Source of the DNA: a virus
Strand: one strand, 5' to 3'
Length of the DNA: 64,000 bases
IMG/VR virus record: IMGVR_UViG_3300037010_001702
Location: 175,442 to 239,441 of that record
A program made the position numbers and the translations under genes. The notes under the pieces are model-generated. The model saw nothing but the letters and a program-made list of their open reading frames with translations, was not told where the DNA came from and searched no databases. Of this stretch, positions 1 through 64,000 are shown one piece after another. How positions within the stretch are numbered: position 1 is the first letter of the stretch; each line of letters opens with the position of its first letter.

Positions 1-1329
1 ACTTGGACAAGTGGTGGTACAGAAGGTATTCTCGGGAAGTCAACAATTGTTCTTCCACCTAAGACCCTTAACCAATCTTCCACATCCCTATCCCTTACTG
101 GCAAGGGGGTCTTCAACTATGGTGAGTATCAGCAGGAAAATTTCCTGCGCATCCTCGAAAGCTTTGCATCTGCAAACATACCAGCAAACCCAACGATAGG
201 TCAAATTTGGTTTAACACGACTGAGAGCACTCTCTATGTCTGTGCCGACTCCCAAACCGTTCCAGCTACCATGCAGCAGTACCATATAAATGGTCGCTAC
301 GTTTGGCTTAAGGCTGGTAGCTCAACTGCAATTGGGGATATTTCTGTAGGTCTAGGCTATATCCCAGCTCCACCCGTTGCAATCGCGTCCGATTCTCAGA
401 CAGCAATGTCAGTTGCTATTACGGGTGGCGGCACCCAAACAACTCTTCACATCAACAAGTCAGATGGTACGCACGATGGTTACCTAGCAGCTGCGGACTG
501 GTCTCGCTTTGACACCGTGCAAAGCAAGTTTCCAACAACAAGCACTGGAACCATCATGGTGACTGATGGTGACACGATGACTGGGCCACTGATCCTCGCA
601 GGTGATCCAACTAATTCAAATGGCGCTGCTACCAAAAATTACGTTGACAACCACAGTGTATCGAGCATCATAGCTGGAAGTAACATTACGATTGACCACA
701 GTCAGGGTAACGTAACTATTAGCGGTATGCCGGGAACGGTTACTAGTGTTACAGTTGGTGGTACAGCTGGCAGAATTACTGGTTCTGGAACGATTACATC
801 ATCAGGCTCAATCGCTCTTGACCTAGCAACTTCTGGAGTATCCGCTGGTTACTACGGAATGGCAAACGTAAATGTTGACGCCTACGGTAGAATCACAAGC
901 GCAGTTCCCGGCACTCTAACAGTTCAAGGTACTGGTGCTCTTAGTGGGGGCGGAACTATTGGATCTGGTGGCACTGCTACCCTTGACATGGCAGTAATCC
1001 ATGGCGGTGGTTACTTCACTAATGCGAGCGTTCAGCTTGACGGATATGGTAGAGTAATCGGGGCTTCTTCTGGCACAAATACAGCAACAGCTCCAAATAA
1101 TAGTGGTGGTATTGGATCATGGGTTGTTCTTGGTAGCGGACCGAGTGGTGATGGCGTTCCAGCCCAACTACCCCCAGGTGGAACATGGGCTTACTTTGTG
1201 ATGAATATCGTGGATGATGGTAACGTAACTGATATTGAAAGTCTCGCTGGTGTTGCGGCTGGTGGTACACTTCTGGTTGGTAGCGCTGTCTTCCACTCAG
1301 GTCAAGGATTTGCTTGGAGAATTGCATAA
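1..1329 (+). CDS. Tail-fibre-like structural protein, 5' truncated by window edge
   Basis: The frame is open from the first base, so the N-terminus lies outside the window; 442 residues are visible. Around residue 66 it carries IGQIWFNTTESTLYV, a short module that recurs at the heads of the fibre proteins at 54905 and 60743 (GELFFHTSDNKMYLYNG and GELFFHTGDQLLYVYNG). The rest is Gly/Ser/Thr-rich with repeated GTITSSGS- and YGRI-type phrases, as in trimeric beta-structured fibres. It overlaps the next gene by one base (TAATG). The fibre or baseplate-attached role is inferred from composition and neighbours. Confidence 0.7.
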   Translation, partial: TWTSGGTEGILGKSTIVLPPKTLNQSSTSLSLTGKGVFNYGEYQQENFLRILESFASANIPANPTIGQIWFNTTESTLYVCADSQTVPATMQQYHINGRYVWLKAGSSTAIGDISVGLGYIPAPPVAIASDSQTAMSVAITGGGTQTTLHINKSDGTHDGYLAAADWSRFDTVQSKFPTTSTGTIMVTDGDTMTGPLILAGDPTNSNGAATKNYVDNHSVSSIIAGSNITIDHSQGNVTISGMPGTVTSVTVGGTAGRITGSGTITSSGSIALDLATSGVSAGYYGMANVNVDAYGRITSAVPGTLTVQGTGALSGGGTIGSGGTATLDMAVIHGGGYFTNASVQLDGYGRVIGASSGTNTATAPNNSGGIGSWVVLGSGPSGDGVPAQLPPGGTWAYFVMNIVDDGNVTDIESLAGVAAGGTLLVGSAVFHSGQGFAWRIA

Positions 1330-1727
1330 TGTCTAAACTAACCAATCTTGGATTTTCTGGTCCATACAACTTAAATGCTGATGGTAGCGTTAACGCAATC
1401 TTCAAAACCTACCCATATCACATTCATGAGACTGCTACTCCTGAAGCGTGGATGGCTCTTCAAGCAGATCTTGCTGACGCTTCTTCAGGAGTGGTTCTGG
1501 TTCCTTACGTAGAACCAGTTATTAATCCTGCTGAGCAGCTTCGCATTTTAAAGTCGGCAGCAAGTGCAGCTCTCAACCAATCTGACACTGTGGTTATCCG
1601 ATGTGCAGAAGCCGGTGTGGCTGTTCCTCAGGACTGGAAGGACTATCGTTCAGCTCTTAGAGCGATTATCTCTGGAACAGCAATCGTTGCTCTTCCTGTA
1701 AAACCAGCCTATCCTGCTGGAACATAA
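1329..1727 (+). CDS. Small tail-fibre-associated protein, possible fibre assembly chaperone
   Basis: 132 residues starting at the ATG that overlaps the fibre stop codon (TAATG), so translation is probably coupled. The C-terminal half reads AALNQSDTVVIRCAEAGVAV then PQDWKDYRSALRAI and ends in a Pro-rich LPVKPAYPAGT. This resembles the C-terminal layout of small tail-fibre assembly proteins encoded just downstream of fibres in many myoviruses. The chaperone role rests on position and this pattern only. Confidence 0.5.
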   Translation: MSKLTNLGFSGPYNLNADGSVNAIFKTYPYHIHETATPEAWMALQADLADASSGVVLVPYVEPVINPAEQLRILKSAASAALNQSDTVVIRCAEAGVAVPQDWKDYRSALRAIISGTAIVALPVKPAYPAGT

Positions 1728-1728
1728 G

Positions 1729-1758
1729 ATTACTTTCGGTCTGACATTGTAATATAAT
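1729..1758 (+). promoter_or_regulatory. Early (sigma70-like) promoter
   Basis: ATTACT at 1729-1734, an 18-bp spacer and TATAAT at 1753-1758, about 24 bp before the ATG at 1782. It matches the family of early promoters found across the window. Confidence 0.55.
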
Positions 1759-1781
1759 CTAACTTAGATTAAGGATCAGAC

Positions 1782-2000
1782 ATGTACAAATTTGCAGGAT
1801 ATGGTATCAAGATTGGTGGCGACATTGCTCAATTCGCCCGCAACTTTGAAATTGCCACGACGATTAAGCAGCAAAAACATTTAAACGATGATGCTGTTGT
1901 CATGCTTTACGTCTTTGAACAGCTCAAGGAAATGGCTCCTGTTAAAACGCAAACCGACGATGCGATAGACCTTACAAAAGAAGATGATGGAACAAATTGA
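1782..2000 (+). CDS. Hypothetical protein, 72 aa
   Basis: First gene after an early promoter, with AAGGA upstream of the ATG. The N-terminal half (MYKFAGYGIKIGGDIAQFAR) is mixed and the C-terminus is acidic (DDAIDLTKEDDGTN). No known motif. It overlaps the next gene by 17 bases. An early host-takeover role would be a guess from position. Confidence 0.6.
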   Translation: MYKFAGYGIKIGGDIAQFARNFEIATTIKQQKHLNDDAVVMLYVFEQLKEMAPVKTQTDDAIDLTKEDDGTN

Positions 2001-2295
2001 AGGATTTATGGTATTTTGGATCGATGTTACTGACATCGGTTCGCGTAGTGCATTTTTCAGCCACGAAGATTATGCTGACCCAATGGGTGAAGCGATGAAG
2101 CTTATGGCTGAACTTCGTATTGAACCTCAGAACCAATTTGTTACGATGGCATCACAGAACAAGAATTCTGTCGGTAAGTCAGGAGTTGATTCCATTGTTG
2201 ATGGGAAGACTCCAGACGGTTATGCATATGAATGGTCCAAGGCGGGAAGGGCCGGTAAAATGAAGCGTTCTCGCCACGCTGCAAGTTCCAGTTAG
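1984..2295 (+). CDS. Hypothetical protein, 103 aa
   Basis: Overlaps the end of the upstream gene. Two ATGs in tandem (1984, 1987), and a third at 2008 is also possible. The C-terminus is basic and Ser-rich (KAGRAGKMKRSRHAASSS), suggesting nucleic-acid contact, but no domain is recognised. Confidence 0.5.
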   Translation: MMEQIEGFMVFWIDVTDIGSRSAFFSHEDYADPMGEAMKLMAELRIEPQNQFVTMASQNKNSVGKSGVDSIVDGKTPDGYAYEWSKAGRAGKMKRSRHAASSS

Positions 2296-2383
2296 AACTG
2301 CAGATCCAGCAGCGATGTCAGAAATGCTAACTGATCCGACTATTTCTACCACTTTAGAGTTCAAGTTGTAACAGAGTAACATA

Positions 2384-2413
2384 AAAGTAACCTTAATTTG
2401 GTTACTTTGTTAC
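2384..2413 (+). promoter_or_regulatory. Inverted repeat with GTTAC half-sites upstream of an early promoter
   Basis: AAAGTAACC (2384-2392) and GGTTACTTT (2400-2408) form a perfect 9-bp inverted repeat with loop TTAATTT, followed by a further GTTAC. The 17 bases at 2397-2413 recur exactly at 44329-44345 in front of another early promoter. It may be an operator or activator site; a terminator role is less likely because no T-tract follows. Confidence 0.45.
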
Positions 2414-2424
2414 ACAAATAACTG

Positions 2425-2453
2425 TGTTCATTTATCAGGTTCTGTTGTATAAT
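2425..2453 (+). promoter_or_regulatory. Early promoter
   Basis: TGTTCA (2425-2430), 17-bp spacer, TATAAT (2448-2453). The downstream ACTTATCAACGGAAA is shared with the promoter at 44766. It drives the gene at 2473. Confidence 0.7.
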
Positions 2454-2472
2454 AACTTATCAACGGAAACAA

Positions 2473-2787
2473 ATGATGAATCTGCCTTTTAACTTTATCG
2501 GTCATTGCTACTCTTCAGACAATTTCCTTTGGAGTAAGGAATACGGTCATTTCTCCGCCAATATTGCTGAAGTTCCCTCAGTTCTCCGTCAAATGTTCAA
2601 TGATTCGATGGACCTTGGTTTCGCGATGCGTTCCTCGAAGACAGGCAGCATTGTTTACTTCACTCTTGAAGATGTTTTTCGTAACTCAGATGGTGATGTT
2701 ATCCGATGGGATTTTGTTCCTACTGCTGCTACAGTGAATGCACATCCAGCATTACGTTCTGTTAAGGTTACCATCTATAACGACTGA
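2473..2787 (+). CDS. Hypothetical early protein, 104 aa
   Basis: Starts 20 bases after a strong early -10 box, with ACGGAAA as a likely ribosome site. Mixed alpha/beta composition with aromatic residues and no recognisable motif. It heads a run of small early genes that ends with the HD and kinase genes. Confidence 0.6.
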   Translation: MMNLPFNFIGHCYSSDNFLWSKEYGHFSANIAEVPSVLRQMFNDSMDLGFAMRSSKTGSIVYFTLEDVFRNSDGDVIRWDFVPTAATVNAHPALRSVKVTIYND

Positions 2788-2796
2788 AAGAGGAAA

Positions 2797-3237
2797 ATGG
2801 AATTCTCAGTTGAAGGAAGCGCCAAGAATAGCAAGTTTGCAAATGCTTTGATGCCCTCGATTATCAAGCAACTCAAGATCGAAAACAGTGTTTCTGCGGT
2901 TTGTGTGATCATTGATGATGGCTTTGGTGACAATGAGGGTATTACGGTTAACATGGGTATTAGTGGTGTTGATTGCATCTTGGTTGTGATCAAGCCCCAA
3001 CTTCTTCGTGGCAATAAGTTCTTGATTGCTCACAAGGAACTCGCTTTGTCTTTAGCACACGAGATGGTTCATGTAAAGCAATTGGTAAAGGGTCAGTTAA
3101 AGAGTATGGCTGATGGTTCTCAGACCTGGTTAGGAAAGAGTTATCCAGCAGATACACCATATTTGGATCGTCCATGGGAGATTGAAGCATTCTCCCGTCA
3201 AGAATTGATTATGCGGCGGGCCATAGAATTGATGTGA
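2797..3237 (+). CDS. Putative zinc metalloprotease (HExxH)
   Basis: 146 residues. Around residues 85-93 it reads LAHEMVHVKQ, a classic HExxH zincin motif in a predicted helix. Downstream is RPWEIEAFSRQ, the region where small zincins supply a further acidic ligand. AGAGG precedes the ATG. Such small phage zincins are known but their targets are mostly undefined. Zinc binding is well supported by the motif; protease activity is inferred. Confidence 0.65.
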   Translation: MEFSVEGSAKNSKFANALMPSIIKQLKIENSVSAVCVIIDDGFGDNEGITVNMGISGVDCILVVIKPQLLRGNKFLIAHKELALSLAHEMVHVKQLVKGQLKSMADGSQTWLGKSYPADTPYLDRPWEIEAFSRQELIMRRAIELM

Positions 3238-3389
3238 TTACGAAAGTTCAAGATCGTTATAAGCACCGCGAAAGTAAGGCACCAGTGGTTGAGGTTGAAT
3301 TTGGCTATGACATGATTAATTATGCATTCCTCTGTGATGCTGGTAATGGTTTCATTTACACTGCTCCAATTGCCGATTTTCTCAAATAG
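3234..3389 (+). CDS. Small hypothetical protein, 51 aa, GTG start
   Basis: The GTG at 3234 overlaps the stop of the upstream metalloprotease gene, which suggests coupled translation. The product begins MITKVQDRYKHRE and ends IYTAPIADFLK. No motif. The frame and overlap are typical of real phage small genes, but there is no independent support. Confidence 0.4.
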   Translation: MITKVQDRYKHRESKAPVVEVEFGYDMINYAFLCDAGNGFIYTAPIADFLK

Positions 3390-3418
3390 TATACCACCTA
3401 TGCTAAGGTGAAATGTAA

Positions 3419-3604
3419 ATGTGGACTCTTCTTCTAGTCATTCTGATAAATGGTGGAGAACAAACTAAATTTGAAACCCACGTTTACCAAACAGAAGAGC
3501 AGTGTATAATAGCTCAACACAGGTTTGAAACAGCAAGTACTTATGGTTATTGCAAATTAACAAAGGAAGAATCAGATGTGCATCACCACTTTTCTCCACG
3601 ATAG
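3419..3604 (+). CDS. Small protein with hydrophobic N-terminus, 61 aa
   Basis: AAGGTGA precedes the ATG. Residues 1-11 (MWTLLLVILIN) could be a short membrane segment or signal-like start. The rest is polar with two Cys (EEQCII, GYCKL) and ends in HHHFSPR. Function unknown. Confidence 0.45.
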   Translation: MWTLLLVILINGGEQTKFETHVYQTEEQCIIAQHRFETASTYGYCKLTKEESDVHHHFSPR

Positions 3605-3917
3605 TGAATTGAATGTTCCTACCTCTAATGAGGAGTTGAACAAGATATTAAAGACTGTTCGTGATGAGACCAAAGAAGATTGGCAGGTTATCGAACGCTC
3701 TTATGTTCAACGTAAGATTTTCAAGAAGCCTGTTGTTGTAAAGTATTTTGAACTTTACAAGTGGATTGGCGGATTCGGTCCTTGGCAGTTGATAAACTTT
3801 TATCGGGCCAATTCCGAAACATCAATCAATACTGAGAATTCTGCAGATGTCGTGGTATCGTTTCTGATGGGAATTCGTTCTGGCTTTTATACTAAAGGTG
3901 CAAAAAATGCAAGTTGA
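3576..3917 (+). CDS. Hypothetical protein, 113 aa
   Basis: AAGGAAGA lies before the ATG, which overlaps the previous gene. Contains the aromatic stretch YKWIGGFGPWQLINFYRANS followed by a hydrophobic VVSFLMGIRSGFY. No catalytic signature. Its 3' end overlaps the next gene. Confidence 0.6.
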   Translation: MCITTFLHDSELNVPTSNEELNKILKTVRDETKEDWQVIERSYVQRKIFKKPVVVKYFELYKWIGGFGPWQLINFYRANSETSINTENSADVVVSFLMGIRSGFYTKGAKNAS

Positions 3918-4236
3918 TCAAATCAAGACCCAAATCGAACTAGCTCTTCAAGCTGCACGGGCTGCAGCTCAAAAGATGATCAATGATAATCCAGATGTCT
4001 GGTATCCTTGCGGTTTTGCATGGGTAAAGATTCGTCCAGCTCGTGGTCCAGTTGTAAAGGCTCTCAAAGAGATGGGTCTTGGAAAGGTAGATAGCTACGC
4101 TGGCGGATACATGGTTTATAACCCAAGTGGTAATGCTACTCAATGGATGGATGCAAAGATTGAAGGGGCCCGTGCTTTTGCTGGTGTGCTCAAGAAGATG
4201 GGAGTCAATGCAACTGTACAATCTAGAATTGATTGA
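3907..4236 (+). CDS. Hypothetical protein, 109 aa
   Basis: Start chosen at the ATG preceded by AAAGGTG at 3894-3900 rather than an upstream GTG at 3898. An Ala-rich helix (LALQAARAAAQKMI) leads to a compact domain with WYPCGFAWVKIRPARGPVV. No family assigned. The stop overlaps the next ATG (TGATG). Confidence 0.6.
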   Translation: MQVDQIKTQIELALQAARAAAQKMINDNPDVWYPCGFAWVKIRPARGPVVKALKEMGLGKVDSYAGGYMVYNPSGNATQWMDAKIEGARAFAGVLKKMGVNATVQSRID

Positions 4237-4445
4237 TGGAGCAGCATTTCAAGCACATGGCTCCAGAGGCATCGAGATTTTATACTCGATGTGTAAATGA
4301 GATTTTACTGAACATCTTTGCTGTTCGAGCTGGTCATTATGGACGATACATGCAAGAGATGAAGGATGATGAAGACCTCCAAGAATGGAGGGAATGTTTA
4401 CCTTTAGTAACAGCCATTATGGCATATAGAATGGGACAAATATGA
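4236..4445 (+). CDS. Hypothetical protein, 69 aa
   Basis: Starts at the ATG that shares its A with the stop of the previous gene. Helical, with acidic MKDDEDLQEWRE near the middle. No motif. Its stop overlaps the next start (ATGA). Confidence 0.5.
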   Translation: MEQHFKHMAPEASRFYTRCVNEILLNIFAVRAGHYGRYMQEMKDDEDLQEWRECLPLVTAIMAYRMGQI

Positions 4446-4714
4446 TGAAAAACATAGCAAGGCAAGTCAAGATTTATCCGAAGTTTTCTGCTGGAGAGTG
4501 GCAGCTGAACACTGCTTCCAGGGATTGTAAACCTGCTGCAGATGCTTTGAATAAAGCTCTCAGGCTGGCAGTGAATACTGATGGTAGCACCAAAGACACT
4601 GCCCAAGAATACATGATGAGCATCATGCGACAGTTTGCTGAGTATGGTGCTTATGATTCAGAACCTATCTGGTTTTTGCGGGATGTTCTAACTCAAGTTT
4701 ACAAACGACCCTAA
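4442..4714 (+). CDS. Hypothetical protein, 90 aa
   Basis: ATGATG start overlapping the upstream stop. Predicted helical protein with two Met-rich segments (YMMSIMRQF). No recognisable domain. Its end carries the -35 box of the next early promoter. Confidence 0.5.
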   Translation: MMKNIARQVKIYPKFSAGEWQLNTASRDCKPAADALNKALRLAVNTDGSTKDTAQEYMMSIMRQFAEYGAYDSEPIWFLRDVLTQVYKRP

Positions 4715-4726
4715 TAAGATTATAAT
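4697..4726 (+). promoter_or_regulatory. Early promoter
   Basis: GTTTAC (4697-4702), 18-bp spacer, TATAAT (4721-4726). The TTGGAG ribosome site of the HD-domain gene follows immediately. Confidence 0.6.
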
Positions 4727-4741
4727 GGAATTTTGGAGATA

Positions 4742-5350
4742 ATGTTGTCTGATGTACAAGAACGTTTCGATGCTTTCTTTAAGCGTTTTCGAATGACTCA
4801 AATGTGGCGCGACATGGTTAACACTCGTGAAGATAGCACATGGCATCGTGAAGAGAACGTGTCAGTGCATACGCGCATGTTGCTGGATTGGTACAAAGAT
4901 AACCTGTTCAACTATCGTAATGATGTGCAGCGTGTTTTGACAATGGTAGCCTGTCTGTTTCATGATGTGGGTAAGCCACCAGCTCAAGTGGTAAAGACCT
5001 CTGCCGAGCGTGGTGAGTATCGTTCCTACCATGGTCATGAGCAATTGTCTGCTCGCATGTGGATAGATTATGCGATGTCTAACCAAGAGATGGTAAAGGA
5101 AACCCTGAGACTGTCCAACTTAGATATCTCCAACATAGCGCTGATGATCGAGTATCACGTTCCATTTATGCTGAAGGATAAGAAGAAGCGTAAGGCTCTA
5201 AAGGAATCTCTGATTAATCGAATGGGTAATGCTGGGCATCAAGCGTGGCTGGATATGCTGCTGTGTGATACCCATGGCCGTAACTCTGATGATCAAGCTG
5301 AAAATCTGGCCGCTGTAGATGCCTGGATGAAGGGCTGGGAAATAGTATAA
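4742..5350 (+). CDS. HD-domain metal-dependent phosphohydrolase
   Basis: 202 residues. HD-family metal ligands are visible in order: HTRMLLDWY, then CLFHDVGKPP (the HD pair), YHGHEQLSARM and IEYHVPF. The start is the ATG at 4742 because TTGGAGA sits just before it. HD proteins cleave phosphate esters (nucleotides, cyclic phosphates, 2',3'-cyclic ends). It lies immediately upstream of a polynucleotide kinase, so an end-healing or phosphatase partner role in RNA repair is plausible but not shown. A dNTPase or (p)ppGpp hydrolase role is an alternative. Confidence 0.75.
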   Translation: MLSDVQERFDAFFKRFRMTQMWRDMVNTREDSTWHREENVSVHTRMLLDWYKDNLFNYRNDVQRVLTMVACLFHDVGKPPAQVVKTSAERGEYRSYHGHEQLSARMWIDYAMSNQEMVKETLRLSNLDISNIALMIEYHVPFMLKDKKKRKALKESLINRMGNAGHQAWLDMLLCDTHGRNSDDQAENLAAVDAWMKGWEIV

Positions 5351-5367
5351 TACAAGATCAAGAGACG

Positions 5368-5475
5368 GCTGAATTGAAGCTTCAGCTTTACTCGCTCACT
5401 AGTAGATGTAAAATCGAATGGCGAAGGAGCTATTGAATTAGCGTGAGCACATAGCGTTTCATCTCTACTAGTACA
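5368..5475 (+). ncRNA. Structured non-coding segment between HD and kinase genes
   Basis: The gene-free stretch 5351-5521 contains a small hairpin (GCTGAA 5368-5373 with TTCAGC 5381-5386). It also has a long-range stem: ACTAGTAGATG at 5398-5408 with CATCTCTACTAGT at 5460-5472 (11 pairs, 2-nt bulge), enclosing GCTAT (5429-5433) with ATAGC (5451-5455). No tRNA cloverleaf or CCA could be fitted. It could be a small RNA, an mRNA leader of the kinase gene or a processing site. Confidence 0.35.
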
Positions 5476-5521
5476 ACATCATTAATGGGGCTGGAATTAC
5501 CAGTCAAGTCTGGAGAAGAGA

Positions 5522-6082
5522 ATGGCTAAGGTTTGTTTTGTCATGGTTGGTGTATCTGGTTCGGGCAAGTCCACGACCATATCGCGCATCAAGAAGATTG
5601 CTGGTGATGGACTACACATGGTCTTCTCCCTGGATAACTGTCGTATTCGTTTCCTGATGTCAAAGACTGGAATGGTTTCTGACCTGGATGATGAGAAGTC
5701 CATCTACGAGATGGCTTTCCAACATGCAAATGATAATCAGAAGGAGTTCGACGCATTCGTAAATGAATTGTGGGCTAAGTGCCTGGCTGCAGATATTCTG
5801 TTTGTCGACAACATGAACCTGACTCGTAAGTCTCGGGCTCGTTGGATTCAAGATGCACGTTCGAAGAAGTTTGCGATTTGGGGTGTTGAGATGATGACTC
5901 CTCTGGATACCATCCTCTCTCGTCAGTCAACTCGTACTGATAAGACTGTGCCTGAATCTATGGTACGTGATATGTACATGCGCCAGCAATCTCTGATGGT
6001 TGGTGATGAAGTAGATTTTCTGGTTGTTGTAGACGGCTCCAAAGATCGAACAGCAACTGAAAGGTATCCTGTTCCGGGCTGA
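5522..6082 (+). CDS. Polynucleotide kinase, T4 Pnk-like kinase domain only
   Basis: 186 residues. Walker A GVSGSGKST at residues 10-18. VDNMNLTRKSRARW matches the T4 Pnk segment with SDTNLNPERR, and TDKTVPESMVRDMYMR matches the lid/Arg region. T4 Pnk transfers the ATP gamma-phosphate to 5'-OH ends and also has a C-terminal 3'-phosphatase; here the phosphatase half is absent. The adjacent HD protein might supply end processing. GGAGAAGAG precedes the ATG. The frame after its stop contains fragmentary coding sequence (see 6064-6382). Confidence 0.75.
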   Translation: MAKVCFVMVGVSGSGKSTTISRIKKIAGDGLHMVFSLDNCRIRFLMSKTGMVSDLDDEKSIYEMAFQHANDNQKEFDAFVNELWAKCLAADILFVDNMNLTRKSRARWIQDARSKKFAIWGVEMMTPLDTILSRQSTRTDKTVPESMVRDMYMRQQSLMVGDEVDFLVVVDGSKDRTATERYPVPG

Positions 6083-6382
6083 TTGATATCCTGAACACTC
6101 CAAATCCTATTACTAAAACGGTGTACCTGGATGTGTTCAAAGACAAGGGTTACTACTCTAAAAGCAGCCTCATTACAAGTGGAGCTTTGCTCATACTCCT
6201 GCTGAGGCTATGTAATATGCAACTGAAAAGCGGGTACTAGAGCAAAGTGGGGTAATTCTGCATTGTCAAATTTGCTCGTCAAGGCTGAAACAAAGTCACC
6301 AATACTTCTGAAACTTGGCGAGAAGAAAGCAGCACAGGGACCCATCGAGAAGATCACTCTGACTTCTTTAATTGCAAAATAA
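6064..6382 (+). pseudogene. Fragmented small genes with single-base shifts
   Basis: Three frames carry protein-like text in sequence. First is ILNTPNPITKTVYLDVFKDK (from about 6088); after a shift at the A-run near 6160 comes HYKWSFAHTPAEAM, ending at TAA 6213. Then ATG 6216 begins MQLKSG, and dropping one G at 6231-6233 would continue it through TRAKWGNSALSNLL to a stop at 6382. This fits one or two short genes broken by homopolymer indels, either real decay or sequence error. No family recognised. Confidence 0.4.
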
Positions 6383-6384
6383 GA

Positions 6385-6414
6385 GTTTACTACACCGCCA
6401 GCGCAGTGTATAAT
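6385..6414 (+). promoter_or_regulatory. Early promoter upstream of the ssb gene
   Basis: GTTTAC (6385-6390), 18-bp spacer ending GCAGTG, TATAAT (6409-6414). It lies about 180 bp before the gp32-like gene and after the fragmented region. A hairpin (GTTCAAGA/TCTTGAAC, 6456-6476) lies in the leader. Confidence 0.65.
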
Positions 6415-6523
6415 AACCTTTACAGACAATGCAATGTTGTCTAGATGATGACTTTGTTCAAGAGTTCTTCTTGAACCACCCATGATGAATTTAATGTCTT
6501 AACTACATACTGGTTGAGCGTAC

Positions 6524-6531
6524 TATAAATA
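6524..6531 (+). promoter_or_regulatory. Late promoter (TATAAATA)
   Basis: Exact T4-type late -10 octamer 62 bp before the gp32-like start codon. T4 late promoters need only this element plus the phage sigma factor and the sliding clamp. Confidence 0.6.
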
Positions 6532-6534
6532 TTT

Positions 6535-6592
6535 TGTGCAATTCAATTGCACAGTTTATTTTACTTTGATTTTTAATTTTTAGGAGAAATTT
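6535..6592 (+). promoter_or_regulatory. Hairpin plus A/U-rich leader, candidate translational operator of ssb
   Basis: A perfect 9-bp inverted repeat (TGTGCAATT-C-AATTGCACA, 6535-6553) is followed by about 38 nearly G/C-free bases running through the AGGAG ribosome site to the ATG. T4 gene 32 mRNA has a 5' structure followed by an unstructured A/U-rich leader on which gp32 binds cooperatively to shut off its own translation. The same layout here suggests the same control. Confidence 0.45.
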
Positions 6593-7468
6593 ATGTCCAG
6601 CGCAAAAAACAAACTTGAAGCTCTAAAGAGCGCCTTTGATAAGAAGGCCTCCACTACAGGTGGAGGCGACCAATCTTGGAAGCTTAAGTATCCCTTCTGG
6701 AAAATGCCAGATGACTCTACAGCAGTTGTTCGTTTCCTCCCCGACCTTGACGACGAAAACAGCCTCGGATTCCTTGTTGAAAATCTTCAGCACGAGTTGA
6801 TTATTAATGGGCAGAAAAAGACTGTTCCTTGCCTTTCCATGTATGGTGAAGATTGCCCAATCTGTGCTCTTTCACGTAAGTACTACGATGAGAAGAATGA
6901 AGAGATGGGTAAGAAGTATTACCGCAAGAAGTCCTACATCGGACAGGTAATTGTTATCGAGTCCCCAATTGAACATGACCAATCTCAACTTGTTAAGTTG
7001 ATCGAATTTGGACCAGCAGTGTTCAAACAAATCCAAGCTGCATTCCAGTCTGGAGACTTGGAAGTACCTCCTTACGAGCTTAAGGGTGGATACAACTTCC
7101 GCATCAAGAAGACAAAGAATGGTCAGTACGCTTCTTACACCACATCCAGCTTTGCTCCTAAGCAATCTGATTTGGAAGATGAGATTCTTGAAGCCATCAA
7201 TCTTTACAACCTTGCTGACTACCGTGGTGCCAAGATGGACCGTGCTACAGTTGAAGCTCTGCTTACAGCAGACCAAACTGGTGCAGCATTCAAGGAAAGT
7301 AGTCATGATGAAGATGAAGCTCCTGCTGCAAAGCCAGCTCTAGTAGCTAAGCAAGCTCCAGCACCTACTCCTGTAGAAGAGGAAGCACCTACACCAGCTA
7401 AGACTGGTTCTGTCCTTGAACAACTCAAGGCTCGCGCTAAAGCTAAAGCAGCAGCTGAAGCTCAGTAA
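6593..7468 (+). CDS. 32: Single-stranded DNA-binding protein, gp32-like
   Basis: 291 residues, close to T4 gp32 (301). The basic N-terminus (MSSAKNKLEALKSAFDKK) matches the cooperativity domain. The zinc ligands are visible as His67, Cys80, Cys88 and Cys91 (DCPICA), equivalent to the T4 His-Cys3 set. The core carries the aromatic/basic YYRKKSYIGQVIV. The C-terminus is Ala/Pro/Glu-rich, acidic in its first part (SSHDEDEAPAAKP) but ending in a basic Ala/Lys helix, unlike the acidic tail of T4. It coats ssDNA in replication and recombination, next to uvsX, uvsY and uvsW. Confidence 0.92.
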   Translation: MSSAKNKLEALKSAFDKKASTTGGGDQSWKLKYPFWKMPDDSTAVVRFLPDLDDENSLGFLVENLQHELIINGQKKTVPCLSMYGEDCPICALSRKYYDEKNEEMGKKYYRKKSYIGQVIVIESPIEHDQSQLVKLIEFGPAVFKQIQAAFQSGDLEVPPYELKGGYNFRIKKTKNGQYASYTTSSFAPKQSDLEDEILEAINLYNLADYRGAKMDRATVEALLTADQTGAAFKESSHDEDEAPAAKPALVAKQAPAPTPVEEEAPTPAKTGSVLEQLKARAKAKAAAEAQ

Positions 7469-7530
7469 TCCACAAATAGGAATGCTTGGGGGATAATTAC
7501 CCTCCAGCATTTCCTTTCACGAGGAAAAAT

Positions 7531-8607
7531 ATGGCCGGATTATCATTTCTAAAAGATTTCCAAAAGGCTGCTAAGAAAATCAGTACGATCTCTATTGGGG
7601 TTCGACAGGTTAATGAGTGGCTTTCATCTGGAAATTATGCATTAAACTACTCGCTCACTGGCGACTGGAATAAATTTGTACCACTTGGCCGCTCTACAGC
7701 TCTTGTAGGCCCATCTGGTTCAGGCAAATCATTTCTAGCAACCTCTGCTATTCGTGAGGCACAGCGATCGGGCTGGCACGTATTGCTTCTTGATTCTGAA
7801 AATGCTCTTGACATTACTTATCTTCAAAAGATTGGTGTTAAGATTGACGAAGACTCAATGACGTATGTCAAGGTCACCATGATTGAAGATGTGAACCAAG
7901 TTCTCTCTGAGTTCTTTAGTTCATACATCAAGAGCTATGGCACTAATAATTATGATGCCCCTCGTGTTCTTATTGTTATTGATTCTTTGGCTATGCTTGC
8001 ATCTACCACTGAATTGGAAAACTATGAACGCGACGGCACTGTTAAAGGTGACCTTGGTCAGCTAGCAAAACGTCGTAAGGCAATGTTGAAGATGCTTCAT
8101 GGCAAAATTGCAATGCTTCCAATGGCACTCGTGTTTACCGACCACGTCTACCCGCAAGACATCATGATGGGAGATGGCGCATGGGCAATGACTAACAGCG
8201 TTAAGTTCTTCCCGTCTATTACTGCTTTGGCTACCAAGCTTAAGTTGAGGGAAGGTACTGACATTGTCGGTATCAGAATGCGAGTTGAAACATACAAATC
8301 GCGCTTTGCGAAAATCGGAAGTAAAGTTGAACTTGAACTTCCATACAGCACTGGATTATCTCCATTCTCTGGTCTAGCAGAGCTTTTGGAAGATCTTGGT
8401 GTGATTACAAAATCTGATGTTCCTGGTAAGAAACAGGGATGGATGATGTCCGTTGGGCCTATTGATGGTGAAACATATTTCTTTAAGCCTGACAACATGA
8501 CGCACGAAGATGCAGCAAAGCTCTTCAAGCACCCTAAGGCACAACCAACAATTGCAGCAGATGAGATGCCAGAACTTCCTGATCTCGATGCTGAAGAAGG
8601 AGAATAA
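7531..8607 (+). CDS. uvsX: UvsX recombinase (RecA family)
   Basis: 358 residues from the ATG preceded by ACGAGGAAA; an in-frame upstream ATG at 7486 lacks a good ribosome site. Walker A GPSGSGKS at residues 60-67; Walker B near VLIVIDSLAMLAS; LLLDSENALD is the RecA-like segment after the first strand. It forms the presynaptic filament on gp32-coated DNA with help from UvsY, for recombination-dependent replication and repair. The acidic C-terminus (ADEMPELPDLDAEEGE) resembles the T4 protein. Confidence 0.93.
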   Translation: MAGLSFLKDFQKAAKKISTISIGVRQVNEWLSSGNYALNYSLTGDWNKFVPLGRSTALVGPSGSGKSFLATSAIREAQRSGWHVLLLDSENALDITYLQKIGVKIDEDSMTYVKVTMIEDVNQVLSEFFSSYIKSYGTNNYDAPRVLIVIDSLAMLASTTELENYERDGTVKGDLGQLAKRRKAMLKMLHGKIAMLPMALVFTDHVYPQDIMMGDGAWAMTNSVKFFPSITALATKLKLREGTDIVGIRMRVETYKSRFAKIGSKVELELPYSTGLSPFSGLAELLEDLGVITKSDVPGKKQGWMMSVGPIDGETYFFKPDNMTHEDAAKLFKHPKAQPTIAADEMPELPDLDAEEGE

Positions 8608-8608
8608 C

Positions 8609-8809
8609 ATGGCAAAAAATACATACGGTGAATCAATCACAATCGAAATCGTTTCAGGCGGTTTCATTCTTACTTACCCAGTTAAGAGCGATCAAGCATC
8701 TGACTCTTATGACAGCGCTCAACGTGAAGTATTTGCTTCACCCCGCAAACTAAATAAGAAAATCCAAGAGGTTATCAAGGACATTGGGCTTGTAGCTGAC
8801 GAAGACTAA
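8609..8809 (+). CDS. Small hypothetical protein, 66 aa
   Basis: Starts one base after the uvsX stop, with GAAGGAG upstream, so it is co-transcribed and probably coupled to uvsX. Sequence MAKNTYGESITIEIVSGGFI suggests a small beta-rich domain, then polar QREVFASPRKLNKK and acidic end VADED. No family recognised. It could modulate recombination by position, but this is unproven. Confidence 0.65.
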   Translation: MAKNTYGESITIEIVSGGFILTYPVKSDQASDSYDSAQREVFASPRKLNKKIQEVIKDIGLVADED

Positions 8810-8821
8810 GTAACCAAACCA

Positions 8822-8850
8822 GGAGAGGGCTAAATTTAGCCCTCTCCCTT
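8822..8850 (+). terminator. Rho-independent terminator after the uvsX operon
   Basis: Self-complementary GGAGAGGGCTAAA/TTTAGCCCTCTCC (8822-8847, 13-bp arms) followed by CTTT, directly after the small gene downstream of uvsX. Confidence 0.75.
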
Positions 8851-8854
8851 TCAA

Positions 8855-9142
8855 ATGAATAATTTTTTGACGTATTGCGCTCTAGCAAAATTCAAACATC
8901 TAATTGAGTCTACGCCCGGGTGTGTAGCTGTTGCTCTCACTGCTGGTAAAGGTGGTGGGTTTGAAATAGAATTTTTGTTTTCTTCCGGGTCAAAGAGTGA
9001 TATAATGATCTCTAATTCACCCAGAGTCTTTACTGATGTTCCAACCCTTCAACTCATGAAGGAAGATTCAGTAGATTTCAGTTATGATTCAGGGGAATTC
9101 ATAATAACAAAGGATTCAAATGTCATTCCTGCTTTTGCTTGA
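8855..9142 (+). CDS. Hypothetical protein, 95 aa
   Basis: ATG lies just past the terminator hairpin. Contains a Gly-rich turn (ALTAGKGGGFEIEFLFSSGS) between predicted beta strands. No known motif. It overlaps the uvsY-like gene by 23 bases. Confidence 0.55.
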   Translation: MNNFLTYCALAKFKHLIESTPGCVAVALTAGKGGGFEIEFLFSSGSKSDIMISNSPRVFTDVPTLQLMKEDSVDFSYDSGEFIITKDSNVIPAFA

Positions 9143-9581
9143 AGAAGATAAATTAGGCGCGGTGTTGGATAGATTACCGGCCTATGAAAAGAAACTTCAA
9201 GACGCTGAGCCAATCTTCAAATTAGAAGGCAGACGTCTTGAAGAGATTGCTAGAACACTTCCACACTATCAGGCCTCTTATGATCAAACTCTTCAAGAGT
9301 TGAGAGCTCTTGAAGAGTGGTTGAACAATTTAAAAGAGAAACGTGTTGCTAAATACTGGAAAAAGTATCTGGAAGGTTATCAGCGCACACTTACCTCTCG
9401 CGATATCCAAGCATACATTGCTGGCGAAAAAGAAATTGTTGAGCTCAATCAAATCATCATTGAAGTTGCTCTTATGAAGAGTAACGCTTTATCTATTGTA
9501 GAGGCTATTAAGAATCTTGGATGGATGGTAGGTCATATAACTAAATTGAGAGTTGCAGAAATGCAAGATGCTGTACTATGA
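9120..9581 (+). CDS. uvsY: UvsY-like recombination mediator
   Basis: 153 residues, highly helical, similar in size to T4 UvsY (137). The C-terminal half shows the UvsY layout: KYWKKYLEGYQRTLTSRD, an invariant-looking Asp, then GEKEIVELNQ, and a closing helix LSIVEAIKNLGWMVGHITK. UvsY loads UvsX onto gp32-covered ssDNA. The location between uvsX and uvsW supports the call; sequence similarity by eye is moderate. AAAGGA precedes the ATG. Confidence 0.7.
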   Translation: MSFLLLLEEDKLGAVLDRLPAYEKKLQDAEPIFKLEGRRLEEIARTLPHYQASYDQTLQELRALEEWLNNLKEKRVAKYWKKYLEGYQRTLTSRDIQAYIAGEKEIVELNQIIIEVALMKSNALSIVEAIKNLGWMVGHITKLRVAEMQDAVL

Positions 9582-9691
9582 ACACACCAGGATTTACAGG
9601 AAAATTTAAAGTTGATGAAGATCTTCTTAGCTAGATTGCTGGTCTAGAAGATAAAGAGTTGTCAAAGTATTCATACACTTTTGCTGCATAA
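9578..9691 (+). pseudogene. Tiny ORF interrupted by an in-frame TAG
   Basis: ATG at 9578 overlaps the uvsY stop (ATGA). It reads MNTPGFTGKFKVDEDLLS, then TAG at 9632, then IAGLEDKELSKYSYTFAA in the same frame to TAA at 9691. Protein-like text on both sides of one amber codon suggests a single-base mutation of a 37-codon gene, or amber readthrough. Confidence 0.4.
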
Positions 9692-9720
9692 CACAAACTA
9701 GAACGGCACTTCTAAATCAC

Positions 9721-10779
9721 ATGAAATGTATTCTGCGAATAACCGATGAAGTATGGTGCCAGATATCTGGTATAATGCCTGGGCATGTAGAGACATTAGT
9801 AAAAGCATTTTCTGTTCACCCAGAAGGTTATTTTTTTATGCCTGCCTTCAAGCTTGGGAGATGGAACGGATATATCCAATTTTATTCTCCAACAGGTAAG
9901 ACCTATGTCCGTCTATTAGATCAGGTTATCCCTTACTTAGAGAAGTGGGGATATGACATTGAGCTGATAGATAATCGAAAGTACTTTGAACCTCCTGTAG
10001 TTGGCGGTAAGCTTTTGACTATTGACCCTGCGGGCATTGCTCTCACTGCTTCTGGGACTAACATAATGGGCGATGATGTTGTCGTTGGCGGAAAGGTATT
10101 CAATCTCCGCCCATACCAATTACAGTGTGTTCAGATTGCTGTAGAGAATGGAAGTGGTTTCATTATCGCAGGAACTGGTGCAGGCAAAACCTCCATCACA
10201 GGTGCTCTCTCCTACTACTATGCCAATGCCGGCTATAAAGTAATCACGATTGTTCCATCCGGTGATCTTGTAGACCAAACAGCTGAGTGGTATGAACTCC
10301 TAGGTCTAGATGTAGGCACCTATTCTGGTACAGAGAAGGACCTTGACCACATGCACATCGTTGCAACGTGGCAGGCAGTACAGTATAATCCTACAATCAT
10401 GCATGACTTTCAATGTCTGATTTGGGATGAGTGTTTTTGTGGTGAGACTCCTGTATTGATGTCTGACATGACGGAAAAGAAAATAAAAGACGTTCGGGTC
10501 GGTGATTATGTTTTATCAATGGACGCAAACGGAAATTTCGAGCCTTGTAAAGTGTTAAAAACTCACATTAATTTACCAAAATCTAAGGTAAAAATGCTTC
10601 GGCTAACGTTTGATAATGGACGTTATTTAGATGTTACCGAAAATCATATTTTCTATCTAAAAGATGGTAGAAAGGTTATGGCAAAAGATTTAACTGAGCG
10701 TGATGATATATGTGAATTCTCCTTAAATAAAATGAAAGCTCATGGAGATAAAGTGAATGAAGAAGAAAATCATAAATGA
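9721..10779 (+). CDS. uvsW: UvsW helicase N-part fused to N-half of a split intein
   Basis: 352 residues. Residues 1-237 are the N-extein: an N-terminal UvsW-type domain, Q-motif-like LRPYQLQ near 129 and Walker A AGTGAGKTS at about 150-158. The extein ends at LIWDE. Residue 238 starts a class-1 intein N-half (115 aa): block A CFCGETPVLM and block B TENHIF with the Thr-x-x-His signature. The rest of the intein and helicase is encoded at 11643. Trans-splicing would rebuild WDE-CHGIKA, restoring the DECH box (motif II). UvsW unwinds branched DNA and R-loops and controls origin use in T4. Confidence 0.9.
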   Translation: MKCILRITDEVWCQISGIMPGHVETLVKAFSVHPEGYFFMPAFKLGRWNGYIQFYSPTGKTYVRLLDQVIPYLEKWGYDIELIDNRKYFEPPVVGGKLLTIDPAGIALTASGTNIMGDDVVVGGKVFNLRPYQLQCVQIAVENGSGFIIAGTGAGKTSITGALSYYYANAGYKVITIVPSGDLVDQTAEWYELLGLDVGTYSGTEKDLDHMHIVATWQAVQYNPTIMHDFQCLIWDECFCGETPVLMSDMTEKKIKDVRVGDYVLSMDANGNFEPCKVLKTHINLPKSKVKMLRLTFDNGRYLDVTENHIFYLKDGRKVMAKDLTERDDICEFSLNKMKAHGDKVNEEENHK

Positions 10780-11674
10780 TTTACTAGGAGATGAATTTTT
10801 AATAGATATTAAGTTTTTACCTAGAACCGGATCAGTCAGATTGCCTTTTGATTCAGCTGTATTTTCATGTGGTCGCAAGCTTAATAAAAAAGAGTTTGGT
10901 AAATTTTATAGACTATTAATGCAAGGTCATCTTGAAGAAGCTAGGACTTTTGTAGCAGCTCCACAAGAATTTGAAAAATTAAACAAACAACGAAGGCAGA
11001 TTGCTGCTTCTAAAGGTGGTAGGGCTGCCATGTTAGATCCGAAAAATTATGTTTGTAATAAAAATGGTACGCATTGGAATAGAGGGACAGTTGGATTAGT
11101 TAAGGCATGGAACAAAGGATTAACTAAAAATACTGATGTTCGATGCAAAAACATCTCTATCGCTAAAATGGGAGCAAAAAACCCAATGTATGGTAGACCA
11201 GTATCAGCTTTAACGCGTGAAAAGTTATCATTAAAAGCAAAGCAAAATATTGAATCAGGTAAATGGACCCCTAATACGTTTAATTCTAGAACAAGAAAGC
11301 AACTTAAATTTAGAGATAAACTTTTCAGAAGTAGCTGGGAGGCTCTTTTTTATCAAGCATTTCCACAAGCAGAATACGAAAAGATTAGAATACCGTATTT
11401 TACTGATAAGCATCACGTTTACATTACCGATTTTAAAGTTGGTAATGTAATTTATGAAATAAAACCTGAGAAGTACGTAAAATTAAAACAACCCATTCTT
11501 GATATAGTAGCACGCTGGTGTGTTAGCAATGGATTTGAATTTGTTATATTAACTGAATTTTCTTTAACAGAACTAATACCAAAACACACTGTTAATTTTA
11601 GTGAATTTGATGAAAATACTGAAAAACTATTAAGAGGATTATATGCATCTGTTGAAAAAAGAAGAAATAGATAA
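10757..11674 (+). CDS. Free-standing homing endonuclease, Vsr-like with NUMOD3
   Basis: 305 residues lying between the two halves of the split-intein uvsW and overlapping both (22 and 32 bases). The middle contains AKNPMYGRPVSALTREKLS, a NUMOD3 DNA-binding module. The C-terminal nuclease core has SSWEALFYQAF (Glu), VYITDFKV (Asp) and IYEIKPEKY (E-x-K), a PD-(D/E)xK arrangement like the Vsr-type homing nucleases seen in fractured phage genes. It presumably cuts intein-less uvsW alleles and spreads the cassette. AT-rich compared with the flanking helicase, consistent with acquisition. Confidence 0.8.
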   Translation: MKKKIINDLLGDEFLIDIKFLPRTGSVRLPFDSAVFSCGRKLNKKEFGKFYRLLMQGHLEEARTFVAAPQEFEKLNKQRRQIAASKGGRAAMLDPKNYVCNKNGTHWNRGTVGLVKAWNKGLTKNTDVRCKNISIAKMGAKNPMYGRPVSALTREKLSLKAKQNIESGKWTPNTFNSRTRKQLKFRDKLFRSSWEALFYQAFPQAEYEKIRIPYFTDKHHVYITDFKVGNVIYEIKPEKYVKLKQPILDIVARWCVSNGFEFVILTEFSLTELIPKHTVNFSEFDENTEKLLRGLYASVEKRRNR

Positions 11675-12500
11675 GCCAGAAAAAGTTTATGATTTAACTG
11701 TTGATAAACACCACAACTATATTGTTAATGGTGCTGTTGTTTCGAATTGTCACGGTATCAAAGCTACTGTTGCGCAGAAACTTGTCAATGATAATGGTAA
11801 GCACATTGCATTCCGCTTTGGCGTAACAGGAACATTCCCTAAACCAGAGTCTGAAAAGCTTTCTCTTATTACTTCAATTGGGCCTATCCTCAAAGAGATT
11901 CCTGCTGCGTGGTTAATTGACCATGGTTATCTTGCTAAGGTTCAGATTCAGCCTGTTGAATTGAATGAGAGTTATATCGATGAAGACTTTCCTGACTATG
12001 CTGCTGAGAAATCCTTCTTAGCTAAGAGCACTAATCGAATGGAGATCATTGCTGATTTGATCATCTCTCAATGTGCAGCGCATGGCAATACTCTTGTCCT
12101 GGTTAACTCTATTCCATTTGGTGAAAAGTTAGCTAAGCTGATTAAGGGTGCTGTCTTTCTTTATGGCGAATCACCAAAAGACTTGCGCCGCGAACATTAT
12201 GATATGTTTGAAGAGAATGATGATATAATAGTAATAGCCTCAGCAGGTATTGCTTCAACAGGCCTCTCGATTGACCGTATTTTCTGTATGATGTTTGTAG
12301 ATGCAGGTAAATCCTTCATCAAAGCTATTCAATCAGTAGGGCGCGGTCTTCGTATTGGACATGACAAAGATTCTGTTATGGTTGTCGATGTTCACTCTAA
12401 ACTAAAATGGGCAGTGAGGCACTTTAAGGAACGAGTGAAGCACTACAAAGAAGCTGGATACCCAATAAACAAGAAACAAACTTTGAAAGTAAAAGGTTAA
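11643..12500 (+). CDS. uvsW: C-half of split intein fused to UvsW C-part
   Basis: 285 residues. Residues 1-35 form the intein C-half, with block F VYDLTVDKHHNYIVNG and the end VVSN before Cys36. The penultimate residue is Ser rather than the usual His. The C-extein starts CHGIKATVAQKLV and holds helicase motif III (FGVTGTFP) and motifs V-VI (IIVIASAGIASTGLS, QSVGRGLR). N- and C-exteins together give about 487 residues versus 503 for T4 UvsW. AGAGGATT precedes the ATG. Confidence 0.9.
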   Translation: MHLLKKEEIDKPEKVYDLTVDKHHNYIVNGAVVSNCHGIKATVAQKLVNDNGKHIAFRFGVTGTFPKPESEKLSLITSIGPILKEIPAAWLIDHGYLAKVQIQPVELNESYIDEDFPDYAAEKSFLAKSTNRMEIIADLIISQCAAHGNTLVLVNSIPFGEKLAKLIKGAVFLYGESPKDLRREHYDMFEENDDIIVIASAGIASTGLSIDRIFCMMFVDAGKSFIKAIQSVGRGLRIGHDKDSVMVVDVHSKLKWAVRHFKERVKHYKEAGYPINKKQTLKVKG

Positions 12501-12534
12501 ACTATAACTTTGCAGCATCAAATTCTAAATGCAC

Positions 12535-12960
12535 TTTTTAGTGGTGAGTTTTGTTATCTCTGCAGTATTGCGCCAAGTTTGTTATAGTGAATGATTTCCC
12601 AGATATCTTATGAGTAAGAGCAAATGTCTGTGAATTTCTATCTGCTATTTTTGACGTTCACTAACGTTAGCCCATCTGTTTGCACTTGATGATTTCATCT
12701 TAGCGACTATTTCTGGTCTTAGCATTGCTTCTTTAGTTACGTTTTGGAGCAAATATGATATAATAGACATATGGCTCGAATCAATTAATGATTTACAGAA
12801 TTTTGAACATGTTGATTGTATGGACAAATTTCTAAGTGCTGAATTTAAATGAGATTCTGCTCGTGAATTCTCCCCTTATAAACATAGAATGGTTTATTAG
12901 TTACCGGGTTCACGTATTGATAAACATAAAACATAAAACATAAAACATAAAACATTTTAA
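12535..12960 (-). pseudogene. Decayed GIY-YIG-type homing endonuclease, antisense
   Basis: Reading the minus strand from about 12960, FYVYQYVNPVTNKPFYVYKG resembles the start of a GIY-YIG nuclease. Then, in other frames, come EAMLRPEIVAKMKSSSANRW with SERQK, and KISGKSFTITNLAQYCRDN, the latter like NUMOD-type C-terminal modules. Stops and shifts separate the pieces. A minus-strand TATAAATA at 12994-13001 lies just upstream. It sits directly after the invaded uvsW gene. Confidence 0.55.
12917..12953. repeat. Tandem 7-bp repeat (ACATAAA)n
   Basis: About five copies of a 7-bp unit in the 5' part of the decayed antisense endonuclease, close to a run of 12 G at 12981-12992. Both are slippage-prone and probably vary between isolates. 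Confidence 0.75.
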
Positions 12961-12993
12961 TACCCCTTCCCAATATGATAGGGGGGGGGGGGG

Positions 12994-13001
12994 TATTTAT
13001 A
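12994..13001 (-). promoter_or_regulatory. Minus-strand late promoter
   Basis: TATTTATA on + is TATAAATA on the minus strand, correctly placed to drive the decayed antisense homing endonuclease. On the + strand the same bases flank the AGGAG site of the gene at 13014. Confidence 0.45.
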
Positions 13002-13013
13002 GGAGAAACTACT

Positions 13014-13532
13014 TTGCAGATATTACCCGAATACAATAAGCCCTATTTGATAGACTCTTTAACAGCTCCCGTAGTTGTGAAGCATAATTGGATCTTCAAT
13101 GCAGCTCTAACAGATTTTATGTTGGCGCCTATTACCTATTTGGAAGAAACGACTGGCGCTGTCATTAAAGTTCGAATCAACAACAGCGAGTTCTGGGTTC
13201 CAGCTACGTGGAACATCCTCGTTACTGAACGTGAGACATACCAAATCGATACCGTCGCTATCAAGGCCTGTGCTTCCACCGAACACCTGGCGTTTAGTTT
13301 TTCTCCTGATGAAATGAAGCTGCGCACCCTCGAGGTAATGGTCATTGATTACGCTGACTCCATGGCGCTAGTTCACCCGATGATCAACAAGGGCACTGCA
13401 CTCGTTCATCCTGTAGGACCTACCCCTATCCTTAACAATGGTAAGCCAATCCAGCTTTCGGTGGTAATAGGTCCTCACGATCTTTACAAACACTTAGCGA
13501 ACAAGGTGATTGGCGACATCTTCTCATATTAA
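13014..13532 (+). CDS. Hypothetical protein, 172 aa, TTG start
   Basis: The best start is TTG at 13014, 6 bases after AGGAGAAA; the frame upstream runs into the poly-G tract and is unlikely to be coding. The protein has alternating beta-like segments and ends VVIGPHDLYKHLANKVIGDI. Layout and position before the endolysin suggest a conserved phage protein, but I cannot assign a role. Confidence 0.65.
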   Translation: MQILPEYNKPYLIDSLTAPVVVKHNWIFNAALTDFMLAPITYLEETTGAVIKVRINNSEFWVPATWNILVTERETYQIDTVAIKACASTEHLAFSFSPDEMKLRTLEVMVIDYADSMALVHPMINKGTALVHPVGPTPILNNGKPIQLSVVIGPHDLYKHLANKVIGDIFSY

Positions 13533-13550
13533 CCTGTTTAAGATGAGTTA

Positions 13551-13610
13551 GTAAAGTCCGCCATAAATATTCTATCAGATAATGATAGGAGTTTTTATGG
13601 CGGACTTTAC
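13551..13610 (+). promoter_or_regulatory. Late promoter inside a hairpin that sequesters the endolysin start
   Basis: A perfect 17-bp stem pairs 13551-13567 with 13594-13610; the second arm contains the endolysin ATG (13597). An inner hairpin (CTATC 13572-13576, GATAG 13584-13588) overlaps the AGGAG ribosome site (13587-13591). The late promoter core CATAAATA (13562-13569) lies in the first arm. Read-through early RNA would hide the start codon; late RNA beginning just past the promoter lacks the first arm and exposes it. This is the same logic as T4 gene e. Confidence 0.8.
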
Positions 13611-14178
13611 AGATGATTTCCTTCTAGCGTTTAACCACGCTATGAAGTATGAGGTAGGTGGATTTTGGAACCCAAACGATCCTGATGTGCAAGCAGGTAC
13701 TATTGGGTCACAAGACTTGAATCGTAAGGTTGGTTATACGAACGATCCAGTTGATCCAGGCGGTGAGACAAAATTCGGTGTCGCTAAGAGTGGCAACCCT
13801 GATGTCGATATCGCAGCCCTTGATTTGAACGGCGCGATGGACATCTACTCTAACAGATACTGGACCGCGGGTTCCTGCGATAAGCTGCCTGGAGCCATTG
13901 CCATCATTCACTTTGATGGTTGTGTCAATCATGGAGTTGGCCGCGCTGTTAAGTTTCTTCAATCTGCCATTGATGCTACACCTGACGGGCAAATTGGACC
14001 TAGAACTCTAGCAGCAATTGCTGGTGCAGACCAAGCGACCGTAATAAATTCAATCGCTCAACAACGTACCGCATTCTACAACTCCATTGTAGCTGCAAAG
14101 CCAGCACAAGCTAGATTCTTAAACGGCTGGTTAGCACGCATCAATGATGTGTCAGCCTTCGCTCTTTCCAAGATTTAA
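13597..14178 (+). CDS. Endolysin, glycosyl hydrolase 108 with peptidoglycan-binding tail
   Basis: 193 residues. N-terminal GH108 muramidase-type domain: catalytic Glu in KYEVGGFW (about residue 19), then NDPVDPGGETKFGVAKSG, IYSNRYW and FDGCVNHGVGRAVKF. The C-terminal PG_binding_3-like part begins with PDGQIGPRTLAAI. It cleaves cell-wall glycan at lysis. The start is at 13597 (MADFTDDF), not the in-frame ATG at 13582. Expression appears restricted to late transcripts by the hairpin described at 13551-13610. No signal peptide, so a holin is expected (candidates at 19496 and 23726). Confidence 0.9.
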   Translation: MADFTDDFLLAFNHAMKYEVGGFWNPNDPDVQAGTIGSQDLNRKVGYTNDPVDPGGETKFGVAKSGNPDVDIAALDLNGAMDIYSNRYWTAGSCDKLPGAIAIIHFDGCVNHGVGRAVKFLQSAIDATPDGQIGPRTLAAIAGADQATVINSIAQQRTAFYNSIVAAKPAQARFLNGWLARINDVSAFALSKI

Positions 14179-14202
14179 AAATTCACGCTTTCTTCTGATT
14201 GC

Positions 14203-14233
14203 ATTGTATCTTAGATTCGTTCTATGATACAAT
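14203..14233 (+). promoter_or_regulatory. Inverted repeat before nrdA (operator or terminator)
   Basis: ATTGTATC (14203-14210) and GATACAAT (14226-14233) are perfect 8-bp arms, extended by GC on both sides. It lies 25 bases after the endolysin stop and 40 before nrdA. TATGATACAAT could double as a -10 region. No T-tract follows. Confidence 0.4.
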
Positions 14234-14273
14234 TGCCATTAGAAGATAACAGTTTTCGGAGAAAAACAAAAAT

Positions 14274-15926
14274 ATGTCAAATGAGATTGGTGTCGTTAAA
14301 CGCAGCGGCAAAAAAGTTCCACTCAACATCGAAAAGTGGCAAGCTCAAATCCAAAAAGTATGTGAGGGACTCGATGGTGTATCTCCCTCCATGATTGAAA
14401 TTGCGGCTCAAGCCCACTTCTATGATGGGATGGAGACAAGAGAATTAGATCGCATGGCTCTTCGAGCAATGATCGATTTAATTGACGAAGAAGAACACCC
14501 AGATACCGGTAATATCAACTATCAATATGCTGCTGGAAGACAGCGCGTATCAATGCTTCGTAAAGATGTTTATGGAGATTACGCCCCACCATCCCTTTTG
14601 AGTATCGTAAAGAAGAATGTAGAGTTGGGTCTCTACACCCCAGAGCTGCTCACGTGGTACTCTGAAGATGAATGGAACCAAATGGAGAAATTCATTGACC
14701 ATGACAAAGATGAAATACTACCAATCGCAGCTGTTGAACAGCTTATTGAAAAATACCTGGTTCAAGATCGCTCAAAGAGCAACTCGGTTGTTGAGACTCC
14801 ACAAGTCCGCTACATCGTCGCAGCAGCTACTGCCTTCCATGCAGAGACCAAGGACAGAATGCGCTGGGTTAAGGACTTCTACAACTCTAGTTCAGACGGA
14901 CTATTCACTCTTGCTACACCAGTCCTTGCCGGGCTTGGAACAAAAACTAAGCAATTCAGTTCATGTGTGCTTATCAAGTCTGACGACACCCTCAAATCAA
15001 TCTTTGCAAGTGGGCAAGTCATGGCCGACTATGCTGCTAAACGTGCGGGAATCGGCCTCGATGTTGGCCGCCTTAGACCATTAGGTGCGCCCATTAGAGG
15101 AGGAGAAGTTAAGCACACTGGATACATTCCATTCCTCAAGAAATGGTTCGGAGACCTTCGTTCGTGCTCTCAAGGTGGAATACGGAATGCGTCTGCCACC
15201 ATCAACTTCCCAATTTGGCATTATCAATTTGACGATCTTATCGTCCTAAAGAATAACCAAGGTACTGACGAGACACGCGTTCGTCACATGGACTACTGCG
15301 TAGTCATGAACAAGTTCTTCTGGAAGCGCTTCAAGCAGCAGGGCGTAATCACCTTCTTCGATCCAAATGAAGTGCCTGATCTTTACGAAGCCTTCTATGC
15401 TGACTCAGTTCGCTTTGAAGAGCTCTACGAGATGTACGAAGCGCGCACTGATCTTCGCAAGAAGGTAGAGCCAGCAGAAGTCGTCATTAAGGATTGGTTG
15501 ATCAAAGAACGTGGTGACACTGGTCGTTACTACATTCTGAACATCGACAACGTTGCTAATCAAGGTCCTCTTGATCCATCTGTTCACCCAATCTACCAAA
15601 CAAATCTCTGTGTATCGCCAGACACTATTATTAATTGCACGGTTGACGGTACTAAAATGGATATTTCTATATTAGAGTTGACCAGCCTATTCAGCATGAA
15701 TAAAAAAATAAAGGCACTTAGTAAAAATGTAGCTACTGGTGAAATATCGTACGAGTCAGTTACAGCTGCTGCTAAAACTGATATCAATCGCAAACTACTG
15801 AAAATTACTGACTCTGTTACTGGAAAATCGATTAAAGTTACAGCAAATCATAAAGTATGGACTAAAAATCGAGGCTGGGTAGAAGCTGGTTCTTTAAAGT
15901 CAGACGATTTACTAGACCTGATTTAA
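14274..15926 (+). CDS. nrdA: Ribonucleotide reductase large subunit N-part fused to N-half of a split intein
   Basis: 550 residues. N-terminal ATP-cone (VVKRSGKKVPLNIEKW), class Ia core with SSCVL (Cys231) and CSQGGIRNASATINFPIWH. The N-extein ends at residue 445 in YQTNL. Residue 446 begins the intein (CVSPDTII; block B VTANHKVWT), 105 residues long. The C-part is at 16730. Splicing would rebuild YQTNL-CTEIMQH, equivalent to the E. coli SNLCLEI with active-site Asn437, Cys439 and Glu441. It reduces ribonucleotides to deoxy forms. GGAGAAAAAC precedes the ATG. Confidence 0.93.
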   Translation: MSNEIGVVKRSGKKVPLNIEKWQAQIQKVCEGLDGVSPSMIEIAAQAHFYDGMETRELDRMALRAMIDLIDEEEHPDTGNINYQYAAGRQRVSMLRKDVYGDYAPPSLLSIVKKNVELGLYTPELLTWYSEDEWNQMEKFIDHDKDEILPIAAVEQLIEKYLVQDRSKSNSVVETPQVRYIVAAATAFHAETKDRMRWVKDFYNSSSDGLFTLATPVLAGLGTKTKQFSSCVLIKSDDTLKSIFASGQVMADYAAKRAGIGLDVGRLRPLGAPIRGGEVKHTGYIPFLKKWFGDLRSCSQGGIRNASATINFPIWHYQFDDLIVLKNNQGTDETRVRHMDYCVVMNKFFWKRFKQQGVITFFDPNEVPDLYEAFYADSVRFEELYEMYEARTDLRKKVEPAEVVIKDWLIKERGDTGRYYILNIDNVANQGPLDPSVHPIYQTNLCVSPDTIINCTVDGTKMDISILELTSLFSMNKKIKALSKNVATGEISYESVTAAAKTDINRKLLKITDSVTGKSIKVTANHKVWTKNRGWVEAGSLKSDDLLDLI

Positions 15927-15927
15927 T

Positions 15928-15979
15928 GTGTGCCCCGTTATTTCTCTATAAATAATAGTACAGAGATTATGGGGCACAC
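15928..15979 (+). promoter_or_regulatory. Late promoter inside a hairpin that sequesters the endonuclease ribosome site
   Basis: GTGTGCCCC (15928-15936) pairs with GGGGCACAC (15971-15979), extended by a weaker inner stem. The TATAAATA late core is at 15947-15954 in the loop. The GGGG of the ribosome site is in the 3' arm, just before ATG 15981. Late RNA starting downstream of the promoter would lack the 5' arm. I-TevI of T4 is controlled in the same way. Confidence 0.75.
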
Positions 15980-15980
15980 T

Positions 15981-16736
15981 ATGAAAGATGTAATGTACAG
16001 AGTTTATTGTTGGACAAGTAAAAGTTCAGGCAAATCTTATATTGGATACACTGGAGATGGTGTTTATTTTAGATGGTCGAAACATGTTTTGAGGGCAACA
16101 ACTGGTGGAAAGACATATTTTGATAAGGCAATAAGAAAACATGGTGTAGATGATTGGGTATGCAAGATCATTTTTGATACTCATTTGGAGCATGAAGCTA
16201 AACTAATTGAAATTAAAATGATTAAAGAACTGGATACTTTAGCTCCTAATGGATATAATTCAACACCTGGTGGCAGTGGTGGCAATACATGGTTCGGCGA
16301 AAATGTTGCTGCAAGAAAAGAAGTGTTGAGCAAGAGTAACTCTGGCAGAAATAATCCAAGGGCAGCCACAGTAATAGATGATGAGCTACTTGTTGCAGCA
16401 ATTGCTCTGTGGAAAGATAATGGATGCAATTGGATTCAGTCAAAATGGTTTGATTTGTGTAAGTTGAAAAAGTGGCCAACGCACCTGGTTAAATGGAGAT
16501 TTTCTAAATTTGGTGGGGGCCTCAGGGGATTGAAAGCTGCAATGCTAGATAAACTAAAGAGTGATGGATATGATATTTCAGAAATTAAATATTCTGCAAC
16601 ACCTGCCCACCGCAGCAAAGTAAGCAAACAGAATTTAGGTAAAATTTGGGTAACAGATACTGCAGCTAACAAATCTTATTTAGCTTTTGCTACTGAATTA
16701 AAATTAGACACTATTATTAAAGGCAGAAAATGTTAA
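15981..16736 (+). CDS. GIY-YIG homing endonuclease between nrdA halves
   Basis: 251 residues. The N-terminal GIY-YIG domain reads MYRVYCWTSKSSG then SYIGYTG, with Arg in FRWSKH, AIRKHGVDDW and catalytic Glu in EIKMIKELDTLAPNGYN followed by TPGGSGG. The C-terminal half is a DNA-recognition region. The start is at 15981 because GGGG is correctly spaced; in-frame GTG 15930 and ATG 15969 lie inside the hairpin. It overlaps the C-terminal nrdA part by 7 bases. It presumably mobilises the split-intein cassette. Confidence 0.85.
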   Translation: MKDVMYRVYCWTSKSSGKSYIGYTGDGVYFRWSKHVLRATTGGKTYFDKAIRKHGVDDWVCKIIFDTHLEHEAKLIEIKMIKELDTLAPNGYNSTPGGSGGNTWFGENVAARKEVLSKSNSGRNNPRAATVIDDELLVAAIALWKDNGCNWIQSKWFDLCKLKKWPTHLVKWRFSKFGGGLRGLKAAMLDKLKSDGYDISEIKYSATPAHRSKVSKQNLGKIWVTDTAANKSYLAFATELKLDTIIKGRKC

Positions 16737-17818
16737 TTATAGAAGAATTAGATGATGTAAGTGATGTTTTTGATATCACTGTTGAAAACACTCACACTTT
16801 TTATGGAGATGGAATATTGGTTCATAACTGCACAGAAATCATGCAGCATACCCGTCCATTCCAAACAATTGAAGATCCGGAGGGCCGCATTGCTCTATGC
16901 ACGCTTGGCTCCATTAATTGGGGTTCATTCCGCAATCCAGAAGACATGAAGCGTCCAGCTGTAGTTCTTCACAGAGCTCTTCACAACCTTCTTCAGTACC
17001 AAGACTTCCTGTCAGTGCATTCTGAACTTCACAACAAGGAATTTGAACCTCTTGGTATCGGCATCACCAACCTTGCATACTGGCAAGCTAAGCGTAAGCT
17101 GAAGTATGGTGAAGCAGATCAACTAGCTGAAGTAAAGCGCTGGATGGAACACCAATCCTTCTACTTGATCGAAGCTTCTGTCAATCTTGCTAAAGAGAAA
17201 GGTCCTTGCCTTGCATCTGCTCAGACACGTTATGGTCAAGGTATCTTTCCTTGGGAGCTTCGTGCTGAAGGTGTCAATGAACTAACTGACTTCACACCTT
17301 CTGAAGATTTGGATTGGGAAGGTCTTCGTGCTAAGATGAAACAGTATGGCATTCGTAATGCTACAAACATGGCAATTGCTCCAGTTGAATCTTCTTCTGT
17401 TGTTATCAATTCAACAAATGGTTTCAATCTTGTTAAACAGCTGATCATCATTAAGGAATCCAAAGCTGGTGCATTCGCGCAAGTTGTTCCTGAGTATCGT
17501 AAGCTGAAGAATCATTACCAGCTGCTTTGGGATCAAAAGGATTGCATCGAGTACATCAAGACTGCTGCAGTTTTGCAAGTCTATGTTGATCAAGGTATCT
17601 CTACTGATACATTTTACTCTGGAAAGTATTTCCCAGAAGGAAAGATTCCTGCTACATTGATTGCTAAGAACCTTATGCTAGGAGCGAGATGGGGGATAAA
17701 ATCTTGGTATTACGATTTGAGAGATAAGCAAGGATCAAAGGAGATGCTTCAAGAAAGTTTTGTTCCTGTTCAAGCTGAACCCGAAGTTGAAGAATATTGC
17801 GAAAGCTGCATACTGTGA
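16730..17818 (+). CDS. nrdA: C-half of split intein fused to ribonucleotide reductase C-part
   Basis: 362 residues. Residues 1-33 are the intein C-half (block F VFDITVENTHTFYGDG, end GILVHN), with the normal His-Asn before Cys34. That Cys is both the +1 splice nucleophile and the catalytic thiyl cysteine of the reductase. The C-extein (329 residues) includes TLGSINWGSF, MAIAPVESSSVV, SWYYDLRD (radical-transfer tyrosines) and a C-terminal CESCIL redox pair. Reconstituted length is about 774 residues (E. coli NrdA 761). Confidence 0.92.
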   Translation: MLIIEELDDVSDVFDITVENTHTFYGDGILVHNCTEIMQHTRPFQTIEDPEGRIALCTLGSINWGSFRNPEDMKRPAVVLHRALHNLLQYQDFLSVHSELHNKEFEPLGIGITNLAYWQAKRKLKYGEADQLAEVKRWMEHQSFYLIEASVNLAKEKGPCLASAQTRYGQGIFPWELRAEGVNELTDFTPSEDLDWEGLRAKMKQYGIRNATNMAIAPVESSSVVINSTNGFNLVKQLIIIKESKAGAFAQVVPEYRKLKNHYQLLWDQKDCIEYIKTAAVLQVYVDQGISTDTFYSGKYFPEGKIPATLIAKNLMLGARWGIKSWYYDLRDKQGSKEMLQESFVPVQAEPEVEEYCESCIL

Positions 17819-18390
17819 AATTAGATGAAATAGTTTGGCCAAATACTATAAATGATGTGGGATTTGAAAATCTACTACCATCATTAGAAGAAAATAACAT
17901 GGAGATTTTGCGACTAACAACACGAATTGTTATCGGTAGATCACAAAATAAATACACACTTATAGTTGATTCCAAAATAGTCGGCTTTTTATCATTAGGC
18001 CCAACGGAAGTTATTGATGATAAGCATTATCTTCCAGTAAAAATGCTTTTTGTTATTGAACAATTTAGAAAAACGCGAGCATCTGGTCTATTCATTCTTG
18101 GATTGTCTAAGCTATTGAAATACCCACTAATAATCGGTAATGAAGCAGATAAAGGAGGTTCATTGTCAAAGGATGGTGGGATGCTTCTTGCATCCCTTGC
18201 TGAAAAAAGCAATTTCAGTGTTAGCATACTGAATTTCAAAACAAACAAGATTACAAAATTTTCAAATAGTGATATCGGGGCAAATGACCCCGATATAACA
18301 TTAATAATTGATGGACAAAAATTTCCATTTATTAGTGAAGCACACATAGATATGGGCACATTCGAATATCTGTGGAATGAAGATTTATAA
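17815..18390 (+). CDS. GNAT-like protein with MKLxEI leader
   Basis: 191 residues from the GTG at 17815, which overlaps the nrdA stop. It begins MKLDEIVWP, the same leader as 29945 (MKLQEI) and 33500 (MKLDEI). The segment EQFRKTRASGLFILGLSKLL aligns with their RGKG/RGKQ acyl-CoA loop region, so the three look like divergent paralogues of an acetyltransferase fold. It separates nrdA from nrdB. The shared leader could be a capsid-targeting sequence, which is speculative. Catalytic competence is uncertain. Confidence 0.55.
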   Translation: MKLDEIVWPNTINDVGFENLLPSLEENNMEILRLTTRIVIGRSQNKYTLIVDSKIVGFLSLGPTEVIDDKHYLPVKMLFVIEQFRKTRASGLFILGLSKLLKYPLIIGNEADKGGSLSKDGGMLLASLAEKSNFSVSILNFKTNKITKFSNSDIGANDPDITLIIDGQKFPFISEAHIDMGTFEYLWNEDL

Positions 18391-18399
18391 AGGAAGCAC

Positions 18400-19485
18400 A
18401 TGATTAGAGATTTTAGTATCGTTCCAAATTACTCCAAGCGTCAGATGTTCTTGGATAAAGCTGGCCCAGTAACCACTCAGCGTTTTGATGACTACGCGTA
18501 TCCAAAGATTGCAAAGTTTGAAGAGACACAGCGTGGAGCCTTTTGGGTTCCTGAGGAAATCACCCTGACGAAGGACAAGATTGACTTCAAGGAAGCTAGC
18601 AAGGCTGTTCGCCACATCTTTACAGCCAACTTGTTGCGTCAGACGACTCTCGATTCGATTCAGGGCAGAGCTCCAGCGCAAATCTTTACGCCGGTATGCT
18701 CTATTCCCGAGCTCGAACTCCTCACTCTTACATGGACGTGGTTCGAAGCCATTCACTCTCGTGCTTACTCGCACATCATTCGGAACATCTACAACGTTCC
18801 TAAGGATGAGTTCAACAAGATTCATGACAATGCTGAGATTGTCGCGATGACTTCCTCCATTGGGAAGTACTATGATGCTCTTCACCATCTCAACTGCCTG
18901 GTTGAGACTGGAAAGGAAGTAAGTGAGCACGATTACATCAAGGCAATCTACTTGGCACTTATCGCTTCTTATGGACTTGAGGCTATTCGATTCACTGTTT
19001 CATTTGCTACAAGCTTGGGAATGGTTGAAAATAAGATCTTTATCGGTAATGGGAATGAGATTTCGCTTATTCTTTCAGATGAAATGCTTCACGTGGATTG
19101 GACTGCCTACATAATAAATACAGTAGTCAAGGATGACCCTCGCTTCGCAGCTGTTGCAGCTGAGTGCAAGAAGGAAGCGTACGACATCCTCACGATGGTT
19201 ATCGAGGAAGAGAAGTCATGGGCTAAGTATCTGTTTAAGGAAGGTTCCGTTATCGGTCTTAACGAACGAACAATGATTAACTTCGTTGATTGGACAGCTC
19301 AGTACCGTCTGAAGGACATCGGCATTAAATATGATGCGGGGGTCAAGTCCACTCCAATTCCTTGGTTCAATAAACATCTGAACACAAATAAGAAACAAAC
19401 AGCTCTTCAAGAAAATGAGAGCGTGGCTTACGTTATTGGCTCAATGACCAACAGCGTAAATTATGACGAACTTCCTGATTTGTAA
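18400..19485 (+). CDS. nrdB: Ribonucleotide reductase small subunit
   Basis: 361 residues, class Ia beta subunit. Iron ligands and the radical tyrosine are visible: TTLDSIQGRAP (Asp), SIPELELL (Glu), FEAIHSRAYSHIIRNIY (His plus Tyr equivalent to Tyr122) and ILSDEMLHVDW (Glu, His). The C-terminal YDELPDL is the docking tail for NrdA. AGGAAGCAC precedes the ATG. It is in the same operon as nrdA and glutaredoxin. Confidence 0.93.
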   Translation: MIRDFSIVPNYSKRQMFLDKAGPVTTQRFDDYAYPKIAKFEETQRGAFWVPEEITLTKDKIDFKEASKAVRHIFTANLLRQTTLDSIQGRAPAQIFTPVCSIPELELLTLTWTWFEAIHSRAYSHIIRNIYNVPKDEFNKIHDNAEIVAMTSSIGKYYDALHHLNCLVETGKEVSEHDYIKAIYLALIASYGLEAIRFTVSFATSLGMVENKIFIGNGNEISLILSDEMLHVDWTAYIINTVVKDDPRFAAVAAECKKEAYDILTMVIEEEKSWAKYLFKEGSVIGLNERTMINFVDWTAQYRLKDIGIKYDAGVKSTPIPWFNKHLNTNKKQTALQENESVAYVIGSMTNSVNYDELPDL

Positions 19486-19495
19486 AGGATTAAAA

Positions 19496-19723
19496 ATGGC
19501 TAATGAACAATTGAATGCGGCACTCACTGAAGCTGTAGTAGGTAATGCTCTTGGAAAGAAGTGGTATGAATCAAAGACTTTCTGGACTAACATCGTAGCT
19601 GGTCTAACGATGCTTGCTCAGTTGAAGTATGGATTCCTTATCCCAGCGGAATACCAAATGCTTGGTATGTCCTTTATCAACATCGCGCTTAGAAAAATCA
19701 CAAAGGATCCAGTGGTCTGGTAA
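19496..19723 (+). CDS. Small membrane protein, possible holin
   Basis: 75 residues from the ATG 9 bases after AAAGGA. KKWYESKTFWTNIVAGLTML leads into a hydrophobic helix, then a second one (EYQMLGMSFINIALRKITKD). The WYESKTxW...NxxLRxxTK arrangement is common in small phage membrane proteins often labelled holin. It lies outside the lysis gene and is co-transcribed with nrdB. Confidence 0.5.
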   Translation: MANEQLNAALTEAVVGNALGKKWYESKTFWTNIVAGLTMLAQLKYGFLIPAEYQMLGMSFINIALRKITKDPVVW

Positions 19724-19731
19724 ATCGAAAA

Positions 19732-19983
19732 ATGTCTGACTATACAATATACTCAAAACCCGGTTGCACATACTGCGAACAAGCCAAAAGCCTTCTAGCT
19801 TCTAAGAATCTTTCCTACACGGAGTTGATTCTTGACGTTGGTCAGGTTAAGGACCCAGCAAAGCAGTACTACACAGTTGCTCAGCTCAAGGAGAAAGTTC
19901 CTGAAGCGAGAACGGTTCCTCAGATTTTCAAGGGAACTACGCTCATCGGTGGTTACGACTCCCTAAAGCAACGCTTAGCATAA
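19732..19983 (+). CDS. grx: Glutaredoxin
   Basis: 83 residues with the active site PGCTYC at residues 10-15, the TVPQIF cis-Pro motif and GGYDSL glutathione-site residues. It supplies electrons to the NrdAB reductase encoded immediately upstream, as T4 NrdC does. Confidence 0.9.
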   Translation: MSDYTIYSKPGCTYCEQAKSLLASKNLSYTELILDVGQVKDPAKQYYTVAQLKEKVPEARTVPQIFKGTTLIGGYDSLKQRLA

Positions 19984-19997
19984 AGCAATTCGATTGT

Positions 19998-20039
19998 TGT
20001 TCCCGGATAAATAACTTATTACTAAGTTATCCGGGAACA
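19998..20039 (+). promoter_or_regulatory. Hairpin with late promoter before the long fibre gene
   Basis: TGTTCCCGGATAA (19998-20010) pairs with TTATCCGGGAACA (20027-20039), with CTTA/TAAG inside. GATAAATA (20006-20013) is a late promoter core on the 5' arm. The 3' arm carries GGGAA, the probable ribosome site of ATG 20045. Same layout as at the endolysin; it also suits termination of the nrd operon. Confidence 0.6.
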
Positions 20040-20044
20040 CTCTC

Positions 20045-23000
20045 ATGCGAATTTCATACAGACAAGGTTTAGTTTCTGCTCAACCTGATTTCTTGCAAGT
20101 TGGTCAAGCTGACTCTAGATACGTCGATCTAGTTGTTAGCCCTACACCAGTTCTTGCAGCGCTTGCCAGCCATGATAAGGACTACCTAATTGGTGAGTAC
20201 AAGACGGTTCAGAACGCGTGGGGGCCTTTTGAGGGAACCCAAACTCAGTACCTCTATTGGGAAATTAACGGTCTTGGTAAGCTTGTTCGTGGCTCTACAA
20301 CGATCTCCCCAATCACTTCTCCTGCTGAACCTATCAGACTTGTGGGACAGATGTGGTGGGACACAGTAAATAACTGCTACTTTGTTTATGATGGTGAGCG
20401 CTGGGTAGAGGCAAAGCGCGTTCTCGCTGGAACGCTCCGCTCTGGTGGAATCCTTTCTCCTGTTGGATTCATTTCGCAGGTAGGATTGAACACTGCAGCT
20501 GATGCCGGCTTTATTCTTACTGACAGCTTTGGTAATGTCTTCAGGGACAACCAGGGCAACCTTCTTACTACTGACACGCCACTTACAAGCGCTGATACTG
20601 GTTCTCTTGTTAAGCTTGATGGTGCGCAGATCCTGGTGCAAGCAAATGAGAACATCCCTAAGTTCTCCTTGATCTACCTTATTGGTGGTAGAGCTGCTCT
20701 TGCTTCAGGTATTCCTCCAGACAATATCGCGAAAGCTCCAGTAGCTATTTGCACGACTGACGCATATCAGAATGACGTCATTACCATCACTCCAGCTGGC
20801 AAGACAGTTTCATTTGACCAATGGAGCTGGGATATCTCTACTTGGGGTAAGACTGTCTATTGCGGTCCTCACGGTGAAGTCACCCTTACTCGCCCAGAGT
20901 CTCCAAAGAACGTTCGCGTAGGTACGATCATCTCCGCTCAAAGTGTGTTGCTTAACTTTGACTGGGAAACAGATGCAGCCGTAGCTGCATCTGGAATTTC
21001 AGGCATTGCAGTTCAGGCTCCACTTGTAGTATCAGGTCAGCTTAGCACGCCGGTAATCTCAATGCCACGTGCTACAGAGGTACTTGACGGCTTCATGAAC
21101 AGCTCCGACTTCGCCCGTATCCCAGCTCTTGAAACTGTAGTCGCTCTCAAAGCCGACATTACTCACACCCAGCCCATCTCTTCAGTATTAGGCCTACAAA
21201 CCTCGCTAGATGGAAAGGCGCCGTTGATTCACGCTCACGCTATCTCTGACGTGAATGGTCTTCAGCTCGCTCTTGACAACAAGGCAAACACAGTTCACAC
21301 TCACGCTGTAGCTGACATCACTGACATTCAGCCAATCTTCATCAACATCAACACTGCACTTAACTCTAAGATGCCAATGATTGTCGGTGGAACAGTTGGC
21401 AACTTTACAACGATAACAGCTTCAGGTACAGTCGCTGACAGCTACCTTAATGCAGCAAGCTTCGCGCTAGCTTCTCACACCCACGCGATGGTTGATATCA
21501 TTGAACTTTCAACTGCTCTTAACGGGAAAGCAGCTCTTGTTCACACTCACATCATCTCTGACGTAGGTGGGCTTCAGCTAGCTCTTGATGATAAGGCGAA
21601 TCTAATTCACTCTCACGTCATCGACGATGTGGCTGGATTGGCTGACGCCCTTGCTGGTAAAGCACCTACTATCCACGTTCACGCTATTGCTGACGTAGCA
21701 GGTCTTCAGTCAACTCTTGACGGTAAAGCAAACACCATTCACTCTCACAGTATTGCTGAAGTAACTGGTCTTCAAACGGCTCTTGATGGTAAGTCAGCCA
21801 TTGGACACATCCATGGAATCAATGAAGTAACTGGTCTTCAAATCGTGTTGGACAGTAAGGCTGACGTTGTTCATGCCCACGTCATTGCTGATATCACTGA
21901 TCTCCAGCCAGCGCTTGACTTGAAGGCTAACGTTAATCACACTCAGCTTGCATCAACGATCACTGACTTCGTTAATGCTTCATACATCGCGGCTCGCGCA
22001 GCTCTTGTGCCTGGTCCAAATGTCACTATCACGCCAAATGATGTTAACATGACGCTGACTATCAGCTCAAATGGTGGTGCAGCTACGTGGCCATTTGTAA
22101 GTCCTAATGGTGCCATCGTTGAAGAGGCAAGCGTAGTTCCAGATGCTGGTGGACTTGTTCTTCGTGGCAAGACAAACACTTCAGTCATGATGGCAGTTGG
22201 CGGTAACAATGCTAATAGCCCAGCTCCTTCAGCCTCTATTCTTCTTTCAGATGTTGGTGAAATTAAGATCACTGGAATGGCAGGGGCAGCTGGACAAGTA
22301 CTTACATCTGGTGGTGCGGGGGCTGCAGCGCACTGGGCAGATTCCATTGGAACAATTTCCCTTACACAAGATGAAATAGCTTATGGTACTGTCGGTAATG
22401 TTGCTACATCTTCAGCAAACCTTGGCTTCAAGGATTCAGATGGATCATTCACACTCAACGTTAACGCATCCTCAAATCCAACAACCACACCTGGTCAAGT
22501 GCGAATTGGTGCCCCGTTCGCGCCTGATTACCAAACTCAGATCAATCAAAACATTGCTGGTGATATCACATTGCTAACTAACAATCTGTCAAGATTGAGA
22601 ATTAGCTCGTACGGCGAATTCTTCTTCAACGAGGTTACTGATCCAGCTGTGGCCACGAATACTACTGACACAAATGTGTACACACGCAATGGTTATGTTG
22701 CAGCGCAACCATATTTTGAGAGCGGCGGTAATCTTGCTGTTATGGCTGGAAAGTCAGATGATAATTCACCTATCGCTATTGGTGGTGCTATTGGCCTATA
22801 TGCTGGTGGCAACTTCAATTACATGTCAGATGGTGCTCGTATTCAAGCCTATGGTGGTGGTACTGGGTCTGTTGATGCACCCGATGATGGTGGTGGAATC
22901 TTCCTTCACTCTGGTTCTGTTGGTTGGTATGACACTACCCCGTATAGTCAGCTTCACAATCTAAACAGAACGTCTGGTACCATCGTAGTATCCACTGGCG

Positions 23001-23635
23001 ACGTTTATACTGGAGCATCTTCATCAGGTGGTGCTATAACGTGGGCATCTGGAGATATCACACTGGCTACAGGAGCTGGCAGTGGTGCTGACCCTATTAA
23101 CATCGGCAGAATCAAATTTGCTCCGGGAAACCGTAACTACTTAGCAATTGGCCCTAATGGTGAGATTGAAATGGATCCCAATGGACCAGCTAGTGATGCT
23201 GTTCAAACGTGGAATGCTGGTAACATCGGGCAAGTTCTTACATCTCACGGTGCGGGGTCACCTGTTTATTGGGCCGATGTAAGCGCACCACTGCTTAAAG
23301 TAGCTAATGACAATGCTAATGCATTCCTTAATTTTGGGCAAGATGGTCATCACAATGGATATTTCCGCTCTACGCTATCAACCCCAGTTGAAATTAGAGT
23401 AAAATCCGACGGCTACTGGATTATGCAGCAGACAGAATCTGGTTCCACTGCAGCGCCAATGCCAGTTGGTGGTTACGTTTGGGTTGTTATGCAGGGAACT
23501 GGAACTGTTACCGTTGTCGCTGATGATACTGCAGTCATAATCAACTCAGCGCTTCCACTTACAATAAGCACTCAGTTTTCAAAACTGAAGCTAATTAAAG
23601 TTGGGCCTAATGAATGGGATGTTGCTCCCTGCTAA
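20045..23635 (+). CDS. Long tail fibre with His-x-His repeats
   Basis: 1196 residues. The N-terminal 330 residues form an attachment region. Residues about 380-660 hold some nine tandem 21-22-residue units of the form HxHxIxDVxGLQxALDxKA. Paired HxH motifs in T4 gp37 coordinate metal ions along the trimer axis, so a metal-stabilised needle-like shaft is likely. A Gly/Ser-rich C-terminal domain follows, with GQVLTSGGAGA and GQVLTSHGAGS repeats. No S74 chaperone domain. A late promoter hairpin precedes it. Confidence 0.85.
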   Translation: MRISYRQGLVSAQPDFLQVGQADSRYVDLVVSPTPVLAALASHDKDYLIGEYKTVQNAWGPFEGTQTQYLYWEINGLGKLVRGSTTISPITSPAEPIRLVGQMWWDTVNNCYFVYDGERWVEAKRVLAGTLRSGGILSPVGFISQVGLNTAADAGFILTDSFGNVFRDNQGNLLTTDTPLTSADTGSLVKLDGAQILVQANENIPKFSLIYLIGGRAALASGIPPDNIAKAPVAICTTDAYQNDVITITPAGKTVSFDQWSWDISTWGKTVYCGPHGEVTLTRPESPKNVRVGTIISAQSVLLNFDWETDAAVAASGISGIAVQAPLVVSGQLSTPVISMPRATEVLDGFMNSSDFARIPALETVVALKADITHTQPISSVLGLQTSLDGKAPLIHAHAISDVNGLQLALDNKANTVHTHAVADITDIQPIFININTALNSKMPMIVGGTVGNFTTITASGTVADSYLNAASFALASHTHAMVDIIELSTALNGKAALVHTHIISDVGGLQLALDDKANLIHSHVIDDVAGLADALAGKAPTIHVHAIADVAGLQSTLDGKANTIHSHSIAEVTGLQTALDGKSAIGHIHGINEVTGLQIVLDSKADVVHAHVIADITDLQPALDLKANVNHTQLASTITDFVNASYIAARAALVPGPNVTITPNDVNMTLTISSNGGAATWPFVSPNGAIVEEASVVPDAGGLVLRGKTNTSVMMAVGGNNANSPAPSASILLSDVGEIKITGMAGAAGQVLTSGGAGAAAHWADSIGTISLTQDEIAYGTVGNVATSSANLGFKDSDGSFTLNVNASSNPTTTPGQVRIGAPFAPDYQTQINQNIAGDITLLTNNLSRLRISSYGEFFFNEVTDPAVATNTTDTNVYTRNGYVAAQPYFESGGNLAVMAGKSDDNSPIAIGGAIGLYAGGNFNYMSDGARIQAYGGGTGSVDAPDDGGGIFLHSGSVGWYDTTPYSQLHNLNRTSGTIVVSTGDVYTGASSSGGAITWASGDITLATGAGSGADPINIGRIKFAPGNRNYLAIGPNGEIEMDPNGPASDAVQTWNAGNIGQVLTSHGAGSPVYWADVSAPLLKVANDNANAFLNFGQDGHHNGYFRSTLSTPVEIRVKSDGYWIMQQTESGSTAAPMPVGGYVWVVMQGTGTVTVVADDTAVIINSALPLTISTQFSKLKLIKVGPNEWDVAPC

Positions 23636-23644
23636 TTACCATTT

Positions 23645-23652
23645 CATAAATA
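23645..23652 (+). promoter_or_regulatory. Late promoter (CATAAATA)
   Basis: T4-type late core 81 bases before the membrane-protein gene at 23726; AGAGGATG follows at 23676. Confidence 0.5.
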
Positions 23653-23725
23653 ATTCAAATCAACAACCTATACGAGAGGATGAATGACTCCCTAATGTCA
23701 TGCTACAGTGATTTAAAGGGTTATC

Positions 23726-24160
23726 GTGTTTGGTAATACTATGATGGATATCTTCGGCATTCAAATGAATGCATACGCGCTTTCAATCTTCACGTTCTTC
23801 GTGTTCTTCGGTGTTGCCCTGTACAGAGCGCAGCGAGATAACAGACTTGACTGGACAGACATGCTCACCCGCGATGGCAGTAAAGTATCAACAACCAAGT
23901 TGCTTCAGCTTATTGGTGGCGTTGTAGCTACGTGGGTTATCATCAAGCTTACCCTCAACAAAGAGCTCTCGATGGATATGTTCGTAACATATCTCATGTA
24001 CATTGCTGGTTCTGATGGCTATGCTAAGTATATCATGGCAAAGTATGGTGCTGAAGCATCTGACGACTCACATGCAACAGCGCATGTTGTTCAACCTGCA
24101 ATTCCTCAACCTGCGCCAGCAGAAGACTTCTCAGGTCCTTCACCAAAAGCACCAGGTTAA
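23726..24160 (+). CDS. Membrane protein, possible holin or tail-associated, 144 aa
   Basis: GTG start at 23726 after AAAGGG; ATG 23741 is an alternative. Hydrophobic segments at ALSIFTFFVFFGVALY, LLQLIGGVVATWVII and FVTYLMYIAGSDGY, then a Pro/Ala-rich cytosolic tail (QPAIPQPAPAEDFSGP). Three membrane helices and late expression next to a fibre gene fit a class I holin, but this is inferred from topology only. Confidence 0.5.
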   Translation: MFGNTMMDIFGIQMNAYALSIFTFFVFFGVALYRAQRDNRLDWTDMLTRDGSKVSTTKLLQLIGGVVATWVIIKLTLNKELSMDMFVTYLMYIAGSDGYAKYIMAKYGAEASDDSHATAHVVQPAIPQPAPAEDFSGPSPKAPG

Positions 24161-24171
24161 AGATTTAACCA

Positions 24172-24202
24172 AGCATAGCCCTGTTTATAATAGGACTATG
24201 CT
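24172..24202 (+). promoter_or_regulatory. Early promoter within a palindrome
   Basis: AGCATAGCCCT and AGGACTATGCT form an inverted repeat with one mismatch, flanking the TATAAT at 24186-24191; TTTAAC lies 16 bases upstream of that box. The overlap of -10 and palindrome suggests an operator, or a terminator-plus-promoter. It leads to the 2H phosphoesterase gene. Confidence 0.5.
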
Positions 24203-24228
24203 ACAAATTCACATAAGGAAAAATTTAA

Positions 24229-24690
24229 ATGGCATCTAAGTTGGGAACTTACGTAGGTCTTCACGTCCTGAATCCAGCCAATGAACTTCTGTATAAACAC
24301 TGTAAGGATGCTGGGGTACCAGTACGAACTTCCATGTTCAAAAATCGATTGCACACGACTGTGATTTACAGTCGAACACATTGTAATCAAATAAATCTTG
24401 ATCATGGTCAGAAATATGTTGCTCGATTTGCTGGGTATGACATCTTTAGTGGTCAAAAGGGTGAAAACGTTTTAGTGATGAAGCTTGACGCACCTGGTGT
24501 ATCTGCCCTGCATAATCAGATTATGTCTGAGAATGAAGATGCGACGTACGACTATGCCGTATATAGACCACACATTACGCTCTCATATAATTACACTGAC
24601 AACAGTACAATGGGCATACCAATCTTCCCTCATGACATCATATTGGGCGAGGCATATGTGGAAGCGTTGGATTTAAAATGGGGTAAATAG
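24229..24690 (+). CDS. 2H phosphoesterase, Acb1-like (candidate anti-CBASS nuclease)
   Basis: 153 residues, the size of T4 Acb1 (gene 57B product). Two H-x-T motifs sit where the family requires them: LHTTVIYS (His42, Thr44) and PHITLSY (His115, Thr117). Acb1 cleaves the cyclic nucleotides used by CBASS defence and so blocks that immunity. The early promoter fits an immediate counter-defence role. Other 2H enzymes (RNA ligase or cyclic phosphodiesterase) share the motifs, so the exact substrate is inferred. Confidence 0.7.
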   Translation: MASKLGTYVGLHVLNPANELLYKHCKDAGVPVRTSMFKNRLHTTVIYSRTHCNQINLDHGQKYVARFAGYDIFSGQKGENVLVMKLDAPGVSALHNQIMSENEDATYDYAVYRPHITLSYNYTDNSTMGIPIFPHDIILGEAYVEALDLKWGK

Positions 24691-25481
24691 TGGAACAAGA
24701 AACAAATGTTGTAATGGACCCTATGGGTGATCGCCTAAAGGCAGCAGAACGAGTTGAAGCTGGAAGACGTTGCGATCCTAACAAGCCTCTAATGGCTCGT
24801 CTTGATGGCAAAGCATTTCACACCTTCACGAAGGGTCTTGCTCGGCCGTATGATGTGCGTCTAAGCACGCTCATGATCGATACTGCTCGCTATCTAGTTG
24901 AGCACACTCATGCAAAGTTAGGTTACACTCAATCGGATGAGATCACTCTCTACTGGTTAAACAAAGATCCACTCGCAGAGTCCTCGTACATGTTTGATGG
25001 TAAGTTTCAGAAGCTAACTTCTGTTCTTGCTGGGATGGCAAGTGCGTTCTTCACAAAAGAACTTGCTACACGTCTCCCTGAAAAAGCTCATCTGCTTGGT
25101 GTCTTTGATTGCCGTGTTTGGAATGTAGAAAGTTTTGAGGACGTTAAAGATAACTTTATCTGGCGTCAGGATGATGCTATTAAGAATAGTATCTCGATGG
25201 CAGCACAAGCTATCTTCTCTCACAAAACTCTGCATGGGGTTGGTTCGGAAGCTAAGAAGAAAATGCTTCGTGAAGCTGGTAAGCCATGGGAAGATGAACC
25301 CGAATTTTTTAAGTGGGGTTCGTATGTTTCGAGAGTCAGCTTCGAGGCACCTCTTACTGAAGAACAGCTCGCTAAAATCCCAGAAAAGTTTCGACCTACT
25401 GGGCTTGTAATGCGTAGTGATGTTCAAGTGCGAACTGACATTGGGTATCTACGTAACAACCCGAGCGTTTTAGAAGCTTAA
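24690..25481 (+). CDS. Thg1-like 3'-5' nucleotidyltransferase (tRNA-His guanylyltransferase family)
   Basis: 263 residues from the GTG that overlaps the previous stop (TAGTG). Metal-binding Asp in MARLDGKAFHTF (about 39) and in TQSDEITLYW (about 83), then FDGKFQKLTSVLAGM, FDCRVWNV and WRQDDAIKNSISMAAQ, the conserved Thg1 series. These enzymes add nucleotides in the 3'-5' direction; Thg1-like proteins in prokaryotes repair 5' ends of tRNA. Together with the CCA-adding enzyme and kinase this suggests tRNA maintenance. Confidence 0.85.
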   Translation: MEQETNVVMDPMGDRLKAAERVEAGRRCDPNKPLMARLDGKAFHTFTKGLARPYDVRLSTLMIDTARYLVEHTHAKLGYTQSDEITLYWLNKDPLAESSYMFDGKFQKLTSVLAGMASAFFTKELATRLPEKAHLLGVFDCRVWNVESFEDVKDNFIWRQDDAIKNSISMAAQAIFSHKTLHGVGSEAKKKMLREAGKPWEDEPEFFKWGSYVSRVSFEAPLTEEQLAKIPEKFRPTGLVMRSDVQVRTDIGYLRNNPSVLEA

Positions 25482-25486
25482 AATCT

Positions 25487-25494
25487 GATAAATA
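25487..25494 (+). promoter_or_regulatory. Late promoter (GATAAATA)
   Basis: Late core 20 bases before the first ATG of the putative toxin-antitoxin pair. Confidence 0.4.
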
Positions 25495-25513
25495 GCATTG
25501 ATAAAATAAGGAT

Positions 25514-25674
25514 ATGGATATGCTATTAGCAGAATTTAAAAAAATGACCAATCAGAAAGAGTAATTACTCTTAAAGAAAGAAAAGAAATGGAAGAGCTTG
25601 CGAAAACCATTTCTGTCAAATGTGATTTTCCTTCTGATAAAGAAATTGAAGAAATGGAATTTGTGGAAGTATAA
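25514..25674 (+). pseudogene. Small ORF, possible antitoxin, frame-shifted at an A-run
   Basis: From ATG 25514, MDMLLAEFKK reaches a run of seven A and stops at 25564. Adding one base in that run opens NDQSERVITLKERKEMEELA then DKEIEEMEFVEV to TAA 25674, giving a 53-residue acidic protein. It directly abuts the toxin-like gene. Acidic charge, size and order fit an antitoxin, but no antitoxin family is recognised. The shift could be mutation, sequence error or -1 frameshifting. Confidence 0.4.
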
Positions 25675-26096
25675 ATGAGAGTTTTTACTTCTAAGAAATG
25701 CAGTTACACTTCAATGGTAAATTAGCAGAAGAATTCAAGGCTTGGAAAAAGTTGTTTGACCCGTGTTCTAGTAAAGTCTTTGGTCGAGATGTAGCTACTA
25801 AAGTACCTGTTGGGCAGGATTTTAATAAACTTATGCATGTGCATCTTATACCATTATCATTAAATGGTATTCCTGAAGACGCATTTGATTACAATAAATG
25901 GATGCGGAACTTTGAAAGCAAAACAGAAAAAGCTAGATGCAGAGACAGAGTTAGCAACATTATTCTTTATTATGCAACTTATGGTGCTGATTATCTGTTA
26001 ATAACAAAATCTAATCATGGCGAACTCACCCCTGATAAAATAAATGCAATGTGTGAAATTGCGAATAAATGGGTAGCTAAACTAAACGAGAAATAA
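25675..26096 (+). pseudogene. YafO-like mRNA interferase toxin, N-terminal frame shift
   Basis: ATG 25675 gives MRVFTSKK and then leaves frame; the main frame from 25698 reads MQLHFNGKLAEEFKAWKKLF. Joined by one extra A in AAGAAATG they match the start of E. coli YafO (MRVFKTK...). Further YafO hallmarks follow: VFGRDVA and MHVHLIPL (HxHL). YafO-type toxins cleave mRNA on the ribosome. As it stands only an N-truncated 132-residue form is encoded from 25698, which may be inactive. Confidence 0.55.
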
Positions 26097-26102
26097 ATCC
26101 CA

Positions 26103-26131
26103 GTTTGCTTATACTAAATTCGTGGTATAAT
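26103..26131 (+). promoter_or_regulatory. Early promoter with 5' hairpin
   Basis: GTTTGC (26103-26108), 17-bp spacer, TATAAT (26126-26131). A 12-bp near-perfect stem (CATCTACAGCAG / CTGTTGTAGATG, 26138-26165) begins at the expected transcription start, which would protect the 5' end of the mRNA. Confidence 0.65.
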
Positions 26132-26208
26132 TAAAACATCTACAGCAGATTGACTGTTGTAGATGACGCTGATTCACTAAATTCAGCAAACCTAAAAAAG
26201 GAATACTT

Positions 26209-26658
26209 ATGACATTCAGTTCTCTAGGCCTCACAGCAGGTCAAAAATTCAAACTCACAGCAGAAGATTACGCTGATGTGAATCGTAGTAAAAATCAAAC
26301 TGCACAATTTGGTATGGCGATAGACGCTCATATTAAAAATTATCTCCAACCAAAAGGCATTGTCGTTCCTGATGACAAGTACGCCACGCTTGACTTCGAT
26401 TTTCAAGGCACTGCATACGACATCAAATCTTATGCTGGGACAACTATCACTATCAGCGCCCGAGAAAAAGGATTCGCTGATTCAGAGATTAGATCGGGTC
26501 GCGACGTTATCTATGCCATCTTCGAACAGCTCACACATCCAGAATTCAAGTTTAAGGGTTATGTCTCTTACAAAGCATTGATAGAACATAACAAGATCCG
26601 CAATTCCAAATTCGGTGACAGCTTCTACTTCTCTCTAGGCTCTGCTCGGTTGCTTTGA
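26209..26658 (+). CDS. Putative PD-(D/E)xK-type nuclease, 149 aa
   Basis: Early gene with AAAAAAGGA before the ATG. The core TLDFDFQGTAYDIKSYAG shows Asp, a spacer and D-I-K, the layout of PD-(D/E)xK nucleases, followed by SAREKGFADSEIRSGRDV and a helical segment. It sits just before a restriction-endonuclease-like gene. No specific family could be named; a nuclease role is inferred from this one motif. Confidence 0.45.
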   Translation: MTFSSLGLTAGQKFKLTAEDYADVNRSKNQTAQFGMAIDAHIKNYLQPKGIVVPDDKYATLDFDFQGTAYDIKSYAGTTITISAREKGFADSEIRSGRDVIYAIFEQLTHPEFKFKGYVSYKALIEHNKIRNSKFGDSFYFSLGSARLL

Positions 26659-26756
26659 TCTAAGCCAAATTCCTGGGTAGGTTTGTTCTGCTCAGGGATT
26701 TTAAGAGTGTTTGACTTATGTCATCATTCAGATGCATTGTCTGGAGTAGAGATTTC

Positions 26757-26836
26757 GGTAACAAAAGTTACCTTAAAAGTTAGTAACAAAATAACAGCAA
26801 ATAAGTATGTACATTTGTCAGGTTGCAGTGTATAAT
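26757..26836 (+). promoter_or_regulatory. Early promoter with GTTAC palindrome upstream
   Basis: GGTAACAAAAGTTACC (26757-26772) is a perfect 6-bp inverted repeat, with another GTAAC close by. Then TGTACA (26808-26813), a 17-bp spacer and TATAAT (26831-26836). The same GTTAC-plus-promoter layout occurs near 2384 and 44290. Confidence 0.65.
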
Positions 26837-26861
26837 ACATTTAATTGATGGAGATAGTACG

Positions 26862-27794
26862 ATGACACTCAAAGATGAAACACTTGAAATTGATACCCAA
26901 TTACGTTCTCACTTGCAAAAGATTACCGGCAAGCAGGATAAAGCTTTGGAAGACATTATTTTCAATGTGTCCGGATGCATTTCAAGAACAAATATTTCTG
27001 TAAAAGAATATATTGCTGATTTTCAATCTGACAAAATTTTTAATCCTGATTGTTTGCTGCTTGACAATGTTGAAATGTTTAAGTATTTCAACAAGAAATA
27101 TATTGAACTTGCTGCCCATTTATTTGCACGTCGATCGACTGGTCTCGGTACTCCTACTGCAGCTTGTGGAGAGGGAGAACTTATGGCAATCGTTTGCTCG
27201 CCAAGAGTAAAAATTTCTAAAAAGAAGAACGAAGGTGATTTGAAAGTTGATAATAAAACAATTGAACTCAAAGGTGATGGCGTTAGAGTATTTTCAACTA
27301 AATCTGGAAATTCTTTCTATAAAGAAATGATGGCATTGAGCAAACTTTACAACTTCATACCAAATGAAGTTAATAAAGGTCGTACAGCATTTGAACCTTG
27401 GAAAGACGGAAAGACTGGTGAAATGTGGTCTGCACAATTTAAACAATCTGGACCAAAAATTGCTAAAGAGTTTTTGATTAAGCTTATGAATGCTACAGGT
27501 TCGGAATTCTCAGCAGCATCAATTGATAACTGTTTCAAGAATGGAATTTTTTCATCGCATCAATTGCGTTGTGAAATTATAAAATCATTTTTTAGAAATA
27601 CAACAAAGGAATGGGATGCTTTCACTTGTATAAAGGATGGTATTATTCGTTCTGTCAGCCCTGATGCTACATCATTTGACGCACTTGTTGATGCTGGTGT
27701 TATCATTCCAGGATCAAATGAGAAGGATACAGTTGGCAACTATTTTCGTATTTTTAACAACAATGATCTTGGTTGGTACTTCAGGTTCGTATAA
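26862..27794 (+). CDS. Restriction-endonuclease-like protein
   Basis: 310 residues from the ATG preceded by GATGGAGA. The centre reads ACGEGELMAIVCSPRV, then KNEGDLKVDNKTIELKGDG. The Glu, then GDL...IELK, is the catalytic PD-(D/E)xK arrangement of type II restriction enzymes. Two adenine methyltransferase genes follow immediately, so this is a plausible phage-borne restriction-modification set. It could degrade host or competitor DNA while phage DNA is methylated. The stop lies inside the 27781-27820 palindrome. Confidence 0.65.
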   Translation: MTLKDETLEIDTQLRSHLQKITGKQDKALEDIIFNVSGCISRTNISVKEYIADFQSDKIFNPDCLLLDNVEMFKYFNKKYIELAAHLFARRSTGLGTPTAACGEGELMAIVCSPRVKISKKKNEGDLKVDNKTIELKGDGVRVFSTKSGNSFYKEMMALSKLYNFIPNEVNKGRTAFEPWKDGKTGEMWSAQFKQSGPKIAKEFLIKLMNATGSEFSAASIDNCFKNGIFSSHQLRCEIIKSFFRNTTKEWDAFTCIKDGIIRSVSPDATSFDALVDAGVIIPGSNEKDTVGNYFRIFNNNDLGWYFRFV

Positions 27795-27820
27795 CAATAA
27801 ATATTGTTATACGAACCTGA
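27781..27820 (+). promoter_or_regulatory. Perfect 19-bp-arm palindrome with late promoter at its centre
   Basis: Positions 27781-27799 and 27802-27820 are exact reverse complements around two bases. AATAAATA (27796-27803) at the centre is a late promoter core. The left arm contains the stop of the endonuclease-like gene; TTAAGGA follows, 14 bases before the methyltransferase start. It probably ends one transcript and starts another. Confidence 0.65.
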
Positions 27821-27833
27821 TTAAGGACAGTAA

Positions 27834-28919
27834 ATGATAAATGAAAATCAAAAAGTTGGTGATCTTGGGCAACACTGGACACCTCGCGATGTTGTCCAGA
27901 CGATGGTAAAATTGAAGAAAAATAAGGGTCTCACTCTCGAGCCATCAGCGGGTTCCGGCAGGTTTGTTGAAGTTTTACCAGATTGCATTGCTATTGAAAT
28001 AGATGCATCTGTAGTGCCAGATAATCTAAAGCACCAATATCTGATAAGCAATTTCTTCGATGTAGATGAAGATCAGAAGTTCGACACTGTAATTGGTAAT
28101 CCCCCATATGTTGCTGGAAAACTTTTAACCCCAGATTGGTTCAATAATTGGACTGGTGTTTTGCCACGCACTGCTAATGCATATTTGCATATCATTGATA
28201 AGTGTATAAATCATTTGAATGATAAGGGTGAAATAATTTTTATTGTTCCATCATCATTATTTTCAGATAGTAGCAGAGGGAAAGAACTTCGTAAGAAAAT
28301 GCTTTCTCTTGGTGCATTTACTGATGTTATTTTTTGTCACGAACAGGTAGAATGGGAAAATGCTGCTGTAGATACTTTGATCTTCAGATGGCAAAAGGGT
28401 TTAAAACAGAAAAAAGTTAAGACTAATCTTGGAGATAAAATTCTTTTTGAGAGCAATGGTTTTACTTGGTTGATTGATTTTATTCCTGCTGGAACAATGG
28501 GTGAATGGTTTAAAGCTACTGTCGGCAGCGCACCTCTGCGCGCTGCTGTGGAAGCTAAGCGAGGTGGTGAGTACATTAAAGAAGGAAAGATTGTTCTCAT
28601 TGAAGAAACAGAATGTGATAAATGGCCGAGGGTTCATCATACTCCAGTAGGTGATAAACTATTCTATGTTGGCGGACCTATTCGTAGATGGCCTGTTTTT
28701 TTTAGTGGAACTTCAGGAAAGCACTTAGATAATGCTTTGTTGCCAAAACATAAAATTGATATTGTAATGGGAGCAGCTCTGCTTAATGAGTGGTTTAAAG
28801 CTAATGGTGAAGCGCTATCACTTATTAAAGGTGGTAGATGGATATGCGGCGTGAAGCAATTTGAAAACTGCCCTATAACAGAAGAGATGAAAGAAGCATT
28901 ATCTGCTTTATTGGAGTAA
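27834..28919 (+). CDS. N6-adenine DNA methyltransferase (NPPY type)
   Basis: 361 residues. SAM-binding motif I LEPSAGSGRFVEVLP near residue 40, acidic motif II IAIEIDAS, catalytic GNPPYVAG, and a C-terminal recognition region. This is the gamma-type layout of restriction-associated methylases such as M.TaqI. It directly follows a restriction-endonuclease-like gene, whose DNA-protection partner it is expected to be. Late promoter at 27796. Confidence 0.85.
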   Translation: MINENQKVGDLGQHWTPRDVVQTMVKLKKNKGLTLEPSAGSGRFVEVLPDCIAIEIDASVVPDNLKHQYLISNFFDVDEDQKFDTVIGNPPYVAGKLLTPDWFNNWTGVLPRTANAYLHIIDKCINHLNDKGEIIFIVPSSLFSDSSRGKELRKKMLSLGAFTDVIFCHEQVEWENAAVDTLIFRWQKGLKQKKVKTNLGDKILFESNGFTWLIDFIPAGTMGEWFKATVGSAPLRAAVEAKRGGEYIKEGKIVLIEETECDKWPRVHHTPVGDKLFYVGGPIRRWPVFFSGTSGKHLDNALLPKHKIDIVMGAALLNEWFKANGEALSLIKGGRWICGVKQFENCPITEEMKEALSALLE

Positions 28920-28957
28920 AGAATCATTCTTAATAACAGTCAAAGCGATGGAGCATA

Positions 28958-29812
28958 ATGACATCAGAAAAAAATATTCGTCCATTTTTGAAGTGGGCAG
29001 GAAACAAGTTTAAAGTTCTTCCAACAATAATCCCGTTAATCTCTCATGGAGAGCGACTTATTGAACCATTTATTGGTTCAGGTTCTTTAATGATTAATAG
29101 GCCTATTCTCAACTATGTTGGCGGAGACATTAACGGGGATTTGATTTCTGTTTTCAATTTTATAAAAACAGAAGGTCAAGATTTTGTAGAAGTTATACGC
29201 CCGCTCTTCTCACAAGAAGAATTTGGTACTGACGGTGAAGCAAACTTCTATGAGCGTCGTGCAGAGTTTAATGAGACTACGGACCTCCGGCGCAAAGCTG
29301 CTCTTTTCATTTATTTAAATCAGCATTGCTTTAATGGACTGTGCAGATATAACCGGCATGGTAAATTCACTACACCTTATAATCTTGGTTTTAAACATAA
29401 GGGAAAGCCTGCAGCCTTCGCTGAAGAACGATTTCTTTATGCACATGAGATGTCTAATTCAGCGCAGTTTGTACATGCCTCTTTTGAAGAGCTAATGATA
29501 ACTGCTAAGAGAGGAGATGTTATTTATTGTGACCCTCCTTATCTTCCACAAGATGATAAGCTTGCTACATTTGTTCAATATGCTAAAGGTGAGTTCTCTA
29601 TTGAGCAACAGACATTACTTGCGAATTTAGCAGATGAACTTCGCAACGTTGGAGTGACAACTGTTATTTCCAATCATAACTCTTCTTTAGCTAAAGAACT
29701 TTATGCTACAGCTGATGAAACCATGACATTTGATGTTTCACGAAGTATGGGAAGATACAAAGACCATGAAAATGCTGCTAGCGAAATACTCGCAGTCTTC
29801 AAAGCAAAATAA
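28958..29812 (+). CDS. dam: Dam-type DNA adenine methyltransferase
   Basis: 284 residues. PFLKWAGNKFKVLP at the N-terminus, IEPFIGSGSLMIN (SAM motif), LNQHCFNGLCRYNRHGKFTT, and catalytic DPPYLPQDD, all in the Dam/DpnM order. T4 also encodes a Dam. It may act alone (hypermethylation against host nucleases) or with the upstream set. GCGATGGAG lies before the ATG. Confidence 0.9.
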   Translation: MTSEKNIRPFLKWAGNKFKVLPTIIPLISHGERLIEPFIGSGSLMINRPILNYVGGDINGDLISVFNFIKTEGQDFVEVIRPLFSQEEFGTDGEANFYERRAEFNETTDLRRKAALFIYLNQHCFNGLCRYNRHGKFTTPYNLGFKHKGKPAAFAEERFLYAHEMSNSAQFVHASFEELMITAKRGDVIYCDPPYLPQDDKLATFVQYAKGEFSIEQQTLLANLADELRNVGVTTVISNHNSSLAKELYATADETMTFDVSRSMGRYKDHENAASEILAVFKAK

Positions 29813-29914
29813 GTACTGGACGAAAGAGCAGGCTTAGACGCTTGAAAATACTCCTATATGGTCCAGTACATTCGATGTATCACTAACAGCAGACTTGATC
29901 GAGAAGCTGTAAAG

Positions 29915-29922
29915 AATAAATA
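29915..29922 (+). promoter_or_regulatory. Late promoter (AATAAATA)
   Basis: Late core flanked by AAGAAT and ATTCTT (6-bp inverted repeat), 23 bases before the ATG at 29945. Confidence 0.5.
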
Positions 29923-29944
29923 CATTCTTGATTAAGGATGTTAA

Positions 29945-30604
29945 ATGAAGTTGCAAGAGATCAAAACTTTTGAACATAGAACTGGACCGCACGTTGATAT
30001 TGCTTCTAAAGAAACTCAACTTAAGTGGTTGAATGCTGGCACACGCATTGACAATCCCACTGGATTTGAAGGTAAGAGTGCTGTTCTCTTTCTGAATAAG
30101 GAAGGCCCCAACAACCATATCTTTGTGATTGTTGAATGGGCAAAGCAGAATGAACCTATAGGATATTGTGTACTTCACAAGACTGGGAAGTGGTGGGAAG
30201 TAGATGATGCTAACCTTGATCCCAGTTTTAGAGGTAAGGGGTTGATGTCGAATGTTTTATTCACACTTAGCAAGTCAGGTTATTCTTTAAAGAGTGGAGA
30301 TTTGCTTAGCGAGGATATGGAGCGTGTTTGGCAAACTCTAGGTAAAGAAGGAGCTAAGGTTCTTGATGCTGAATCTGGCAAACTTAAATCTTTTGATAAC
30401 AGCCCAATAGGTTCTGGTGATCTTATTTCAGGTATACCTCCTAAATATTACTGGGTTATGGAAGGTGAAGGTGCTAGCACTCTCTTCCATACTGGCGGTG
30501 CAGATAAACTAGCAGAATGTAAAGATTACTATCTTTCTGGTGGGCAATATGGCACTAATGGTACACTAGGTTTAAAGGTAATACTTCTATATGCTTCTGC
30601 TTGA
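29945..30604 (+). CDS. GNAT-like protein with MKLxEI leader
   Basis: 219 residues. Starts MKLQEIKTF; DPSFRGKGLMSNVLF followed by LLSEDMERVWQTL matches the acyl-CoA loop of GNAT acetyltransferases and the equivalent PPFRGKQIIENAYL of the protein at 33500. A strand-rich N-terminal part (HIFVIVEWAKQ) precedes it. Late promoter and TTAAGGATG ribosome site. A virion-packaged modifying enzyme is a possible role given the common leader, but unproven. Confidence 0.6.
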   Translation: MKLQEIKTFEHRTGPHVDIASKETQLKWLNAGTRIDNPTGFEGKSAVLFLNKEGPNNHIFVIVEWAKQNEPIGYCVLHKTGKWWEVDDANLDPSFRGKGLMSNVLFTLSKSGYSLKSGDLLSEDMERVWQTLGKEGAKVLDAESGKLKSFDNSPIGSGDLISGIPPKYYWVMEGEGASTLFHTGGADKLAECKDYYLSGGQYGTNGTLGLKVILLYASA

Positions 30605-30607
30605 ATC

Positions 30608-30877
30608 ATGAAGGTCGTGGATGCCATTGTTGAAGGTAAGCTTGGTGATATCGCTATCATGGCTTACAACAAATCCATTGCTGACGAACTCAAGTCAAAG
30701 CTGGAAAAGACTGGCTATGACTGGAGAGTTGCTCAAGCTGGAACGGTTCACTCTTTCGGTTACGGTGCTTGGAGAAAGATTGCCCTCCACGTTCAAATCG
30801 AAAACAAGAAGATGTATAACATCGTCCAAGAATGTGGTTACGATCAAGGTGGAGAAATCTTCCTGTCCAGCTTCTGA
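30608..30877 (+). pseudogene. Fragment of a UvrD/Rep-type (SF1) helicase
   Basis: 89 residues. IMAYNKSIADELKSKL matches helicase motif Ia and AGTVHSFGYGAWRK motif Ic of UvrD-like helicases. The Walker A motif that should lie 20-30 residues before is missing, as are all later motifs. It begins four bases after the previous stop. Probably the remnant of a deleted helicase gene. Confidence 0.55.
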
Positions 30878-30882
30878 CTCTA

Positions 30883-30912
30883 GTTTTCTTTGCAGTCATG
30901 GTGTTGTATAAT
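30883..30912 (+). promoter_or_regulatory. Early promoter
   Basis: GTTTTC (30883-30888), 18-bp spacer with GGTGT, TATAAT (30907-30912), 28 bases before the ATG at 30941. Confidence 0.6.
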
Positions 30913-30940
30913 TCCTCCATAACATGGAGCTTCAAGTAAT

Positions 30941-31174
30941 ATGGATTCATTCTTAGACAGAATTAAAGATGTCATTCAGGACCTCGAAGATGCTAGAAGT
31001 AAATGTCTAGCTTTGGGATTTGATACATTGGCTCTTCGATTGCATGAGTCTGTAAATACCATGCTTGACCTTACTGAAGCTGCGACACAGGTTAAGGTTC
31101 CTCCTCCATCTACTTACAACAACTCAGCTGAGATTATGCGTCTGGTAGCTAAACAACTTATGGAGAGACAATGA
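30941..31174 (+). CDS. Hypothetical helical protein, 77 aa
   Basis: First gene after an early promoter. Helical and acidic/basic mixed (IKDVIQDLEDARSKCLALGF), no motif. It overlaps the next gene by ATGA. Confidence 0.55.
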   Translation: MDSFLDRIKDVIQDLEDARSKCLALGFDTLALRLHESVNTMLDLTEAATQVKVPPPSTYNNSAEIMRLVAKQLMERQ

Positions 31175-31536
31175 GTAAGGTAAAAAATATTGATGTGAAG
31201 GACGAAATCCTTCTGGCATGTTCAGAGCATGCCAACGAAACTGCTGATTTGATTGATGCCAGCGATAACCACGCTGCCCTTTACTTTGGGGTAAAATACA
31301 CTGAAGGTAGTGAGAAGGTAAAGGAATCTGTTGAGACCTATATCATGGCCGTTGGATACTTTGGAATCCTTGGGGAAGGTTTGTATTCTGAACTTCGTGA
31401 TCAACTTGAAAATGGTCAGCCTCAACTGTTCGCAATTCTCCGTGATGTTATCCATGATCTTGAAGAAGACATGAACATTGCTCCTGATGAAGACTTTGGA
31501 ATGGACGATGGCGAAACACCCAGGACTATTCATTAA
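31171..31536 (+). CDS. Hypothetical acidic protein, 121 aa
   Basis: Coupled to the upstream gene by an ATGA overlap. Helical, with a strongly acidic C-terminus (IHDLEEDMNIAPDEDFGMDD). No recognised family. It precedes dCMP deaminase in the same operon. Confidence 0.55.
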   Translation: MSKVKNIDVKDEILLACSEHANETADLIDASDNHAALYFGVKYTEGSEKVKESVETYIMAVGYFGILGEGLYSELRDQLENGQPQLFAILRDVIHDLEEDMNIAPDEDFGMDDGETPRTIH

Positions 31537-31542
31537 CTGAAT

Positions 31543-31989
31543 ATGAACAAACAAGAAAAACTTGATTTCCTGTATATGGATATTGCGGCACGCGTATCTG
31601 ATATGTCTTATGGCAGACGTTTAAAGGTAGGAGCAGTCATTGTAAAAGGTGATAACGTAATTTCCATGGGTTGGAACGGTATGCCATCCGGGATGGATAA
31701 CAACTGTGAAATCGAGCATGAGGATGGACATCTATCCACTAGACCAGAAACACTTCATGCTGAGAGTAATGCTCTTATGAAGTTGGCTCGTAGTGGAGGA
31801 GTAGGTTCTCTCGGCGCGACCATCTACACAACATATTCGCCATGCCCAGAATGTGCAAAGCTTATTAAGCAAGCAGGTATTTCTCGGGTAGTTTATCGGC
31901 ACAACTATCGGCTGCTTGATGGTATTGATATGCTTAAGGCACTGGATGTTCCTGTTATTCAACTGAAAGGTCAAAATGAAAGTAAATAG
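31543..31989 (+). CDS. cd: dCMP deaminase
   Basis: 148 residues. Zinc ligands and catalytic Glu: HAE at 72-74 and PCPEC (Cys101, Cys104). GRRLKVGAVIVKGDNVIS is the conserved N-terminal sheet. It converts dCMP to dUMP for thymidylate synthesis, complementing NrdAB in the dNTP supply, as in T4. Confidence 0.92.
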   Translation: MNKQEKLDFLYMDIAARVSDMSYGRRLKVGAVIVKGDNVISMGWNGMPSGMDNNCEIEHEDGHLSTRPETLHAESNALMKLARSGGVGSLGATIYTTYSPCPECAKLIKQAGISRVVYRHNYRLLDGIDMLKALDVPVIQLKGQNESK

Positions 31990-32045
31990 GATTGAAACAA
32001 TTCAAAAGCTTATAGAACTAATTCAAAAACAGGAGATTAAATATA

Positions 32046-32270
32046 ATGTCTCAAGTTGCTGATATGCTTGGCCAATCAGGTATTCTGCGAAATGCCCGCA
32101 TAGTTCGCGAGGAGTTCGACCCATTAAATAGTGATCATCGTGATTCACTTCGCGAGTTTTTGGATACTGGTAACTGGGGTAAAATACAATTTTACCCAGA
32201 GGCTCCTTGCTTGAATGTTCCTGAAACAGTTCTTCGCAAGATGGCTCATTGGGCACTTGAGAATAAGTAG
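32046..32270 (+). CDS. Hypothetical protein, 74 aa
   Basis: CAGGAG lies 14 bases before the ATG. Contains REEFDPLNSDHRDSLREFLD and GKIQFYPEAPCLNVPETVL. No known domain. The stop overlaps the GTG of the DnaE-like N-part (TAGTG), suggesting linked expression. Confidence 0.6.
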   Translation: MSQVADMLGQSGILRNARIVREEFDPLNSDHRDSLREFLDTGNWGKIQFYPEAPCLNVPETVLRKMAHWALENK

Positions 32271-32788
32271 TGAAAACAGAACTGAATACTAGAACGCTTT
32301 GGTTTGACGGCACTAGTCAGGTTGCTCCTGAGGATGTCCCAAGTTTACTTCTGGGTGGGTGCAAGATAGATGAGTTGGTTGTTTCTGAACTGAACGATGA
32401 TCTCAGGTTATTTAACCTTCTTGAAGAAGAACCCATTCTAACAGAAAAGAATGAGAACAAACCATTCGACTTTACCTACCTTATTGCAAAAGAATATGAT
32501 CGCTTTGATCTTGAGGGATACATTCGCAAGAAGGTCAGTGAAAAGTTTGCTGATGAACCAGCTTACCTAGCTCGAGTTGAAGCTGAGATGATTGAGATCA
32601 AGAAGAGAGGTATGGAGAAGCTTTACATCACCCTGATCTACATTGTAGACAAGTTTAAAGAGTTGGGCACTGTTTGGGGAGTTGGGCGAGGTTCATCCTG
32701 TGCTAGTCTAATTTTATTTCTGATTGATCTGCATAAGGTTGACCCCATCAAATATAATATTCCAATGACAGAGTTCTTCCACGATTGA
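32270..32788 (+). CDS. DnaE-like DNA polymerase fragment, N-side (GRGS motif)
   Basis: 172 residues, GTG start overlapping the upstream stop. The C-terminal half follows bacterial DnaE: RVEAEMIEIKKRGMEKLY, then VWGVGRGSSCASLILFLIDL and VDPIKYNIPMTEFFHD. It corresponds to the E. coli VGPGRGSGAGSLVAY segment through RFLNPE. The protein ends exactly where DnaE continues with the PDFDVDF catalytic motif, which begins the gene at 39358. N-terminal residues do not show a PHP domain. Whether the two pieces assemble is unknown. Confidence 0.75.
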   Translation: MKTELNTRTLWFDGTSQVAPEDVPSLLLGGCKIDELVVSELNDDLRLFNLLEEEPILTEKNENKPFDFTYLIAKEYDRFDLEGYIRKKVSEKFADEPAYLARVEAEMIEIKKRGMEKLYITLIYIVDKFKELGTVWGVGRGSSCASLILFLIDLHKVDPIKYNIPMTEFFHD

Positions 32789-32805
32789 CATAGCGCCGGT
32801 CAGAT

Positions 32806-32813
32806 AATAAATA
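32806..32813 (+). promoter_or_regulatory. Late promoter (AATAAATA)
   Basis: Late core 45 bases before the ATG at 32858 and its TTGGAGAA ribosome site. Confidence 0.55.
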
Positions 32814-32857
32814 CAAGAGTATATTTATCCTATATCCTGTTTTTGGAGAACTCCCTA

Positions 32858-33151
32858 ATGAGCAAGCAAGCACGAAGCGCCCGTGGTGATTTAGTAGACT
32901 TTGACCTACTAGCAATTAAACAACAACTCGCAACCAAACCAGTTCCGGTCAGCGTGAACCAGCGCAGAAAGTTCATTGATGAGAAGGACGGGATTAAGGT
33001 TAAAACAGCAGCGAAACCACTGCCTCTTCCATCAGCTCTTTCAGTGGCAATGGAAGCTGCATCTGTAAGTGCGGCAGCGGATGAAGTAGAAGCGCTAGCT
33101 GAACAAGTCACTGAAGACATCGCTGTTGAAACAACGAGCACGAAAAAATAA
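32858..33151 (+). CDS. Hypothetical late protein, 97 aa
   Basis: Start at the ATG after TTGGAGAA (MSKQARSARGD), not the upstream in-frame codon at 32843. The N-terminus SARGDLVDFDLLAIKQQLAT looks like an ordered domain; the C-terminal third is Ala/Val/Glu-rich and low complexity. It precedes the GroES-like gene and is probably co-expressed with it. Function unknown. Confidence 0.6.
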   Translation: MSKQARSARGDLVDFDLLAIKQQLATKPVPVSVNQRRKFIDEKDGIKVKTAAKPLPLPSALSVAMEAASVSAAADEVEALAEQVTEDIAVETTSTKK

Positions 33152-33178
33152 TCCATCACATATACTGGGAGAATAATT

Positions 33179-33496
33179 ATGGCGCTGCGTCCGCTCAAGA
33201 ATACTTTTTTGTTTGAATTTTTCGCTGATACATACGGTGGGAAATTCGTAGACCGAAATAGTGGCAGAATCATTCTCACTAACCAGGACCTTAGCACCCA
33301 AGCTACTCAAGCTCGTTGGGGTAAGGTCATCGCCATTGGTGAGGAAGTCATTGACTTTAACGTTGGTGACATCGTGTTGATCGAAGCTCTTCAATGGACA
33401 ATTGAAATGAAGTTTGAAGGACAATCCTACTGGAAGTCTGACGATACTAAGGTCATTGCTCTAGGTGATGACGAGACGGTGACTTACGCATACTAA
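33179..33496 (+). CDS. 31: GroES-like co-chaperonin (gp31 type)
   Basis: 105 residues. LRPLKNTFLFEFF at the start, WGKVIAIGEEVIDFNVGD and VLIEALQWT, then WKSDDTKVIAL, reproduce the GroES-fold pattern (beta strand, mobile loop, VGD turn, roof). T4 gp31 replaces GroES on host GroEL to fold the capsid protein gp23. GGGAGAATAATT precedes the ATG. Confidence 0.75.
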   Translation: MALRPLKNTFLFEFFADTYGGKFVDRNSGRIILTNQDLSTQATQARWGKVIAIGEEVIDFNVGDIVLIEALQWTIEMKFEGQSYWKSDDTKVIALGDDETVTYAY

Positions 33497-33499
33497 ATT

Positions 33500-34186
33500 A
33501 TGAAGTTGGACGAAATAAAACCTATCAATGAATGGAATGCGGGAGCACTAGATACTAATCTAGATGATATTGGCACTCTAAAATTAGATGATGGGGAAAT
33601 ATTAGTTCACTTTACCACAGCTGCATTAGATGGAATCCCTATTGTTGTTTATTGGGATAAGTCGCTTAAGCCTTCTCATGGATTTATTCTTGCTTCAAAA
33701 GGCGAACCTATTGGTGAAATTTTAACCAAGCATCTCAAAGGTGGAGAACAGATTTTATCAGTTGTTATTAAGCCACCCTTTAGGGGGAAACAGATTATAG
33801 AGAATGCTTATCTAGCAATCGTGTCTGCTTCGGGGTTAACTATTATCTCGGGTGATCAATTATCAAAGCCTGCCGAAAAGATATGGTTAAATCTGCAGAA
33901 CAAATGTAAAATTTACGATTCTAAATTAGATAAATTTTATGCTATGTCTGATATTGGAAAAAAGACTGAAGATGATGTTGAAATTATTTCTCCTAAAGAA
34001 GATAAAAGCACATCTCATGATGCACCAAGATTTCATCTGGCATTAATGGGATCAGGAGTCTCTCACCAAAAGAAAATTCAAGAAGAGATCAAAAAGAATC
34101 GACCAGCATATAAAAACACTTCTATCTTAGAATCTATAACTGGTAAAATTAATGTTAGTGCTGGCGTTAGCCGCATATTTCTTTAA
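33500..34186 (+). CDS. GNAT-like protein with MKLxEI leader
   Basis: 228 residues. Begins MKLDEIKPINEW. PPFRGKQIIENAYLAIVSAS and ISGDQLSKPAEKIWLNL align with the protein at 29945. The C-terminal 70 residues (HDAPRFHLALMGSGV and on) are polar and may be a tail domain. Third member of the paralogous set (with 17815 and 29945). It starts 4 bases after the GroES-like gene. Confidence 0.6.
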   Translation: MKLDEIKPINEWNAGALDTNLDDIGTLKLDDGEILVHFTTAALDGIPIVVYWDKSLKPSHGFILASKGEPIGEILTKHLKGGEQILSVVIKPPFRGKQIIENAYLAIVSASGLTIISGDQLSKPAEKIWLNLQNKCKIYDSKLDKFYAMSDIGKKTEDDVEIISPKEDKSTSHDAPRFHLALMGSGVSHQKKIQEEIKKNRPAYKNTSILESITGKINVSAGVSRIFL

Positions 34187-34196
34187 AGGAAATTAA

Positions 34197-34850
34197 ATGG
34201 TCCCGTATGTATATCAAATAACACTAATACATACTGGTGAATTTTATATAGGCGTCAATTCGCAAAAACGCTCACCCAGAAAATTTGTGGAAAACATATT
34301 TTACATCATCTAAAAAATTAAGGAGTTAATTAAAATACATGGTAAAGATGTTTGGCGAATTGATTTTATTGAAGAATTTAATTCTCCTAAAGAAGCTCAA
34401 CTTAGGGAAAGTGAATTACAACTTTCTTGTCCTCGAGATAAATTACTTAATATTAGATTAGGAAATACTCTATTTAACCGGTCCGGACCATTATCTCAAG
34501 AAACAAAAAATAAAATATCAGCGTCACGAAAAGGTGGGACTGGGTGGACTAAAGGAAAACCACTATCTGAAGAAACTAAAAACAAAATTTCTAAATCAAA
34601 GATGGGTGCCCCAACTAATATATCAGGTGAAGCTAAAAAACAGATGAAAGAAAATTTGTCAAAGGCGAAAACAGGAATAAAACTTGGTCCTCAAAATCCA
34701 GAATGGATACAGAAAAGAATTAAGTCACGAATGGTATCCGGTTGCGCTTAAGGGCCAAAAGAAATTCACTAGAAATATTACACCCGAAAAACAAGCATTA
34801 CTAACTGGAAAAAGATTAAATACTTTTAGGATTAATAGGGCACAAAAATG
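34197..34850 (+). pseudogene. Decayed GIY-YIG homing endonuclease with NUMOD3 repeats
   Basis: ATG 34197 reads PYVYQITLIHTGEFYIGVNS (GIY-YIG start) until a stop at 34310. A shifted frame from about 34313 continues IKELIKIHGKDVWRIDFIEE with SPKEAQLRESEL (catalytic-Glu region), then NUMOD3-like LSQETKNKISASRKGG and LSEETKNKISKSKMGA to TAA 34751. A third frame gives KFTRNITPEKQALLTGKR to TGA 34850. At least two indels; inactive. AT-rich compared with neighbours. Confidence 0.7.
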
Positions 34851-36161
34851 ATTTTTTCAATACTGACAATGCTTTCAGCGCTATCGCTGGAAATAATAGG
34901 CACTATCATAAGTGTTATAGGGTTATCGTCGATTTTTTCGGGTAGCTACATAATAGTTATATTAGCAGTGTGTTTAGATTTTGCAAAACTGATTGCAGTT
35001 TCCTTCCTCTATAAGTATTGGAAGAAAGTAAATCTTCTAATGAAGACATACATGACGATTGCAGCTATTGTCCTAATGAGCATTACTTCAGCTGGGGCAT
35101 TTGGTTATCTATCAGCACAGTTCCAAAAGGCAATCTCCAGTACTAATGAATCATCAGTCGTTATCACTGCCTTAGCCGATGAGCAGACACGTCTTCAAAA
35201 GCGTAAGGAAGAGATTGACACTCAGATAGCAAAGCTGCCTGGCAACATGGTGGCTGGTCGTAGATCGCTTATGAAGCAGTTTGCGCCAGAGGTAGAGCAA
35301 ATCAACACCCGACTGGTTGCAATTGATACTGAGCTTCCAAAGCTTAAGGTAGAAACCCTTAAGCAGAACGTAGAGGTTGGTCCAATCATCTACATCGCTG
35401 AAGCATTTCACACTACGCCTGCTCAGGCGGTTAAGTGGGTTATTCTGATCATCATCTTTGTATTTGACCCGCTTGCTATCACTCTTCTTCTTTCTGGTAA
35501 CTTTTTGTTTGAGCAGAAGGGCCAAGAAAGAATTAACATACAGATACGCAAGCTAGAAATACCACCAGATCCAAGCTTGAAGAAGGACGATGACATTACC
35601 GTGGTGCCAGCAAGTGAAGCCTTCACGCCGACAACATCGCCGCCAGCAGTCGCAAATTCTTTTGACACGTATATAACTCGCTACAATGTGACTGGAGCTG
35701 CTGTTATCAATCCGAATACTTTCTCGATGCGGGCTACGTATCGAGACCAAGCAGAAATTATCGAACAAGTTATCCCTCCAACTCCTGAGGAACCAGAAAC
35801 TGAACTGCCTGTTGTTAGCGGGGCTGAGCATGCTCCCGTCGTAGAATTTTCTCCTATTGAAGAAGAACACGCTCCAGCTGAAACCCCAGCGGTATTTGAA
35901 CAAGCTCATATCGCCGGAGAACGAGAGATCATAAAGCTAAATCAGTTAATGAAGAATAATGCTACACAGCCCATCATTGCGCGCTCTCAGCTTGAGGATG
36001 TTGTAGTGCCAATACATCGCTCTCAACTTGAGGACGTCACCGTAAAAGGTGACGTCCTTGTCGGTGAAGGTGCTCTTGCACATCAACCAAACACAGAAGC
36101 TTTGCGACGAATTTACGGTGATGAAGCTGTCTCAATTGGCGGACCATCTGATAGAGTCTAA
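34848..36161 (+). CDS. Large membrane protein with coiled-coil loop, 437 aa
   Basis: Hydrophobic segments at residues 1-25, 30-55 (IIVILAVCLDFAKLIAVSFL), 68-90 and about 195-220 (WVILIIIFVFDPLAITLLLS). Between the third and fourth lies a 100-residue charged loop (ADEQTRLQKRKEEIDTQIAK), probably coiled coil. The long C-terminal tail is Pro/Glu-rich with a duplicated RSQLEDV(V/T)V. Orientation and role are unknown; superinfection immunity or lysis control are conceivable. The start overlaps the decayed endonuclease end. Confidence 0.7.
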   Translation: MIFSILTMLSALSLEIIGTIISVIGLSSIFSGSYIIVILAVCLDFAKLIAVSFLYKYWKKVNLLMKTYMTIAAIVLMSITSAGAFGYLSAQFQKAISSTNESSVVITALADEQTRLQKRKEEIDTQIAKLPGNMVAGRRSLMKQFAPEVEQINTRLVAIDTELPKLKVETLKQNVEVGPIIYIAEAFHTTPAQAVKWVILIIIFVFDPLAITLLLSGNFLFEQKGQERINIQIRKLEIPPDPSLKKDDDITVVPASEAFTPTTSPPAVANSFDTYITRYNVTGAAVINPNTFSMRATYRDQAEIIEQVIPPTPEEPETELPVVSGAEHAPVVEFSPIEEEHAPAETPAVFEQAHIAGEREIIKLNQLMKNNATQPIIARSQLEDVVVPIHRSQLEDVTVKGDVLVGEGALAHQPNTEALRRIYGDEAVSIGGPSDRV

Positions 36162-36184
36162 ATCTGATTGAAGTTTCTTCCAAG

Positions 36185-36223
36185 TGCGGTGTGGATTATA
36201 ATGAATAATCCACACCGCATTTT
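36185..36223 (+). terminator. Rho-independent terminator
   Basis: Perfect 15-bp stem (36185-36199 with 36205-36219), 5-nt loop AATGA, then TTTT. It follows the membrane-protein gene. The loop region also contains a TATAAT, which may be chance. Confidence 0.8.
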
Positions 36224-36262
36224 AGTATGACATGAATCAATTCAGTCATTGACCCTAAATCG

Positions 36263-36409
36263 TTGAAGCGAGTTCATCTTGTTGCTGAGCTTCGTGAGAT
36301 TACAATGGTGCCAGCAGTGATCACAATGCTAGCAGATAACAGGATAGATGAAGAACGAATTGCTCTGTGCATTTCGCAAAACTACATTTGTATATTGGAG
36401 ATTAAATGA
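36263..36409 (+). CDS. Small ORF coupled to gp44, uncertain start
   Basis: The frame reads IDPKSLKRVHLVAELREITM through LADNRIDEERIALC to TGA 36409, overlapping the gp44 ATG. There is no ATG in frame: TTG 36263 is possible, while ATG 36232 (MNQFS) is one base out of frame. It is either a TTG-started gene or another single-base-shift casualty. Confidence 0.35.
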   Translation: MKRVHLVAELREITMVPAVITMLADNRIDEERIALCISQNYICILEIK

Positions 36410-37314
36410 AGCCTTCTATTTGGGTTGCAAAATACCGTCCTAAAACCATCGCTGATGTCATTTTCCAAGATGACCGGCAGCGTACCACCTTTGAGAATTT
36501 TGTAAGGGAGGGTGACCTTCAAAACTTACTTCTTACTGGTATCCAAGGAACTGGTAAGACAACAATCTCAAGAGCCCTCTTGAATGATTTGGGAGTTGAT
36601 TCGTCTGACATCTTACGTGTTAACTGCTCTGATGAAAAGATTGAAGCAATGCGCAGCAAGGTTACCAGCTTTGCATGGACTATGCCAATTGGTAAGTTCA
36701 AGGTTGTTCAGCTTGAAGAATTCGATTATCTATCCCTTGATGGTCAGGCTCTACTTCGCAGCTTGATTGAGGATACATCTGCCTCCACTCGCTTTATTGC
36801 TACTTGCAATTACGAGAACAAGATCATTCCTCCGCTCAAATCTCGCTTTCAGCAATTCAGCTTCAAAGCTCCTGACAAGGACCTCATCGCTGGGCGCATG
36901 ATTGAAATCCTTGATGCTGAAAAAGTAGAGTATGAACCAGAAGATTTGCTGACATACATCGACGTTGGTTACCCAGATATAAGAAAAACAATTCAGCTTC
37001 TTCAGCAGAACACTCAAAGCGGAAAGCTTCTACCTCCATCTAATGCTGCAATAGACAGTGATTGGAAATTTGGTTTGCTTGATGCGATTAGTTCTGGTGA
37101 CTTCAAGAAAGCGCGTAAGCTAGTTTGCGAAACTGCTACTCGTGAAGAACATGAGGATGTCTTTACATTTCTGTATCAGAATATTAACAAGATGAAGGTT
37201 AGTGACAAAGAAGCTGCCATCGTGACGATTGCTAGTTACATGCGCGGTCACATTCAAAGCTCAGACACTGAGCTCAACATTGCTGCCCTTTTCGTGGAAC
37301 TAAGTAAAGTATGA
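36406..37314 (+). CDS. 44: Sliding-clamp loader large subunit (gp44, AAA+)
   Basis: 302 residues (T4 gp44 319). Starts with WVAKYRPKTIADVIFQD, typical of clamp loaders. Walker A GIQGTGKTT at 45-53, Walker B VVQLEEFDYL, sensor I FIATCNYENKI and the arginine-finger LKSRFQQF. With gp62 (37504) it loads the sliding clamp for DNA polymerase and, in T4, for late transcription, consistent with the late promoters seen here. Confidence 0.93.
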   Translation: MKPSIWVAKYRPKTIADVIFQDDRQRTTFENFVREGDLQNLLLTGIQGTGKTTISRALLNDLGVDSSDILRVNCSDEKIEAMRSKVTSFAWTMPIGKFKVVQLEEFDYLSLDGQALLRSLIEDTSASTRFIATCNYENKIIPPLKSRFQQFSFKAPDKDLIAGRMIEILDAEKVEYEPEDLLTYIDVGYPDIRKTIQLLQQNTQSGKLLPPSNAAIDSDWKFGLLDAISSGDFKKARKLVCETATREEHEDVFTFLYQNINKMKVSDKEAAIVTIASYMRGHIQSSDTELNIAALFVELSKV

Positions 37315-37520
37315 ACCAAGAATTAATTGATACGCTTAGAAAAATGGTACCTAATATCATGGCTGAAGAACTGTGCGAGGTGCAGCCTATGGATGATGAA
37401 ATTTTTACGCATGCAATGGTTGAAGGAAAATCTGAAAAATGGCTTATTGAGAATGGATATGAGCTTGTTGATTCTCAAACACGATTGATGTGGGTAAAGA
37501 AAGATGGCAACAACACATAA
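37311..37520 (+). CDS. Small hypothetical protein between clamp-loader genes, 69 aa
   Basis: ATGA overlap with gp44 and 17-base overlap with gp62. Contains KSEKWLIENGYELVDSQTRL then MWVKK. No known motif. The position suggests co-translation with the clamp loader. Confidence 0.6.
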   Translation: MNQELIDTLRKMVPNIMAEELCEVQPMDDEIFTHAMVEGKSEKWLIENGYELVDSQTRLMWVKKDGNNT

Positions 37521-37968
37521 ACTTGACATCTTCGACTTGCTGTCTCGCATTAACTCTGCAAAGAGTGGTGATATCTATTCTACGTTGAGTGACGACGAGA
37601 AGAAAGGATTCAACCCATTAGTTGTCATGCGCTGGTTGTCTGGAACATCAGATGAGCGGCAGATTATCCTACTCAATGAGTTTGTAAATAAGTATGTCTT
37701 CACTCTTGCTAAGCATCCGCAACTCTTGATGCAGCTAATGCAGGTAGCATCCTCAAAAACAAGTAAACGTTACCAATGGATTGGTGTAAAATCTAATAAG
37801 AAGAACACCAACTCTCGCAAGGTTGTTCAGGAGTATTTTGAAATGTCTTCACGAGAAGTTAATCTCGTGAATCCGTTTCCTTGTGAGGCAGAGATTATGC
37901 AGATGGCAGAAGAACTTGGATGGCAGAAGGAGGAGCTAGCAGCTCTTAAAAAGGAATTCAAAGAATGA
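37504..37968 (+). CDS. 62: Sliding-clamp loader small subunit (gp62)
   Basis: 154 residues. GFNPLVVMRWLSGTSDERQ then ILLNEFVNKYVF is the recognisable gp62 core (PxxVxRWLSGxxDxxQIxxLNE). Adjacent to gp44 as in T4. It stabilises the gp44 ring and contacts DNA. Confidence 0.8.
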   Translation: MATTHKLDIFDLLSRINSAKSGDIYSTLSDDEKKGFNPLVVMRWLSGTSDERQIILLNEFVNKYVFTLAKHPQLLMQLMQVASSKTSKRYQWIGVKSNKKNTNSRKVVQEYFEMSSREVNLVNPFPCEAEIMQMAEELGWQKEELAALKKEFKE

Positions 37969-38603
37969 CTTTCAGATATAAATCAGCAAAGCATCGTGAC
38001 AGTACTCGCAAGGAACGAAAGGCTACTTGGCGTAGAGTTACTGGGTTGATGAAGGAATATCCAGAATGCGTTATTGCAAATGGTCAAGCATATTGTGATC
38101 ATGTATGGGACCCAGCATTTCCATGGGTATGGGTTGATTTCCGCTTCTTCCATACTAAACTGAAGCGCTATTTCGCTTGTGCTATGGTTACTGCTGAATA
38201 TAAAGCACACGAGCAGGTTGAAGATGCTGCATGGGAAATTGCAAGAGAGAATTATCCATATGAAGAACATCACACTGCCAGGTGCAGTATCGAACAATGG
38301 AGAACAGAACGTTCTGAAAATGACGATAACCGATACAAAATGTTCAAGGAAAAAGTCACTGCGCTAGGATTGAATACTTATAAAGAAACTCCTAGAATTC
38401 TAGCTAAGGACTATGGTAAGCTTGTTGTGGGGGTCTGGGCAACAGTAAATAGACCATATATCGACGAGGCATACATTGCAGAATTTATAGACTTCTATCG
38501 AAGCCTTGGCGAACCAACTAAACCAGGCCTGGTCTGGAAAGGTGAAGAGATTGAAGTCATACCGGCGAACATCTACAAAAATGACAGAAGTAGTTCTACT
38601 TGA
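37965..38603 (+). CDS. Hypothetical protein, 212 aa
   Basis: ATGA overlap with gp62. Basic N-terminus (KSAKHRDSTRKERKATWRR), Trp-rich centre (CDHVWDPAFPWVWVDFRFFH), then helical. It could bind nucleic acid, but no family is recognised. Part of the replication operon. Confidence 0.65.
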   Translation: MTFRYKSAKHRDSTRKERKATWRRVTGLMKEYPECVIANGQAYCDHVWDPAFPWVWVDFRFFHTKLKRYFACAMVTAEYKAHEQVEDAAWEIARENYPYEEHHTARCSIEQWRTERSENDDNRYKMFKEKVTALGLNTYKETPRILAKDYGKLVVGVWATVNRPYIDEAYIAEFIDFYRSLGEPTKPGLVWKGEEIEVIPANIYKNDRSSST

Positions 38604-39357
38604 TAAGGAGCAGATTGCTGCTCGACGTATTCCACTTGAGGATGCAGAAGTATCCTTAGGTAAGAATGCGAATTGGTATTGCCATTATTGCAAGCGCAAG
38701 ATGTCGAATGAATCAGTATTCATGAAGCATTTTTGCGAACCTAAACGCCGCACTCAAGAGCTAATGAGCCCTACTGGACAAGCTGCATTTGGTTACTACA
38801 ATGCGTGGATGAAGATGCGACGCTACACTCAGCAAACTTCATCAACCTTCATCGAATCAAAGTTCTTTAAGACTTTTGTAAAGTTTGCTCAGATGGTTAT
38901 CGACGCAAACATCGGTGATCCAGAAAAGTATATGGAGCTGATGGTTGCTGGCAGTATTGACCCAACTCTATGGTGTCGCCAAAGTGCCTACGCTTTGTAC
39001 CTAGAATGGGCTGACAAGAATTCCGATCCTATTGAGGATGTTCAAGCATCGATCAACTACCTGTTTGACATCTGCGAGAAGGAAGATATTCTCACAAGTG
39101 AAGGTGCTCCAGATATTCGTAGGATTTTTGCACACCTTGGTGTCCAGAGAATTTTTGCTCTTGTGCGGCAAAAGCGAATAACTCCATGGTTACTCTTTAA
39201 CGCAACATCCTTTAAGCCAATCCTTGAGCAACTTGACAGCGGTGAAAGAGCTGCCCTGAACAGAATTATCAATGCTGAATATTGGTCTAAGAAATTTACA
39301 ATGAATAAATCTGTTGTTGCATCTATAAAAGAAATCGCAACTGAAATTTGTTTATAA
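38581..39357 (+). CDS. Zinc-finger protein of the replication operon, 258 aa
   Basis: Start at ATG 38581 (MTEVVLLDKEQ), overlapping the upstream gene by 23 bases; a longer in-frame start at 38506 is less likely. WYCHYCKRKMSNESVFMKHF then CEPKRR gives a Cys2-His-Cys zinc site near residues 34-55. The helical remainder (GQAAFGYYNAWMKMRRYTQQ) resembles phage proteins encoded near polymerase genes. It directly precedes the DnaE-like C-part. Role unknown, possibly DNA binding. Confidence 0.65.
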   Translation: MTEVVLLDKEQIAARRIPLEDAEVSLGKNANWYCHYCKRKMSNESVFMKHFCEPKRRTQELMSPTGQAAFGYYNAWMKMRRYTQQTSSTFIESKFFKTFVKFAQMVIDANIGDPEKYMELMVAGSIDPTLWCRQSAYALYLEWADKNSDPIEDVQASINYLFDICEKEDILTSEGAPDIRRIFAHLGVQRIFALVRQKRITPWLLFNATSFKPILEQLDSGERAALNRIINAEYWSKKFTMNKSVVASIKEIATEICL

Positions 39358-39933
39358 ATGCTTGCAGATATTGACATAGACTTACCGACGCAGTTCAAAC
39401 CTAAAACTTTGTTCCCTTGGACTAGAGCAAGTATGGTAAAGAATGGAGAGTTGGGTCCTCATCCGTGCGGATACTATCCTCAGAATATTCCAGTAGATCA
39501 AATCACTAAACTTGCTGCTATACCTTACGGTGATGCAGAAGAATTAGGGTACGGAAAAATCGACTTTCTGCATTTGTCCGTCTACGATTACTTTGAAACG
39601 CGAGAAGAGATTGATGCTCTACTTGAAGAAGAACCAGATTGGGGGTTGTTGCTGATACCCTCAGAGCAAGTAAAGTTGTTTCAACTTGCAAAGCACGGTG
39701 ATATTCTAACAGCAGTAAAGCCAAAGTGCATTGAGGAATTGGCTGACGTGTTAGCTCTTATTAGACCAGGCAAGAAGCAGTTGGTAAAGCTTTATCATTC
39801 ACAGCGAGATGCTACTCGTCGAATCCTTTATGCAAAGGATGAGAACGGCTACTCATTTAAGAAGGCGCATGCGGTGAGTTATGCTATGGTGGTGGTGCTA
39901 CAGCTCCACCTTATATCTGCCGGCATCATATGA
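39358..39933 (+). CDS. DnaE-like DNA polymerase fragment, C-side (catalytic aspartates)
   Basis: 191 residues, ATG immediately after the previous stop. In DnaE order it shows LADIDIDLP (catalytic Asp pair), GYGKIDFLHLSVYD (third catalytic Asp), VKLFQLAKHGDILTAVKPKC with LADVLALIRPGKK, and YSFKKAHAVSYAMVV (DnaE YGFNKSHSAAYA). It continues precisely from the end of the fragment at 32270-32788. Together they span only a minimal palm/fingers; the beta-clamp-binding and OB regions are absent. Confidence 0.8.
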   Translation: MLADIDIDLPTQFKPKTLFPWTRASMVKNGELGPHPCGYYPQNIPVDQITKLAAIPYGDAEELGYGKIDFLHLSVYDYFETREEIDALLEEEPDWGLLLIPSEQVKLFQLAKHGDILTAVKPKCIEELADVLALIRPGKKQLVKLYHSQRDATRRILYAKDENGYSFKKAHAVSYAMVVVLQLHLISAGII

Positions 39934-40219
39934 AGCAGCAGGGTTTAATTTTGTATTCCATTTTTTGTGGGAATAATATTCATAACCAGTCTCGCTCTCT
40001 AAAATAGGCCCACAAAATCTTTTCCAAAATTAAATCTGAATTTTGACATAGATGCTGGAAATTCAGATTTGAATTTTAGTAGATGCCATCTTCTATATAA
40101 TTTTATAGAATTGTTTGGTAGTTAAAGGGGGTTGCCAGTATAAACATAAAATCTCATAATGCTTCTCCTTCAATTATCTATGCTGAAGTCATTCAATCTA
40201 ATCAGAAATCATTCAAACA
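39934..40219 (+). other. Gene-free stretch with inverted repeat
   Basis: No convincing ORF. Contains AAATCTGAATTT (40032-40043) and AAATTCAGATTT (40059-40070), a perfect 12-bp inverted repeat with a 15-nt loop, and TTCC/GGAA near 39959. It could terminate the replication operon or be a regulatory RNA element; no T-tract follows the stem. Confidence 0.4.
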
Positions 40220-40248
40220 GTTTACTTTGGGCAGATACAGTGTATAAT
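40220..40248 (+). promoter_or_regulatory. Early promoter
   Basis: GTTTAC (40220-40225), 17-bp spacer ending CAGTG, TATAAT (40243-40248). Drives the MazG-like gene. Confidence 0.75.
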
Positions 40249-40273
40249 AAATTTTATTGAAGGATTGTTCTTT

Positions 40274-40585
40274 ATGAGTGGAATTTTAGATAAGCAGCTA
40301 TCAGCTCGAACTATTGAATATCTGGAAATTCTTCAAGAGGAGTGTTCGGAGGTAGTGCAGGCAGTTTCCAAGATTAAGAGATTTGGCCTTCACAGCTTTA
40401 ACCCAACAGATAAAAAGAAAGTTCAGAACATTGACCACTTGATTATTGAGATTGGGGATGTAATTGGTATGGTTCGGTTACTAACAGAATCAGAACTTGG
40501 TTTCAATCATGGACTGAATTTAGAAAACATTTCTAAAGCTGGTGAAAAGAAAGTGAAAAAAGTTGCAAAATACTTGCAAAATTAG
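40274..40585 (+). CDS. MazG-like nucleotide pyrophosphohydrolase
   Basis: 103 residues from ATG 40274 (an upstream TTG at 40265 is in frame but lacks spacing). LQEECSEVVQAVSKIKRFG and HLIIEIGDVIGMVRLL supply the E-x-x-E...E-x-x-D metal-binding pattern of all-alpha NTP pyrophosphatases. Phage MazG-like enzymes hydrolyse nucleotides, possibly clearing alarmones or modified dNTPs. AAGGATTG lies upstream. Confidence 0.7.
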   Translation: MSGILDKQLSARTIEYLEILQEECSEVVQAVSKIKRFGLHSFNPTDKKKVQNIDHLIIEIGDVIGMVRLLTESELGFNHGLNLENISKAGEKKVKKVAKYLQN

Positions 40586-40614
40586 TGTACTTTTGTCAGG
40601 CTGCAGTGCATAAT
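40586..40614 (+). promoter_or_regulatory. Early promoter
   Basis: TGTACT (40586-40591), 17-bp spacer TTTGTCAGGCTGCAGTG, CATAAT (40609-40614). The spacer closely matches that of the promoter at 26808. Confidence 0.65.
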
Positions 40615-40640
40615 AACCTATCTAACGAAAAGGGTTTCAT

Positions 40641-40703
40641 ATGACTTCAATGAGGATGGTCAAAGAAATTGATGAAGATGTGATGAGCATCTGGGAAGAA
40701 TAA
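40641..40703 (+). CDS. Very short ORF, 20 aa, ahead of cca
   Basis: ATG at 40641 with AAAAGGG upstream, right after an early promoter; reads MTSMRMVKEIDEDVMSIWEE and stops directly before ATG 40704. It may be a leader peptide or a small early gene. Confidence 0.35.
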   Translation: MTSMRMVKEIDEDVMSIWEE

Positions 40704-41804
40704 ATGATGAAAATATATAGCTGCGGTGGAGCAGTCCGCGATAAATTACTGGACCTACCTGTCAGCGACATGGATTATGTTGTTGTGGGTTCCACCGAGC
40801 GAGAAATGCTGGATGCTGGATTTAAACCTGCTGGAGCATTCTTTCCTGTCTTTCTACACCCTACTACCGGGGACGAATACGCCCTCGCCCGTAAGGAAAA
40901 GAAGAGTGGAGCAGGCCATACGGCTTTCACTGTAGAATTCGACAAGGAAGTTACCCTGGAGGAAGACCTAGCTCGGCGTGATCTGACGATCAATGCGATG
41001 GCAAAGGATCTGGAAACTGGAGAAATCGTTGACCCATTCCATGGTCAACGAGATTTGAAGCACAAAATCCTGCGTCATACGTCCGATGCTTTTGCTGAAG
41101 ACCCCCTGCGCGTGGTTCGCCTTGCCAGATTCTATGCTCGCTTTGACGACTTCGGAGTGGCAGATGAGACGCTGGCAATGGCTCAGAAGGTTGTTCAGTC
41201 TGGTGAAATGGATACTCTGTCCGAAGAACGTTTTTGGGCTGAAATGGACAAGATGTTTCGCACTTGCAGAAAGCCTGACCGCTTCTTTGCTGCGCTGTGG
41301 AGCTTCTATGCTCTAGACAATGTGAAGTTTTTCAAGGATCTGTTTGGTGACAGAACTACCATAGAAGATCTGACTTGCATTGAAGAGTTTGCTATTATGG
41401 CTTCTCGTACTCATCCAGACTTTAGGCTGACTGCATTCGTTGCAGTAGCTGGAAAGTTTGCGCACGACATCAAGGGAACGACTACTGAGATGATGAAGTT
41501 GCATAAGGCTGTGCAAGCAGTCAGAAGTCTGCCAGATGAAATGACGGGATTGGATTTGCTAAACTTTTTGAAGAACATGGGCGCAAGCACAAAGCCTTCG
41601 AAGACACTAGAAAATCTGTACGATCTACTTCGCCTAGGTCCAAAATCTTTGGATACAAAACTGAGTGCTGACAGTTTGACTACTATTTTTGAAGCAGCAC
41701 ATTCTGTTAAGTCTGACGAACCAACGTTTGCTGGACTGGAAGGTATCGCTCTAGGATATGCAATGAACAAAGAACGTGTTAAAAGAATTGATGGAGTACT
41801 ATGA
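40704..41804 (+). CDS. cca: CCA-adding tRNA nucleotidyltransferase
   Basis: 366 residues, strikingly like E. coli Cca over the first 200: GGAVRDKLLDLPVSDMDYVV (catalytic Asp22, Asp24), FFPVFLHPTTGDEYALAR, RRDLTINAMAKD, EDPLRVVRLARFYARF. The C-terminal HD phosphohydrolase domain of bacterial Cca is missing (412 residues in E. coli). It repairs or adds the CCA end of tRNAs. A bacterial origin is likely. It could also maintain the phage tmRNA 3' end, although CCA is encoded there. Confidence 0.9.
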   Translation: MMKIYSCGGAVRDKLLDLPVSDMDYVVVGSTEREMLDAGFKPAGAFFPVFLHPTTGDEYALARKEKKSGAGHTAFTVEFDKEVTLEEDLARRDLTINAMAKDLETGEIVDPFHGQRDLKHKILRHTSDAFAEDPLRVVRLARFYARFDDFGVADETLAMAQKVVQSGEMDTLSEERFWAEMDKMFRTCRKPDRFFAALWSFYALDNVKFFKDLFGDRTTIEDLTCIEEFAIMASRTHPDFRLTAFVAVAGKFAHDIKGTTTEMMKLHKAVQAVRSLPDEMTGLDLLNFLKNMGASTKPSKTLENLYDLLRLGPKSLDTKLSADSLTTIFEAAHSVKSDEPTFAGLEGIALGYAMNKERVKRIDGVL

Positions 41805-42022
41805 TTGGGATTTTAATATTGAGCGCAGTTTGTCTTGCAATTTTAATTGCTATAAACTGGTATGCTGGGGATAATCTGACGGTCAGTGATTTCACTTTCT
41901 TAGTGTTTGTGTCATTAATCCCGCTCGTGAATGTTCTGACCGTTGCATTTTTCATATGGGCTATGATGACTGACAGCGGCATTAAATCGGAAGTTGTTAT
42001 GCTGAAAGGTCGTGGTGCATGA
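41801..42022 (+). CDS. Small membrane protein, 73 aa
   Basis: ATGA overlap with cca. Two hydrophobic helices (ILILSAVCLAILIAINWY and FTFLVFVSLIPLVNVLTVAF) and a short C-terminal tail. Function unknown. Confidence 0.6.
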   Translation: MIGILILSAVCLAILIAINWYAGDNLTVSDFTFLVFVSLIPLVNVLTVAFFIWAMMTDSGIKSEVVMLKGRGA

Positions 42023-42165
42023 AAACATTGTTTGCTTGGACCGGTGCTGCACTCTATGTTCGGCCAAAACCAAAGTGCAGTGTTTGTGGTACTACAGAAA
42101 ATGTAAGATACGTGGGCGGGTACCAAGAGTACCTTTTCGATAGTCCGGGATGTATTCCCCTTTGA
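42019..42165 (+). CDS. Small protein with CxxC, 48 aa
   Basis: ATGA overlap with the upstream membrane-protein gene. Reads MKTLFAWTGAALYVRPKPKC then SVCGTTENVRYVGGYQEYLF; CSVCG is half of a zinc ribbon and a later Cys lies near the end. Too short for a full domain. Plausible gene from overlap and composition. Confidence 0.45.
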   Translation: MKTLFAWTGAALYVRPKPKCSVCGTTENVRYVGGYQEYLFDSPGCIPL

Positions 42166-42172
42166 GGATATT

Positions 42173-42415
42173 ATGAATAAGAACATTGAAGCACTTGCAC
42201 TTGAAGCTGGGATGGTTAAAACCTCATTGCATTATGGTCGTAGAGATCCTTACGTGCTTTGGGAGGATGACATTGAAAAGTTTGCCGACTTGATTGTGGA
42301 GAAATGCTTAGATGCTTGTAGTCGGGCAAATGAGATTAGACATTTCGTGCCACCTACCCAGCAGCAAGTTGTCTTAAGTTGTATGGACGAGATTGAACGA
42401 ATTTTTAGGAGATAA
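42173..42415 (+). CDS. Hypothetical protein, 80 aa
   Basis: GAGGAT precedes the ATG. MNKNIEALALEAGMVKTSLH then EDDIEKFADLIVEKCLDACS is a pattern common to small proteins of many phages (N..I..LA..AG...FA.LIV..C). Role unknown. Ends right before the nucleotidyltransferase gene. Confidence 0.65.
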   Translation: MNKNIEALALEAGMVKTSLHYGRRDPYVLWEDDIEKFADLIVEKCLDACSRANEIRHFVPPTQQQVVLSCMDEIERIFRR

Positions 42416-43432
42416 ATGATGAATGAAACAATGATGTTTAAGGTTCTAGTTGGAAGTCGACTTTACGGAACACATACAGCAAAGTCTGACTTTGACTACA
42501 AGGTAGTTGTCTTGCCAAGCATGGATGATCTGCTAATGGGTAAAAAGCTTGCTAATCGTAAGGAGAAGCCAGAAGGTTCAAATGCGAATAGCAAGATGCA
42601 AGCTGGTGAAGCTGAAACAGAATACTTGCCGCTTCAAGTCTTCATGGATGATTTGTACAACGGCCAAACATACGCCCTCGAATTGATGTTCGCATTCAAT
42701 CAGGGGCTAGCAGAACGATGTAACGACCATGTTTTGAATAACAAGGTTACTGTCATGATGCGGGAACTTCAAGACAGGTTCTTGAATAGCACCATGAAGA
42801 AGATGGTGGGATACGCAGTTGCACAATCTCAGTTGTACGGTCTGAAGACAGAACGTTTCACAACCTTGAAGAAGGTTGTTGAGTTACTTACTGAGCACCT
42901 TGCCTTCTTTCCCGACCACACCACGATGGCTAATGAAGATGGACTACGCAATAAACTGCTACTACTTCCTCACGTAAAGCCGGTGATGATAGAGAATTCC
43001 GCTGGTGGATCAGCCCTTGCTCCAGCCTTGGACATAGTCGGAAAGAAGTTTCCGCTAACTAACAAGGTGCACACTTTGCTAGCATCTCTAAACGGATTGC
43101 TTGCTGGATACGGAGATCGCGTAGCATCATTTGAGGGAGAGGGTGTCGATTGGAAGGCATTGAGTCATGCAGTTCGGATAACGACTCAAGTGCTTGAACT
43201 TTCTAAGACAGGAAAGATGACATTCCCTAATGCACAAGCAGATATGCTGCGCGATATGAAGGAAGGAAAGATGACTCTTGAAGATGCAACTACATTGCTC
43301 GCGAATCATTTTAACCAGATAGATGCCGCAGTTGCTAACTCCACTTTGCCTTTGCGCAACCCAGTAATGGATGCAGATTTTGCAAAGTGGAAGCTAATGT
43401 GGCTACGTGCCTTCTACAGCGGGCAGCTTTAA
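42416..43432 (+). CDS. Predicted nucleotidyltransferase (DNA polymerase beta superfamily)
   Basis: 338 residues. The N-terminal signature FKVLVGSRLYGTHTAKSDFD with YKVVVLP is the G-S-x(n)-D-x-D nucleotidyl-transfer core (RlaP/YcgL-like group). Helical remainder without a recognised partner domain. The substrate is unknown; an RNA or protein nucleotidylation role is possible. TTTTTAGGAG precedes the ATG. Confidence 0.75.
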   Translation: MMNETMMFKVLVGSRLYGTHTAKSDFDYKVVVLPSMDDLLMGKKLANRKEKPEGSNANSKMQAGEAETEYLPLQVFMDDLYNGQTYALELMFAFNQGLAERCNDHVLNNKVTVMMRELQDRFLNSTMKKMVGYAVAQSQLYGLKTERFTTLKKVVELLTEHLAFFPDHTTMANEDGLRNKLLLLPHVKPVMIENSAGGSALAPALDIVGKKFPLTNKVHTLLASLNGLLAGYGDRVASFEGEGVDWKALSHAVRITTQVLELSKTGKMTFPNAQADMLRDMKEGKMTLEDATTLLANHFNQIDAAVANSTLPLRNPVMDADFAKWKLMWLRAFYSGQL

Positions 43433-43440
43433 ATCGGTAG

Positions 43441-43494
43441 ATAAGGGCTCGCCTTACCATACTTTATTGTAATGGTGGTAAGGCGAGCCCTTAT
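43441..43494. terminator. Bidirectional terminator between convergent genes
   Basis: Perfect 18-bp stem (43441-43458 with 43477-43494) with an inner loop. It separates the + strand nucleotidyltransferase from the minus-strand gene at 43584-44021. Confidence 0.8.
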
Positions 43495-43583
43495 AAACTT
43501 CTGGCTTTGATTTATTCGTTTTACCAAAGTATAACGTGCCAGTTAAAGCATGTCTTTTGATAAGAAAAGCGGGTTTAGCGCAC

Positions 43584-44021
43584 TTAGTAGTTTGGCGCAC
43601 GTTTAAGTTTCACTTCAATACCTTCAGGTATTGCCACAACGCGTCTCCGTCGTACCTTGGCTTTTTGCATGCCATCATACGAGAAGGCTTGTCCTACGAT
43701 GCGAGTAACGTAGGTGGTGTCAAATGTTCTGTATAGTGGTGCAAGCTGGGATGTAAGCCCGTGTTGTGCGATCTCTACACTTAGTGGGCTGCGTTCTGAT
43801 TTTCCGTAGAACCATTTAGTAACGATACTAAGAAATTCTTGGAGTGGAATATTTTCTTGGTCCGCATAATCTAACACATATGCCCCAATTTCTGCTGGAG
43901 TTATATTATCGATGATGGCTAAATACGTTTCTCGTTTGTATTCGAGCATACACATATATCCAAGATTAACCCGCTCTGATACGGGCTCAACAACTAATTT
44001 CGGTATTTTCTTTTTTGCCAT
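43584..44021 (-). CDS. Hypothetical minus-strand protein, 145 aa
   Basis: One of only two intact minus-strand genes here. Start chosen at MAKKKIPKLVVEPVSERVNL, preceded by GGAGAATGGCAA; a longer frame begins at 44072. Helical with a basic C-terminus (KAKVRRRRVVAIPEGIEVKL), consistent with nucleic-acid binding. No family recognised. The inverted orientation suggests separate acquisition or regulation. Confidence 0.65.
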   Translation of the reverse strand: MAKKKIPKLVVEPVSERVNLGYMCMLEYKRETYLAIIDNITPAEIGAYVLDYADQENIPLQEFLSIVTKWFYGKSERSPLSVEIAQHGLTSQLAPLYRTFDTTYVTRIVGQAFSYDGMQKAKVRRRRVVAIPEGIEVKLKRAPNY

Positions 44022-44072
44022 TTGCCATTCTCCATAATGCATGGGGCATTTTACTTCGGTCTGCACCCTCAA

Positions 44073-44355
44073 CCATTCTTAAGTGACAGATGAAATGCTC
44101 ATGCGCTGTTAATTTTATCATTTCACTTCCCACCAAAGAGTCTGGGATGATGTGATGTCTTTTGTCATGCCCTTCAACACCGGCATTGTTGTTTTCAATA
44201 ATTTGGTAACACTAAGCAAGTGTATTTGATCTTGTAGGAACATAGTGTCCATTTCATAGATTGAAACTATTTAAACTAATCTTGAACCTGTAACAAAAAT
44301 GTCAATAGTTACACGAAAACAACCTCATTTTGGTTACTTTGTTACTAACAAACTG
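44073..44355 (+). promoter_or_regulatory. Divergent intergenic region with GTTAC repeats
   Basis: No gene seen. GTAAC at 44290, GTTAC at 44308 and GGTTACTTTGTTAC at 44332-44345 form a repeated, partly palindromic cluster just upstream of an early promoter; the 17 bases at 44329-44345 are identical to 2397-2413. Likely a regulatory protein site. Confidence 0.45.
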
Positions 44356-44383
44356 TGTACATTTCCCCAGGTTAGGGTATAAT
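44356..44383 (+). promoter_or_regulatory. Early promoter
   Basis: TGTACA (44356-44361), 16-bp spacer, TATAAT (44378-44383), followed by TACTTTATCGAG; drives the gene at 44420. Confidence 0.7.
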
Positions 44384-44419
44384 TACTTTATCGAGTGATT
44401 AACTTAGAAAGTTTCCCAA

Positions 44420-44737
44420 ATGACTGCAATGGCCCTCTCCTCTTTGATTTCTTCTGCTGCTGAACTCTCCATTGACCAACAATTGGAATTGAATCGGGCT
44501 TTAGTTCAAATGATCAAGAACAAGCGTCGGGTTGCAGCAGTTGTTGTTGGTTCGAAGCTTCTCCCTGGTCAGCTTGTTACATTCAATGCCAAGACTCGCA
44601 GTCAGAAAATAATCAAGATCGAAAAGTTCAACCGGGCTGGTACTGCAGTTGTCGGTCGCGAACACAATGCAAAGGGTGAACAAACTTCCACAATGCGCTG
44701 GACTGTTCCTGTGACTCTTTGCACAGTTATTTCCTAA
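44420..44737 (+). CDS. Hypothetical early protein, 105 aa
   Basis: First gene behind an early promoter. Helical N-terminus (SIDQQLELNRALVQMIKNKR) and a small beta-barrel-like C-terminus (VGSKLLPGQLVTFNAKTRSQ) suggestive of a KOW/SH3-type fold. RNA or ribosome binding is possible but only a guess. Confidence 0.6.
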   Translation: MTAMALSSLISSAAELSIDQQLELNRALVQMIKNKRRVAAVVVGSKLLPGQLVTFNAKTRSQKIIKIEKFNRAGTAVVGREHNAKGEQTSTMRWTVPVTLCTVIS

Positions 44738-44765
44738 TGTGTTACACTTTAACCTGTGAAAACTA

Positions 44766-44794
44766 TGTACTTTTCACAGGTTGTATAGTATAAT
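44766..44794 (+). promoter_or_regulatory. Early promoter
   Basis: TGTACT (44766-44771), 17-bp spacer, TATAAT (44789-44794), followed by TTTATCAACGGAAAA, shared with the promoter at 2425. Confidence 0.75.
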
Positions 44795-44825
44795 AATTTA
44801 TCAACGGAAAACAAAGGAATCTAAA

Positions 44826-45170
44826 ATGGCTAAAGTACCTTGCAACTCCTGGTCCATTCTCCCTGCTGGTTGCCTCTTCAATGACAAGACGAAGGTTACA
44901 ATGGAAGAAGTGATGAAGGAATGGGATTCTGGTACCATTGTGGTATGCAAGAAGCCCAATGGCCATTTTGGTTTCATTGCTGGTGGTTATGGTGATTATG
45001 CAAAGATTGGTTCCAGCCAAATGTGCCACCACGATCAAACTTGCGCAAAGCTAGGTTACTGGGAAATTGTTGCTCAAGTCAAGTACAAAAAGGTAGATGG
45101 TGTGACTGTCACGGAAGTTGAAGGTTCCATCGAAGGTGTTAAGAAGGCTACCATCCACGTCTTCAAGTAA
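44826..45170 (+). CDS. Hypothetical early protein, 114 aa
   Basis: ATG 44826 after AAAGGAATC. Contains two Cys/His groups (CNSWSILPAGC and MCHHDQTCAK) that could bind metal, and a beta-rich C-terminus. No family recognised. Confidence 0.6.
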   Translation: MAKVPCNSWSILPAGCLFNDKTKVTMEEVMKEWDSGTIVVCKKPNGHFGFIAGGYGDYAKIGSSQMCHHDQTCAKLGYWEIVAQVKYKKVDGVTVTEVEGSIEGVKKATIHVFK

Positions 45171-45180
45171 GGATAGAAAA

Positions 45181-45381
45181 GTGTTTGCTATTTCTCTTTC
45201 CGGCCTGTTTATTACTGTTGCGAAGCTCATGTGTTTGATTGTCGTGGCAGCATTTAGCGCATTGACAGTTCTTTGGCCTGTAAGTAAACAGCCCATTTCG
45301 AAGACTCAGAAAGTCATTTTCGCCATTTTGAATGTTATCATGGCGCTGTTCTTGTTTGGTGCAATCAAGCTTACTGATTAA
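45181..45381 (+). CDS. Small membrane protein, 66 aa, GTG start
   Basis: AAGGATAG precedes GTG 45181. Two hydrophobic helices (GLFITVAKLMCLIVVAAFSA and VIFAILNVIMALFLFGAI) separated by KQPISKTQK. Function unknown. Confidence 0.55.
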   Translation: MFAISLSGLFITVAKLMCLIVVAAFSALTVLWPVSKQPISKTQKVIFAILNVIMALFLFGAIKLTD

Positions 45382-45391
45382 GGATTAAAAA

Positions 45392-45620
45392 ATGATTGAT
45401 GCGAAAACAGCCCGCAATGTCTCAAGATGGTTATCTGCTAATCATGACAGATGTGTTGTTCGTTGAGAACACGGTTAGTACATTTGAAAGTGAATACCTT
45501 TATGATTATGCAGGTATTGCAACGCGTGTAATTGAAAAGAGCAAATAGATGCTGCTAGCCCAGCAAAAGAACCAACTGAAAAGAAATCAAAGCCAGTTTG
45601 CCTAGGAACAGTGGCCTAGT
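45392..45620 (+). pseudogene. Fragmented small early gene
   Basis: ATG 45392 reads MIDAKTARNVSRWLSANHDR and stops at 45466. In another frame ATG 45444 gives MTDVLFVENTVSTFESEYLY to TAG 45548. A third frame ends EQIDAASPAKEPTEKKSKPV before TAG. Three consecutive protein-like pieces suggest one gene with two frame shifts, or two tiny genes. Confidence 0.35.
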
Positions 45621-45648
45621 TTACTTTGTTCCTAGGTCAGGTTATAAT
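45620..45648 (+). promoter_or_regulatory. Early promoter
   Basis: TTTACT (45620-45625), 17-bp spacer, TATAAT (45643-45648), followed by ACATTATCAAACG. Drives the SprT-like gene. Confidence 0.75.
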
Positions 45649-45677
45649 ACATTATCAAACGATTATTGAGGTTAAAG

Positions 45678-46193
45678 ATGAAAAGCGAAATCCTGCTCTC
45701 TAAAGAACTTCGTGCAAAGGTAGAAGCTAAGACGAAGGAATGTTTCAACACTGCTGAGAAGAAATTTAAAACCAAATTTGAGATGCCTGAGATTAGGTAT
45801 AATGTAAAGTCCACAACCGCTGGACTTGCATATCATCAAAAGTGGTTGATTCGCTACAACTTAATTCTCTTGGTTGAAAATGAGGAACACTTCCTCAAGC
45901 ACACTGTTCCCCACGAAGTCGCTCACTTGATTAATCGTCAGGTGAACAAGCCTGCAGATGGCAAGAAGAAGCTGATGCCTCATGGCAAAGAATGGAAAGA
46001 TATTATGGCACTGTTTGGAATTCCAGCAGATGTGAAACATACTTATGATTGCGCGTCAATTGACAGGACACCACGGTCAAAGCGCAAGACTACCGAATCC
46101 AAGGTTGCTCGTATCCTCAACCAAATCAAGAAGCTCAATGAAGAAGATAAGGCAATCCTTGCCGACCGTATTGAGAATGGCGATATCTATTAA
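45678..46193 (+). CDS. SprT-like zinc metalloprotease
   Basis: 171 residues from ATG 45678 after TGAGGT. VPHEVAHLINRQ (HExxH, His79/Glu80/His83) and a third ligand in PHGKEWKDIMALFGI, then YDC, follow the SprT/Spartan layout. Spartan proteases degrade DNA-protein crosslinks in eukaryotes; the role in phage is unknown. The basic C-terminus (RTPRSKRKTTESK) may bind DNA. Located just before DNA ligase. Confidence 0.75.
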   Translation: MKSEILLSKELRAKVEAKTKECFNTAEKKFKTKFEMPEIRYNVKSTTAGLAYHQKWLIRYNLILLVENEEHFLKHTVPHEVAHLINRQVNKPADGKKKLMPHGKEWKDIMALFGIPADVKHTYDCASIDRTPRSKRKTTESKVARILNQIKKLNEEDKAILADRIENGDIY

Positions 46194-46210
46194 TTCACAG
46201 AAAGAAAAGC

Positions 46211-47515
46211 ATGTCTAATTTTGTTCAAGTAATCAAGGAATGCGAAGCTGCTAATGGTGCGGGCACCAAGAAGATTATTCAAGCAGCTCTTGCAAAGGCT
46301 GATGAAATTGCTCAACAGCTTATTATTTATGCATTATCGCCATACCAGGTTTTTGGTGTTCGCAAGTTTGATATGCCAAAGTCTGGACCGAAGGTTACTC
46401 CCAAAAATGCATATGAGGAATTTTTCTGTGTCCTTGAACGTTTGGTCTCTCATGATCTAACTGGCGATGCTGCTCGAAATGCGGTCACTGGTGCTCTTGG
46501 TGGCTTTACTCTTGAAGAGCAAGATTACATTGTTCGAGTCCTTGACAAGGATTTGAAAGCCGGTTTCTCCGCAGATACTTTCAACAAGATCTGGCCTAAC
46601 AACAAGATTCCTACGTTCGAGGTAATGCTTGCTGACAAATGTGAAAACACTGAAGACTTCGAAAAGTATGTCATCTTCCCCTGCCAAGCAGACTGGAAGT
46701 TCGATGGACAGCGCAATATTGCTATCCAGCGCGAAGGTCAACCAGCTGACAATCGTGCTCGCTCTGGCAAGGCTTCTGAACACCTGAACGGTTTATTCGA
46801 TGAAGACCTCGCAAAAATCCGTGAATACCTCGGCTATGACTTCATTTTGGACGGTGAAGCCTTTGCTTCTGACTTTACTGAAACAATCAATGCCAAGAAG
46901 GCTGGCAATGATACTGCAAAAGCTAACATGCGCATTCGTGCATTCTTCTTGATGCCTCTAACTGATTGGATTGCACAGAAGACTAATATCACTATGCGTC
47001 AAAATCGCAAGGCTCTCGGAGAAATTCTGAAGGCTTGTGACTGCAAGAAGATCACTCTCTCCGAAGGTCGTGAAGTTACCGACTACCACGACATGATGGA
47101 ATACTGCAACGAAGTGATCGACGTTCACAAGCAAGAAGGTCTGATCTTGAAGGATTGGGATTCTGAATACACTTGGGATCGTACCTTCGCGTGGACCAAG
47201 GTGAAGCGCTTCTACGACGTGGATGCGCGATTCATCTCCTTCTACCCAGGCCGTCCAAAGAGCCGCCTCGCTAACACTGTTGGCGGCGCAAACTGTGTTG
47301 CCTTCCTTGAAAATGGCGAACGCATTGAGTTCAAAGTTGGCTCTGGCTTCTCTGACAAGGACCGTGAAGACATGAAGACTAACCCTGACAAGTGGTTGAA
47401 GCTTACGCATGTCATCAAGTACCAAGAAGTATCCCGTTCAAAGGGTAAGGAAGTTGCGTCTCTTCGGTTCTGCACCTATGAACGTTCGCGTGACGACAAA
47501 ATGGTGGAGATTTAA
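46211..47515 (+). CDS. 30: ATP-dependent DNA ligase (gp30-like)
   Basis: 434 residues (T4 gp30 487). Motif I with the adenylated lysine ADWKFDGQRN (Lys163), motif III region YDFILDGEAFAS, motif IV KQEGLILKD and motif V FAWTKVKRF, then an OB-fold. It seals nicks in replication and repair. AGAAAAGC precedes the ATG. Confidence 0.92.
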   Translation: MSNFVQVIKECEAANGAGTKKIIQAALAKADEIAQQLIIYALSPYQVFGVRKFDMPKSGPKVTPKNAYEEFFCVLERLVSHDLTGDAARNAVTGALGGFTLEEQDYIVRVLDKDLKAGFSADTFNKIWPNNKIPTFEVMLADKCENTEDFEKYVIFPCQADWKFDGQRNIAIQREGQPADNRARSGKASEHLNGLFDEDLAKIREYLGYDFILDGEAFASDFTETINAKKAGNDTAKANMRIRAFFLMPLTDWIAQKTNITMRQNRKALGEILKACDCKKITLSEGREVTDYHDMMEYCNEVIDVHKQEGLILKDWDSEYTWDRTFAWTKVKRFYDVDARFISFYPGRPKSRLANTVGGANCVAFLENGERIEFKVGSGFSDKDREDMKTNPDKWLKLTHVIKYQEVSRSKGKEVASLRFCTYERSRDDKMVEI

Positions 47516-47833
47516 ATGACGGATCATGTATGGGCAGTTCGTGTAGGAACTCTTGGGCGATTGAAAGCAGCTATCAAGAAGTTCCATACTAAGAAGCTTG
47601 CAAAGCTGGGCTTCTATGTTGAAATAGAAGAGCTCGACCAACATGATAATGACAGGCTAATTAGGGCTTATCAGAATAGTGAGGACTTTACATTGAAGCC
47701 ATTTAGCAAAGCCATTCCATTTAAGACCATCAACCATGATATGGATGGAACTATTCGTAACACTACTAAGCAGTTTTTTGTTGCTAAATTTATGGGGCCA
47801 AAGCTCTTGAATGGAGTACCCCGTGCAGACTAG
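47516..47833 (+). CDS. Hypothetical protein, 105 aa
   Basis: Starts immediately after the ligase stop. Basic N-terminal half (RLKAAIKKFHTKKLAKLGFY). No motif. Overlaps the next gene. Confidence 0.6.
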   Translation: MTDHVWAVRVGTLGRLKAAIKKFHTKKLAKLGFYVEIEELDQHDNDRLIRAYQNSEDFTLKPFSKAIPFKTINHDMDGTIRNTTKQFFVAKFMGPKLLNGVPRAD

Positions 47834-48047
47834 ACGTGGCTCCATAATTGAAACATTTACTAACATCGTTGTTGGTCTAATGGTCTCTATTGTTGCTAAC
47901 GCGGCGGTGGCACCGCTAATCCTCGATCACGCCATCACAGGTGTTCAAAACATCAAGCTGACCTTTTTCTACACAATAATCAGCATGGTCCGTTCATACG
48001 CACTTCGCCGCAGCTTTAACAAAATTTCCATTCGATATGGCATCTGA
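47823..48047 (+). CDS. DUF7220-type small membrane protein
   Basis: 74 residues from GTG 47823 with GGAG seven bases upstream (ATG 47811 is the alternative). QTRRGSIIETFTNIVVGLMV then ISMVRSYALRRSFNKI matches a widespread phage/prophage membrane protein with two helices, an N-terminal RRGS and a C-terminal RSYxLRRxFN. Function unknown. Confidence 0.65.
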   Translation: MQTRRGSIIETFTNIVVGLMVSIVANAAVAPLILDHAITGVQNIKLTFFYTIISMVRSYALRRSFNKISIRYGI

Positions 48048-48049
48048 GG

Positions 48050-48057
48050 TATAAATA
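48050..48057 (+). promoter_or_regulatory. Late promoter (TATAAATA)
   Basis: Exact late octamer just after the membrane-protein stop, 23 bases before ATG 48080. Confidence 0.55.
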
Positions 48058-48079
48058 ATGGTGTTAGTAGTTAAACATC

Positions 48080-48232
48080 ATGAACGTTATAGACCTCACA
48101 CTTTATCGCAACAGAAAAATTATTGAACACCTTGAAAAGAAAATAGGGGAGCTATCGCTTTCCTCTGAAGTAGGTGGAGTTCGGCAGATAAAATTTTACT
48201 TCAAAGAATGGCTCAAGGTAAATTACCATTAA
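48080..48232 (+). CDS. Small protein, 50 aa
   Basis: ATG 48080 downstream of a late promoter. Reads MNVIDLTLYRNRKIIEHLEK and continues KIGELS to KEWLKVNYH. Helical and charged. No ribosome site is obvious. Confidence 0.45.
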   Translation: MNVIDLTLYRNRKIIEHLEKKIGELSLSSEVGGVRQIKFYFKEWLKVNYH

Positions 48233-48241
48233 GTACGGTGC

Positions 48242-48247
48242 TATAAT
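48242..48247 (+). promoter_or_regulatory. Possible early -10 box
   Basis: TATAAT 24 bases before the ATG at 48271; the -35 region is weak (TAAATT 17 bp upstream). Confidence 0.4.
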
Positions 48248-48270
48248 AGAACTTTAGATGAGATACACAG

Positions 48271-48501
48271 ATGATAGAAGCAAGAATAAACAATAGACTT
48301 CGCGTAGGCGGAAAAAATCTATATGTATTTCTCCTAGATGATATGAGGGGACATCATCCTCTAAAGTGCGTCGCATTCATTGAGAGAGAAGATTTAAGTG
48401 ATCAAATTTTCTGCAATGAAGAAGGTGAAGAAATGCGGGTTGCGAAATACCACGCTCATGGCACGCTTTCTGATGAGGCTGAAACACTATGGGTGAAGTA
48501 A
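48271..48501 (+). CDS. Hypothetical protein, 76 aa
   Basis: Beta-rich small protein (RVGGKNLYVFLLDD) with an acidic patch (FCNEEGEEMRV). No known family. Overlaps the following gene by 13 bases. Confidence 0.55.
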   Translation: MIEARINNRLRVGGKNLYVFLLDDMRGHHPLKCVAFIEREDLSDQIFCNEEGEEMRVAKYHAHGTLSDEAETLWVK

Positions 48502-48947
48502 TTCAATTCGTCCGTGATGGCAGAAAACCACATCACCGCGACCACGATAAACCAATCATTCCAGTCAAAACAGTTGATGATGTCTTTGCAGACGTTTATG
48601 AGGACATCATTGGCGAATGGCAGCGGTACGCTATCAGGAACCGTCTTAACGAGTTCATCACAAGCAAGATTCCCGCATCTCTGCGAACAATACCAGAAGC
48701 TGACTTCACGAATGATCTGAACGCTTTAGCTGCGGTAGAGAACAAACTTCAATTACGCGTTTCGCTATTTTGGCCTGGAGGAACAACAGCCAATCCCTAC
48801 GGTTGGATTGCCGGATTCCACAAGGATACAAAGATTTTTACAACACCCGCAGACATGTCGTCTGAGGCAAATGCAAGAGCCCTAAACATTCTTCTTTACC
48901 TGGGATTAGAAAACCAGTTGAGAAGCCTGTCGGGCAGTTTAAAGTAA
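48489..48947 (+). CDS. Hypothetical protein, 152 aa
   Basis: His/Asp-rich start (DGRKPHHRDHDKPIIPVKTV) that might bind metal, a helical middle, and LFWPGGTTANPYGWIAGFHK. No family recognised. Confidence 0.6.
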   Translation: MGEVIQFVRDGRKPHHRDHDKPIIPVKTVDDVFADVYEDIIGEWQRYAIRNRLNEFITSKIPASLRTIPEADFTNDLNALAAVENKLQLRVSLFWPGGTTANPYGWIAGFHKDTKIFTTPADMSSEANARALNILLYLGLENQLRSLSGSLK

Positions 48948-48967
48948 GTACTAGGAGAAAAATAAAG

Positions 48968-49219
48968 ATGCAAGAAAATACGGCAACCGTTTCACTTTAC
49001 GTTGTAAAAGGTGCAACAGGACTTTACTTTGCTGGGTTTGATACCACAAAAGGTCAGGCAAACTTCGTAGAAGATCCACGATTCGCAAAGACCTTTACAA
49101 ACAAGTATGACATTAAGCTCCGTCCTGATGAGCATCTTGTTGAAATGTCAATTGATCTTTCTGTCGCAGCGATAAAGTTCTCTGAACCATTCAGACCACA
49201 GCGCCGAGCAACTAAGTAA
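48968..49219 (+). CDS. Hypothetical protein, 83 aa
   Basis: AGGAGAAAAATAAAG precedes the ATG. Small beta-rich protein (ATVSLYVVKGATGLYFAGFD). No motif. Confidence 0.6.
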   Translation: MQENTATVSLYVVKGATGLYFAGFDTTKGQANFVEDPRFAKTFTNKYDIKLRPDEHLVEMSIDLSVAAIKFSEPFRPQRRATK

Positions 49220-49226
49220 TCGCAAG

Positions 49227-49285
49227 TTTGCTTTTACCACTAAGCGTGTTATAATATCTCCAATAGAAGTAATTCCATTGGAGAT
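49227..49285 (+). promoter_or_regulatory. Early promoter with hairpin over the ribosome site
   Basis: TTTGCT (49227-49232), 17-bp spacer, TATAAT (49250-49255). ATCTCCAAT (49256-49264) and ATTGGAGAT (49277-49285) are perfect 9-bp arms; the second includes the TTGGAG ribosome site. Transcripts starting near 49262 would lose most of the first arm, while read-through RNA would form the whole hairpin. Confidence 0.55.
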
Positions 49286-49289
49286 TTTT

Positions 49290-49475
49290 ATGCATTTAAC
49301 TGTACGTGAATTGATTGAACGACTTGCACACTACGATGACGACGTGCTAATTGGGATTAAGAAATTTACCCATGGTTCTGATCGCGTCACTATTGATCTT
49401 GTAGAAGAAAGTGAAGTTGACCATGATGTTCTCTTTATTGATGGAGAAGATCATGAAGTGATAATCCTGGGATAA
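49290..49475 (+). CDS. Small hypothetical protein, 61 aa
   Basis: ATG 49290 after TTGGAGATTTTT. MHLTVRELIERLAHYDDDVL then acidic EESEVDHDVLFIDGEDHEV. Common-looking phage small protein of unknown role. Confidence 0.55.
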   Translation: MHLTVRELIERLAHYDDDVLIGIKKFTHGSDRVTIDLVEESEVDHDVLFIDGEDHEVIILG

Positions 49476-49499
49476 CATTTTTAATCTTTAAGAAATACG

Positions 49500-49592
49500 A
49501 TGACCCTTCATTTTCCTTGGAAAATGGCTCGCAGACTTCGAGCAACACCCATCTACAAAGAGGGAGACCGGGTTAAAATTAGCCTTGGATAA
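49500..49592 (+). CDS. Very small ORF, 30 aa
   Basis: Reads MTLHFPWKMARRLRATPIYK and EGDRVKISLG. Basic, KOW-like end. No ribosome site; weak support. Confidence 0.25.
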   Translation: MTLHFPWKMARRLRATPIYKEGDRVKISLG

Positions 49593-49632
49593 GGGTCAGA
49601 TTACTCAGCACCTTTAGTCAGTTCGCAACCAG

Positions 49633-49661
49633 TTTACATTCACATCTTCTGGGTATATAAT
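49633..49661 (+). promoter_or_regulatory. Early promoter
   Basis: TTTACA (49633-49638), 17-bp spacer, TATAAT (49656-49661), then CAATTATCAAATTT and a TTTTTAGGAG ribosome site for the gene at 49694. Confidence 0.75.
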
Positions 49662-49693
49662 CAATTATCAAATTTAATTTTTAGGAGTTTTAC

Positions 49694-50170
49694 ATGGCAA
49701 AAGTTTTAACAGTCGCAACCCCTGTTCAAAAGGCAGTTTTTGAGCAAGTTTTCTTGAACGAAATGTCGCACGGCTTCTGGAAGAATGCACGACCTGCTGA
49801 CCATGCCGACTATTGGAAGGGTGTGACGCTCGTTGTTGGTACTGAACTTGGCACCAACGGTTTTGACGTCCCCCGCAACTACAACTTTGTCAATCCTGAA
49901 TTCTTCTGCAAGGTAGAAGACAAGCTGATGGCAGTTGCTGAAGTTGCTCAACCTGGAATTACTACCAAGCAGCTCAAGAAGCAGCTCATCTCCCTCAATC
50001 AAATCATCGGTGGCCGCCTTAAGGAAGTTGGTGGAACAGTTGTTAAGCTGCCGCGTGGTCGCAAGCAACCAACTGAAGTTCAAATCAGCACTGCAAAGAA
50101 GACAGCGACCTCATCTGTTCGTAAGGCACTTGCGAACCTGGTTGAAGCTCCTGTAGCAGAAACGGTTTAA
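49694..50170 (+). CDS. Hypothetical early protein, 158 aa
   Basis: Strong early promoter and ribosome site. FWKNARPADHADYWKGVTLV and NGFDVPRNYNFVNPEFF look conserved-domain-like; the Ala/Lys-rich C-terminus (KLPRGRKQPTEVQISTAKK) may bind nucleic acid. Family name not known to me. Confidence 0.65.
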   Translation: MAKVLTVATPVQKAVFEQVFLNEMSHGFWKNARPADHADYWKGVTLVVGTELGTNGFDVPRNYNFVNPEFFCKVEDKLMAVAEVAQPGITTKQLKKQLISLNQIIGGRLKEVGGTVVKLPRGRKQPTEVQISTAKKTATSSVRKALANLVEAPVAETV

Positions 50171-50174
50171 TCAA

Positions 50175-50330
50175 ATGACACGCTTTATTCTGTCTGTTCT
50201 CGCACTAATTGGGCTCTACGCTCGCCTTGGTTGGACATACGTCACAGCTCCAGTTTCAACAGCTGTAGCGTGGGCAAGGCGGAAGATCATTTATGGTTGG
50301 TACTCCTTCAAGATTTTCCTGTATAGCTAA
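50175..50330 (+). CDS. Small membrane protein, 51 aa
   Basis: ATG 50175 five bases after the previous stop. Hydrophobic N-terminal helix (MTRFILSVLALIGLYARLGW) followed by an amphipathic C-terminal half. Too short for family assignment. Confidence 0.5.
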   Translation: MTRFILSVLALIGLYARLGWTYVTAPVSTAVAWARRKIIYGWYSFKIFLYS

Positions 50331-50351
50331 ATCTCTCCGGAACAAAACAAA

Positions 50352-50379
50352 GGGGATCCTAAAGGATCCCCTTTTCTTT
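50352..50379. terminator. Rho-independent terminator, probably bidirectional
   Basis: GGGGATCC (50352-50359), loop TAAA, GGATCCCC (50364-50371), then TTTTCTTT; A-rich on the other side. Lies between convergent genes. Confidence 0.85.
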
Positions 50380-50390
50380 ATCTAAACTTT

Positions 50391-50738
50391 TTACTGCTTT
50401 TCTTCGTATTGAAAGTTTCCACCAAACTCCTGTGCTCTGTCAATTGCTTGTTGCTTTCTATCATTGATTTGACCTGCTGCATCTTTTACTGTTGCATTAA
50501 CACTTGATTTTGTTCTGCTGATTTCTCTTTTAAGAAACTCTCTGTACTGTGGAACGGTCATTCTCTTTTTAGCTGCTTGTGCTGCTTCATCTTCTTCTCT
50601 TTTCTTTCTGTCAGCTAAAGCTTTCTTTGCTGCATCACTGTTTTTAAACATTCCAAAAATTTCATCGAGGCGCTCTTCAGTCAACTCCTCCAGAGGAGTA
50701 TCATAGAATTGAGAAAATTGTTTAAATGAAATATTCAT
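50391..50738 (-). CDS. Minus-strand late protein, possible prohead core or internal protein
   Basis: 115 residues. N-terminus MNISFKQFSQFYDTPLEELT then EERLDEIFGMFKN resembles the leader of T4-type capsid-targeted internal proteins; the rest is a charged helix (KKREEDEAAQAAKKR). Its own minus-strand late promoter (50766-50773) supports a structural role. Scaffold identity is inferred. Confidence 0.5.
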   Translation of the reverse strand: MNISFKQFSQFYDTPLEELTEERLDEIFGMFKNSDAAKKALADRKKREEDEAAQAAKKRMTVPQYREFLKREISRTKSSVNATVKDAAGQINDRKQQAIDRAQEFGGNFQYEEKQ

Positions 50739-50765
50739 TGAAGTTGTCCTGTTAATTCCATTTTG

Positions 50766-50773
50766 TATTTATA
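50766..50773 (-). promoter_or_regulatory. Minus-strand late promoter
   Basis: TATTTATA on +, i.e. TATAAATA on the minus strand, 28 bases before the start of the gene at 50738; an AGGA ribosome site follows. Confidence 0.65.
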
Positions 50774-50841
50774 GTTGGTCGCAGAAAATGAGGTTAAATT
50801 TCTTGTAAATATGAAGTGTAAATCTCATAAATGCTACAAGT

Positions 50842-51597
50842 ATGAAACAAGTCCTGACGGTTATTCCTGGCAGTATTGATACTCTTAGAAGAGTGCTGAT
50901 GATTCAGCAATGGTCTGAGCTTAGAAATACACTTGGACAGATTGGATTAGAGGTCATTGTCATTCCGTTTTCCGCAAATAGTGGCACAGCCTTTGATCTG
51001 CCCTTCAGTGAAAAAGCTTTCATATTCGGTAATGATGTCCTGATAGATAAAGTAAAGGAAGATCGCTTGGCAGCGTGGTTATCTGACCGCGGCTTTAACG
51101 CAATCCACCAGCAGAACGTAAAGGCTTCCAGCACGGCTATTATTATTGATGAACAGCAGGCATGGTGCAGCTTTGGATTTGATGGAAGCTTGCGCCGAGA
51201 TAACCAATTTGAGGACATCTTGATTAGCGCTGGAAAGGTATATCGACCGCTTGAGATGAGGATCGGATTAGCAAGTGATGGAATTTTAGCTAACGTCTTT
51301 TGCCCACTCACGGAGATGCGTGGCCTTCTATGGTATCCACCCGCCTTCACAGAACAGGCCCGGCACGAGATACGTGATTGGTATCCTGATGCTATTGAGA
51401 TTAGTAATGAGGACAAGATTGGAATGGCGTGTAGTTCAATCATTCATAATGACCACGTCATTATCCCTGATGGGCTAAGTATGGAGCTTTATGAAAGACT
51501 TGAAGGACTGAACTATCAGGTCATAAAGCAAGACCTGCACGCCTTCATTGACTTAGGATTGGGTTGCAAGTCTCTCATTATTCCAATCAATGAATAA
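50842..51597 (+). CDS. Pentein-fold protein (amidinotransferase/dimethylarginine hydrolase-like)
   Basis: 251 residues. Repeating beta-beta-alpha units, with the C-terminal GLGCKSLIIPI supplying the catalytic-Cys position of the guanidino-group-modifying superfamily. Earlier elements are FGNDVLIDKVKEDR, CSFGFDGSLRRDNQ and LASDGILANVFCPL (acidic/His site partly changed). CSSIIHNDHVIIPDGLS precedes the last unit. Substrate unknown; the catalytic His is not clear. Confidence 0.5.
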   Translation: MKQVLTVIPGSIDTLRRVLMIQQWSELRNTLGQIGLEVIVIPFSANSGTAFDLPFSEKAFIFGNDVLIDKVKEDRLAAWLSDRGFNAIHQQNVKASSTAIIIDEQQAWCSFGFDGSLRRDNQFEDILISAGKVYRPLEMRIGLASDGILANVFCPLTEMRGLLWYPPAFTEQARHEIRDWYPDAIEISNEDKIGMACSSIIHNDHVIIPDGLSMELYERLEGLNYQVIKQDLHAFIDLGLGCKSLIIPINE

Positions 51598-51600
51598 ATA
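51593..51600 (+). promoter_or_regulatory. Late promoter (AATAAATA)
   Basis: Overlaps the pentein stop codon; 28 bases before ATG 51628, with TTAAGGATGAG between. Confidence 0.55.
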
Positions 51601-51627
51601 AACAATATGATTTAAGGATGAGATATA

Positions 51628-51795
51628 ATGAAGCTACGAGAATTGTTCGAAGATATCGGCAAGAAGACTGAAGTTCAGCTCGAAAAAGGCCTGTCAAGGG
51701 ACGAGGCTTTAAAGTTAGCTCCGTGGAAGAAAAAGTACGGAGACTGCAGAGCATTCTTCTACAATCCTAAAACAGGAGTAGCGACATGGATATGA
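51628..51795 (+). CDS. Small protein with MKLREL leader, 55 aa
   Basis: ATG 51628 after a late promoter and TTAAGGATGAG. Begins MKLRELFEDIGKKTEVQLEK and ends with FFYNPKTGVATWI. The MKLxE(I/L) start recalls the leaders at 17815, 29945 and 33500, possibly a packaging signal. The stop overlaps the next gene. Confidence 0.55.
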   Translation: MKLRELFEDIGKKTEVQLEKGLSRDEALKLAPWKKKYGDCRAFFYNPKTGVATWI

Positions 51796-51974
51796 GTGAA
51801 GATCAGAAACAAACACTTGAGACTATTGTTGAGGGTGGTGCAGAAGTAAGTACTGTTGCGTATAATCCTTCAAGCGTAACAGGCGACCCTGAGGGTGATG
51901 CTATCTCCACTGGATGGGTCCAGTACGCGAGACAAGCAAGCGCTTCGTTAGTTGAAGTAGTCTACACAAGATAA
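51786..51974 (+). CDS. Small hypothetical protein, 62 aa
   Basis: Overlaps the upstream gene; ATG 51786 or 51792 (ATGA). MDMSEDQKQTLETIVEGGAE and a polar remainder. No motif. Last gene before the tmRNA locus. Confidence 0.5.
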   Translation: MDMSEDQKQTLETIVEGGAEVSTVAYNPSSVTGDPEGDAISTGWVQYARQASASLVEVVYTR

Positions 51975-52082
51975 GGGTAAGAATTGGTGGATTGGTGGAA
52001 TGAATAACTTTTTGCTAAATAAAGAAGATGCAGAAAATAGAGGATTGAAATGAGGACGGATAAATTGTTCATTTTCAAAAAC

Positions 52083-52420
52083 AGCGTAAACTTAGATTAG
52101 GAAATGATTGTGACACCCGGGGGCAGTGCCCGGCAGGTCCACCAAAAGAACTCTAAATCTTACAGAAATGTTTGAACAGGTTTGGTATCCCAGATCCCTC
52201 TTGCATAGGTAAAACTGATAACAAAGACAGATATGCCAAGAGTTCTTTTAATGGGCTTGACACAGGATCGACCACGAAAAAAGTATTTGTTTGAGCGCTC
52301 GTCAGGCGATCGACGTTAAAGAAGCAAAACTATAAACGCAAACGACAAATTTGTGATGGCTGCCTAATTGGCTTGCCGGAGTTTTTGAGGGTTTATCTTA
52401 GCAACAGAATTAAACCCTCA
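52083..52420 (+). ncRNA. ssrA: Circularly permuted (two-piece) tmRNA
   Basis: The acceptor piece comes first. The T-arm stem CCGGG (52117-52121) pairs with CCCGG (52129-52133) around a 7-nt loop GGCAGTG; then the acceptor 3' strand CAGGTCC, A and CCA (52134-52144). After a 108-nt intervening segment the 5' half starts with GGGCTTG (52253-52259). These 7 bases pair fully with CAGGTCC and give the G3.U alanine identity pair. GACACAGGATCGACC is the D-arm analogue. P2-type pairings join the pieces: CACGA with TTGTG, ATTT with AAAT, GTTTG with TAAAC, CGCT with AGCG. The tag frame is at 52338-52367, and a 9-bp hairpin (GAGGGTTTA/TAAACCCTC, about 52387-52418) follows. tmRNA with SmpB rescues stalled ribosomes and tags nascent proteins. 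Processing would excise the intervening loop; the outer ends are uncertain. Confidence 0.9.
52338..52367 (+). other. tmRNA proteolysis-tag reading frame (ANDKFVMAA)
   Basis: Resume codon GCA at 52338, then AAC GAC AAA TTT GTG ATG GCT GCC TAA. With the charged alanine the tag would be AANDKFVMAA. The AND start is shared with E. coli (ANDENYALAA) and the AA end is the ClpXP-type degron. TATAAAC just before the resume codon corresponds to the frame-setting region. Confidence 0.9.
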
Positions 52421-52446
52421 CCTTCATTTCGCAAAGGATAAGAATA

Positions 52447-52731
52447 ATGGATATGGGCGAAATTTCACAGCTGGAGCTGGATTTACTTTTGCTGTTCTAC
52501 ACATACTCTAATCAGTTTGGAACTGTTGATATTGACTTCTGTGCCAAGTTCGCCGCCGATAAAATGGGTGTCTTCATTTTGAAGCAGCCCTTCCAATTTA
52601 CTCAAGAGCACCTTGACTGTCTTATGGACAACGGATTAGTTCCGGACACACGCGAACTTCTAACTGTCATCCCACTTAACAGACCAAAGATAAAAGCGAG
52701 AAGAGTTAGAAAGCCCAAGGAATCTGGTTAA
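52447..52731 (+). CDS. Hypothetical protein, 94 aa
   Basis: GCAAAGGATAAGAATA precedes the ATG, 27 bases after the tmRNA hairpin. Hydrophobic helix near the start (LELDLLLLFYTYSNQFG), basic C-terminus (RPKIKARRVRKPKESG). No family recognised. Confidence 0.55.
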   Translation: MDMGEISQLELDLLLLFYTYSNQFGTVDIDFCAKFAADKMGVFILKQPFQFTQEHLDCLMDNGLVPDTRELLTVIPLNRPKIKARRVRKPKESG

Positions 52732-52736
52732 GCGCA

Positions 52737-52744
52737 AATAAATA
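52737..52744 (+). promoter_or_regulatory. Late promoter (AATAAATA)
   Basis: 33 bases before ATG 52777, with GAGGTG as ribosome site. Confidence 0.55.
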
Positions 52745-52776
52745 AAATGCACCGCACATATATGTTGAGGTGTAAA

Positions 52777-53007
52777 ATGAATAAGATTATTCCAATACCA
52801 AAGAAAATGTTCATAGGCGTCTTGGCAAGCGCCTTTGTAGTGGGTACAGCTTTACCCAACTTTCTCAATGCTGAACAAACTCCAGTAGCCCAGCCCCACA
52901 AGATAGTTCTTCATCCCCGCGGCCAAAAGAAAGCTTCATCACCTCAAGTAGAAGCTTTAGTATCCCAATTCATCAACCTAATCCCTGGTTCAAGATTACA
53001 TAACTGA
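52777..53007 (+). CDS. Small exported or membrane-anchored protein, 76 aa
   Basis: ATG 52777 after GAGGTG. KIIPIPKKMFIGVLASAFVV then GTALPNFLNAEQ reads as a signal peptide or N-terminal anchor; the mature part is short, Pro/Lys-rich (HKIVLHPRGQKKASS). A spanin or periplasmic lysis component is conceivable but there is no lipobox. Confidence 0.5.
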   Translation: MNKIIPIPKKMFIGVLASAFVVGTALPNFLNAEQTPVAQPHKIVLHPRGQKKASSPQVEALVSQFINLIPGSRLHN

Positions 53008-53037
53008 GCGTAAAGGGTAAAATGTCTAATAGACATT

Positions 53038-53327
53038 ATGCAAGCATCTGCAGTTGAAAATGAGATAATTCAGATGTGTTGCAACACGAAACGGATTAGC
53101 TCCGATCTTGTTGATTTCATCAACATACAAGACTTTTGGGGGGCAAGCACGATGTGTTTAAGTTGTCAGTGCAGCATCTCTTCCAACATTCATGGGCCAA
53201 CTGGCAGCAAGAAGCAGAAGTCACGCTGTTAGATGATGACGTGATAAATGAAAACTTTGAATGGCCTGATCTCCAGGCCAAGGGCAGAATAATTAACATA
53301 ATATGGCATATCAATTCCAACGGATGA
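53038..53327 (+). pseudogene. Hypothetical gene with a frame shift at G6
   Basis: ATG 53038 reads MQASAVENEIIQMCCNTKRI to DFWGAS, then ends at 53232. The -1 frame from the run of six G near 53138 continues GGKHDVFKLSVQHLFQHSWA with NENFEWPDLQAKGRIINIIW to 53327. Joined they make a natural-looking 95-residue protein. Either a mutation, a sequence error or frameshifting. Confidence 0.4.
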
Positions 53328-53647
53328 CTCAGAACGTTCTTCCACTCGCGAAGATACCAAAACCGGACACCAACTATCAGAGCTGGGAAATTGAATCAAT
53401 CCTTGAGATACTCCTGGAGAAAGCTGTTGAAACCGGTGAGATTCACAGTCAGATGTTCTTCGAGCATAAAGGACAATATGCTCCACAAGCTCATAGAGCA
53501 ACTACAATGTACAGGGCAATCGAGATTATTCGACAGCTTCAGTACGAGGTTGCTCGTTTAACAGACGAGCTTGCTGACGCAGATGCGGAAAAGAAACCTT
53601 CTAAGCGCAGGTCGAAGAAAGCAGGCAATCCTAAGGTCGAAGACTGA
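53303..53647 (+). CDS. Hypothetical protein, 114 aa
   Basis: ATG 53303 overlaps the end of the previous frame. Helical centre (RAIEIIRQLQYEVARLTDEL) and a very basic tail (KKPSKRRSKKAGNPK), suggesting nucleic-acid interaction. Family unknown. Confidence 0.55.
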   Translation: MAYQFQRMTQNVLPLAKIPKPDTNYQSWEIESILEILLEKAVETGEIHSQMFFEHKGQYAPQAHRATTMYRAIEIIRQLQYEVARLTDELADADAEKKPSKRRSKKAGNPKVED

Positions 53648-53657
53648 TTCTTTCAAG

Positions 53658-53665
53658 CATAAATA
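53658..53665 (+). promoter_or_regulatory. Late promoter (CATAAATA)
   Basis: 46 bases before the beta-barrel gene; followed by the short inverted repeat ACTCA/TGAGT. Confidence 0.6.
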
Positions 53666-53710
53666 ATCTTACTCAATTGGTGAGTTAATAAACACACAAA
53701 GGAAAACACA

Positions 53711-54283
53711 ATGAAGAAAATCATTTTAGCATCCATCCTCGCTCTTGCAGCAGGCGCAGCATCCGCTCAAGTTTCAGCCGTAGCCTCATATGAAGCAAAC
53801 GTTGTTGCGAACTCCGCAGTTAACACACAAGAAGTTTTGGCCGGTGTAAATGTCGGTCTTGGTAATGGATTCGCAGCCCAGGCACTTGGCATTGGTGATT
53901 ACAACCGTGGTGAAGGCGTTTCTGCTTCCACTGGAACAGGTTGGTTGATTGGCGGAACAAAGACATTTAGTGCAATTTACGGTGTTACTCCAACTATCGG
54001 TCTTGGCTACGGTCATACTCGAGTTGACACAGGTACCCAGTTGAACTTTATCCAAGCAACTGCTGAAGGTCGTTACCCTATTGCTCAAGGTACAAACTTG
54101 GTTGTTGGTTATCGCTTCCGTCAAGGTGAGTTTGTTGAAGACTACTTCCGCTCTAACCGCGTTTCAGTTGGTGTTGAAAAGCAGCTTTCAAAGGCACTTG
54201 TTCTTGGAGTACAAGCTCAGCACACTGCTGGTGAAGGTTACATTTCTAATGGCGTAGGTGCTTCAGTCGCTTACACGTTCTAA
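53711..54283 (+). CDS. Outer-membrane beta-barrel protein (small porin/OmpX-like)
   Basis: 190 residues. Signal peptide MKKIILASILALAAGAASAQ with AxA cleavage. The mature part alternates hydrophobic and polar residues in strands (TPTIGLGYGHTRVDTG, TNLVVGYRFRQGEF, ALVLGVQAQHTAGEG) and ends in VGASVAYTF. The terminal aromatic is the Bam-recognition signal of outer-membrane barrels. About eight strands are expected. A phage-encoded barrel could mask or replace receptors and block superinfection. CAAAGGAAAAC precedes the ATG. Confidence 0.75.
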   Translation: MKKIILASILALAAGAASAQVSAVASYEANVVANSAVNTQEVLAGVNVGLGNGFAAQALGIGDYNRGEGVSASTGTGWLIGGTKTFSAIYGVTPTIGLGYGHTRVDTGTQLNFIQATAEGRYPIAQGTNLVVGYRFRQGEFVEDYFRSNRVSVGVEKQLSKALVLGVQAQHTAGEGYISNGVGASVAYTF

Positions 54284-54333
54284 ATGACACGAACAAGCTA
54301 ATTTAAGACCACCCGTTCTTACCAGGAGACATA

Positions 54334-54678
54334 ATGTCAGAAGTAATTGCATTTAAGATGCTTTCAGGCGGAGAGGTTGTTGCTGAAGTGACTGAAACCA
54401 TCTTTGAGGGTGGAGGTATGTTAGCAGAAAACATCAACTCCCGCACGGTAGTAGCGTATAAGGTTCGCCGTCCGCACATCCTTCAATTCCAACCAATGGG
54501 CAATGGTCAGCTCGGATTGGCTTTTGTTCCTTGGACGCTTGCTAACCCGGACATTCAATCGATGGAAATTCCAGCTACTGCAGTTCTACTTAAGTATGAG
54601 CCTTCCGACAATGTTAGGCGGCAGTACATCTCACAAACATCGGGAATTGAACTAGCACCGCCAGGGACAAAGTTCTAA
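54334..54678 (+). CDS. Conserved small protein, possible Lsm-like fold, 114 aa
   Basis: ACCAGGAG precedes the ATG. FKMLSGGEVVAEVTETI followed by strands and FVPWTLANPD resembles small SH3/Lsm-like barrels found in T4-like marine phages. Assignment is by pattern only. Confidence 0.45.
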   Translation: MSEVIAFKMLSGGEVVAEVTETIFEGGGMLAENINSRTVVAYKVRRPHILQFQPMGNGQLGLAFVPWTLANPDIQSMEIPATAVLLKYEPSDNVRRQYISQTSGIELAPPGTKF

Positions 54679-54700
54679 GTCAACTTGGTTAAAACACACA

Positions 54701-54729
54701 AAGGGAGTCTTCGAGCTCCCTTTTCTTTT
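54701..54729 (+). terminator. Rho-independent terminator
   Basis: AAGGGAG (54701-54707) with CTCCCTT (54716-54722), then TTTTCTTTT. Confidence 0.75.
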
Positions 54730-54762
54730 GCGCGGTGTTTTTCTTGTTTTATTTGTCAAAGT

Positions 54763-54862
54763 GATAAATATCAGATTAGATTAGTAATGGCGCAGGGCGT
54801 TTTACGATCTTTACAGTCCTAGTTGGTTAAGTAGTCGATCATATCATTCTATCTCATAAATA
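54763..54862 (+). promoter_or_regulatory. Two late promoters before the fibre cluster
   Basis: GATAAATA (54763-54770) and CATAAATA (54855-54862), the second 43 bases before ATG 54905 with TTGGAGATAAAAG as ribosome site. Nothing else is recognised in the 54730-54904 gap. Confidence 0.6.
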
Positions 54863-54904
54863 GTTGTAAGTAAAAATTCCGTAAATCCTTGGAGATAAAA
54901 GAAT

Positions 54905-57565
54905 ATGTTTTTCGATTCAATACAGATTGCTGAAGGTGGCGCAATTTCTAACATGGTTGTGGCATCTGGGACTTCATTCCCAGCACAAGCTAATCCTGGT
55001 GAGCTGTTCTTTCATACCAGTGACAACAAGATGTACCTTTACAACGGTGCTTCTTGGGTATCAATGGCTGACACATCTAGCGTAGTTACATCGGTTGCAA
55101 GCCGCACGGGAGCTATAACACTAATGACCACCGACATTGGTGGTTTAGCTACTGTTGCTTCCTCAGGTTCATATGATGACCTGACAAACAAGCCAACTAT
55201 TCCAGTTGTCACTGGAACAAACACCGGCGACCAAACAATCACCCTTACTGGTGATGTAACGGGATCGGGCACTGGTTCATTCTCAGCAACTCTTGCCACG
55301 GTAAATGGGGCACCAGTTTCAGCTGCATTCCAAAAGATTACAGTAAATGGTAAGGGCCTTGTAACAGCAACTTCAGCTGTCACTCCTACAGACATTACAA
55401 CAGCTCTTGGATACACTCCAGCTAGCCTTAGCGGAGCAACCTTTACTGGCTCTGTTCTTCTTTCAGCAGACCCTACTCAAGCTCTCGGTGCTGTTACAAA
55501 GCAGTATGTTGATAACGTAGCTTCAGGTCTTAACGTCCACAATGCTGTAGTAACAGCCACAACTGCAGCTCTTACTGCAACCTACTCAAATGGCACAGAT
55601 GGTGTTGGTGCTACTCTTACGGGCACAGCGAATGGTTCACTTGGTTCTGTTGGAGGCTATACCCCAGCCAATGGGGATCGCATCATCATTAAGGATCAAG
55701 TTAATGCAGCCCAAAACGGTATCTACGTAGTTACATCAACTGGTTCAGCTGGTTCTCAATACGTACTTACTCGTGCTACAGACTTTGATAATTCTCCAGT
55801 AGGTGAAATTGTTGGTGGTGCTTTTGCTTACGTTCAAAATGGTTCTCTTGCTGGCACCCAGCTTGTAGTTACAACCCCAACAGCTATTACAGTTGGAACA
55901 ACTGGTATTACGTTCTCACAACTTTCCGGTAGTACAACTCTTACAGCTGGTTCTGGTATCTCAATTTCTGGCACAACAATTTCCAACTCTGGTGTTATTA
56001 CCGTAGCTGGCCGAAGCGGTGCTGTTGCTCTTTCAACATCAGACATTTCTGGTCTTGCAGTAGTTGCTTCAACTGGTTCCTACTCAAGCTTGATTGGTAC
56101 TCCATCACTCGCAACAGTAGCAACCTCTGGTTCCTACAATGATCTTTCAAACAAGCCTACCTCATTTGCAAACATTACTGGTGGTGCTTCTGGTTCTATT
56201 CCTTATCAAACAAATTCAAGCACAACGGCACTGCTTGCTAAGGGAACTGACGGACAAGTTCTTACACTTGCTTCGGGTTTACCAGCTTGGTCTACGCTTA
56301 CCACCTCGGGTTCAGCACTCACTGGAACATCTCTTGCTTCCAACATCGTAACATCCAGCTTGACTTCTGTTGGTACGCTTACCAGCTTGACAGTTACTAA
56401 TCCTATTATTGGCTCGGTAACAGGAAATGCTGCAACTGCTACTTCAGCAACAACCGCTACTAACCTTGGTGGTGGAAGCGCTTATGCTGTTCCATATCAA
56501 TCAACAGCTGGTACTACTTTGTTCTTGCCGGCTGGTACTTCAGGTCAAGTTCTTTCAACACAGGGAACTGGCTCTGCTCCTATCTGGACAAGTGCTCAGA
56601 ACCTTATCTCCTACCCAGCAAATCAAATCGTTTATGGTACTGGAACTGGTTCTTCATCTTACTCGTCGCTTACATACAATCCACTTACTAACGTGCTTAC
56701 TGTTGGCGGGGCTGGTACAGCGCTTATGCAGGCAGGAGCAAGTCAGTCCATTGAACTTCTATCTGATACGTCAATTATCCTCACTGTTGGGTCAACCGAC
56801 TTCCTTGTCGTTGATACAGTTGGTACCTTCAAGGTAAATGGTTCAAAGGGAACAGCTGGACAAGTTCTCACGTCAAATGGTTCTGCTGCAGCAGCTTCAT
56901 GGTCAAGTTTCAGCGCTTCATCATTGAGCGGAACATCTCTTCCAGCTACAATCGTTTCCTCAAGCTTGACTTCAGTTGGAACTCTTGGTAACCTCACTGT
57001 AACGGGTACTATCTCTGGTTCTATCTCTGGAAATGCAGCGACTGCAACTCTTGCTACTACAGCAACTAACATTGCTGGTGGTGCTGCTGGTTCTATTGCT
57101 TATCAGACATCCTCTGGTGCAACAACTATGTTGGCTAAAGGAACTGATGGACAAGTTCTTACCCTCGCTGGTGGAGTACCTACCTGGGCTTCTGGCGGCT
57201 CTGGTGGTATTTCAGCTTCATCAAACAATACATTCACCGCTGCACAACGCGGTGCTGTATCGGTTCTTACTGCTGGTTCAACAGTAACACCTAACTTTGA
57301 TGCATCAAATAACTTCTCCCTTACAGCAACATCAAGCTTCACTCTTGCTAATCCAACAGGTACAATTACTCCAGGTCAATCTGGTATTATTGCTATCTCT
57401 CAAGATGCTTCTGGTGGTAGAGTAATTACTTGGGGTTCATACTGGAAGGGTGCAGGTGGCGTTAAGCCCACTCTTTCAACAAGCTCTAATGCGGTTGATT
57501 TAATCTCCTACTACGTTGTTTCAGCAACGTCAATCTTCGTGTCTGCTAACTTGGCAATTGCTTAA
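54905..57565 (+). CDS. Tail fibre/adhesin, 886 aa
   Basis: Head module FFDSIQIAEGGAISNMVVAS followed by GELFFHTSDNKMYLYNGASW, near-identical to the start of the protein at 60743. Then a long Thr/Ser/Gly-rich shaft with repeats such as TSVGTLTSLTV, YKTNPxx-type ALGYTPA and KGTDGQVLTLASG, and QKITVNGKGLVT. An internal NGDRIIIKDQVNAAQNGIYV block is typical of adhesin shafts. No C-terminal S74 chaperone. It ends 11 bases before the next fibre-associated gene. Confidence 0.85.
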   Translation: MFFDSIQIAEGGAISNMVVASGTSFPAQANPGELFFHTSDNKMYLYNGASWVSMADTSSVVTSVASRTGAITLMTTDIGGLATVASSGSYDDLTNKPTIPVVTGTNTGDQTITLTGDVTGSGTGSFSATLATVNGAPVSAAFQKITVNGKGLVTATSAVTPTDITTALGYTPASLSGATFTGSVLLSADPTQALGAVTKQYVDNVASGLNVHNAVVTATTAALTATYSNGTDGVGATLTGTANGSLGSVGGYTPANGDRIIIKDQVNAAQNGIYVVTSTGSAGSQYVLTRATDFDNSPVGEIVGGAFAYVQNGSLAGTQLVVTTPTAITVGTTGITFSQLSGSTTLTAGSGISISGTTISNSGVITVAGRSGAVALSTSDISGLAVVASTGSYSSLIGTPSLATVATSGSYNDLSNKPTSFANITGGASGSIPYQTNSSTTALLAKGTDGQVLTLASGLPAWSTLTTSGSALTGTSLASNIVTSSLTSVGTLTSLTVTNPIIGSVTGNAATATSATTATNLGGGSAYAVPYQSTAGTTLFLPAGTSGQVLSTQGTGSAPIWTSAQNLISYPANQIVYGTGTGSSSYSSLTYNPLTNVLTVGGAGTALMQAGASQSIELLSDTSIILTVGSTDFLVVDTVGTFKVNGSKGTAGQVLTSNGSAAAASWSSFSASSLSGTSLPATIVSSSLTSVGTLGNLTVTGTISGSISGNAATATLATTATNIAGGAAGSIAYQTSSGATTMLAKGTDGQVLTLAGGVPTWASGGSGGISASSNNTFTAAQRGAVSVLTAGSTVTPNFDASNNFSLTATSSFTLANPTGTITPGQSGIIAISQDASGGRVITWGSYWKGAGGVKPTLSTSSNAVDLISYYVVSATSIFVSANLAIA

Positions 57566-57576
57566 GGACTAACAGA

Positions 57577-58524
57577 ATGCCATCCATTTTTTCTGGCAAC
57601 ATGACTCTGCAGAACATAATCGTTGGCGTCAAGCCATTTGTTCCTGTAGCGTCATTCACATCAACACACACTGGGTCAAACTCAACGTTTAGCTTTTCTG
57701 ATACCTCAGTGAACTATCCAACGAGCTGGTACTGGGATTTTGGGGATGGTACATCATCAACCCTTCAAAGTCCTACGCACACCTTCACGTACAATGGTAG
57801 CTACACTGTCACTCTTACAGCAGCTAATGGAACTGGAAGTAACAGTACTTCCAACGTTATTTCAGTTTCAGATGGCGCTGACCCGTACTTTGGTGACGTT
57901 GGTCTTCTTATTAACGGTGATCAAAGCCCAGTTATTGACATTAAGGGCAACGCTCTTAATGTTCTTGGTGTTGGTAGCACTCCAGTTACCCCATCGCAGG
58001 ATACTGGAAACTATGTTTATGGTAGCGGAAGCGTTTACTTCAATGGTGGCAATGGTTTCAAGATTGCTTACAACTCATCATTTAACCTAAGTGGCGTGGA
58101 TTGGACTCTTGAAACATGGTTTAACGCCGACGCATTTGGCGGTACTATTCTGTCAAAGGATACCCATGGTACTAACTACGACTGGTGCATTGCACTTACG
58201 AATTCTACCCATATTACCATCACCACTGCCGCAACATCCAATTCATTGTCAGCTACTGTGCCAACAATGTCGGCAGGAACCTGGTATCACGTTGCTATCG
58301 TTCGTTACAATGGCGTTGTAACGATCTACCTAAATGGTACAGCGTATGCTTCTAAGACAATGGACGTAACTAATGCTGACGTTGCATGGTTCACCGTTGG
58401 TTGTGCTGGATGGAATAGTCCTAACACGTACTATACTGGTCACGTTGATGATTTGAGAATTACACAGGGCATCGCCCGCTACACTGGTAACTTCACTCCA
58501 ACTGGTCCTGCACCTACTCACTAA
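57577..58524 (+). CDS. PKD- and LamG-domain virion protein, 315 aa
   Basis: PKD fold at about residues 45-95 (SWYWDFGDGTSSTLQSPTHT, then YTVTLTAANG). C-terminal concanavalin/LamG domain with FNLSGVDWTLETWFN, GTWYHVAIVRYNG and YTGHVDDLRITQGIARYTG. Such domains bind glycans, so surface recognition is likely. It shares the promoter of the upstream fibre. Confidence 0.8.
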   Translation: MPSIFSGNMTLQNIIVGVKPFVPVASFTSTHTGSNSTFSFSDTSVNYPTSWYWDFGDGTSSTLQSPTHTFTYNGSYTVTLTAANGTGSNSTSNVISVSDGADPYFGDVGLLINGDQSPVIDIKGNALNVLGVGSTPVTPSQDTGNYVYGSGSVYFNGGNGFKIAYNSSFNLSGVDWTLETWFNADAFGGTILSKDTHGTNYDWCIALTNSTHITITTAATSNSLSATVPTMSAGTWYHVAIVRYNGVVTIYLNGTAYASKTMDVTNADVAWFTVGCAGWNSPNTYYTGHVDDLRITQGIARYTGNFTPTGPAPTH

Positions 58525-58555
58525 TACCGTGAGCTGTTTCCAATGCTCATAATCG

Positions 58556-58563
58556 AATAAATA
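58556..58563 (+). promoter_or_regulatory. Late promoter (AATAAATA)
   Basis: 27 bases before ATG 58590; TTTTAAGGAAC is the ribosome site. Confidence 0.6.
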
Positions 58564-58589
58564 AGTTGTAAAGTTTTAAGGAACACAAA

Positions 58590-60638
58590 ATGATACCTGG
58601 TGGAATAGTCGCAACGCTTCTTCGTGCTGTAAGCAATACTACCGCCGTGGCGGACGCCGTATTTGCATATGTAAGCCTGTTACTTAATGGTGAAACCTCA
58701 TCTGGCACAAACAACAACACCTTTACCGATAGTAGCACTAATGCTATCGCTCTTACTCGTGGCGGCACCCCTACTCAAGGCATCTTTACTCCATTCAGCC
58801 AGACTGGCTGGAGTGGCAAGTTCAATGGATCTTCTGACTACGTTCAAGTTGCTGGCGACACCATCATGAATTTTGGTTCTAGTAATTGGACGTGCGAAGC
58901 TTGGGTTAATCTTAGCGCTATGCCAACATCGGATGCATGGCCTGGCTCTTACTCTCAGCTTATGGTTGTTGTTGGAACCGGTACGTTAAATTTAGGTGAT
59001 GGATGTGACATGCTCATTGGCGCTACTAAGCTAATGATTCAATCAAATGATACGGCATATGTTTCTAATGCAGTTCACAATATGGTGACAGGTGTTTGGT
59101 ACCACCTAGCATACGTTCGTAACGGTAATACTATCTACTTTTACATTAATGGTGTGTTGAATGGAACTGTTGCTTTCAGTGGGTCAGTTGGAACTGGAGC
59201 CAATACTTGGATCGGTTGTGAAACATCCCAGGGTGCTTTCTTCAACGGCTATATCTCTAACGTGCGCGTTGTAAATGGAACGGCTGTTTACACTGGTAAC
59301 TTTACACCATCTACCTCGCCACTCACAAATATAACGAACACAAAACTGCTTACGCTTCAAAATAGCAGATTTTTAGATAACTCTAGCAGCCCAGTATCCT
59401 TTACGTTTGGTGGTGCACCATCTATTCAAGCTGTATCACCATGGGAACCTACCACGGCATGGTCATCCTCAATCAATGGTACTTCAATGTACTTCAACGG
59501 CACGACTGACTATTTGTCAAGTGCATCTGGAAATGCGAACCTTAAATTTGCTGGCAACTTTACGCTTGAGTTCTGGGCATATCCAACTGTTGCGAATGCA
59601 TACAATGAAGTTTTTGATACACGTATTGGTGGCTCATCAACAACAGGCTTAATCTTCTACATCAATAGTTCAAAACAACCTGCCCTTTACACAGGTGGTG
59701 CAGCCCTGCTTACTTCAAGTGTTGCAGTTGCTCTAAACTCTTGGAACCACATTGCATATGTTCGTAATGGAACAACAATAACCATTTACGTAAATGGTGT
59801 TTCAGGTGGAACGGTAACTAACTCTACCAACTTCAGCGATGGTAACGTATCTATTGGTAAAACAAATGAATCTGCTGCTAACTTCTATGCTGGATATATT
59901 TCGGATCTTCGCGTTAATAACAGCACAGCTATCTACACAACCACATTTACGCCGCCCACAGCTCCATTGACAGCATCTGCTGGAACATCTCTTTTAGTTA
60001 CTGGTAATGGTGCTGCTGTTATTGACTATGCCGCCAAGAATGATGTCATCACTCTTGGCGCTGTTACAACCCAAACATCTACAGTAAAATTTGGAACTAA
60101 TGCTCTTCGCTTCCCTGGAACTGCAGCTGATTATATCTCAATGCCTATCAGCAATGGTCTAGCTCTTGGAACGGGGGACTTTACAGTTGAATGCTGGTTT
60201 AACCAGACCGCTAAGACAGCTACTCAACCAGCAATTTTCTCTAACTACAACTCATACACCACCGGTGGTCTTTCATTATTTGCTGGTCATTCATCGGGTT
60301 CTACAACACAGTTTCAGGTCGGTTCGCAAGGTACTACATTCCCAGTTATTCAAAGCACCACAGCAATTACCCCAGGCACCTGGCAACACCTTTGCGTGAT
60401 GCGCACTGGTACTACTCTTCGCCTATTCGTAAATGGTGTACCAAATGGTACAGCCACAATTACTGCAACAACGGCTTACAATGGAGTAGGTACTAACTTT
60501 TTAGTTGGTAACTCAGGAGACAATCTAGCTAATGGTTTCTTAAATGGTTATATTGACGACTTCCGCGTAACTAAAGGCGTAGCTCGTTACGCTACTGGCG
60601 GATTTACTCCACCATCAGCTGGTTTTTACACTCACTAA
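58590..60638 (+). CDS. Triple LamG-domain adhesin, 682 aa
   Basis: Three tandem LamG/concanavalin-like domains of about 210 residues. Each has a FNGSSDYVQV-type strand, a WTCEAWVNL/LEFWAYPT/VECWFNQT strand, a W(Y/N/Q)H(L/I)AYVRNG-type strand and a closing GYIS(N/D)(V/L)RV or GYIDDFRV followed by YTGNFTP or similar. The domain is shared with the gene at 57577, suggesting duplication. Probable glycan-binding decoration of the fibre. Confidence 0.8.
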   Translation: MIPGGIVATLLRAVSNTTAVADAVFAYVSLLLNGETSSGTNNNTFTDSSTNAIALTRGGTPTQGIFTPFSQTGWSGKFNGSSDYVQVAGDTIMNFGSSNWTCEAWVNLSAMPTSDAWPGSYSQLMVVVGTGTLNLGDGCDMLIGATKLMIQSNDTAYVSNAVHNMVTGVWYHLAYVRNGNTIYFYINGVLNGTVAFSGSVGTGANTWIGCETSQGAFFNGYISNVRVVNGTAVYTGNFTPSTSPLTNITNTKLLTLQNSRFLDNSSSPVSFTFGGAPSIQAVSPWEPTTAWSSSINGTSMYFNGTTDYLSSASGNANLKFAGNFTLEFWAYPTVANAYNEVFDTRIGGSSTTGLIFYINSSKQPALYTGGAALLTSSVAVALNSWNHIAYVRNGTTITIYVNGVSGGTVTNSTNFSDGNVSIGKTNESAANFYAGYISDLRVNNSTAIYTTTFTPPTAPLTASAGTSLLVTGNGAAVIDYAAKNDVITLGAVTTQTSTVKFGTNALRFPGTAADYISMPISNGLALGTGDFTVECWFNQTAKTATQPAIFSNYNSYTTGGLSLFAGHSSGSTTQFQVGSQGTTFPVIQSTTAITPGTWQHLCVMRTGTTLRLFVNGVPNGTATITATTAYNGVGTNFLVGNSGDNLANGFLNGYIDDFRVTKGVARYATGGFTPPSAGFYTH

Positions 60639-60641
60639 CTT

Positions 60642-60669
60642 AGAAAAGGGAGCCTAGGCTCCCTTTTCT
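60642..60669 (+). terminator. Rho-independent terminator
   Basis: Perfect 13-bp arms (60642-60654, 60657-60669), the 3' arm ending CCCTTTTCT, directly after the LamG gene. Confidence 0.85.
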
Positions 60670-60696
60670 AATTTCCGCACCATAACTGGACGTATC

Positions 60697-60704
60697 AATA
60701 AATA
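60697..60704 (+). promoter_or_regulatory. Late promoter (AATAAATA)
   Basis: 39 bases before ATG 60743; TCTGGAG lies in the leader. Confidence 0.6.
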
Positions 60705-60742
60705 CCTGTAGAGATAACATCCAGTCTGGAGATTTAAGAACT

Positions 60743-63469
60743 ATGAAATTTGATTCGATTGATATTGTTGAAGGCGGGGCAATTCACAACCTGACCGTAG
60801 CATCTGGACCAGACCTGCCATCTATCACCCCAAATGCTGGCGAACTATTCTTCCATACTGGTGATCAACTTCTATACGTTTACAATGGGATATCCTGGAA
60901 TGCAATTGCATCCGCTTCAGACCTAAACGTTACTCTTTCTGGTGATGTATCCGGTTCAGGAACTGGATACATCACAGCCACCCTTGCGTCAGTTAACACT
61001 AGCGTTGGCACGTTTGGCTCAACTGGAAATGTTCCAGTAATTACAGTTGATGCTAAGGGTAGAATTACAAATGTCACAACAGCTTCTATCACAGCAGGTC
61101 AGGTTAGCTCGGTGGCGGGCAGGACGGGCGCTGTAACTCTTTCTCAATCTGACATTGCTGGTCTTAAGACTACCGATAGTCCAACATTTACAGGACTTAC
61201 AGTAACAGACACGATCACTGGAAATGCAGCTACTACTTCAAAGCTTCTTTCCGGGGCGGCGATCAATGGTGTGACGTTCGATGGCAGCGCTCCTATCACC
61301 ATTACTACAAATGCAAACACCCTTACTGGAACATCTCTTGCTTCTAATGTAGTCTCATCCAGCTTAACTTCAGTTGGCACCCTCGGTACTCTTACAGTAT
61401 CTGGAACGGTAACTGCTGGAACACTAGTAGGTGCTCTTTCGTCTGGTCAAATTACTACTGCGCTGGGCTACACTCCATATAGCGCGTCAAACCCGAGTAA
61501 CTTCATTGATGCTTCAGGAGCTCCTGTTCAATCAGTTGCTGGTAAGACTGGCGCAGTCATTTTAAATCAATCAGATATTGGCGGTCTTTCAACCACAAGC
61601 AACGTAACATTTGGGACCGTAGCCGCATCTACATTTACCGGTGCTTTAATTGGTAATGCAACCACTGCCACTACCCTTGCAATAGGCAGAACAATTGCCG
61701 CCAGCGGTGATGCTTCGGGTACTTCAGCTGTATTCAATGGTTCTGTTGGTGTAACTATTCCACTTACACTTGCGATAGTTAATGCGTCACCTGTAAGTAA
61801 CTCATTTCAAAAGATAACAGTGAATGTTAAGGGCCTTGTTACGTCAACCTCAGCGGTAGCTGGAAGCGACATCACTACCGCCCTCGGCTACACCCCAGCT
61901 AATAAAGCTGGTGACACATTTACTGGTGCAGTGGTTCTTGCAGCAGATCCAGCTCAAGCTCTTGAAGCAGCTACTAAGCAGTATGTTGATAATCTTGCAG
62001 CTGGTTTAACAGCTAAATCATCTGTAGTAACTTCTACTACTGCTGCTCTTCCTTTGGTAACATACACTAATGGAACTTCTGGAGTAGGTGCTACTCTTAC
62101 AGCTGCTGCTAATGGTACCCTTGGCGCCATTGGTGGATACACTCCTGCCAATGGCGACCGCATTCTTATAAAGGATCAAGCTGCTTCTCTTCAAAATGGT
62201 ATCTACGTTGTCACAGACGCTGGCTCGGCTGGAACACCGTTCATTCTTACGAGAGCTCCTGAGTTTGATAACACCCCAACTGGTGAAATGGCAGCTGGTG
62301 ACTTCACCTACGTTCAATTTGGCACACTAGGTGGTACTCAGTGGGTGCTTACTACTCCTGGAACAATTGCTGTTGGAACAGACAGCATTACATGGTCACA
62401 GCTCACTGGTGCGAGTGTTGTAACTGCTGGTACTGGCATTGCCGTAACAGGAAATCAAGTATCTAATGCCGGTGTCTTAAGCATCACTACCAGCTCTGGT
62501 CTTAGTGCTAATGCATCAGCTACTGGAAATGTTTCGATCACTAATACTGGTGTTACAAGCTTAACTGGAACTCCTAACCAAGTTGCTGTATCAGGATCAA
62601 CGGGTGCTGTTACGCTAACGCTTCCACAGAACATTAACTCTGGCGCCGCCCCTGTATTTGCTGGTACAAACTTCTCAGCTATTCCAAATGGTGCTTTGTC
62701 TAATAGTTCTATTACTGTAAATGGAACAGCTATTAGCTTGGGTGGTACCGCTACTGTTACAGCGGATGCAGGTACTTTAACCGGTTCTTCTCTTCCAGCT
62801 ACAGTAACTGGTTCTAGCTTAACATCTGTTGGCACTTTAGGTTCATTGGCAGTAACTGGTGGCGTCACTGCTGGTAGCTTCTCTGGTCCTCTTATTGGTA
62901 ATGCTACAACTGCAACTAATGCTTCTGCAGTAAATGGCGCAAATGGACAGATGAATGGTGATGGATGGTGGAGAAGTACTGGTAGCTCTGGATGGTATAG
63001 CACAACATATGCTGTGGGTATCTATGCAACTGAAGCAGGCAACGTTCGCACTTACGGCGGTGCTAACTTTATTTCTGCAGCCGGTCTTCAAGGTACTTCA
63101 CTAGGCGTCGGCACTGCTGCATCAGGAACAACTGGTGAAATTCGTGCTACGAATAACATCACCGCTTACTACTCTGATGACCGTTTGAAGACACGCACAG
63201 GACTTATTGAGAATGCTCTTGATAAGGTTGCTACACTTGACGCATTCTACTACCATGCCAATGAAACAGCTCAAGCTCTTGGCTATGATGTTCACCCAGA
63301 AGTTGGTATCTCTGCACAGCAAGTTCAAGCAATTATGCCAGAAGTAGTTGCTCCAGCTCCAATTGATGATAAGTATCTTACTGTTCGCTATGAACGTTTA
63401 GTACCTCTTTTGATTGCGGCAATTAAAGAACTTCAAGCTGAAGTAGAACTTCTTAAAGCCACTAAGTAA
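60743..63469 (+). CDS. Tail fibre with C-terminal S74 chaperone/autoprotease, 908 aa
   Basis: Head KFDSIDIVEGGAIHNLTVAS plus GELFFHTGDQLLYVYNG matches the paralogue at 54905, as does an internal block (NGDRILIKDQAASLQNGIYV). The last 110 residues are an intramolecular chaperone of the endosialidase S74 type: SDDRLKTRTG (Ser-Asp dyad), FYYHANETAQALGY, VGISAQQVQAIMPEVV and YERLVPLLIAAIKEL, ending in a coiled coil. This domain trimerises the fibre and then cuts itself off. Confidence 0.9.
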   Translation: MKFDSIDIVEGGAIHNLTVASGPDLPSITPNAGELFFHTGDQLLYVYNGISWNAIASASDLNVTLSGDVSGSGTGYITATLASVNTSVGTFGSTGNVPVITVDAKGRITNVTTASITAGQVSSVAGRTGAVTLSQSDIAGLKTTDSPTFTGLTVTDTITGNAATTSKLLSGAAINGVTFDGSAPITITTNANTLTGTSLASNVVSSSLTSVGTLGTLTVSGTVTAGTLVGALSSGQITTALGYTPYSASNPSNFIDASGAPVQSVAGKTGAVILNQSDIGGLSTTSNVTFGTVAASTFTGALIGNATTATTLAIGRTIAASGDASGTSAVFNGSVGVTIPLTLAIVNASPVSNSFQKITVNVKGLVTSTSAVAGSDITTALGYTPANKAGDTFTGAVVLAADPAQALEAATKQYVDNLAAGLTAKSSVVTSTTAALPLVTYTNGTSGVGATLTAAANGTLGAIGGYTPANGDRILIKDQAASLQNGIYVVTDAGSAGTPFILTRAPEFDNTPTGEMAAGDFTYVQFGTLGGTQWVLTTPGTIAVGTDSITWSQLTGASVVTAGTGIAVTGNQVSNAGVLSITTSSGLSANASATGNVSITNTGVTSLTGTPNQVAVSGSTGAVTLTLPQNINSGAAPVFAGTNFSAIPNGALSNSSITVNGTAISLGGTATVTADAGTLTGSSLPATVTGSSLTSVGTLGSLAVTGGVTAGSFSGPLIGNATTATNASAVNGANGQMNGDGWWRSTGSSGWYSTTYAVGIYATEAGNVRTYGGANFISAAGLQGTSLGVGTAASGTTGEIRATNNITAYYSDDRLKTRTGLIENALDKVATLDAFYYHANETAQALGYDVHPEVGISAQQVQAIMPEVVAPAPIDDKYLTVRYERLVPLLIAAIKELQAEVELLKATK

Positions 63470-63474
63470 AATAA

Positions 63475-63501
63475 AATAGGAGAGATTAAATCTCTCCTAT
63501 T
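63475..63501 (+). terminator. Rho-independent terminator
   Basis: 13-bp arms AATAGGAGAGATT/AATCTCTCCTATT around one base, directly after the S74 fibre gene. Confidence 0.75.
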
Positions 63502-63519
63502 TCCCCTTAGGAAAATTAA

Positions 63520-64000
63520 ATGACATTACCTGCAACTAATAGCACTATAAGCCTCAGCCAAGTTAATACTGAACTAACTCTATCAGCTACAGCCAACATT
63601 AGCTTGAATGATACTGGGGTTAGAACATTGTTTGGGGTGGCATCTGGCCGAATTTCTATGTCCGATGGTTGGGGGAAGAGCAACTCTGGTCCTCCAGTAA
63701 CGATAACTATTTCGGCTAATATTCAGAACTTTAATATGTTCAACAATAGATTAGCAAGTCAACATGGCACGGCAGTTACAGTTAGCGGTGCATATGCTGC
63801 TGGTTCTACAATCACTGTAGTTATAAATTCTGGCGTTGTCGTTGGCTCATCTTCAAATGCGGCATATGCATTTGATACAGGCACTGGATGGAATGCAGCT
63901 GACACCTTAAAAGTTACCAACAACGGTTACATCGTTGGTACTGGTGGTAATGGAAATGGCGGTGCTGGTGGGCCAGCCTTTAGAGCCCAACGAGCTGTTT
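63520..64000 (+). CDS. Glycine-rich tail adhesin-like protein, 3' truncated by window edge
   Basis: ATG 63520 preceded by TTAGGAAAATTAA; open to the end of the window (160 codons visible). N-terminus TLPATNSTISLSQVNTEL then RTLFGVASGRISMSDGWGKS is a common phage tail-protein start. The sequence becomes Gly-rich at YIVGTGGNGNGGAGGPAF, as in gp38-type receptor-binding adhesins. The C-terminus is outside the window. Confidence 0.7.
   Translation, partial: MTLPATNSTISLSQVNTELTLSATANISLNDTGVRTLFGVASGRISMSDGWGKSNSGPPVTITISANIQNFNMFNNRLASQHGTAVTVSGAYAAGSTITVVINSGVVVGSSSNAAYAFDTGTGWNAADTLKVTNNGYIVGTGGNGNGGAGGPAFRAQRAV

Follow-up and report, generated by a model that had tools for sequence, protein, structure and literature searches.

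A T4-type late promoter motif within a predicted hairpin that covers the start of a GH108 endolysin gene in a large T4-related phage

Described late-promoter hairpins and the endolysin locus

In the leader of gene e of bacteriophage T4, which encodes lysozyme, the ribosome-binding site is concealed by a hairpin whose 5′ arm contains a late promoter (McPheeters et al., 1986, as reviewed in PMC3014915). The corresponding leaders of T-even relatives are listed in the same 2010 review (PMC3014915). The same lock is described for the homing endonuclease genes I-TevI, I-TevII and segB of T4 and mobE of Aeh1, which lie inside early or middle genes (PMC2988022).

The stretch analysed here, referred to as the window, comprises 64,000 nt and forms the end of a virus contig of 239 kb; the endolysin leader, the genes around it and the further locks described below lie on its plus strand, and positions are those of the window unless the contig is named. 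The genes follow one another in the order SSB (gp32-like), UvsX, UvsY, UvsW, a phrog_11279 gene, endolysin, NrdA and NrdB, which is a T4-type replication and nucleotide block. The genes uvsX, uvsY and uvsW are thus upstream of the endolysin gene and run in the same direction, as does the adjacent phrog_11279 gene (12975–13532), whose place next to the endolysin gene is conserved in many relatives. A terminator scan of the plus strand gave no terminator-like site between uvsW and the endolysin gene. The phrog_11279 gene also follows a helicase gene in Xanthomonas phage XacN1 and Stenotrophomonas phage RAS14, where no recognisable endolysin comes after it.

The endolysin (13597–14178, 193 aa) was identified as a member of the GH108 family, as had been predicted, by its Glyco_hydro_108 domain (Pfam, E=1.4e-16), the conserved GGE motif (G55, G56 and E57 are invariant) and a PG_binding_3 domain. 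The original prediction also regarded it as not homologous to T4 lysozyme, and this holds at the level of sequence: no similarity to T4 lysozyme was detectable by BLASTP (E=4.4), and Pfam gave GH108 only.

Two neighbouring genes have an unusual layout. Both uvsW (9721–12500) and nrdA (14274–17818) are split into three reading frames that overlap or adjoin one another, in the order N-terminal half with the intein start, homing endonuclease, and C-terminal half with the intein end; the endonuclease is TnsA/NUMOD3-like within uvsW and of the GIY-YIG type within nrdA. This layout resembles the split-intein 'fractured genes' of Dassa et al. (2009), as cited in PMC6892783. The contig also carries a tmRNA gene (52051–52458) with the tag ANDKFVMAA, detected by ARAGORN.

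The start of the endolysin gene is enclosed in the predicted structure exactly as originally claimed. A perfect 17-bp outer stem is formed by GTAAAGTCCGCCATAAA (13551–13567) and TTTATGGCGGACTTTAC (13594–13610), and the ATG (13597–13599) lies in its 3′ arm, which consists of the start codon region and codons 2–5. An inner hairpin pairs TTCTATCA (13570–13577) with TGATAGGA (13583–13590), including one U–G pair, and its 3′ arm covers most of the Shine-Dalgarno sequence AGGAG (13587–13591). The motif CATAAATA was likewise located in the 5′ arm of the outer stem, at 13562–13569. The leader RNA folded with a z of −6.9, none of 200 shuffles being equally stable, and a perfect stem of at least 17 bp with a loop of at most 40 nt did not occur when the dinucleotides of the entire 64 kb were shuffled 20 times. 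A second in-frame ATG lies upstream (13582), within the inner hairpin and without a Shine-Dalgarno sequence; the relatives favour the start at 13597.

The motif is of the T4 late promoter type. Since T4 numbering puts its first base at −13, it spans −13 to −6 and the predicted start of late transcription is 13575. This motif deviates from the T4 consensus at −13, a position at which changes are tolerated in T4, and Aeh1 has a/gC at −13/−12 (PMC2988020); the forms GCTAAATA and ACTAAATA of some relatives fit the Aeh1 pattern. A late sigma factor of the gp55 family is encoded elsewhere on the contig (contig positions 131554–131928, E=9e-30), and a gp55 homologue was present in 9 of 14 related records. 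The sequence ATAAATA occurs at 81 sites on the contig, and an automatic rule linked 38 of these to the start of a gene downstream; a control with the reversed pattern was discarded, since reversal leaves the motif unchanged.

The locus shares with T4 gene e the concealment of the ribosome-binding site by a hairpin, a late promoter motif in its 5′ arm, about 34 nt before the ATG, and an endolysin as the product. Unlike T4, the product here is a GH108 enzyme without sequence similarity to T4 lysozyme, the stem is unrelated in sequence, longer (17 bp) and extends into codons 2–5, there is one late motif and not two, and the gene neighbourhood is different.

Energy required to expose the translation start

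We calculated the opening cost, defined as the free energy for unfolding the initiation region (−14 to +3), both for the read-through leader and for a leader with its 5′ end at the predicted late start. With the endolysin gene the cost was 21.6 kcal/mol in the read-through leader, against a null value of 8.7 +/- 2.9, and fell to 4.6 kcal/mol in the late leader starting at 13575. Almost the same result was obtained for starts from 13573 to 13577 and for every upstream length tried. The lock and its release are comparable to those of T4 gene e, for which the same calculation gave 16.2 and 4.7 kcal/mol.

When the calculation was applied without tuning to 84 kb of T4, drops of more than 9 kcal/mol were seen only for I-TevII, I-TevI, e and gene 49, all of which are documented users of a late promoter within a hairpin (PMC3014915, PMC2988022). 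The T4 capsid and tail genes in these 84 kb gave no such drops, and soc was missed. A computable signature thus finds four known T4 genes without training.

Computed in this way, the endolysin start is sequestered in RNA initiated upstream, while the motif and the predicted start are so placed that the predicted late transcript is without the 5′ arm. The logic of T4 gene e, which the original prediction had transferred to this locus, is strongly supported, on computational grounds, by the placement of the motif, the gp55 homologue and the finding that only the read-through leader is locked, as well as by the T4 positive controls and by the conserved arrangement with compensatory changes in relatives described below.

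Related endolysin loci and the co-variation of their stems

We compared 57 non-redundant GH108 endolysin loci, 55 of them belonging to the window's subfamily (at least 44% identity), the others being Pseudomonas phage Milchi and one viral-contig relative of Milchi. The motif NNTAAATA was present shortly upstream of the start in 54 of the 57 genes, and the hexamer TAAATA was nearly absent farther upstream. A lock was called when z was at least 2 in comparison with shuffles of the removed 5′ segment. By this measure, 32 of the 39 endolysin genes behind a same-direction gene were locked (the remaining 7 were below the threshold), as were 4 of the 15 at divergent loci, for part of which mirrored promoters account. 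For other late genes of the window's genome z was around zero, with 5 of 37 reaching 2. The orientation of the upstream gene was called automatically, but two loci were reassigned to the same-direction class after the scores had been seen, L061 because of its annotation and L112 owing to an antisense GIY-YIG-like gene in between; without this reassignment the counts are 30/37 and 6/17, respectively. The tree of the loci requires about five changes of orientation, and the three supported independent pairs agreed with the expected link in 2.5 of 3 on average (p 0.25); with only three such pairs, the link between orientation and lock beyond kinship is not significant.

Mirrored late motifs (ACTATTTATC ... 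GATAAATAGT), about 10–20 nt apart between head-to-head late genes, were seen upstream of the endolysin at seven loci (L018, L021, L023, L028, L038, L049 and L106) and possibly represent a bidirectional late promoter. Since mirrored late promoters alone yield complementarity, we set the divergent loci aside as carriers of the device. At L112 (L014) the antisense GIY-YIG-like gene, perhaps a recent insertion, lies directly upstream of the endolysin gene and the lock is intact. In the GH108 genes of the Pelagibacter phages HTVC008M and Mosig no comparable lock was found.

The arrangement is shared by the GH108 endolysin leaders of two cultured Pseudomonas phages, Milchi (PQ464597) and Astolliot (OM982621). 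In these leaders CCTCCGACTA/TGGTTGGAGG pair around ACTAAATA, and the opening costs of 21.2 and 18.2 kcal/mol drop to 3.2 kcal/mol; a gp55 gene was found in Milchi. Their endolysin is about 39% identical to that of the window over the shared part and has RNA ligase and NAD genes as neighbours, and the stem lies over the Shine-Dalgarno sequence. The device is not named in the annotation of either phage.

The stems of the relatives vary in position and in letters, many of them having only 6–10 bp. Some pair promoter-proximal letters with the Shine-Dalgarno region, as in T4, and others clasp the first codons. Because the stems differ in place and shape, we used a swap test instead of a single consensus structure. 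It was found that each gene's own 5′ segment locks its own start more strongly than borrowed segments do (mean 14.2 against 7.5 kcal/mol), and none of 20,000 permutations was as high as the native combination. Single comparisons point in the same direction. When the window is compared with L002 and L153, four base pairs in its outer stem are changed on both sides, reaching codons 2–3, which is supporting but not decisive evidence, since the alignment has three rows and the structure was taken from one of them. Between L117 and L127 a silent change of TAT to TAC is matched by an upstream change of A to G, and between Milchi and L065 (65% identical) the hairpin is kept with different letters. 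A MAFFT alignment of the promoter-proximal stems was not counted because it misplaced the 3′ arms. As judged from these sequences, this is the pattern that selection on pairing would leave.

These comparisons also bear on the suggestion in the original prediction that the likeness to T4 reflects convergence or an exchange of regulatory cassettes. Exchange is disfavoured, as no stem sequence is shared with T4, and stem letters differ even between close relatives with the pairing retained, which argues against the transfer of a fixed cassette. Repeated local origin with co-evolution of the arms fits better.

Mode of action, alternatives and further locks

The computed anatomy and energetics of the leader, together with the conserved arrangement, the co-variation and the sigma gene, make it highly probable that a cis-acting RNA lock makes translation of the endolysin depend on where the transcript starts. 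Messages running in from the upstream same-direction genes would hold both arms; with both arms present, the start codon and the Shine-Dalgarno sequence would be buried and ribosomes unable to load. Late in infection, the gp55-type sigma would bring RNA polymerase to CATAAATA within the 5′ arm, and a transcript from about 13575 would be without the 5′ arm of the stem and without most of the 5′ arm of the inner hairpin, so that the exposed start could be translated. By analogy with T4, from which the timing of the upstream genes is assumed, we would expect read-through before late time, an actual start at the predicted site, and effects on translation and on the timing of lysis.

Long perfect stems are plausible substrates of a double-strand-specific nuclease, and the stem could accordingly be an element of RNA processing or stability (RNase III-type cleavage or protection of the 5′ end) to which the translational lock is incidental. 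We consider this very unlikely, because the feature that the relatives conserve is the occlusion of the translation start and not the length, position or letters of the stem.

There is a similarly slight chance that the lock is real but is opened by a trans-acting factor, by temperature or by upstream ribosomes, and not bypassed by a late start. Thermosensors and translational repressors also work by structures that sequester the ribosome-binding site. In nearly all relatives, however, the late motif is within the 5′ arm or adjoins it, and the late leader is no less open than those of ordinary late genes, with median costs of 3.6 and 4.2 kcal/mol, respectively; moreover, the sequences and stabilities of the stems vary widely and contain no common binding motif.

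A role of the inverted repeat as DNA, either as an operator at the late promoter or as a terminator, might be suggested by the position of the promoter within the repeat and by a AATAAATA palindrome at 27796 that covers no ribosome-binding site. This is still less probable, as the arms vary freely with compensation and show no conserved site, and the stem is neither followed by a T run nor listed by the terminator scan. That the structure is a by-product of chance or compositional complementarity between late motifs, Shine-Dalgarno sequences and mirrored divergent promoters, as is seen at divergent loci with mirrored late promoters (L038, L049 and L106), can practically be dismissed, since the lock was not reproduced by shuffles, by swaps between loci or by other late genes of the same genome, and the upstream gene at the window's locus is co-directional.

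The class of mechanism is known; new is its presence on an endolysin family without detectable similarity to T4 lysozyme. A search of the open-access literature found the device described neither for GH108 endolysins nor for these large phages, which is weak evidence. A device known from a handful of T4 genes seems to occur across GH108 endolysins, with compensatory co-evolution, in mostly uncultured large phages, and this suggests that the leader RNA of lysis genes, and even their first codons, are shaped by selection against premature lysis. Milchi and Astolliot are cultured systems in which the lock is testable.

Further locks were found within the window. The second (15928–15979) has an 11-pair stem (15928–15938/15969–15979) around TATAAATA (15947–15954) and precedes the homing endonuclease of the GIY-YIG type (ATG 15981) that lies within the split intein of nrdA; its opening cost falls from 21.5 to 5.2 kcal/mol (z 5.4). 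It is like the endonuclease leaders of T4 and Aeh1, which belong to group I introns or free-standing genes, whereas the endonuclease of the window resides in a split intein and its stem is unrelated. A GIY-YIG endonuclease of L120 has the same device with an unrelated stem. The third lock (19998–20039), a 13-bp stem (19998–20010/20027–20039) with GATAAATA at 20006–20013, stands after nrdB and before a tail-type gene of 1196 aa (ATG 20045), and its cost drops from 19.4 to 4.3 kcal/mol (z 9.9). A fourth, weaker one (29915–29947), with AATAAATA at 29915–29922, precedes a GNAT-like gene whose ATG is at 29945; here the cost falls from 10.6 to 1.2 kcal/mol (z 4.2).

We are inclined to think that the lock is a recurrent rule in T4-related phages, including jumbo phages, and not a peculiarity of gene e. 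Late genes embedded in early or middle operons of the same direction (those for endolysins of different families and for homing endonucleases, and some tail genes) may repeatedly build their own lock, with arms that co-evolve with the start and first codons, and may tend to lose it beside a diverging upstream neighbour.

Two other hairpins were noticed. At 27775–27834, upstream of a methyltransferase-like gene (27834), the motif at 27796 occupies the centre of an 18-bp palindromic hairpin that is almost perfect, which is not the same lock because the ribosome-binding site is uncovered. At L134 a hydrophobic, holin-like protein of 69 aa without a PHROG match (L134:5929–6135) is preceded by a late motif and a lock-type hairpin, and its opening cost drops from 16.3 to 3.9 kcal/mol.

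What the first reader, a model, noticed from the sequence alone, without database searches (positions are those of the whole stretch)
52083..52420. Phage-encoded circularly permuted tmRNA
Seen: an acceptor piece with T-arm, acceptor strand and CCA (52117-52144) lies upstream of a 5' half starting GGGCTTG (52253) that pairs with it over 7 bp, including a G3.U pair. Next come a D-arm analogue, P2 pairings between the pieces and a tag frame ANDKFVMAA. Established: two-piece permuted tmRNA occurs in alpha-proteobacteria, some beta-proteobacteria and some cyanobacteria, and G3.U is the AlaRS identity element. Inference: the phage supplies its own ribosome rescue and tagging RNA with a divergent tag, perhaps to redirect or reduce proteolysis of stalled phage products. 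A permuted form on a phage is unusual and hints at host phylum.
Basis: partly seen in the sequence, partly recalled or inferred. Interest (0 to 1): 0.95.

Follow-up and report, generated by a model that had tools for sequence, protein, structure and literature searches.

The report
Phage-encoded two-piece tmRNA gene
This giant phage carries its own gene for the two-piece RNA that rescues stalled ribosomes and tags unfinished proteins for destruction; the gene is real and conserved in related phages, and since phages were already known to carry such genes, what is new is mainly where it occurs and that its form does not follow the host.

Summary
Window 52083-52420 holds a complete circularly permuted tmRNA gene (Rfam tmRNA_permuted 100.5 bits, alpha_tmRNA 89.8 bits; ARAGORN tag ANDKFVMAA). 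It lies near one end of a 239-kb fragment of a jumbo phage related to Xanthomonas phage XacN1. Ten of 14 related loci carry a permuted tmRNA directly upstream of the same small gene. Across these and XacN1 the acceptor stem, T-arm and P2 show compensatory changes, and G3.U never varies. In most of them a further helix closes the intervening sequence, starting exactly at A76 of CCA and ending 3 nt before the mature 5' end. The form does not reveal the host phylum: XacN1, isolated on a gammaproteobacterium, has an unannotated permuted tmRNA, and one locus in sister phages scores alpha-type in some, beta-type in others. The tag does not look built to escape proteolysis: related tags keep AN-D/E at the start and a hydrophobic-(A/V)-A end. 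No SmpB gene was found, so host SmpB must serve. Phage two-piece tmRNAs were already known (PMC9004378), so this is a new member of a known kind, with extra interest in its long residence in jumbo phages across host classes.

The parts
52083..52091 (+). P2, 5' strand in the acceptor piece (AGCGU, continuing AAAC)
   Evidence: Rfam RF04321 alignment; covaries with 52295-52299 among relatives
52117..52133 (+). T-arm, stem CCGGG/CCCGG with alphaproteobacterial-type loop GGCAGUG
   Evidence: stem covariation; loop type compared
52134..52144 (+). acceptor 3' strand CAGGUCC, discriminator A and encoded CCA: 3' end of the acceptor piece
52144..52154 (+). 5' strand of the helix closing the intervening sequence (AAAAGAACUCU; first A is A76 of CCA)
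   Evidence: 11 bp, 0 of 2000 shuffles as long; also in the unconstrained fold
52145..52252 (+). intervening sequence, 108 nt, expected to be removed from the precursor
52239..52249 (+). 3' strand of the closing helix (AGAGUUCUUUU), followed by AAU before the mature 5' end
52253..52259 (+). acceptor 5' strand GGGCUUG with G3.U; mature 5' end of the coding piece (predicted RNase P site 52252/52253)
52260..52272 (+). D-loop analogue (ACACAGGAUCGAC)
   Evidence: Rfam alignment
52295..52299 (+). P2, 3' strand in the coding piece (GCGCU)
52300..52315 (+). hairpin CGUC-AGGCGAUC-GACG downstream of P2
52338..52367 (+). tag reading frame: resume codon GCA to stop UAA, ANDKFVMAA
   Evidence: ARAGORN
52387..52419 (+). 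3' terminal stem-loop GAGGGUUUA...UAAACCCUC with conserved GCAACAGAA motif of alpha-type tmRNA
   Evidence: Rfam RF01849 alignment
51786..51974 (+). upstream small gene P0010; homologue also upstream of the tmRNA in relative L267
   Evidence: 37% identity, E 9e-18; seen also
52447..52731 (+). downstream small gene P0008 (94 aa, no known family), the conserved neighbour of the tmRNA in related phages
   Evidence: no family hit

Best explanation
52083-52420 is a complete circularly permuted tmRNA (ssrA) gene resident in a lineage of jumbo phages. Shown by sequence: the gene order acceptor piece, intervening sequence, coding piece; the paired acceptor stem with G3.U; P2 between the pieces; the tag frame; and covariation in relatives. 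Inferred: phage transcription yields a precursor in which the acceptor stem is continued by an 11-bp helix closing the intervening sequence. Host RNase P cuts at 52252/52253 and a 3' processing activity frees the CCA end at 52144, leaving a two-piece tmRNA held by the acceptor stem and P2. Host AlaRS charges it through G3.U. Host SmpB takes it to ribosomes stalled on broken phage or host mRNAs late in infection. The nascent chain gets Ala plus ANDKFVMAA and is degraded by host ClpXP-type proteases, so ribosomes are recycled for the phage. It is probably one part of the phage's own translation-support kit, together with Thg1, a CCA-adding enzyme, an RNA ligase and, in near-complete relatives, a large tRNA cluster.
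For: Rfam and ARAGORN hits. A permuted tmRNA sits upstream of the same small gene in 10 of 14 related loci, including one identical sibling contig. Covariation: 95.3% of cells paired, 9 of 16 pairs changed on both sides, 0 of 500 shuffles as high, and slid controls far lower. G3.U is invariant in 11 sequences while pairs 4 and 5 take up to five pair types. Outer P2 covaries: AU/UA/GC, CG/UA, GC/UA/CG. Tag frames are intact in all relatives, with AN-D/E start and hydrophobic-(A/V)-A end. The closing helix keeps the same register at changed sequence. Thg1 and CCA-adding enzyme are in the window, RNA ligase elsewhere in the genome. Relative G026 has the tmRNA about 15 kb before a cluster of over 40 tRNA genes.
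Against: No transcript or processing data exist. No promoter match lies upstream on the + strand. The window's inner P2 is weak, with mismatches, and the two-piece cofold is not better than shuffled controls (z 0.4); the precursor fold is only z -1.4. No SmpB was found in G000 or four relatives, so function depends on a compatible host SmpB. Four of 14 loci lack the tmRNA, so it is dispensable in some phages.
Confidence: 0.82

Rival explanations
1. The phage tmRNA is a decoy: it binds SmpB and AlaRS or occupies stalled ribosomes and thereby shuts down the host's own trans-translation rather than performing it.
For: Mycobacteriophage DS6A carries little more than the tRNA-like domain, and a similar molecule was reported to inhibit tmRNA strongly (PMC4131195). 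No phage SmpB was found.
Against: The coding part, resume codon, in-frame stop, tag ends and 3' terminal hairpin are kept intact in every relative read, which a decoy would not need.
Confidence: 0.06
2. One reading: the divergent tag redirects or weakens proteolysis of stalled phage products.
For: The tag is short (9 codons) and begins ANDK where 24 of 25 sampled alphaproteobacterial tags begin ANDN. One relative ends LVA (L277, ANEKFALVA).
Against: All tags of the clade keep a hydrophobic residue plus (A/V)-A at the C terminus and AN-D/E at the start, the parts that established work assigns to ClpX and SspB recognition. AND-D/E/K tags are normal in Gammaproteobacteria.
Confidence: 0.07
3. A recently captured host tmRNA gene carried as a passenger, for example by imprecise excision, without selected function in the phage.
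For: tmRNA genes are common integration sites, and fragments occur in prophages (discussed in PMC9004378).
Against: It occupies the same place between homologous small genes in divergent phages. Sequences have diverged widely with compensatory changes. The window copy scores 89.8 bits, below all but two of 131 above-cut-off alphaproteobacterial genes (G171, a partial match of 96.5 bits, is close; a second copy in G143 is lower). The gene is complete.
Confidence: 0.03
4. A chance resemblance or computational artefact.
For: None found.
Against: E-values of 5e-23 and 2e-18, conservation and covariation, and an identical copy in an independently named contig.
Confidence: 0.005

Closest known systems
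Alphaproteobacterial two-piece tmRNA (Rfam RF01849; Caulobacter type)
   Same: Gene order, GGCRGUR-type T-loop, G3.U acceptor, 3' hairpin with GCAACAGAA, encoded CCA; 89.8 bits, over the cut-off.
   Different: Most sampled alphaproteobacterial genes score far higher (143-313 bits for full-length primary copies). The tag is ANDK, not ANDN. The intervening sequence is long (108 nt; sampled bacterial median 32) and closed by a helix in a fixed register.
Betaproteobacterial two-piece tmRNA (Rfam RF01850)
   Same: Sister-phage genes at the same locus match it at 109-127 bits.
   Different: The window copy scores 54.7 bits, below the 84-bit cut-off.
Two-piece tmRNA of marine phages (Melnitz, Pelagibacter phage Mosig and others; PMC9004378)
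   Same: Permuted tmRNA encoded by a phage; in Melnitz the type also fails to match the host lineage.
   Different: Here the carrier is an XacN1-related jumbo phage; no glutamine riboswitch or other Rfam hit lies nearby; the position beside a conserved small gene is specific to this clade.
Xanthomonas phage XacN1 (AP018399)
   Same: Closest cultured relative by major capsid protein (62% identity); also has Thg1 and a CCA nucleotidyltransferase (PMC5852040) and, found here, an unannotated permuted tmRNA.
   Different: The XacN1 tmRNA lies in the tRNA-rich terminal repeats, with tag ANANTFDYALAA and a different neighbourhood.
One-piece tmRNA of mycobacteriophages, Bacillus phage G and others (PMC4131195)
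   Same: Phage-encoded ssrA.
   Different: To general knowledge those are standard, unpermuted genes.

Membership tests
Permuted (two-piece) tmRNA, Rfam RF04321 | Covariance-model score at or above the curated cut-off (47 bits) | tested here: met
   100.5 bits, full-length 1-213
Permuted (two-piece) tmRNA, Rfam RF04321 | Acceptor 3' half with CCA encoded upstream of the 5' half, joined by a 7-bp acceptor stem | tested here: met
   52134-52144 and 52253-52259
tmRNA (general) | G3.U wobble pair in the acceptor stem (AlaRS identity) | tested here: met
   Invariant in the window and 10 relatives
tmRNA (general) | In-frame tag with resume codon, stop, and C-terminal hydrophobic-Ala-Ala | tested here: met
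   ANDKFVMAA then UAA
tmRNA (general) | Helices supported by compensatory changes | tested here: met
   the inner part of P2 in the window itself is weak
tmRNA (general) | Transcription, two-piece processing, alanylation, SmpB binding, tagging | not testable with these tools
   Needs infected cells or purified RNA
Alphaproteobacterial tmRNA, Rfam RF01849 | Score at or above the cut-off (50 bits) | tested here: met
   89.8 bits, 1-355; lower than nearly all bacterial members sampled
Alphaproteobacterial tmRNA, Rfam RF01849 | ANDN tag start found in sampled members | tested here: not met
   ANDK here; 24 of 25 sampled bacterial tags begin ANDN. A habit of the bacterial group, not a formal criterion
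Betaproteobacterial tmRNA, Rfam RF01850 | Score at or above the cut-off (84 bits) | tested here: not met
   54.7 bits, though sister-phage copies pass
Complete phage-encoded trans-translation system | Phage-encoded SmpB | tested here: not met
   No PF01668 match in the 239-kb record or in four relatives (three of 343-385 kb, one 101-kb fragment); G000 is itself incomplete

The most novel reading that the evidence does not exclude
A phage-resident lineage of two-piece tmRNA, kept in XacN1-like jumbo phages and carried across host classes, including into hosts whose own tmRNA is one-piece. It works with whatever SmpB the host provides. The lineage shuffles alpha-type and beta-type features at one locus, and its precursor has a phage-typical helix that starts at A76 and holds the RNA in register for processing.
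Probability: 0.4. Interest if true: 0.65.

Novelty: new member of a known kind. Interest (0 to 1): 0.47.

Why it matters
If it works as proposed, a lytic jumbo phage brings its own ribosome-rescue RNA and relies on the host only for SmpB, AlaRS, RNase P and proteases. The link to XacN1, whose host is a gammaproteobacterium, makes a clear question testable in culture: can a two-piece tmRNA serve in a cell built around a one-piece tmRNA? It also warns against using phage tmRNA type to predict host phylum, and offers a set of covarying precursors for studying how permuted tmRNA is processed.

Tried and rejected
DNA-level search of phage records with the locus and with the tmRNA alone gave nothing beyond short weak matches. 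Protein search with the neighbours P0007 and P0008 found only an identical sibling contig, useless for covariation; a profile of P0008 homologues worked. A scan of 84,980 species genomes for an ANDK-encoding signature gave 84 stretches, none with an ARAGORN tmRNA, so it identified no host. Thermodynamic folding was not decisive: two-piece cofold z 0.4 for the window, precursor z -1.4. A promoter scan found no + strand match. The idea that this phage has a tmRNA but no tRNA genes was dropped: G000 is truncated close to the place where collinear relative G026 has its tRNA cluster. Clean alpha/beta mosaicism was considered; T-loop type and 3' motif combine freely in phages but not in the 25 sampled bacteria, yet a 7-nt loop can change on its own, so recombination is not shown. 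A first parse of the Phosso tmRNA failed.

Full report
Identity. The window is the last 64 kb (175442-239441) of a 239,441-base IMG/VR virus record. At 52083-52420 on the + strand, cmscan finds tmRNA_permuted (RF04321, 100.5 bits, cut-off 47) and alpha_tmRNA (RF01849, 89.8 bits, cut-off 50), both full length and the only Rfam matches in the window. ARAGORN independently calls a permuted tmRNA with tag ANDKFVMAA. The 3' terminal hairpin (52387-52419) with GCAACAGAA is typical of alpha-type genes.

Carrier. The surrounding genes are phage genes: single-strand DNA binding protein, UvsX-like recombinase, helicase, endolysin, ribonucleotide reductase, clamp loader, DNA ligase and tail fibres, with portal, major head protein and DNA polymerase elsewhere in the record. 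The major capsid protein is 62% identical to Xanthomonas phage XacN1 and 55% to Stenotrophomonas phages CM1 and RAS14. The same phage encodes Thg1 (24690-25481) and a CCA-adding enzyme (40704-41804) in the window, and an RNA ligase elsewhere. No tRNA gene was found in the 239 kb, but the window is collinear with about 22-92 kb of relative G026 (368 kb), and G026 has over 40 tRNA genes from about 105 kb on. The missing tRNA genes in G000 are therefore most likely a truncation effect.

Conservation. Among 43 records sharing the capsid protein, the two of about 360 kb (G009, G026) both have a permuted tmRNA; the others are fragments. The gene downstream of the tmRNA (P0008, no known family) is homologous in all three phages, and the upstream gene P0010 is homologous in G026. 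A profile of P0008 found 14 loci in IMG/VR. Ten carry a permuted tmRNA immediately upstream, one of them an identical sibling of the window. Four do not (L279, L283, L284, L286), and their records have none elsewhere, including the 343-kb record of L283; in L279 and L283 a P0010-like frame directly precedes the P0008 homologue (read from the sequence). So the gene is a long-standing but dispensable resident of this locus.

Structure test. Eleven distinct sequences (window, nine relatives, XacN1) were aligned without structure and the Rfam-derived acceptor stem, T-arm and downstream hairpin were counted. Of 171 cells, 95.3% form standard pairs; 9 of 16 pairs have changes on both sides; the covariation score is 0.392 against 0.099 in shuffles (0 of 500 as high), and sliding the partner by one to three columns collapses it. 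Acceptor pairs 1-3, 6 and 7 are constant, with G3.U in all; pairs 4 and 5 take two and five pair types. Outer P2 was checked by hand: position 1 is A-U, U-A, G-C or G.U; position 3 C-G or U-A; position 4 G-C, U-A or C-G. The alpha-like group has one pair fewer and L285 has one mismatch. The inner part of P2 in the window is weak, and a free two-piece cofold does not beat shuffles. This structure therefore rests on comparative evidence, not on energy.

Processing helix. The intervening sequence differs in length (30-114 nt) and sequence, yet in 8 of 11 genes the A76 of CCA (or the equivalent A) starts an 11-13-bp perfect helix whose other strand ends exactly 3 nt before the mature 5' end; in the window 0 of 2000 shuffles gave one as long. 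On the same fixed register, helices of at least 7 bp occur in 38 of 53 distinct intervening sequences from IMG/VR contigs but in 5 of 23 from sampled Alphaproteobacteria; shuffles give 0.55 and 0.15. The IMG/VR set was gathered by one DNA pattern, may include relatives and mislabelled bacterial contigs, and the bacterial set holds only top-scoring genes, so the contrast is suggestive only. Inference: the helix keeps the precursor folded while leaving the three leader bases and discriminator-CC unpaired; the abstract of PMC9433436 (shown) says that leader pairing with 3'RCCA inhibits binding to bacterial RNase P. L285 lacks an encoded CCA, which would require a CCA-adding enzyme.

Tag. The clade's tags are ANDKFVMAA, ANDEKFLMAA, ANDELFMIAA, ANEKFALVA, ANEANFLMAA, ANDAFFGEELRLAA, ANDDTFEEVYGLAA, ANDSAYALAA, ANDTFAYALAA and ANDDNYMELRLAA (L275, L276 and L285 translated by eye); XacN1 has ANANTFDYALAA. 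Of 25 sampled alphaproteobacterial tags, 24 begin ANDN; sampled gammaproteobacterial tags are mostly ANDD or ANDE, with one ANDK. Middle and length vary while the ends are kept, which fits a degradation tag under selection. Evasion of proteolysis is not supported.

Host. The window copy is alpha-type by Rfam and below the cut-off for beta (54.7 bits), but six sister loci are beta-type above the cut-off, and XacN1, isolated on the gammaproteobacterium X. citri, carries a permuted gene in both terminal repeats, unannotated in the record and not mentioned in its paper. In sampled Gammaproteobacteria 1 of 369 genomes passes the beta permuted model, and 28 of 29 tmRNAs read there are one-piece. That X. 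citri itself has a one-piece tmRNA is general knowledge, not tested here. The type of tmRNA thus does not tell the host, and the host of the window phage is unknown.

Function. Complete architecture, conserved G3.U, intact tag frames and compensatory evolution argue for a working tmRNA. SmpB was not found in G000, G009, G026, the 343-kb record, a 101-kb relative or XacN1, so the host's must be used. The most likely benefit is rescue of ribosomes stalled on damaged mRNA during a long infection, as part of a phage translation-support kit. Transcription, processing, charging and tagging remain unshown.

Novelty. Phage tmRNA is long known (PMC4131195), and two-piece phage tmRNA was surveyed in PMC9004378: 402 phages with tmRNA, 53 of 133 unique structures two-piece, mostly marine. 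PMC11915505 lists 79 bacteriophage tmRNA sequences. This is therefore a new member of a known kind. What appears unreported in the papers searched is its occurrence and synteny in XacN1-related jumbo phages, the unannotated gene in XacN1, and the fixed-register closing helix.

Noticed in passing
AP018399.1 (Xanthomonas phage XacN1) 37231-37530 and 356026-356325; loci L269, L271, L272: Permuted tmRNA gene (123 bits, tag ANANTFDYALAA) in both terminal repeats of a cultured phage of a gammaproteobacterium; absent from the record's annotation in the stretch read and from the paper text.
   Followed up: partly
PV764938.1 (Sinorhizobium phage Phosso) 349596-350198; loci L270, L273: Permuted tmRNA (113 bits) in an unannotated gap, with an unusually long span of about 600 nt; ARAGORN misses it.
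   Followed up: no
window 14274-17818: Fractured gene: ribonucleotide reductase large subunit N part ending in an intein N-terminal splicing region, then a free-standing GIY-YIG endonuclease ORF, then intein C-terminal region plus reductase C part. The two reductase parts are contiguous in relative G026.
   Followed up: partly
window 9721-12500: Second fractured gene of the same kind: UvsW-like helicase split by an intein N half, an endonuclease ORF with weak TnsA-like similarity, and an intein C half with the rest of the helicase; contiguous in G026.
   Followed up: partly
window 24690-25481, 40704-41804; L005:13873-14967: Thg1 (tRNA-His guanylyltransferase), CCA-adding enzyme and RNA ligase in one phage: an RNA-end repair set.
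   Followed up: partly
L285 about 2190-2480: A relative's tmRNA appears to lack an encoded CCA (acceptor strand CATCTCC, then A, then AAT), so it would need a CCA-adding enzyme.
   Followed up: no
L013-L131 (IMG/VR contigs): One 18-base signature hits at least 119 stretches of viral contigs, most with ARAGORN permuted tmRNAs, some with unusually long tags such as ANDNASNVFSFVDFSNARKYVNEDFALAA.
   Followed up: partly
L281 / L266 upstream of the tmRNA: In G009 the gene directly upstream of the tmRNA is a 417-aa protein that reads like a major-facilitator transporter (by eye), not the P0010-like gene.
   Followed up: no
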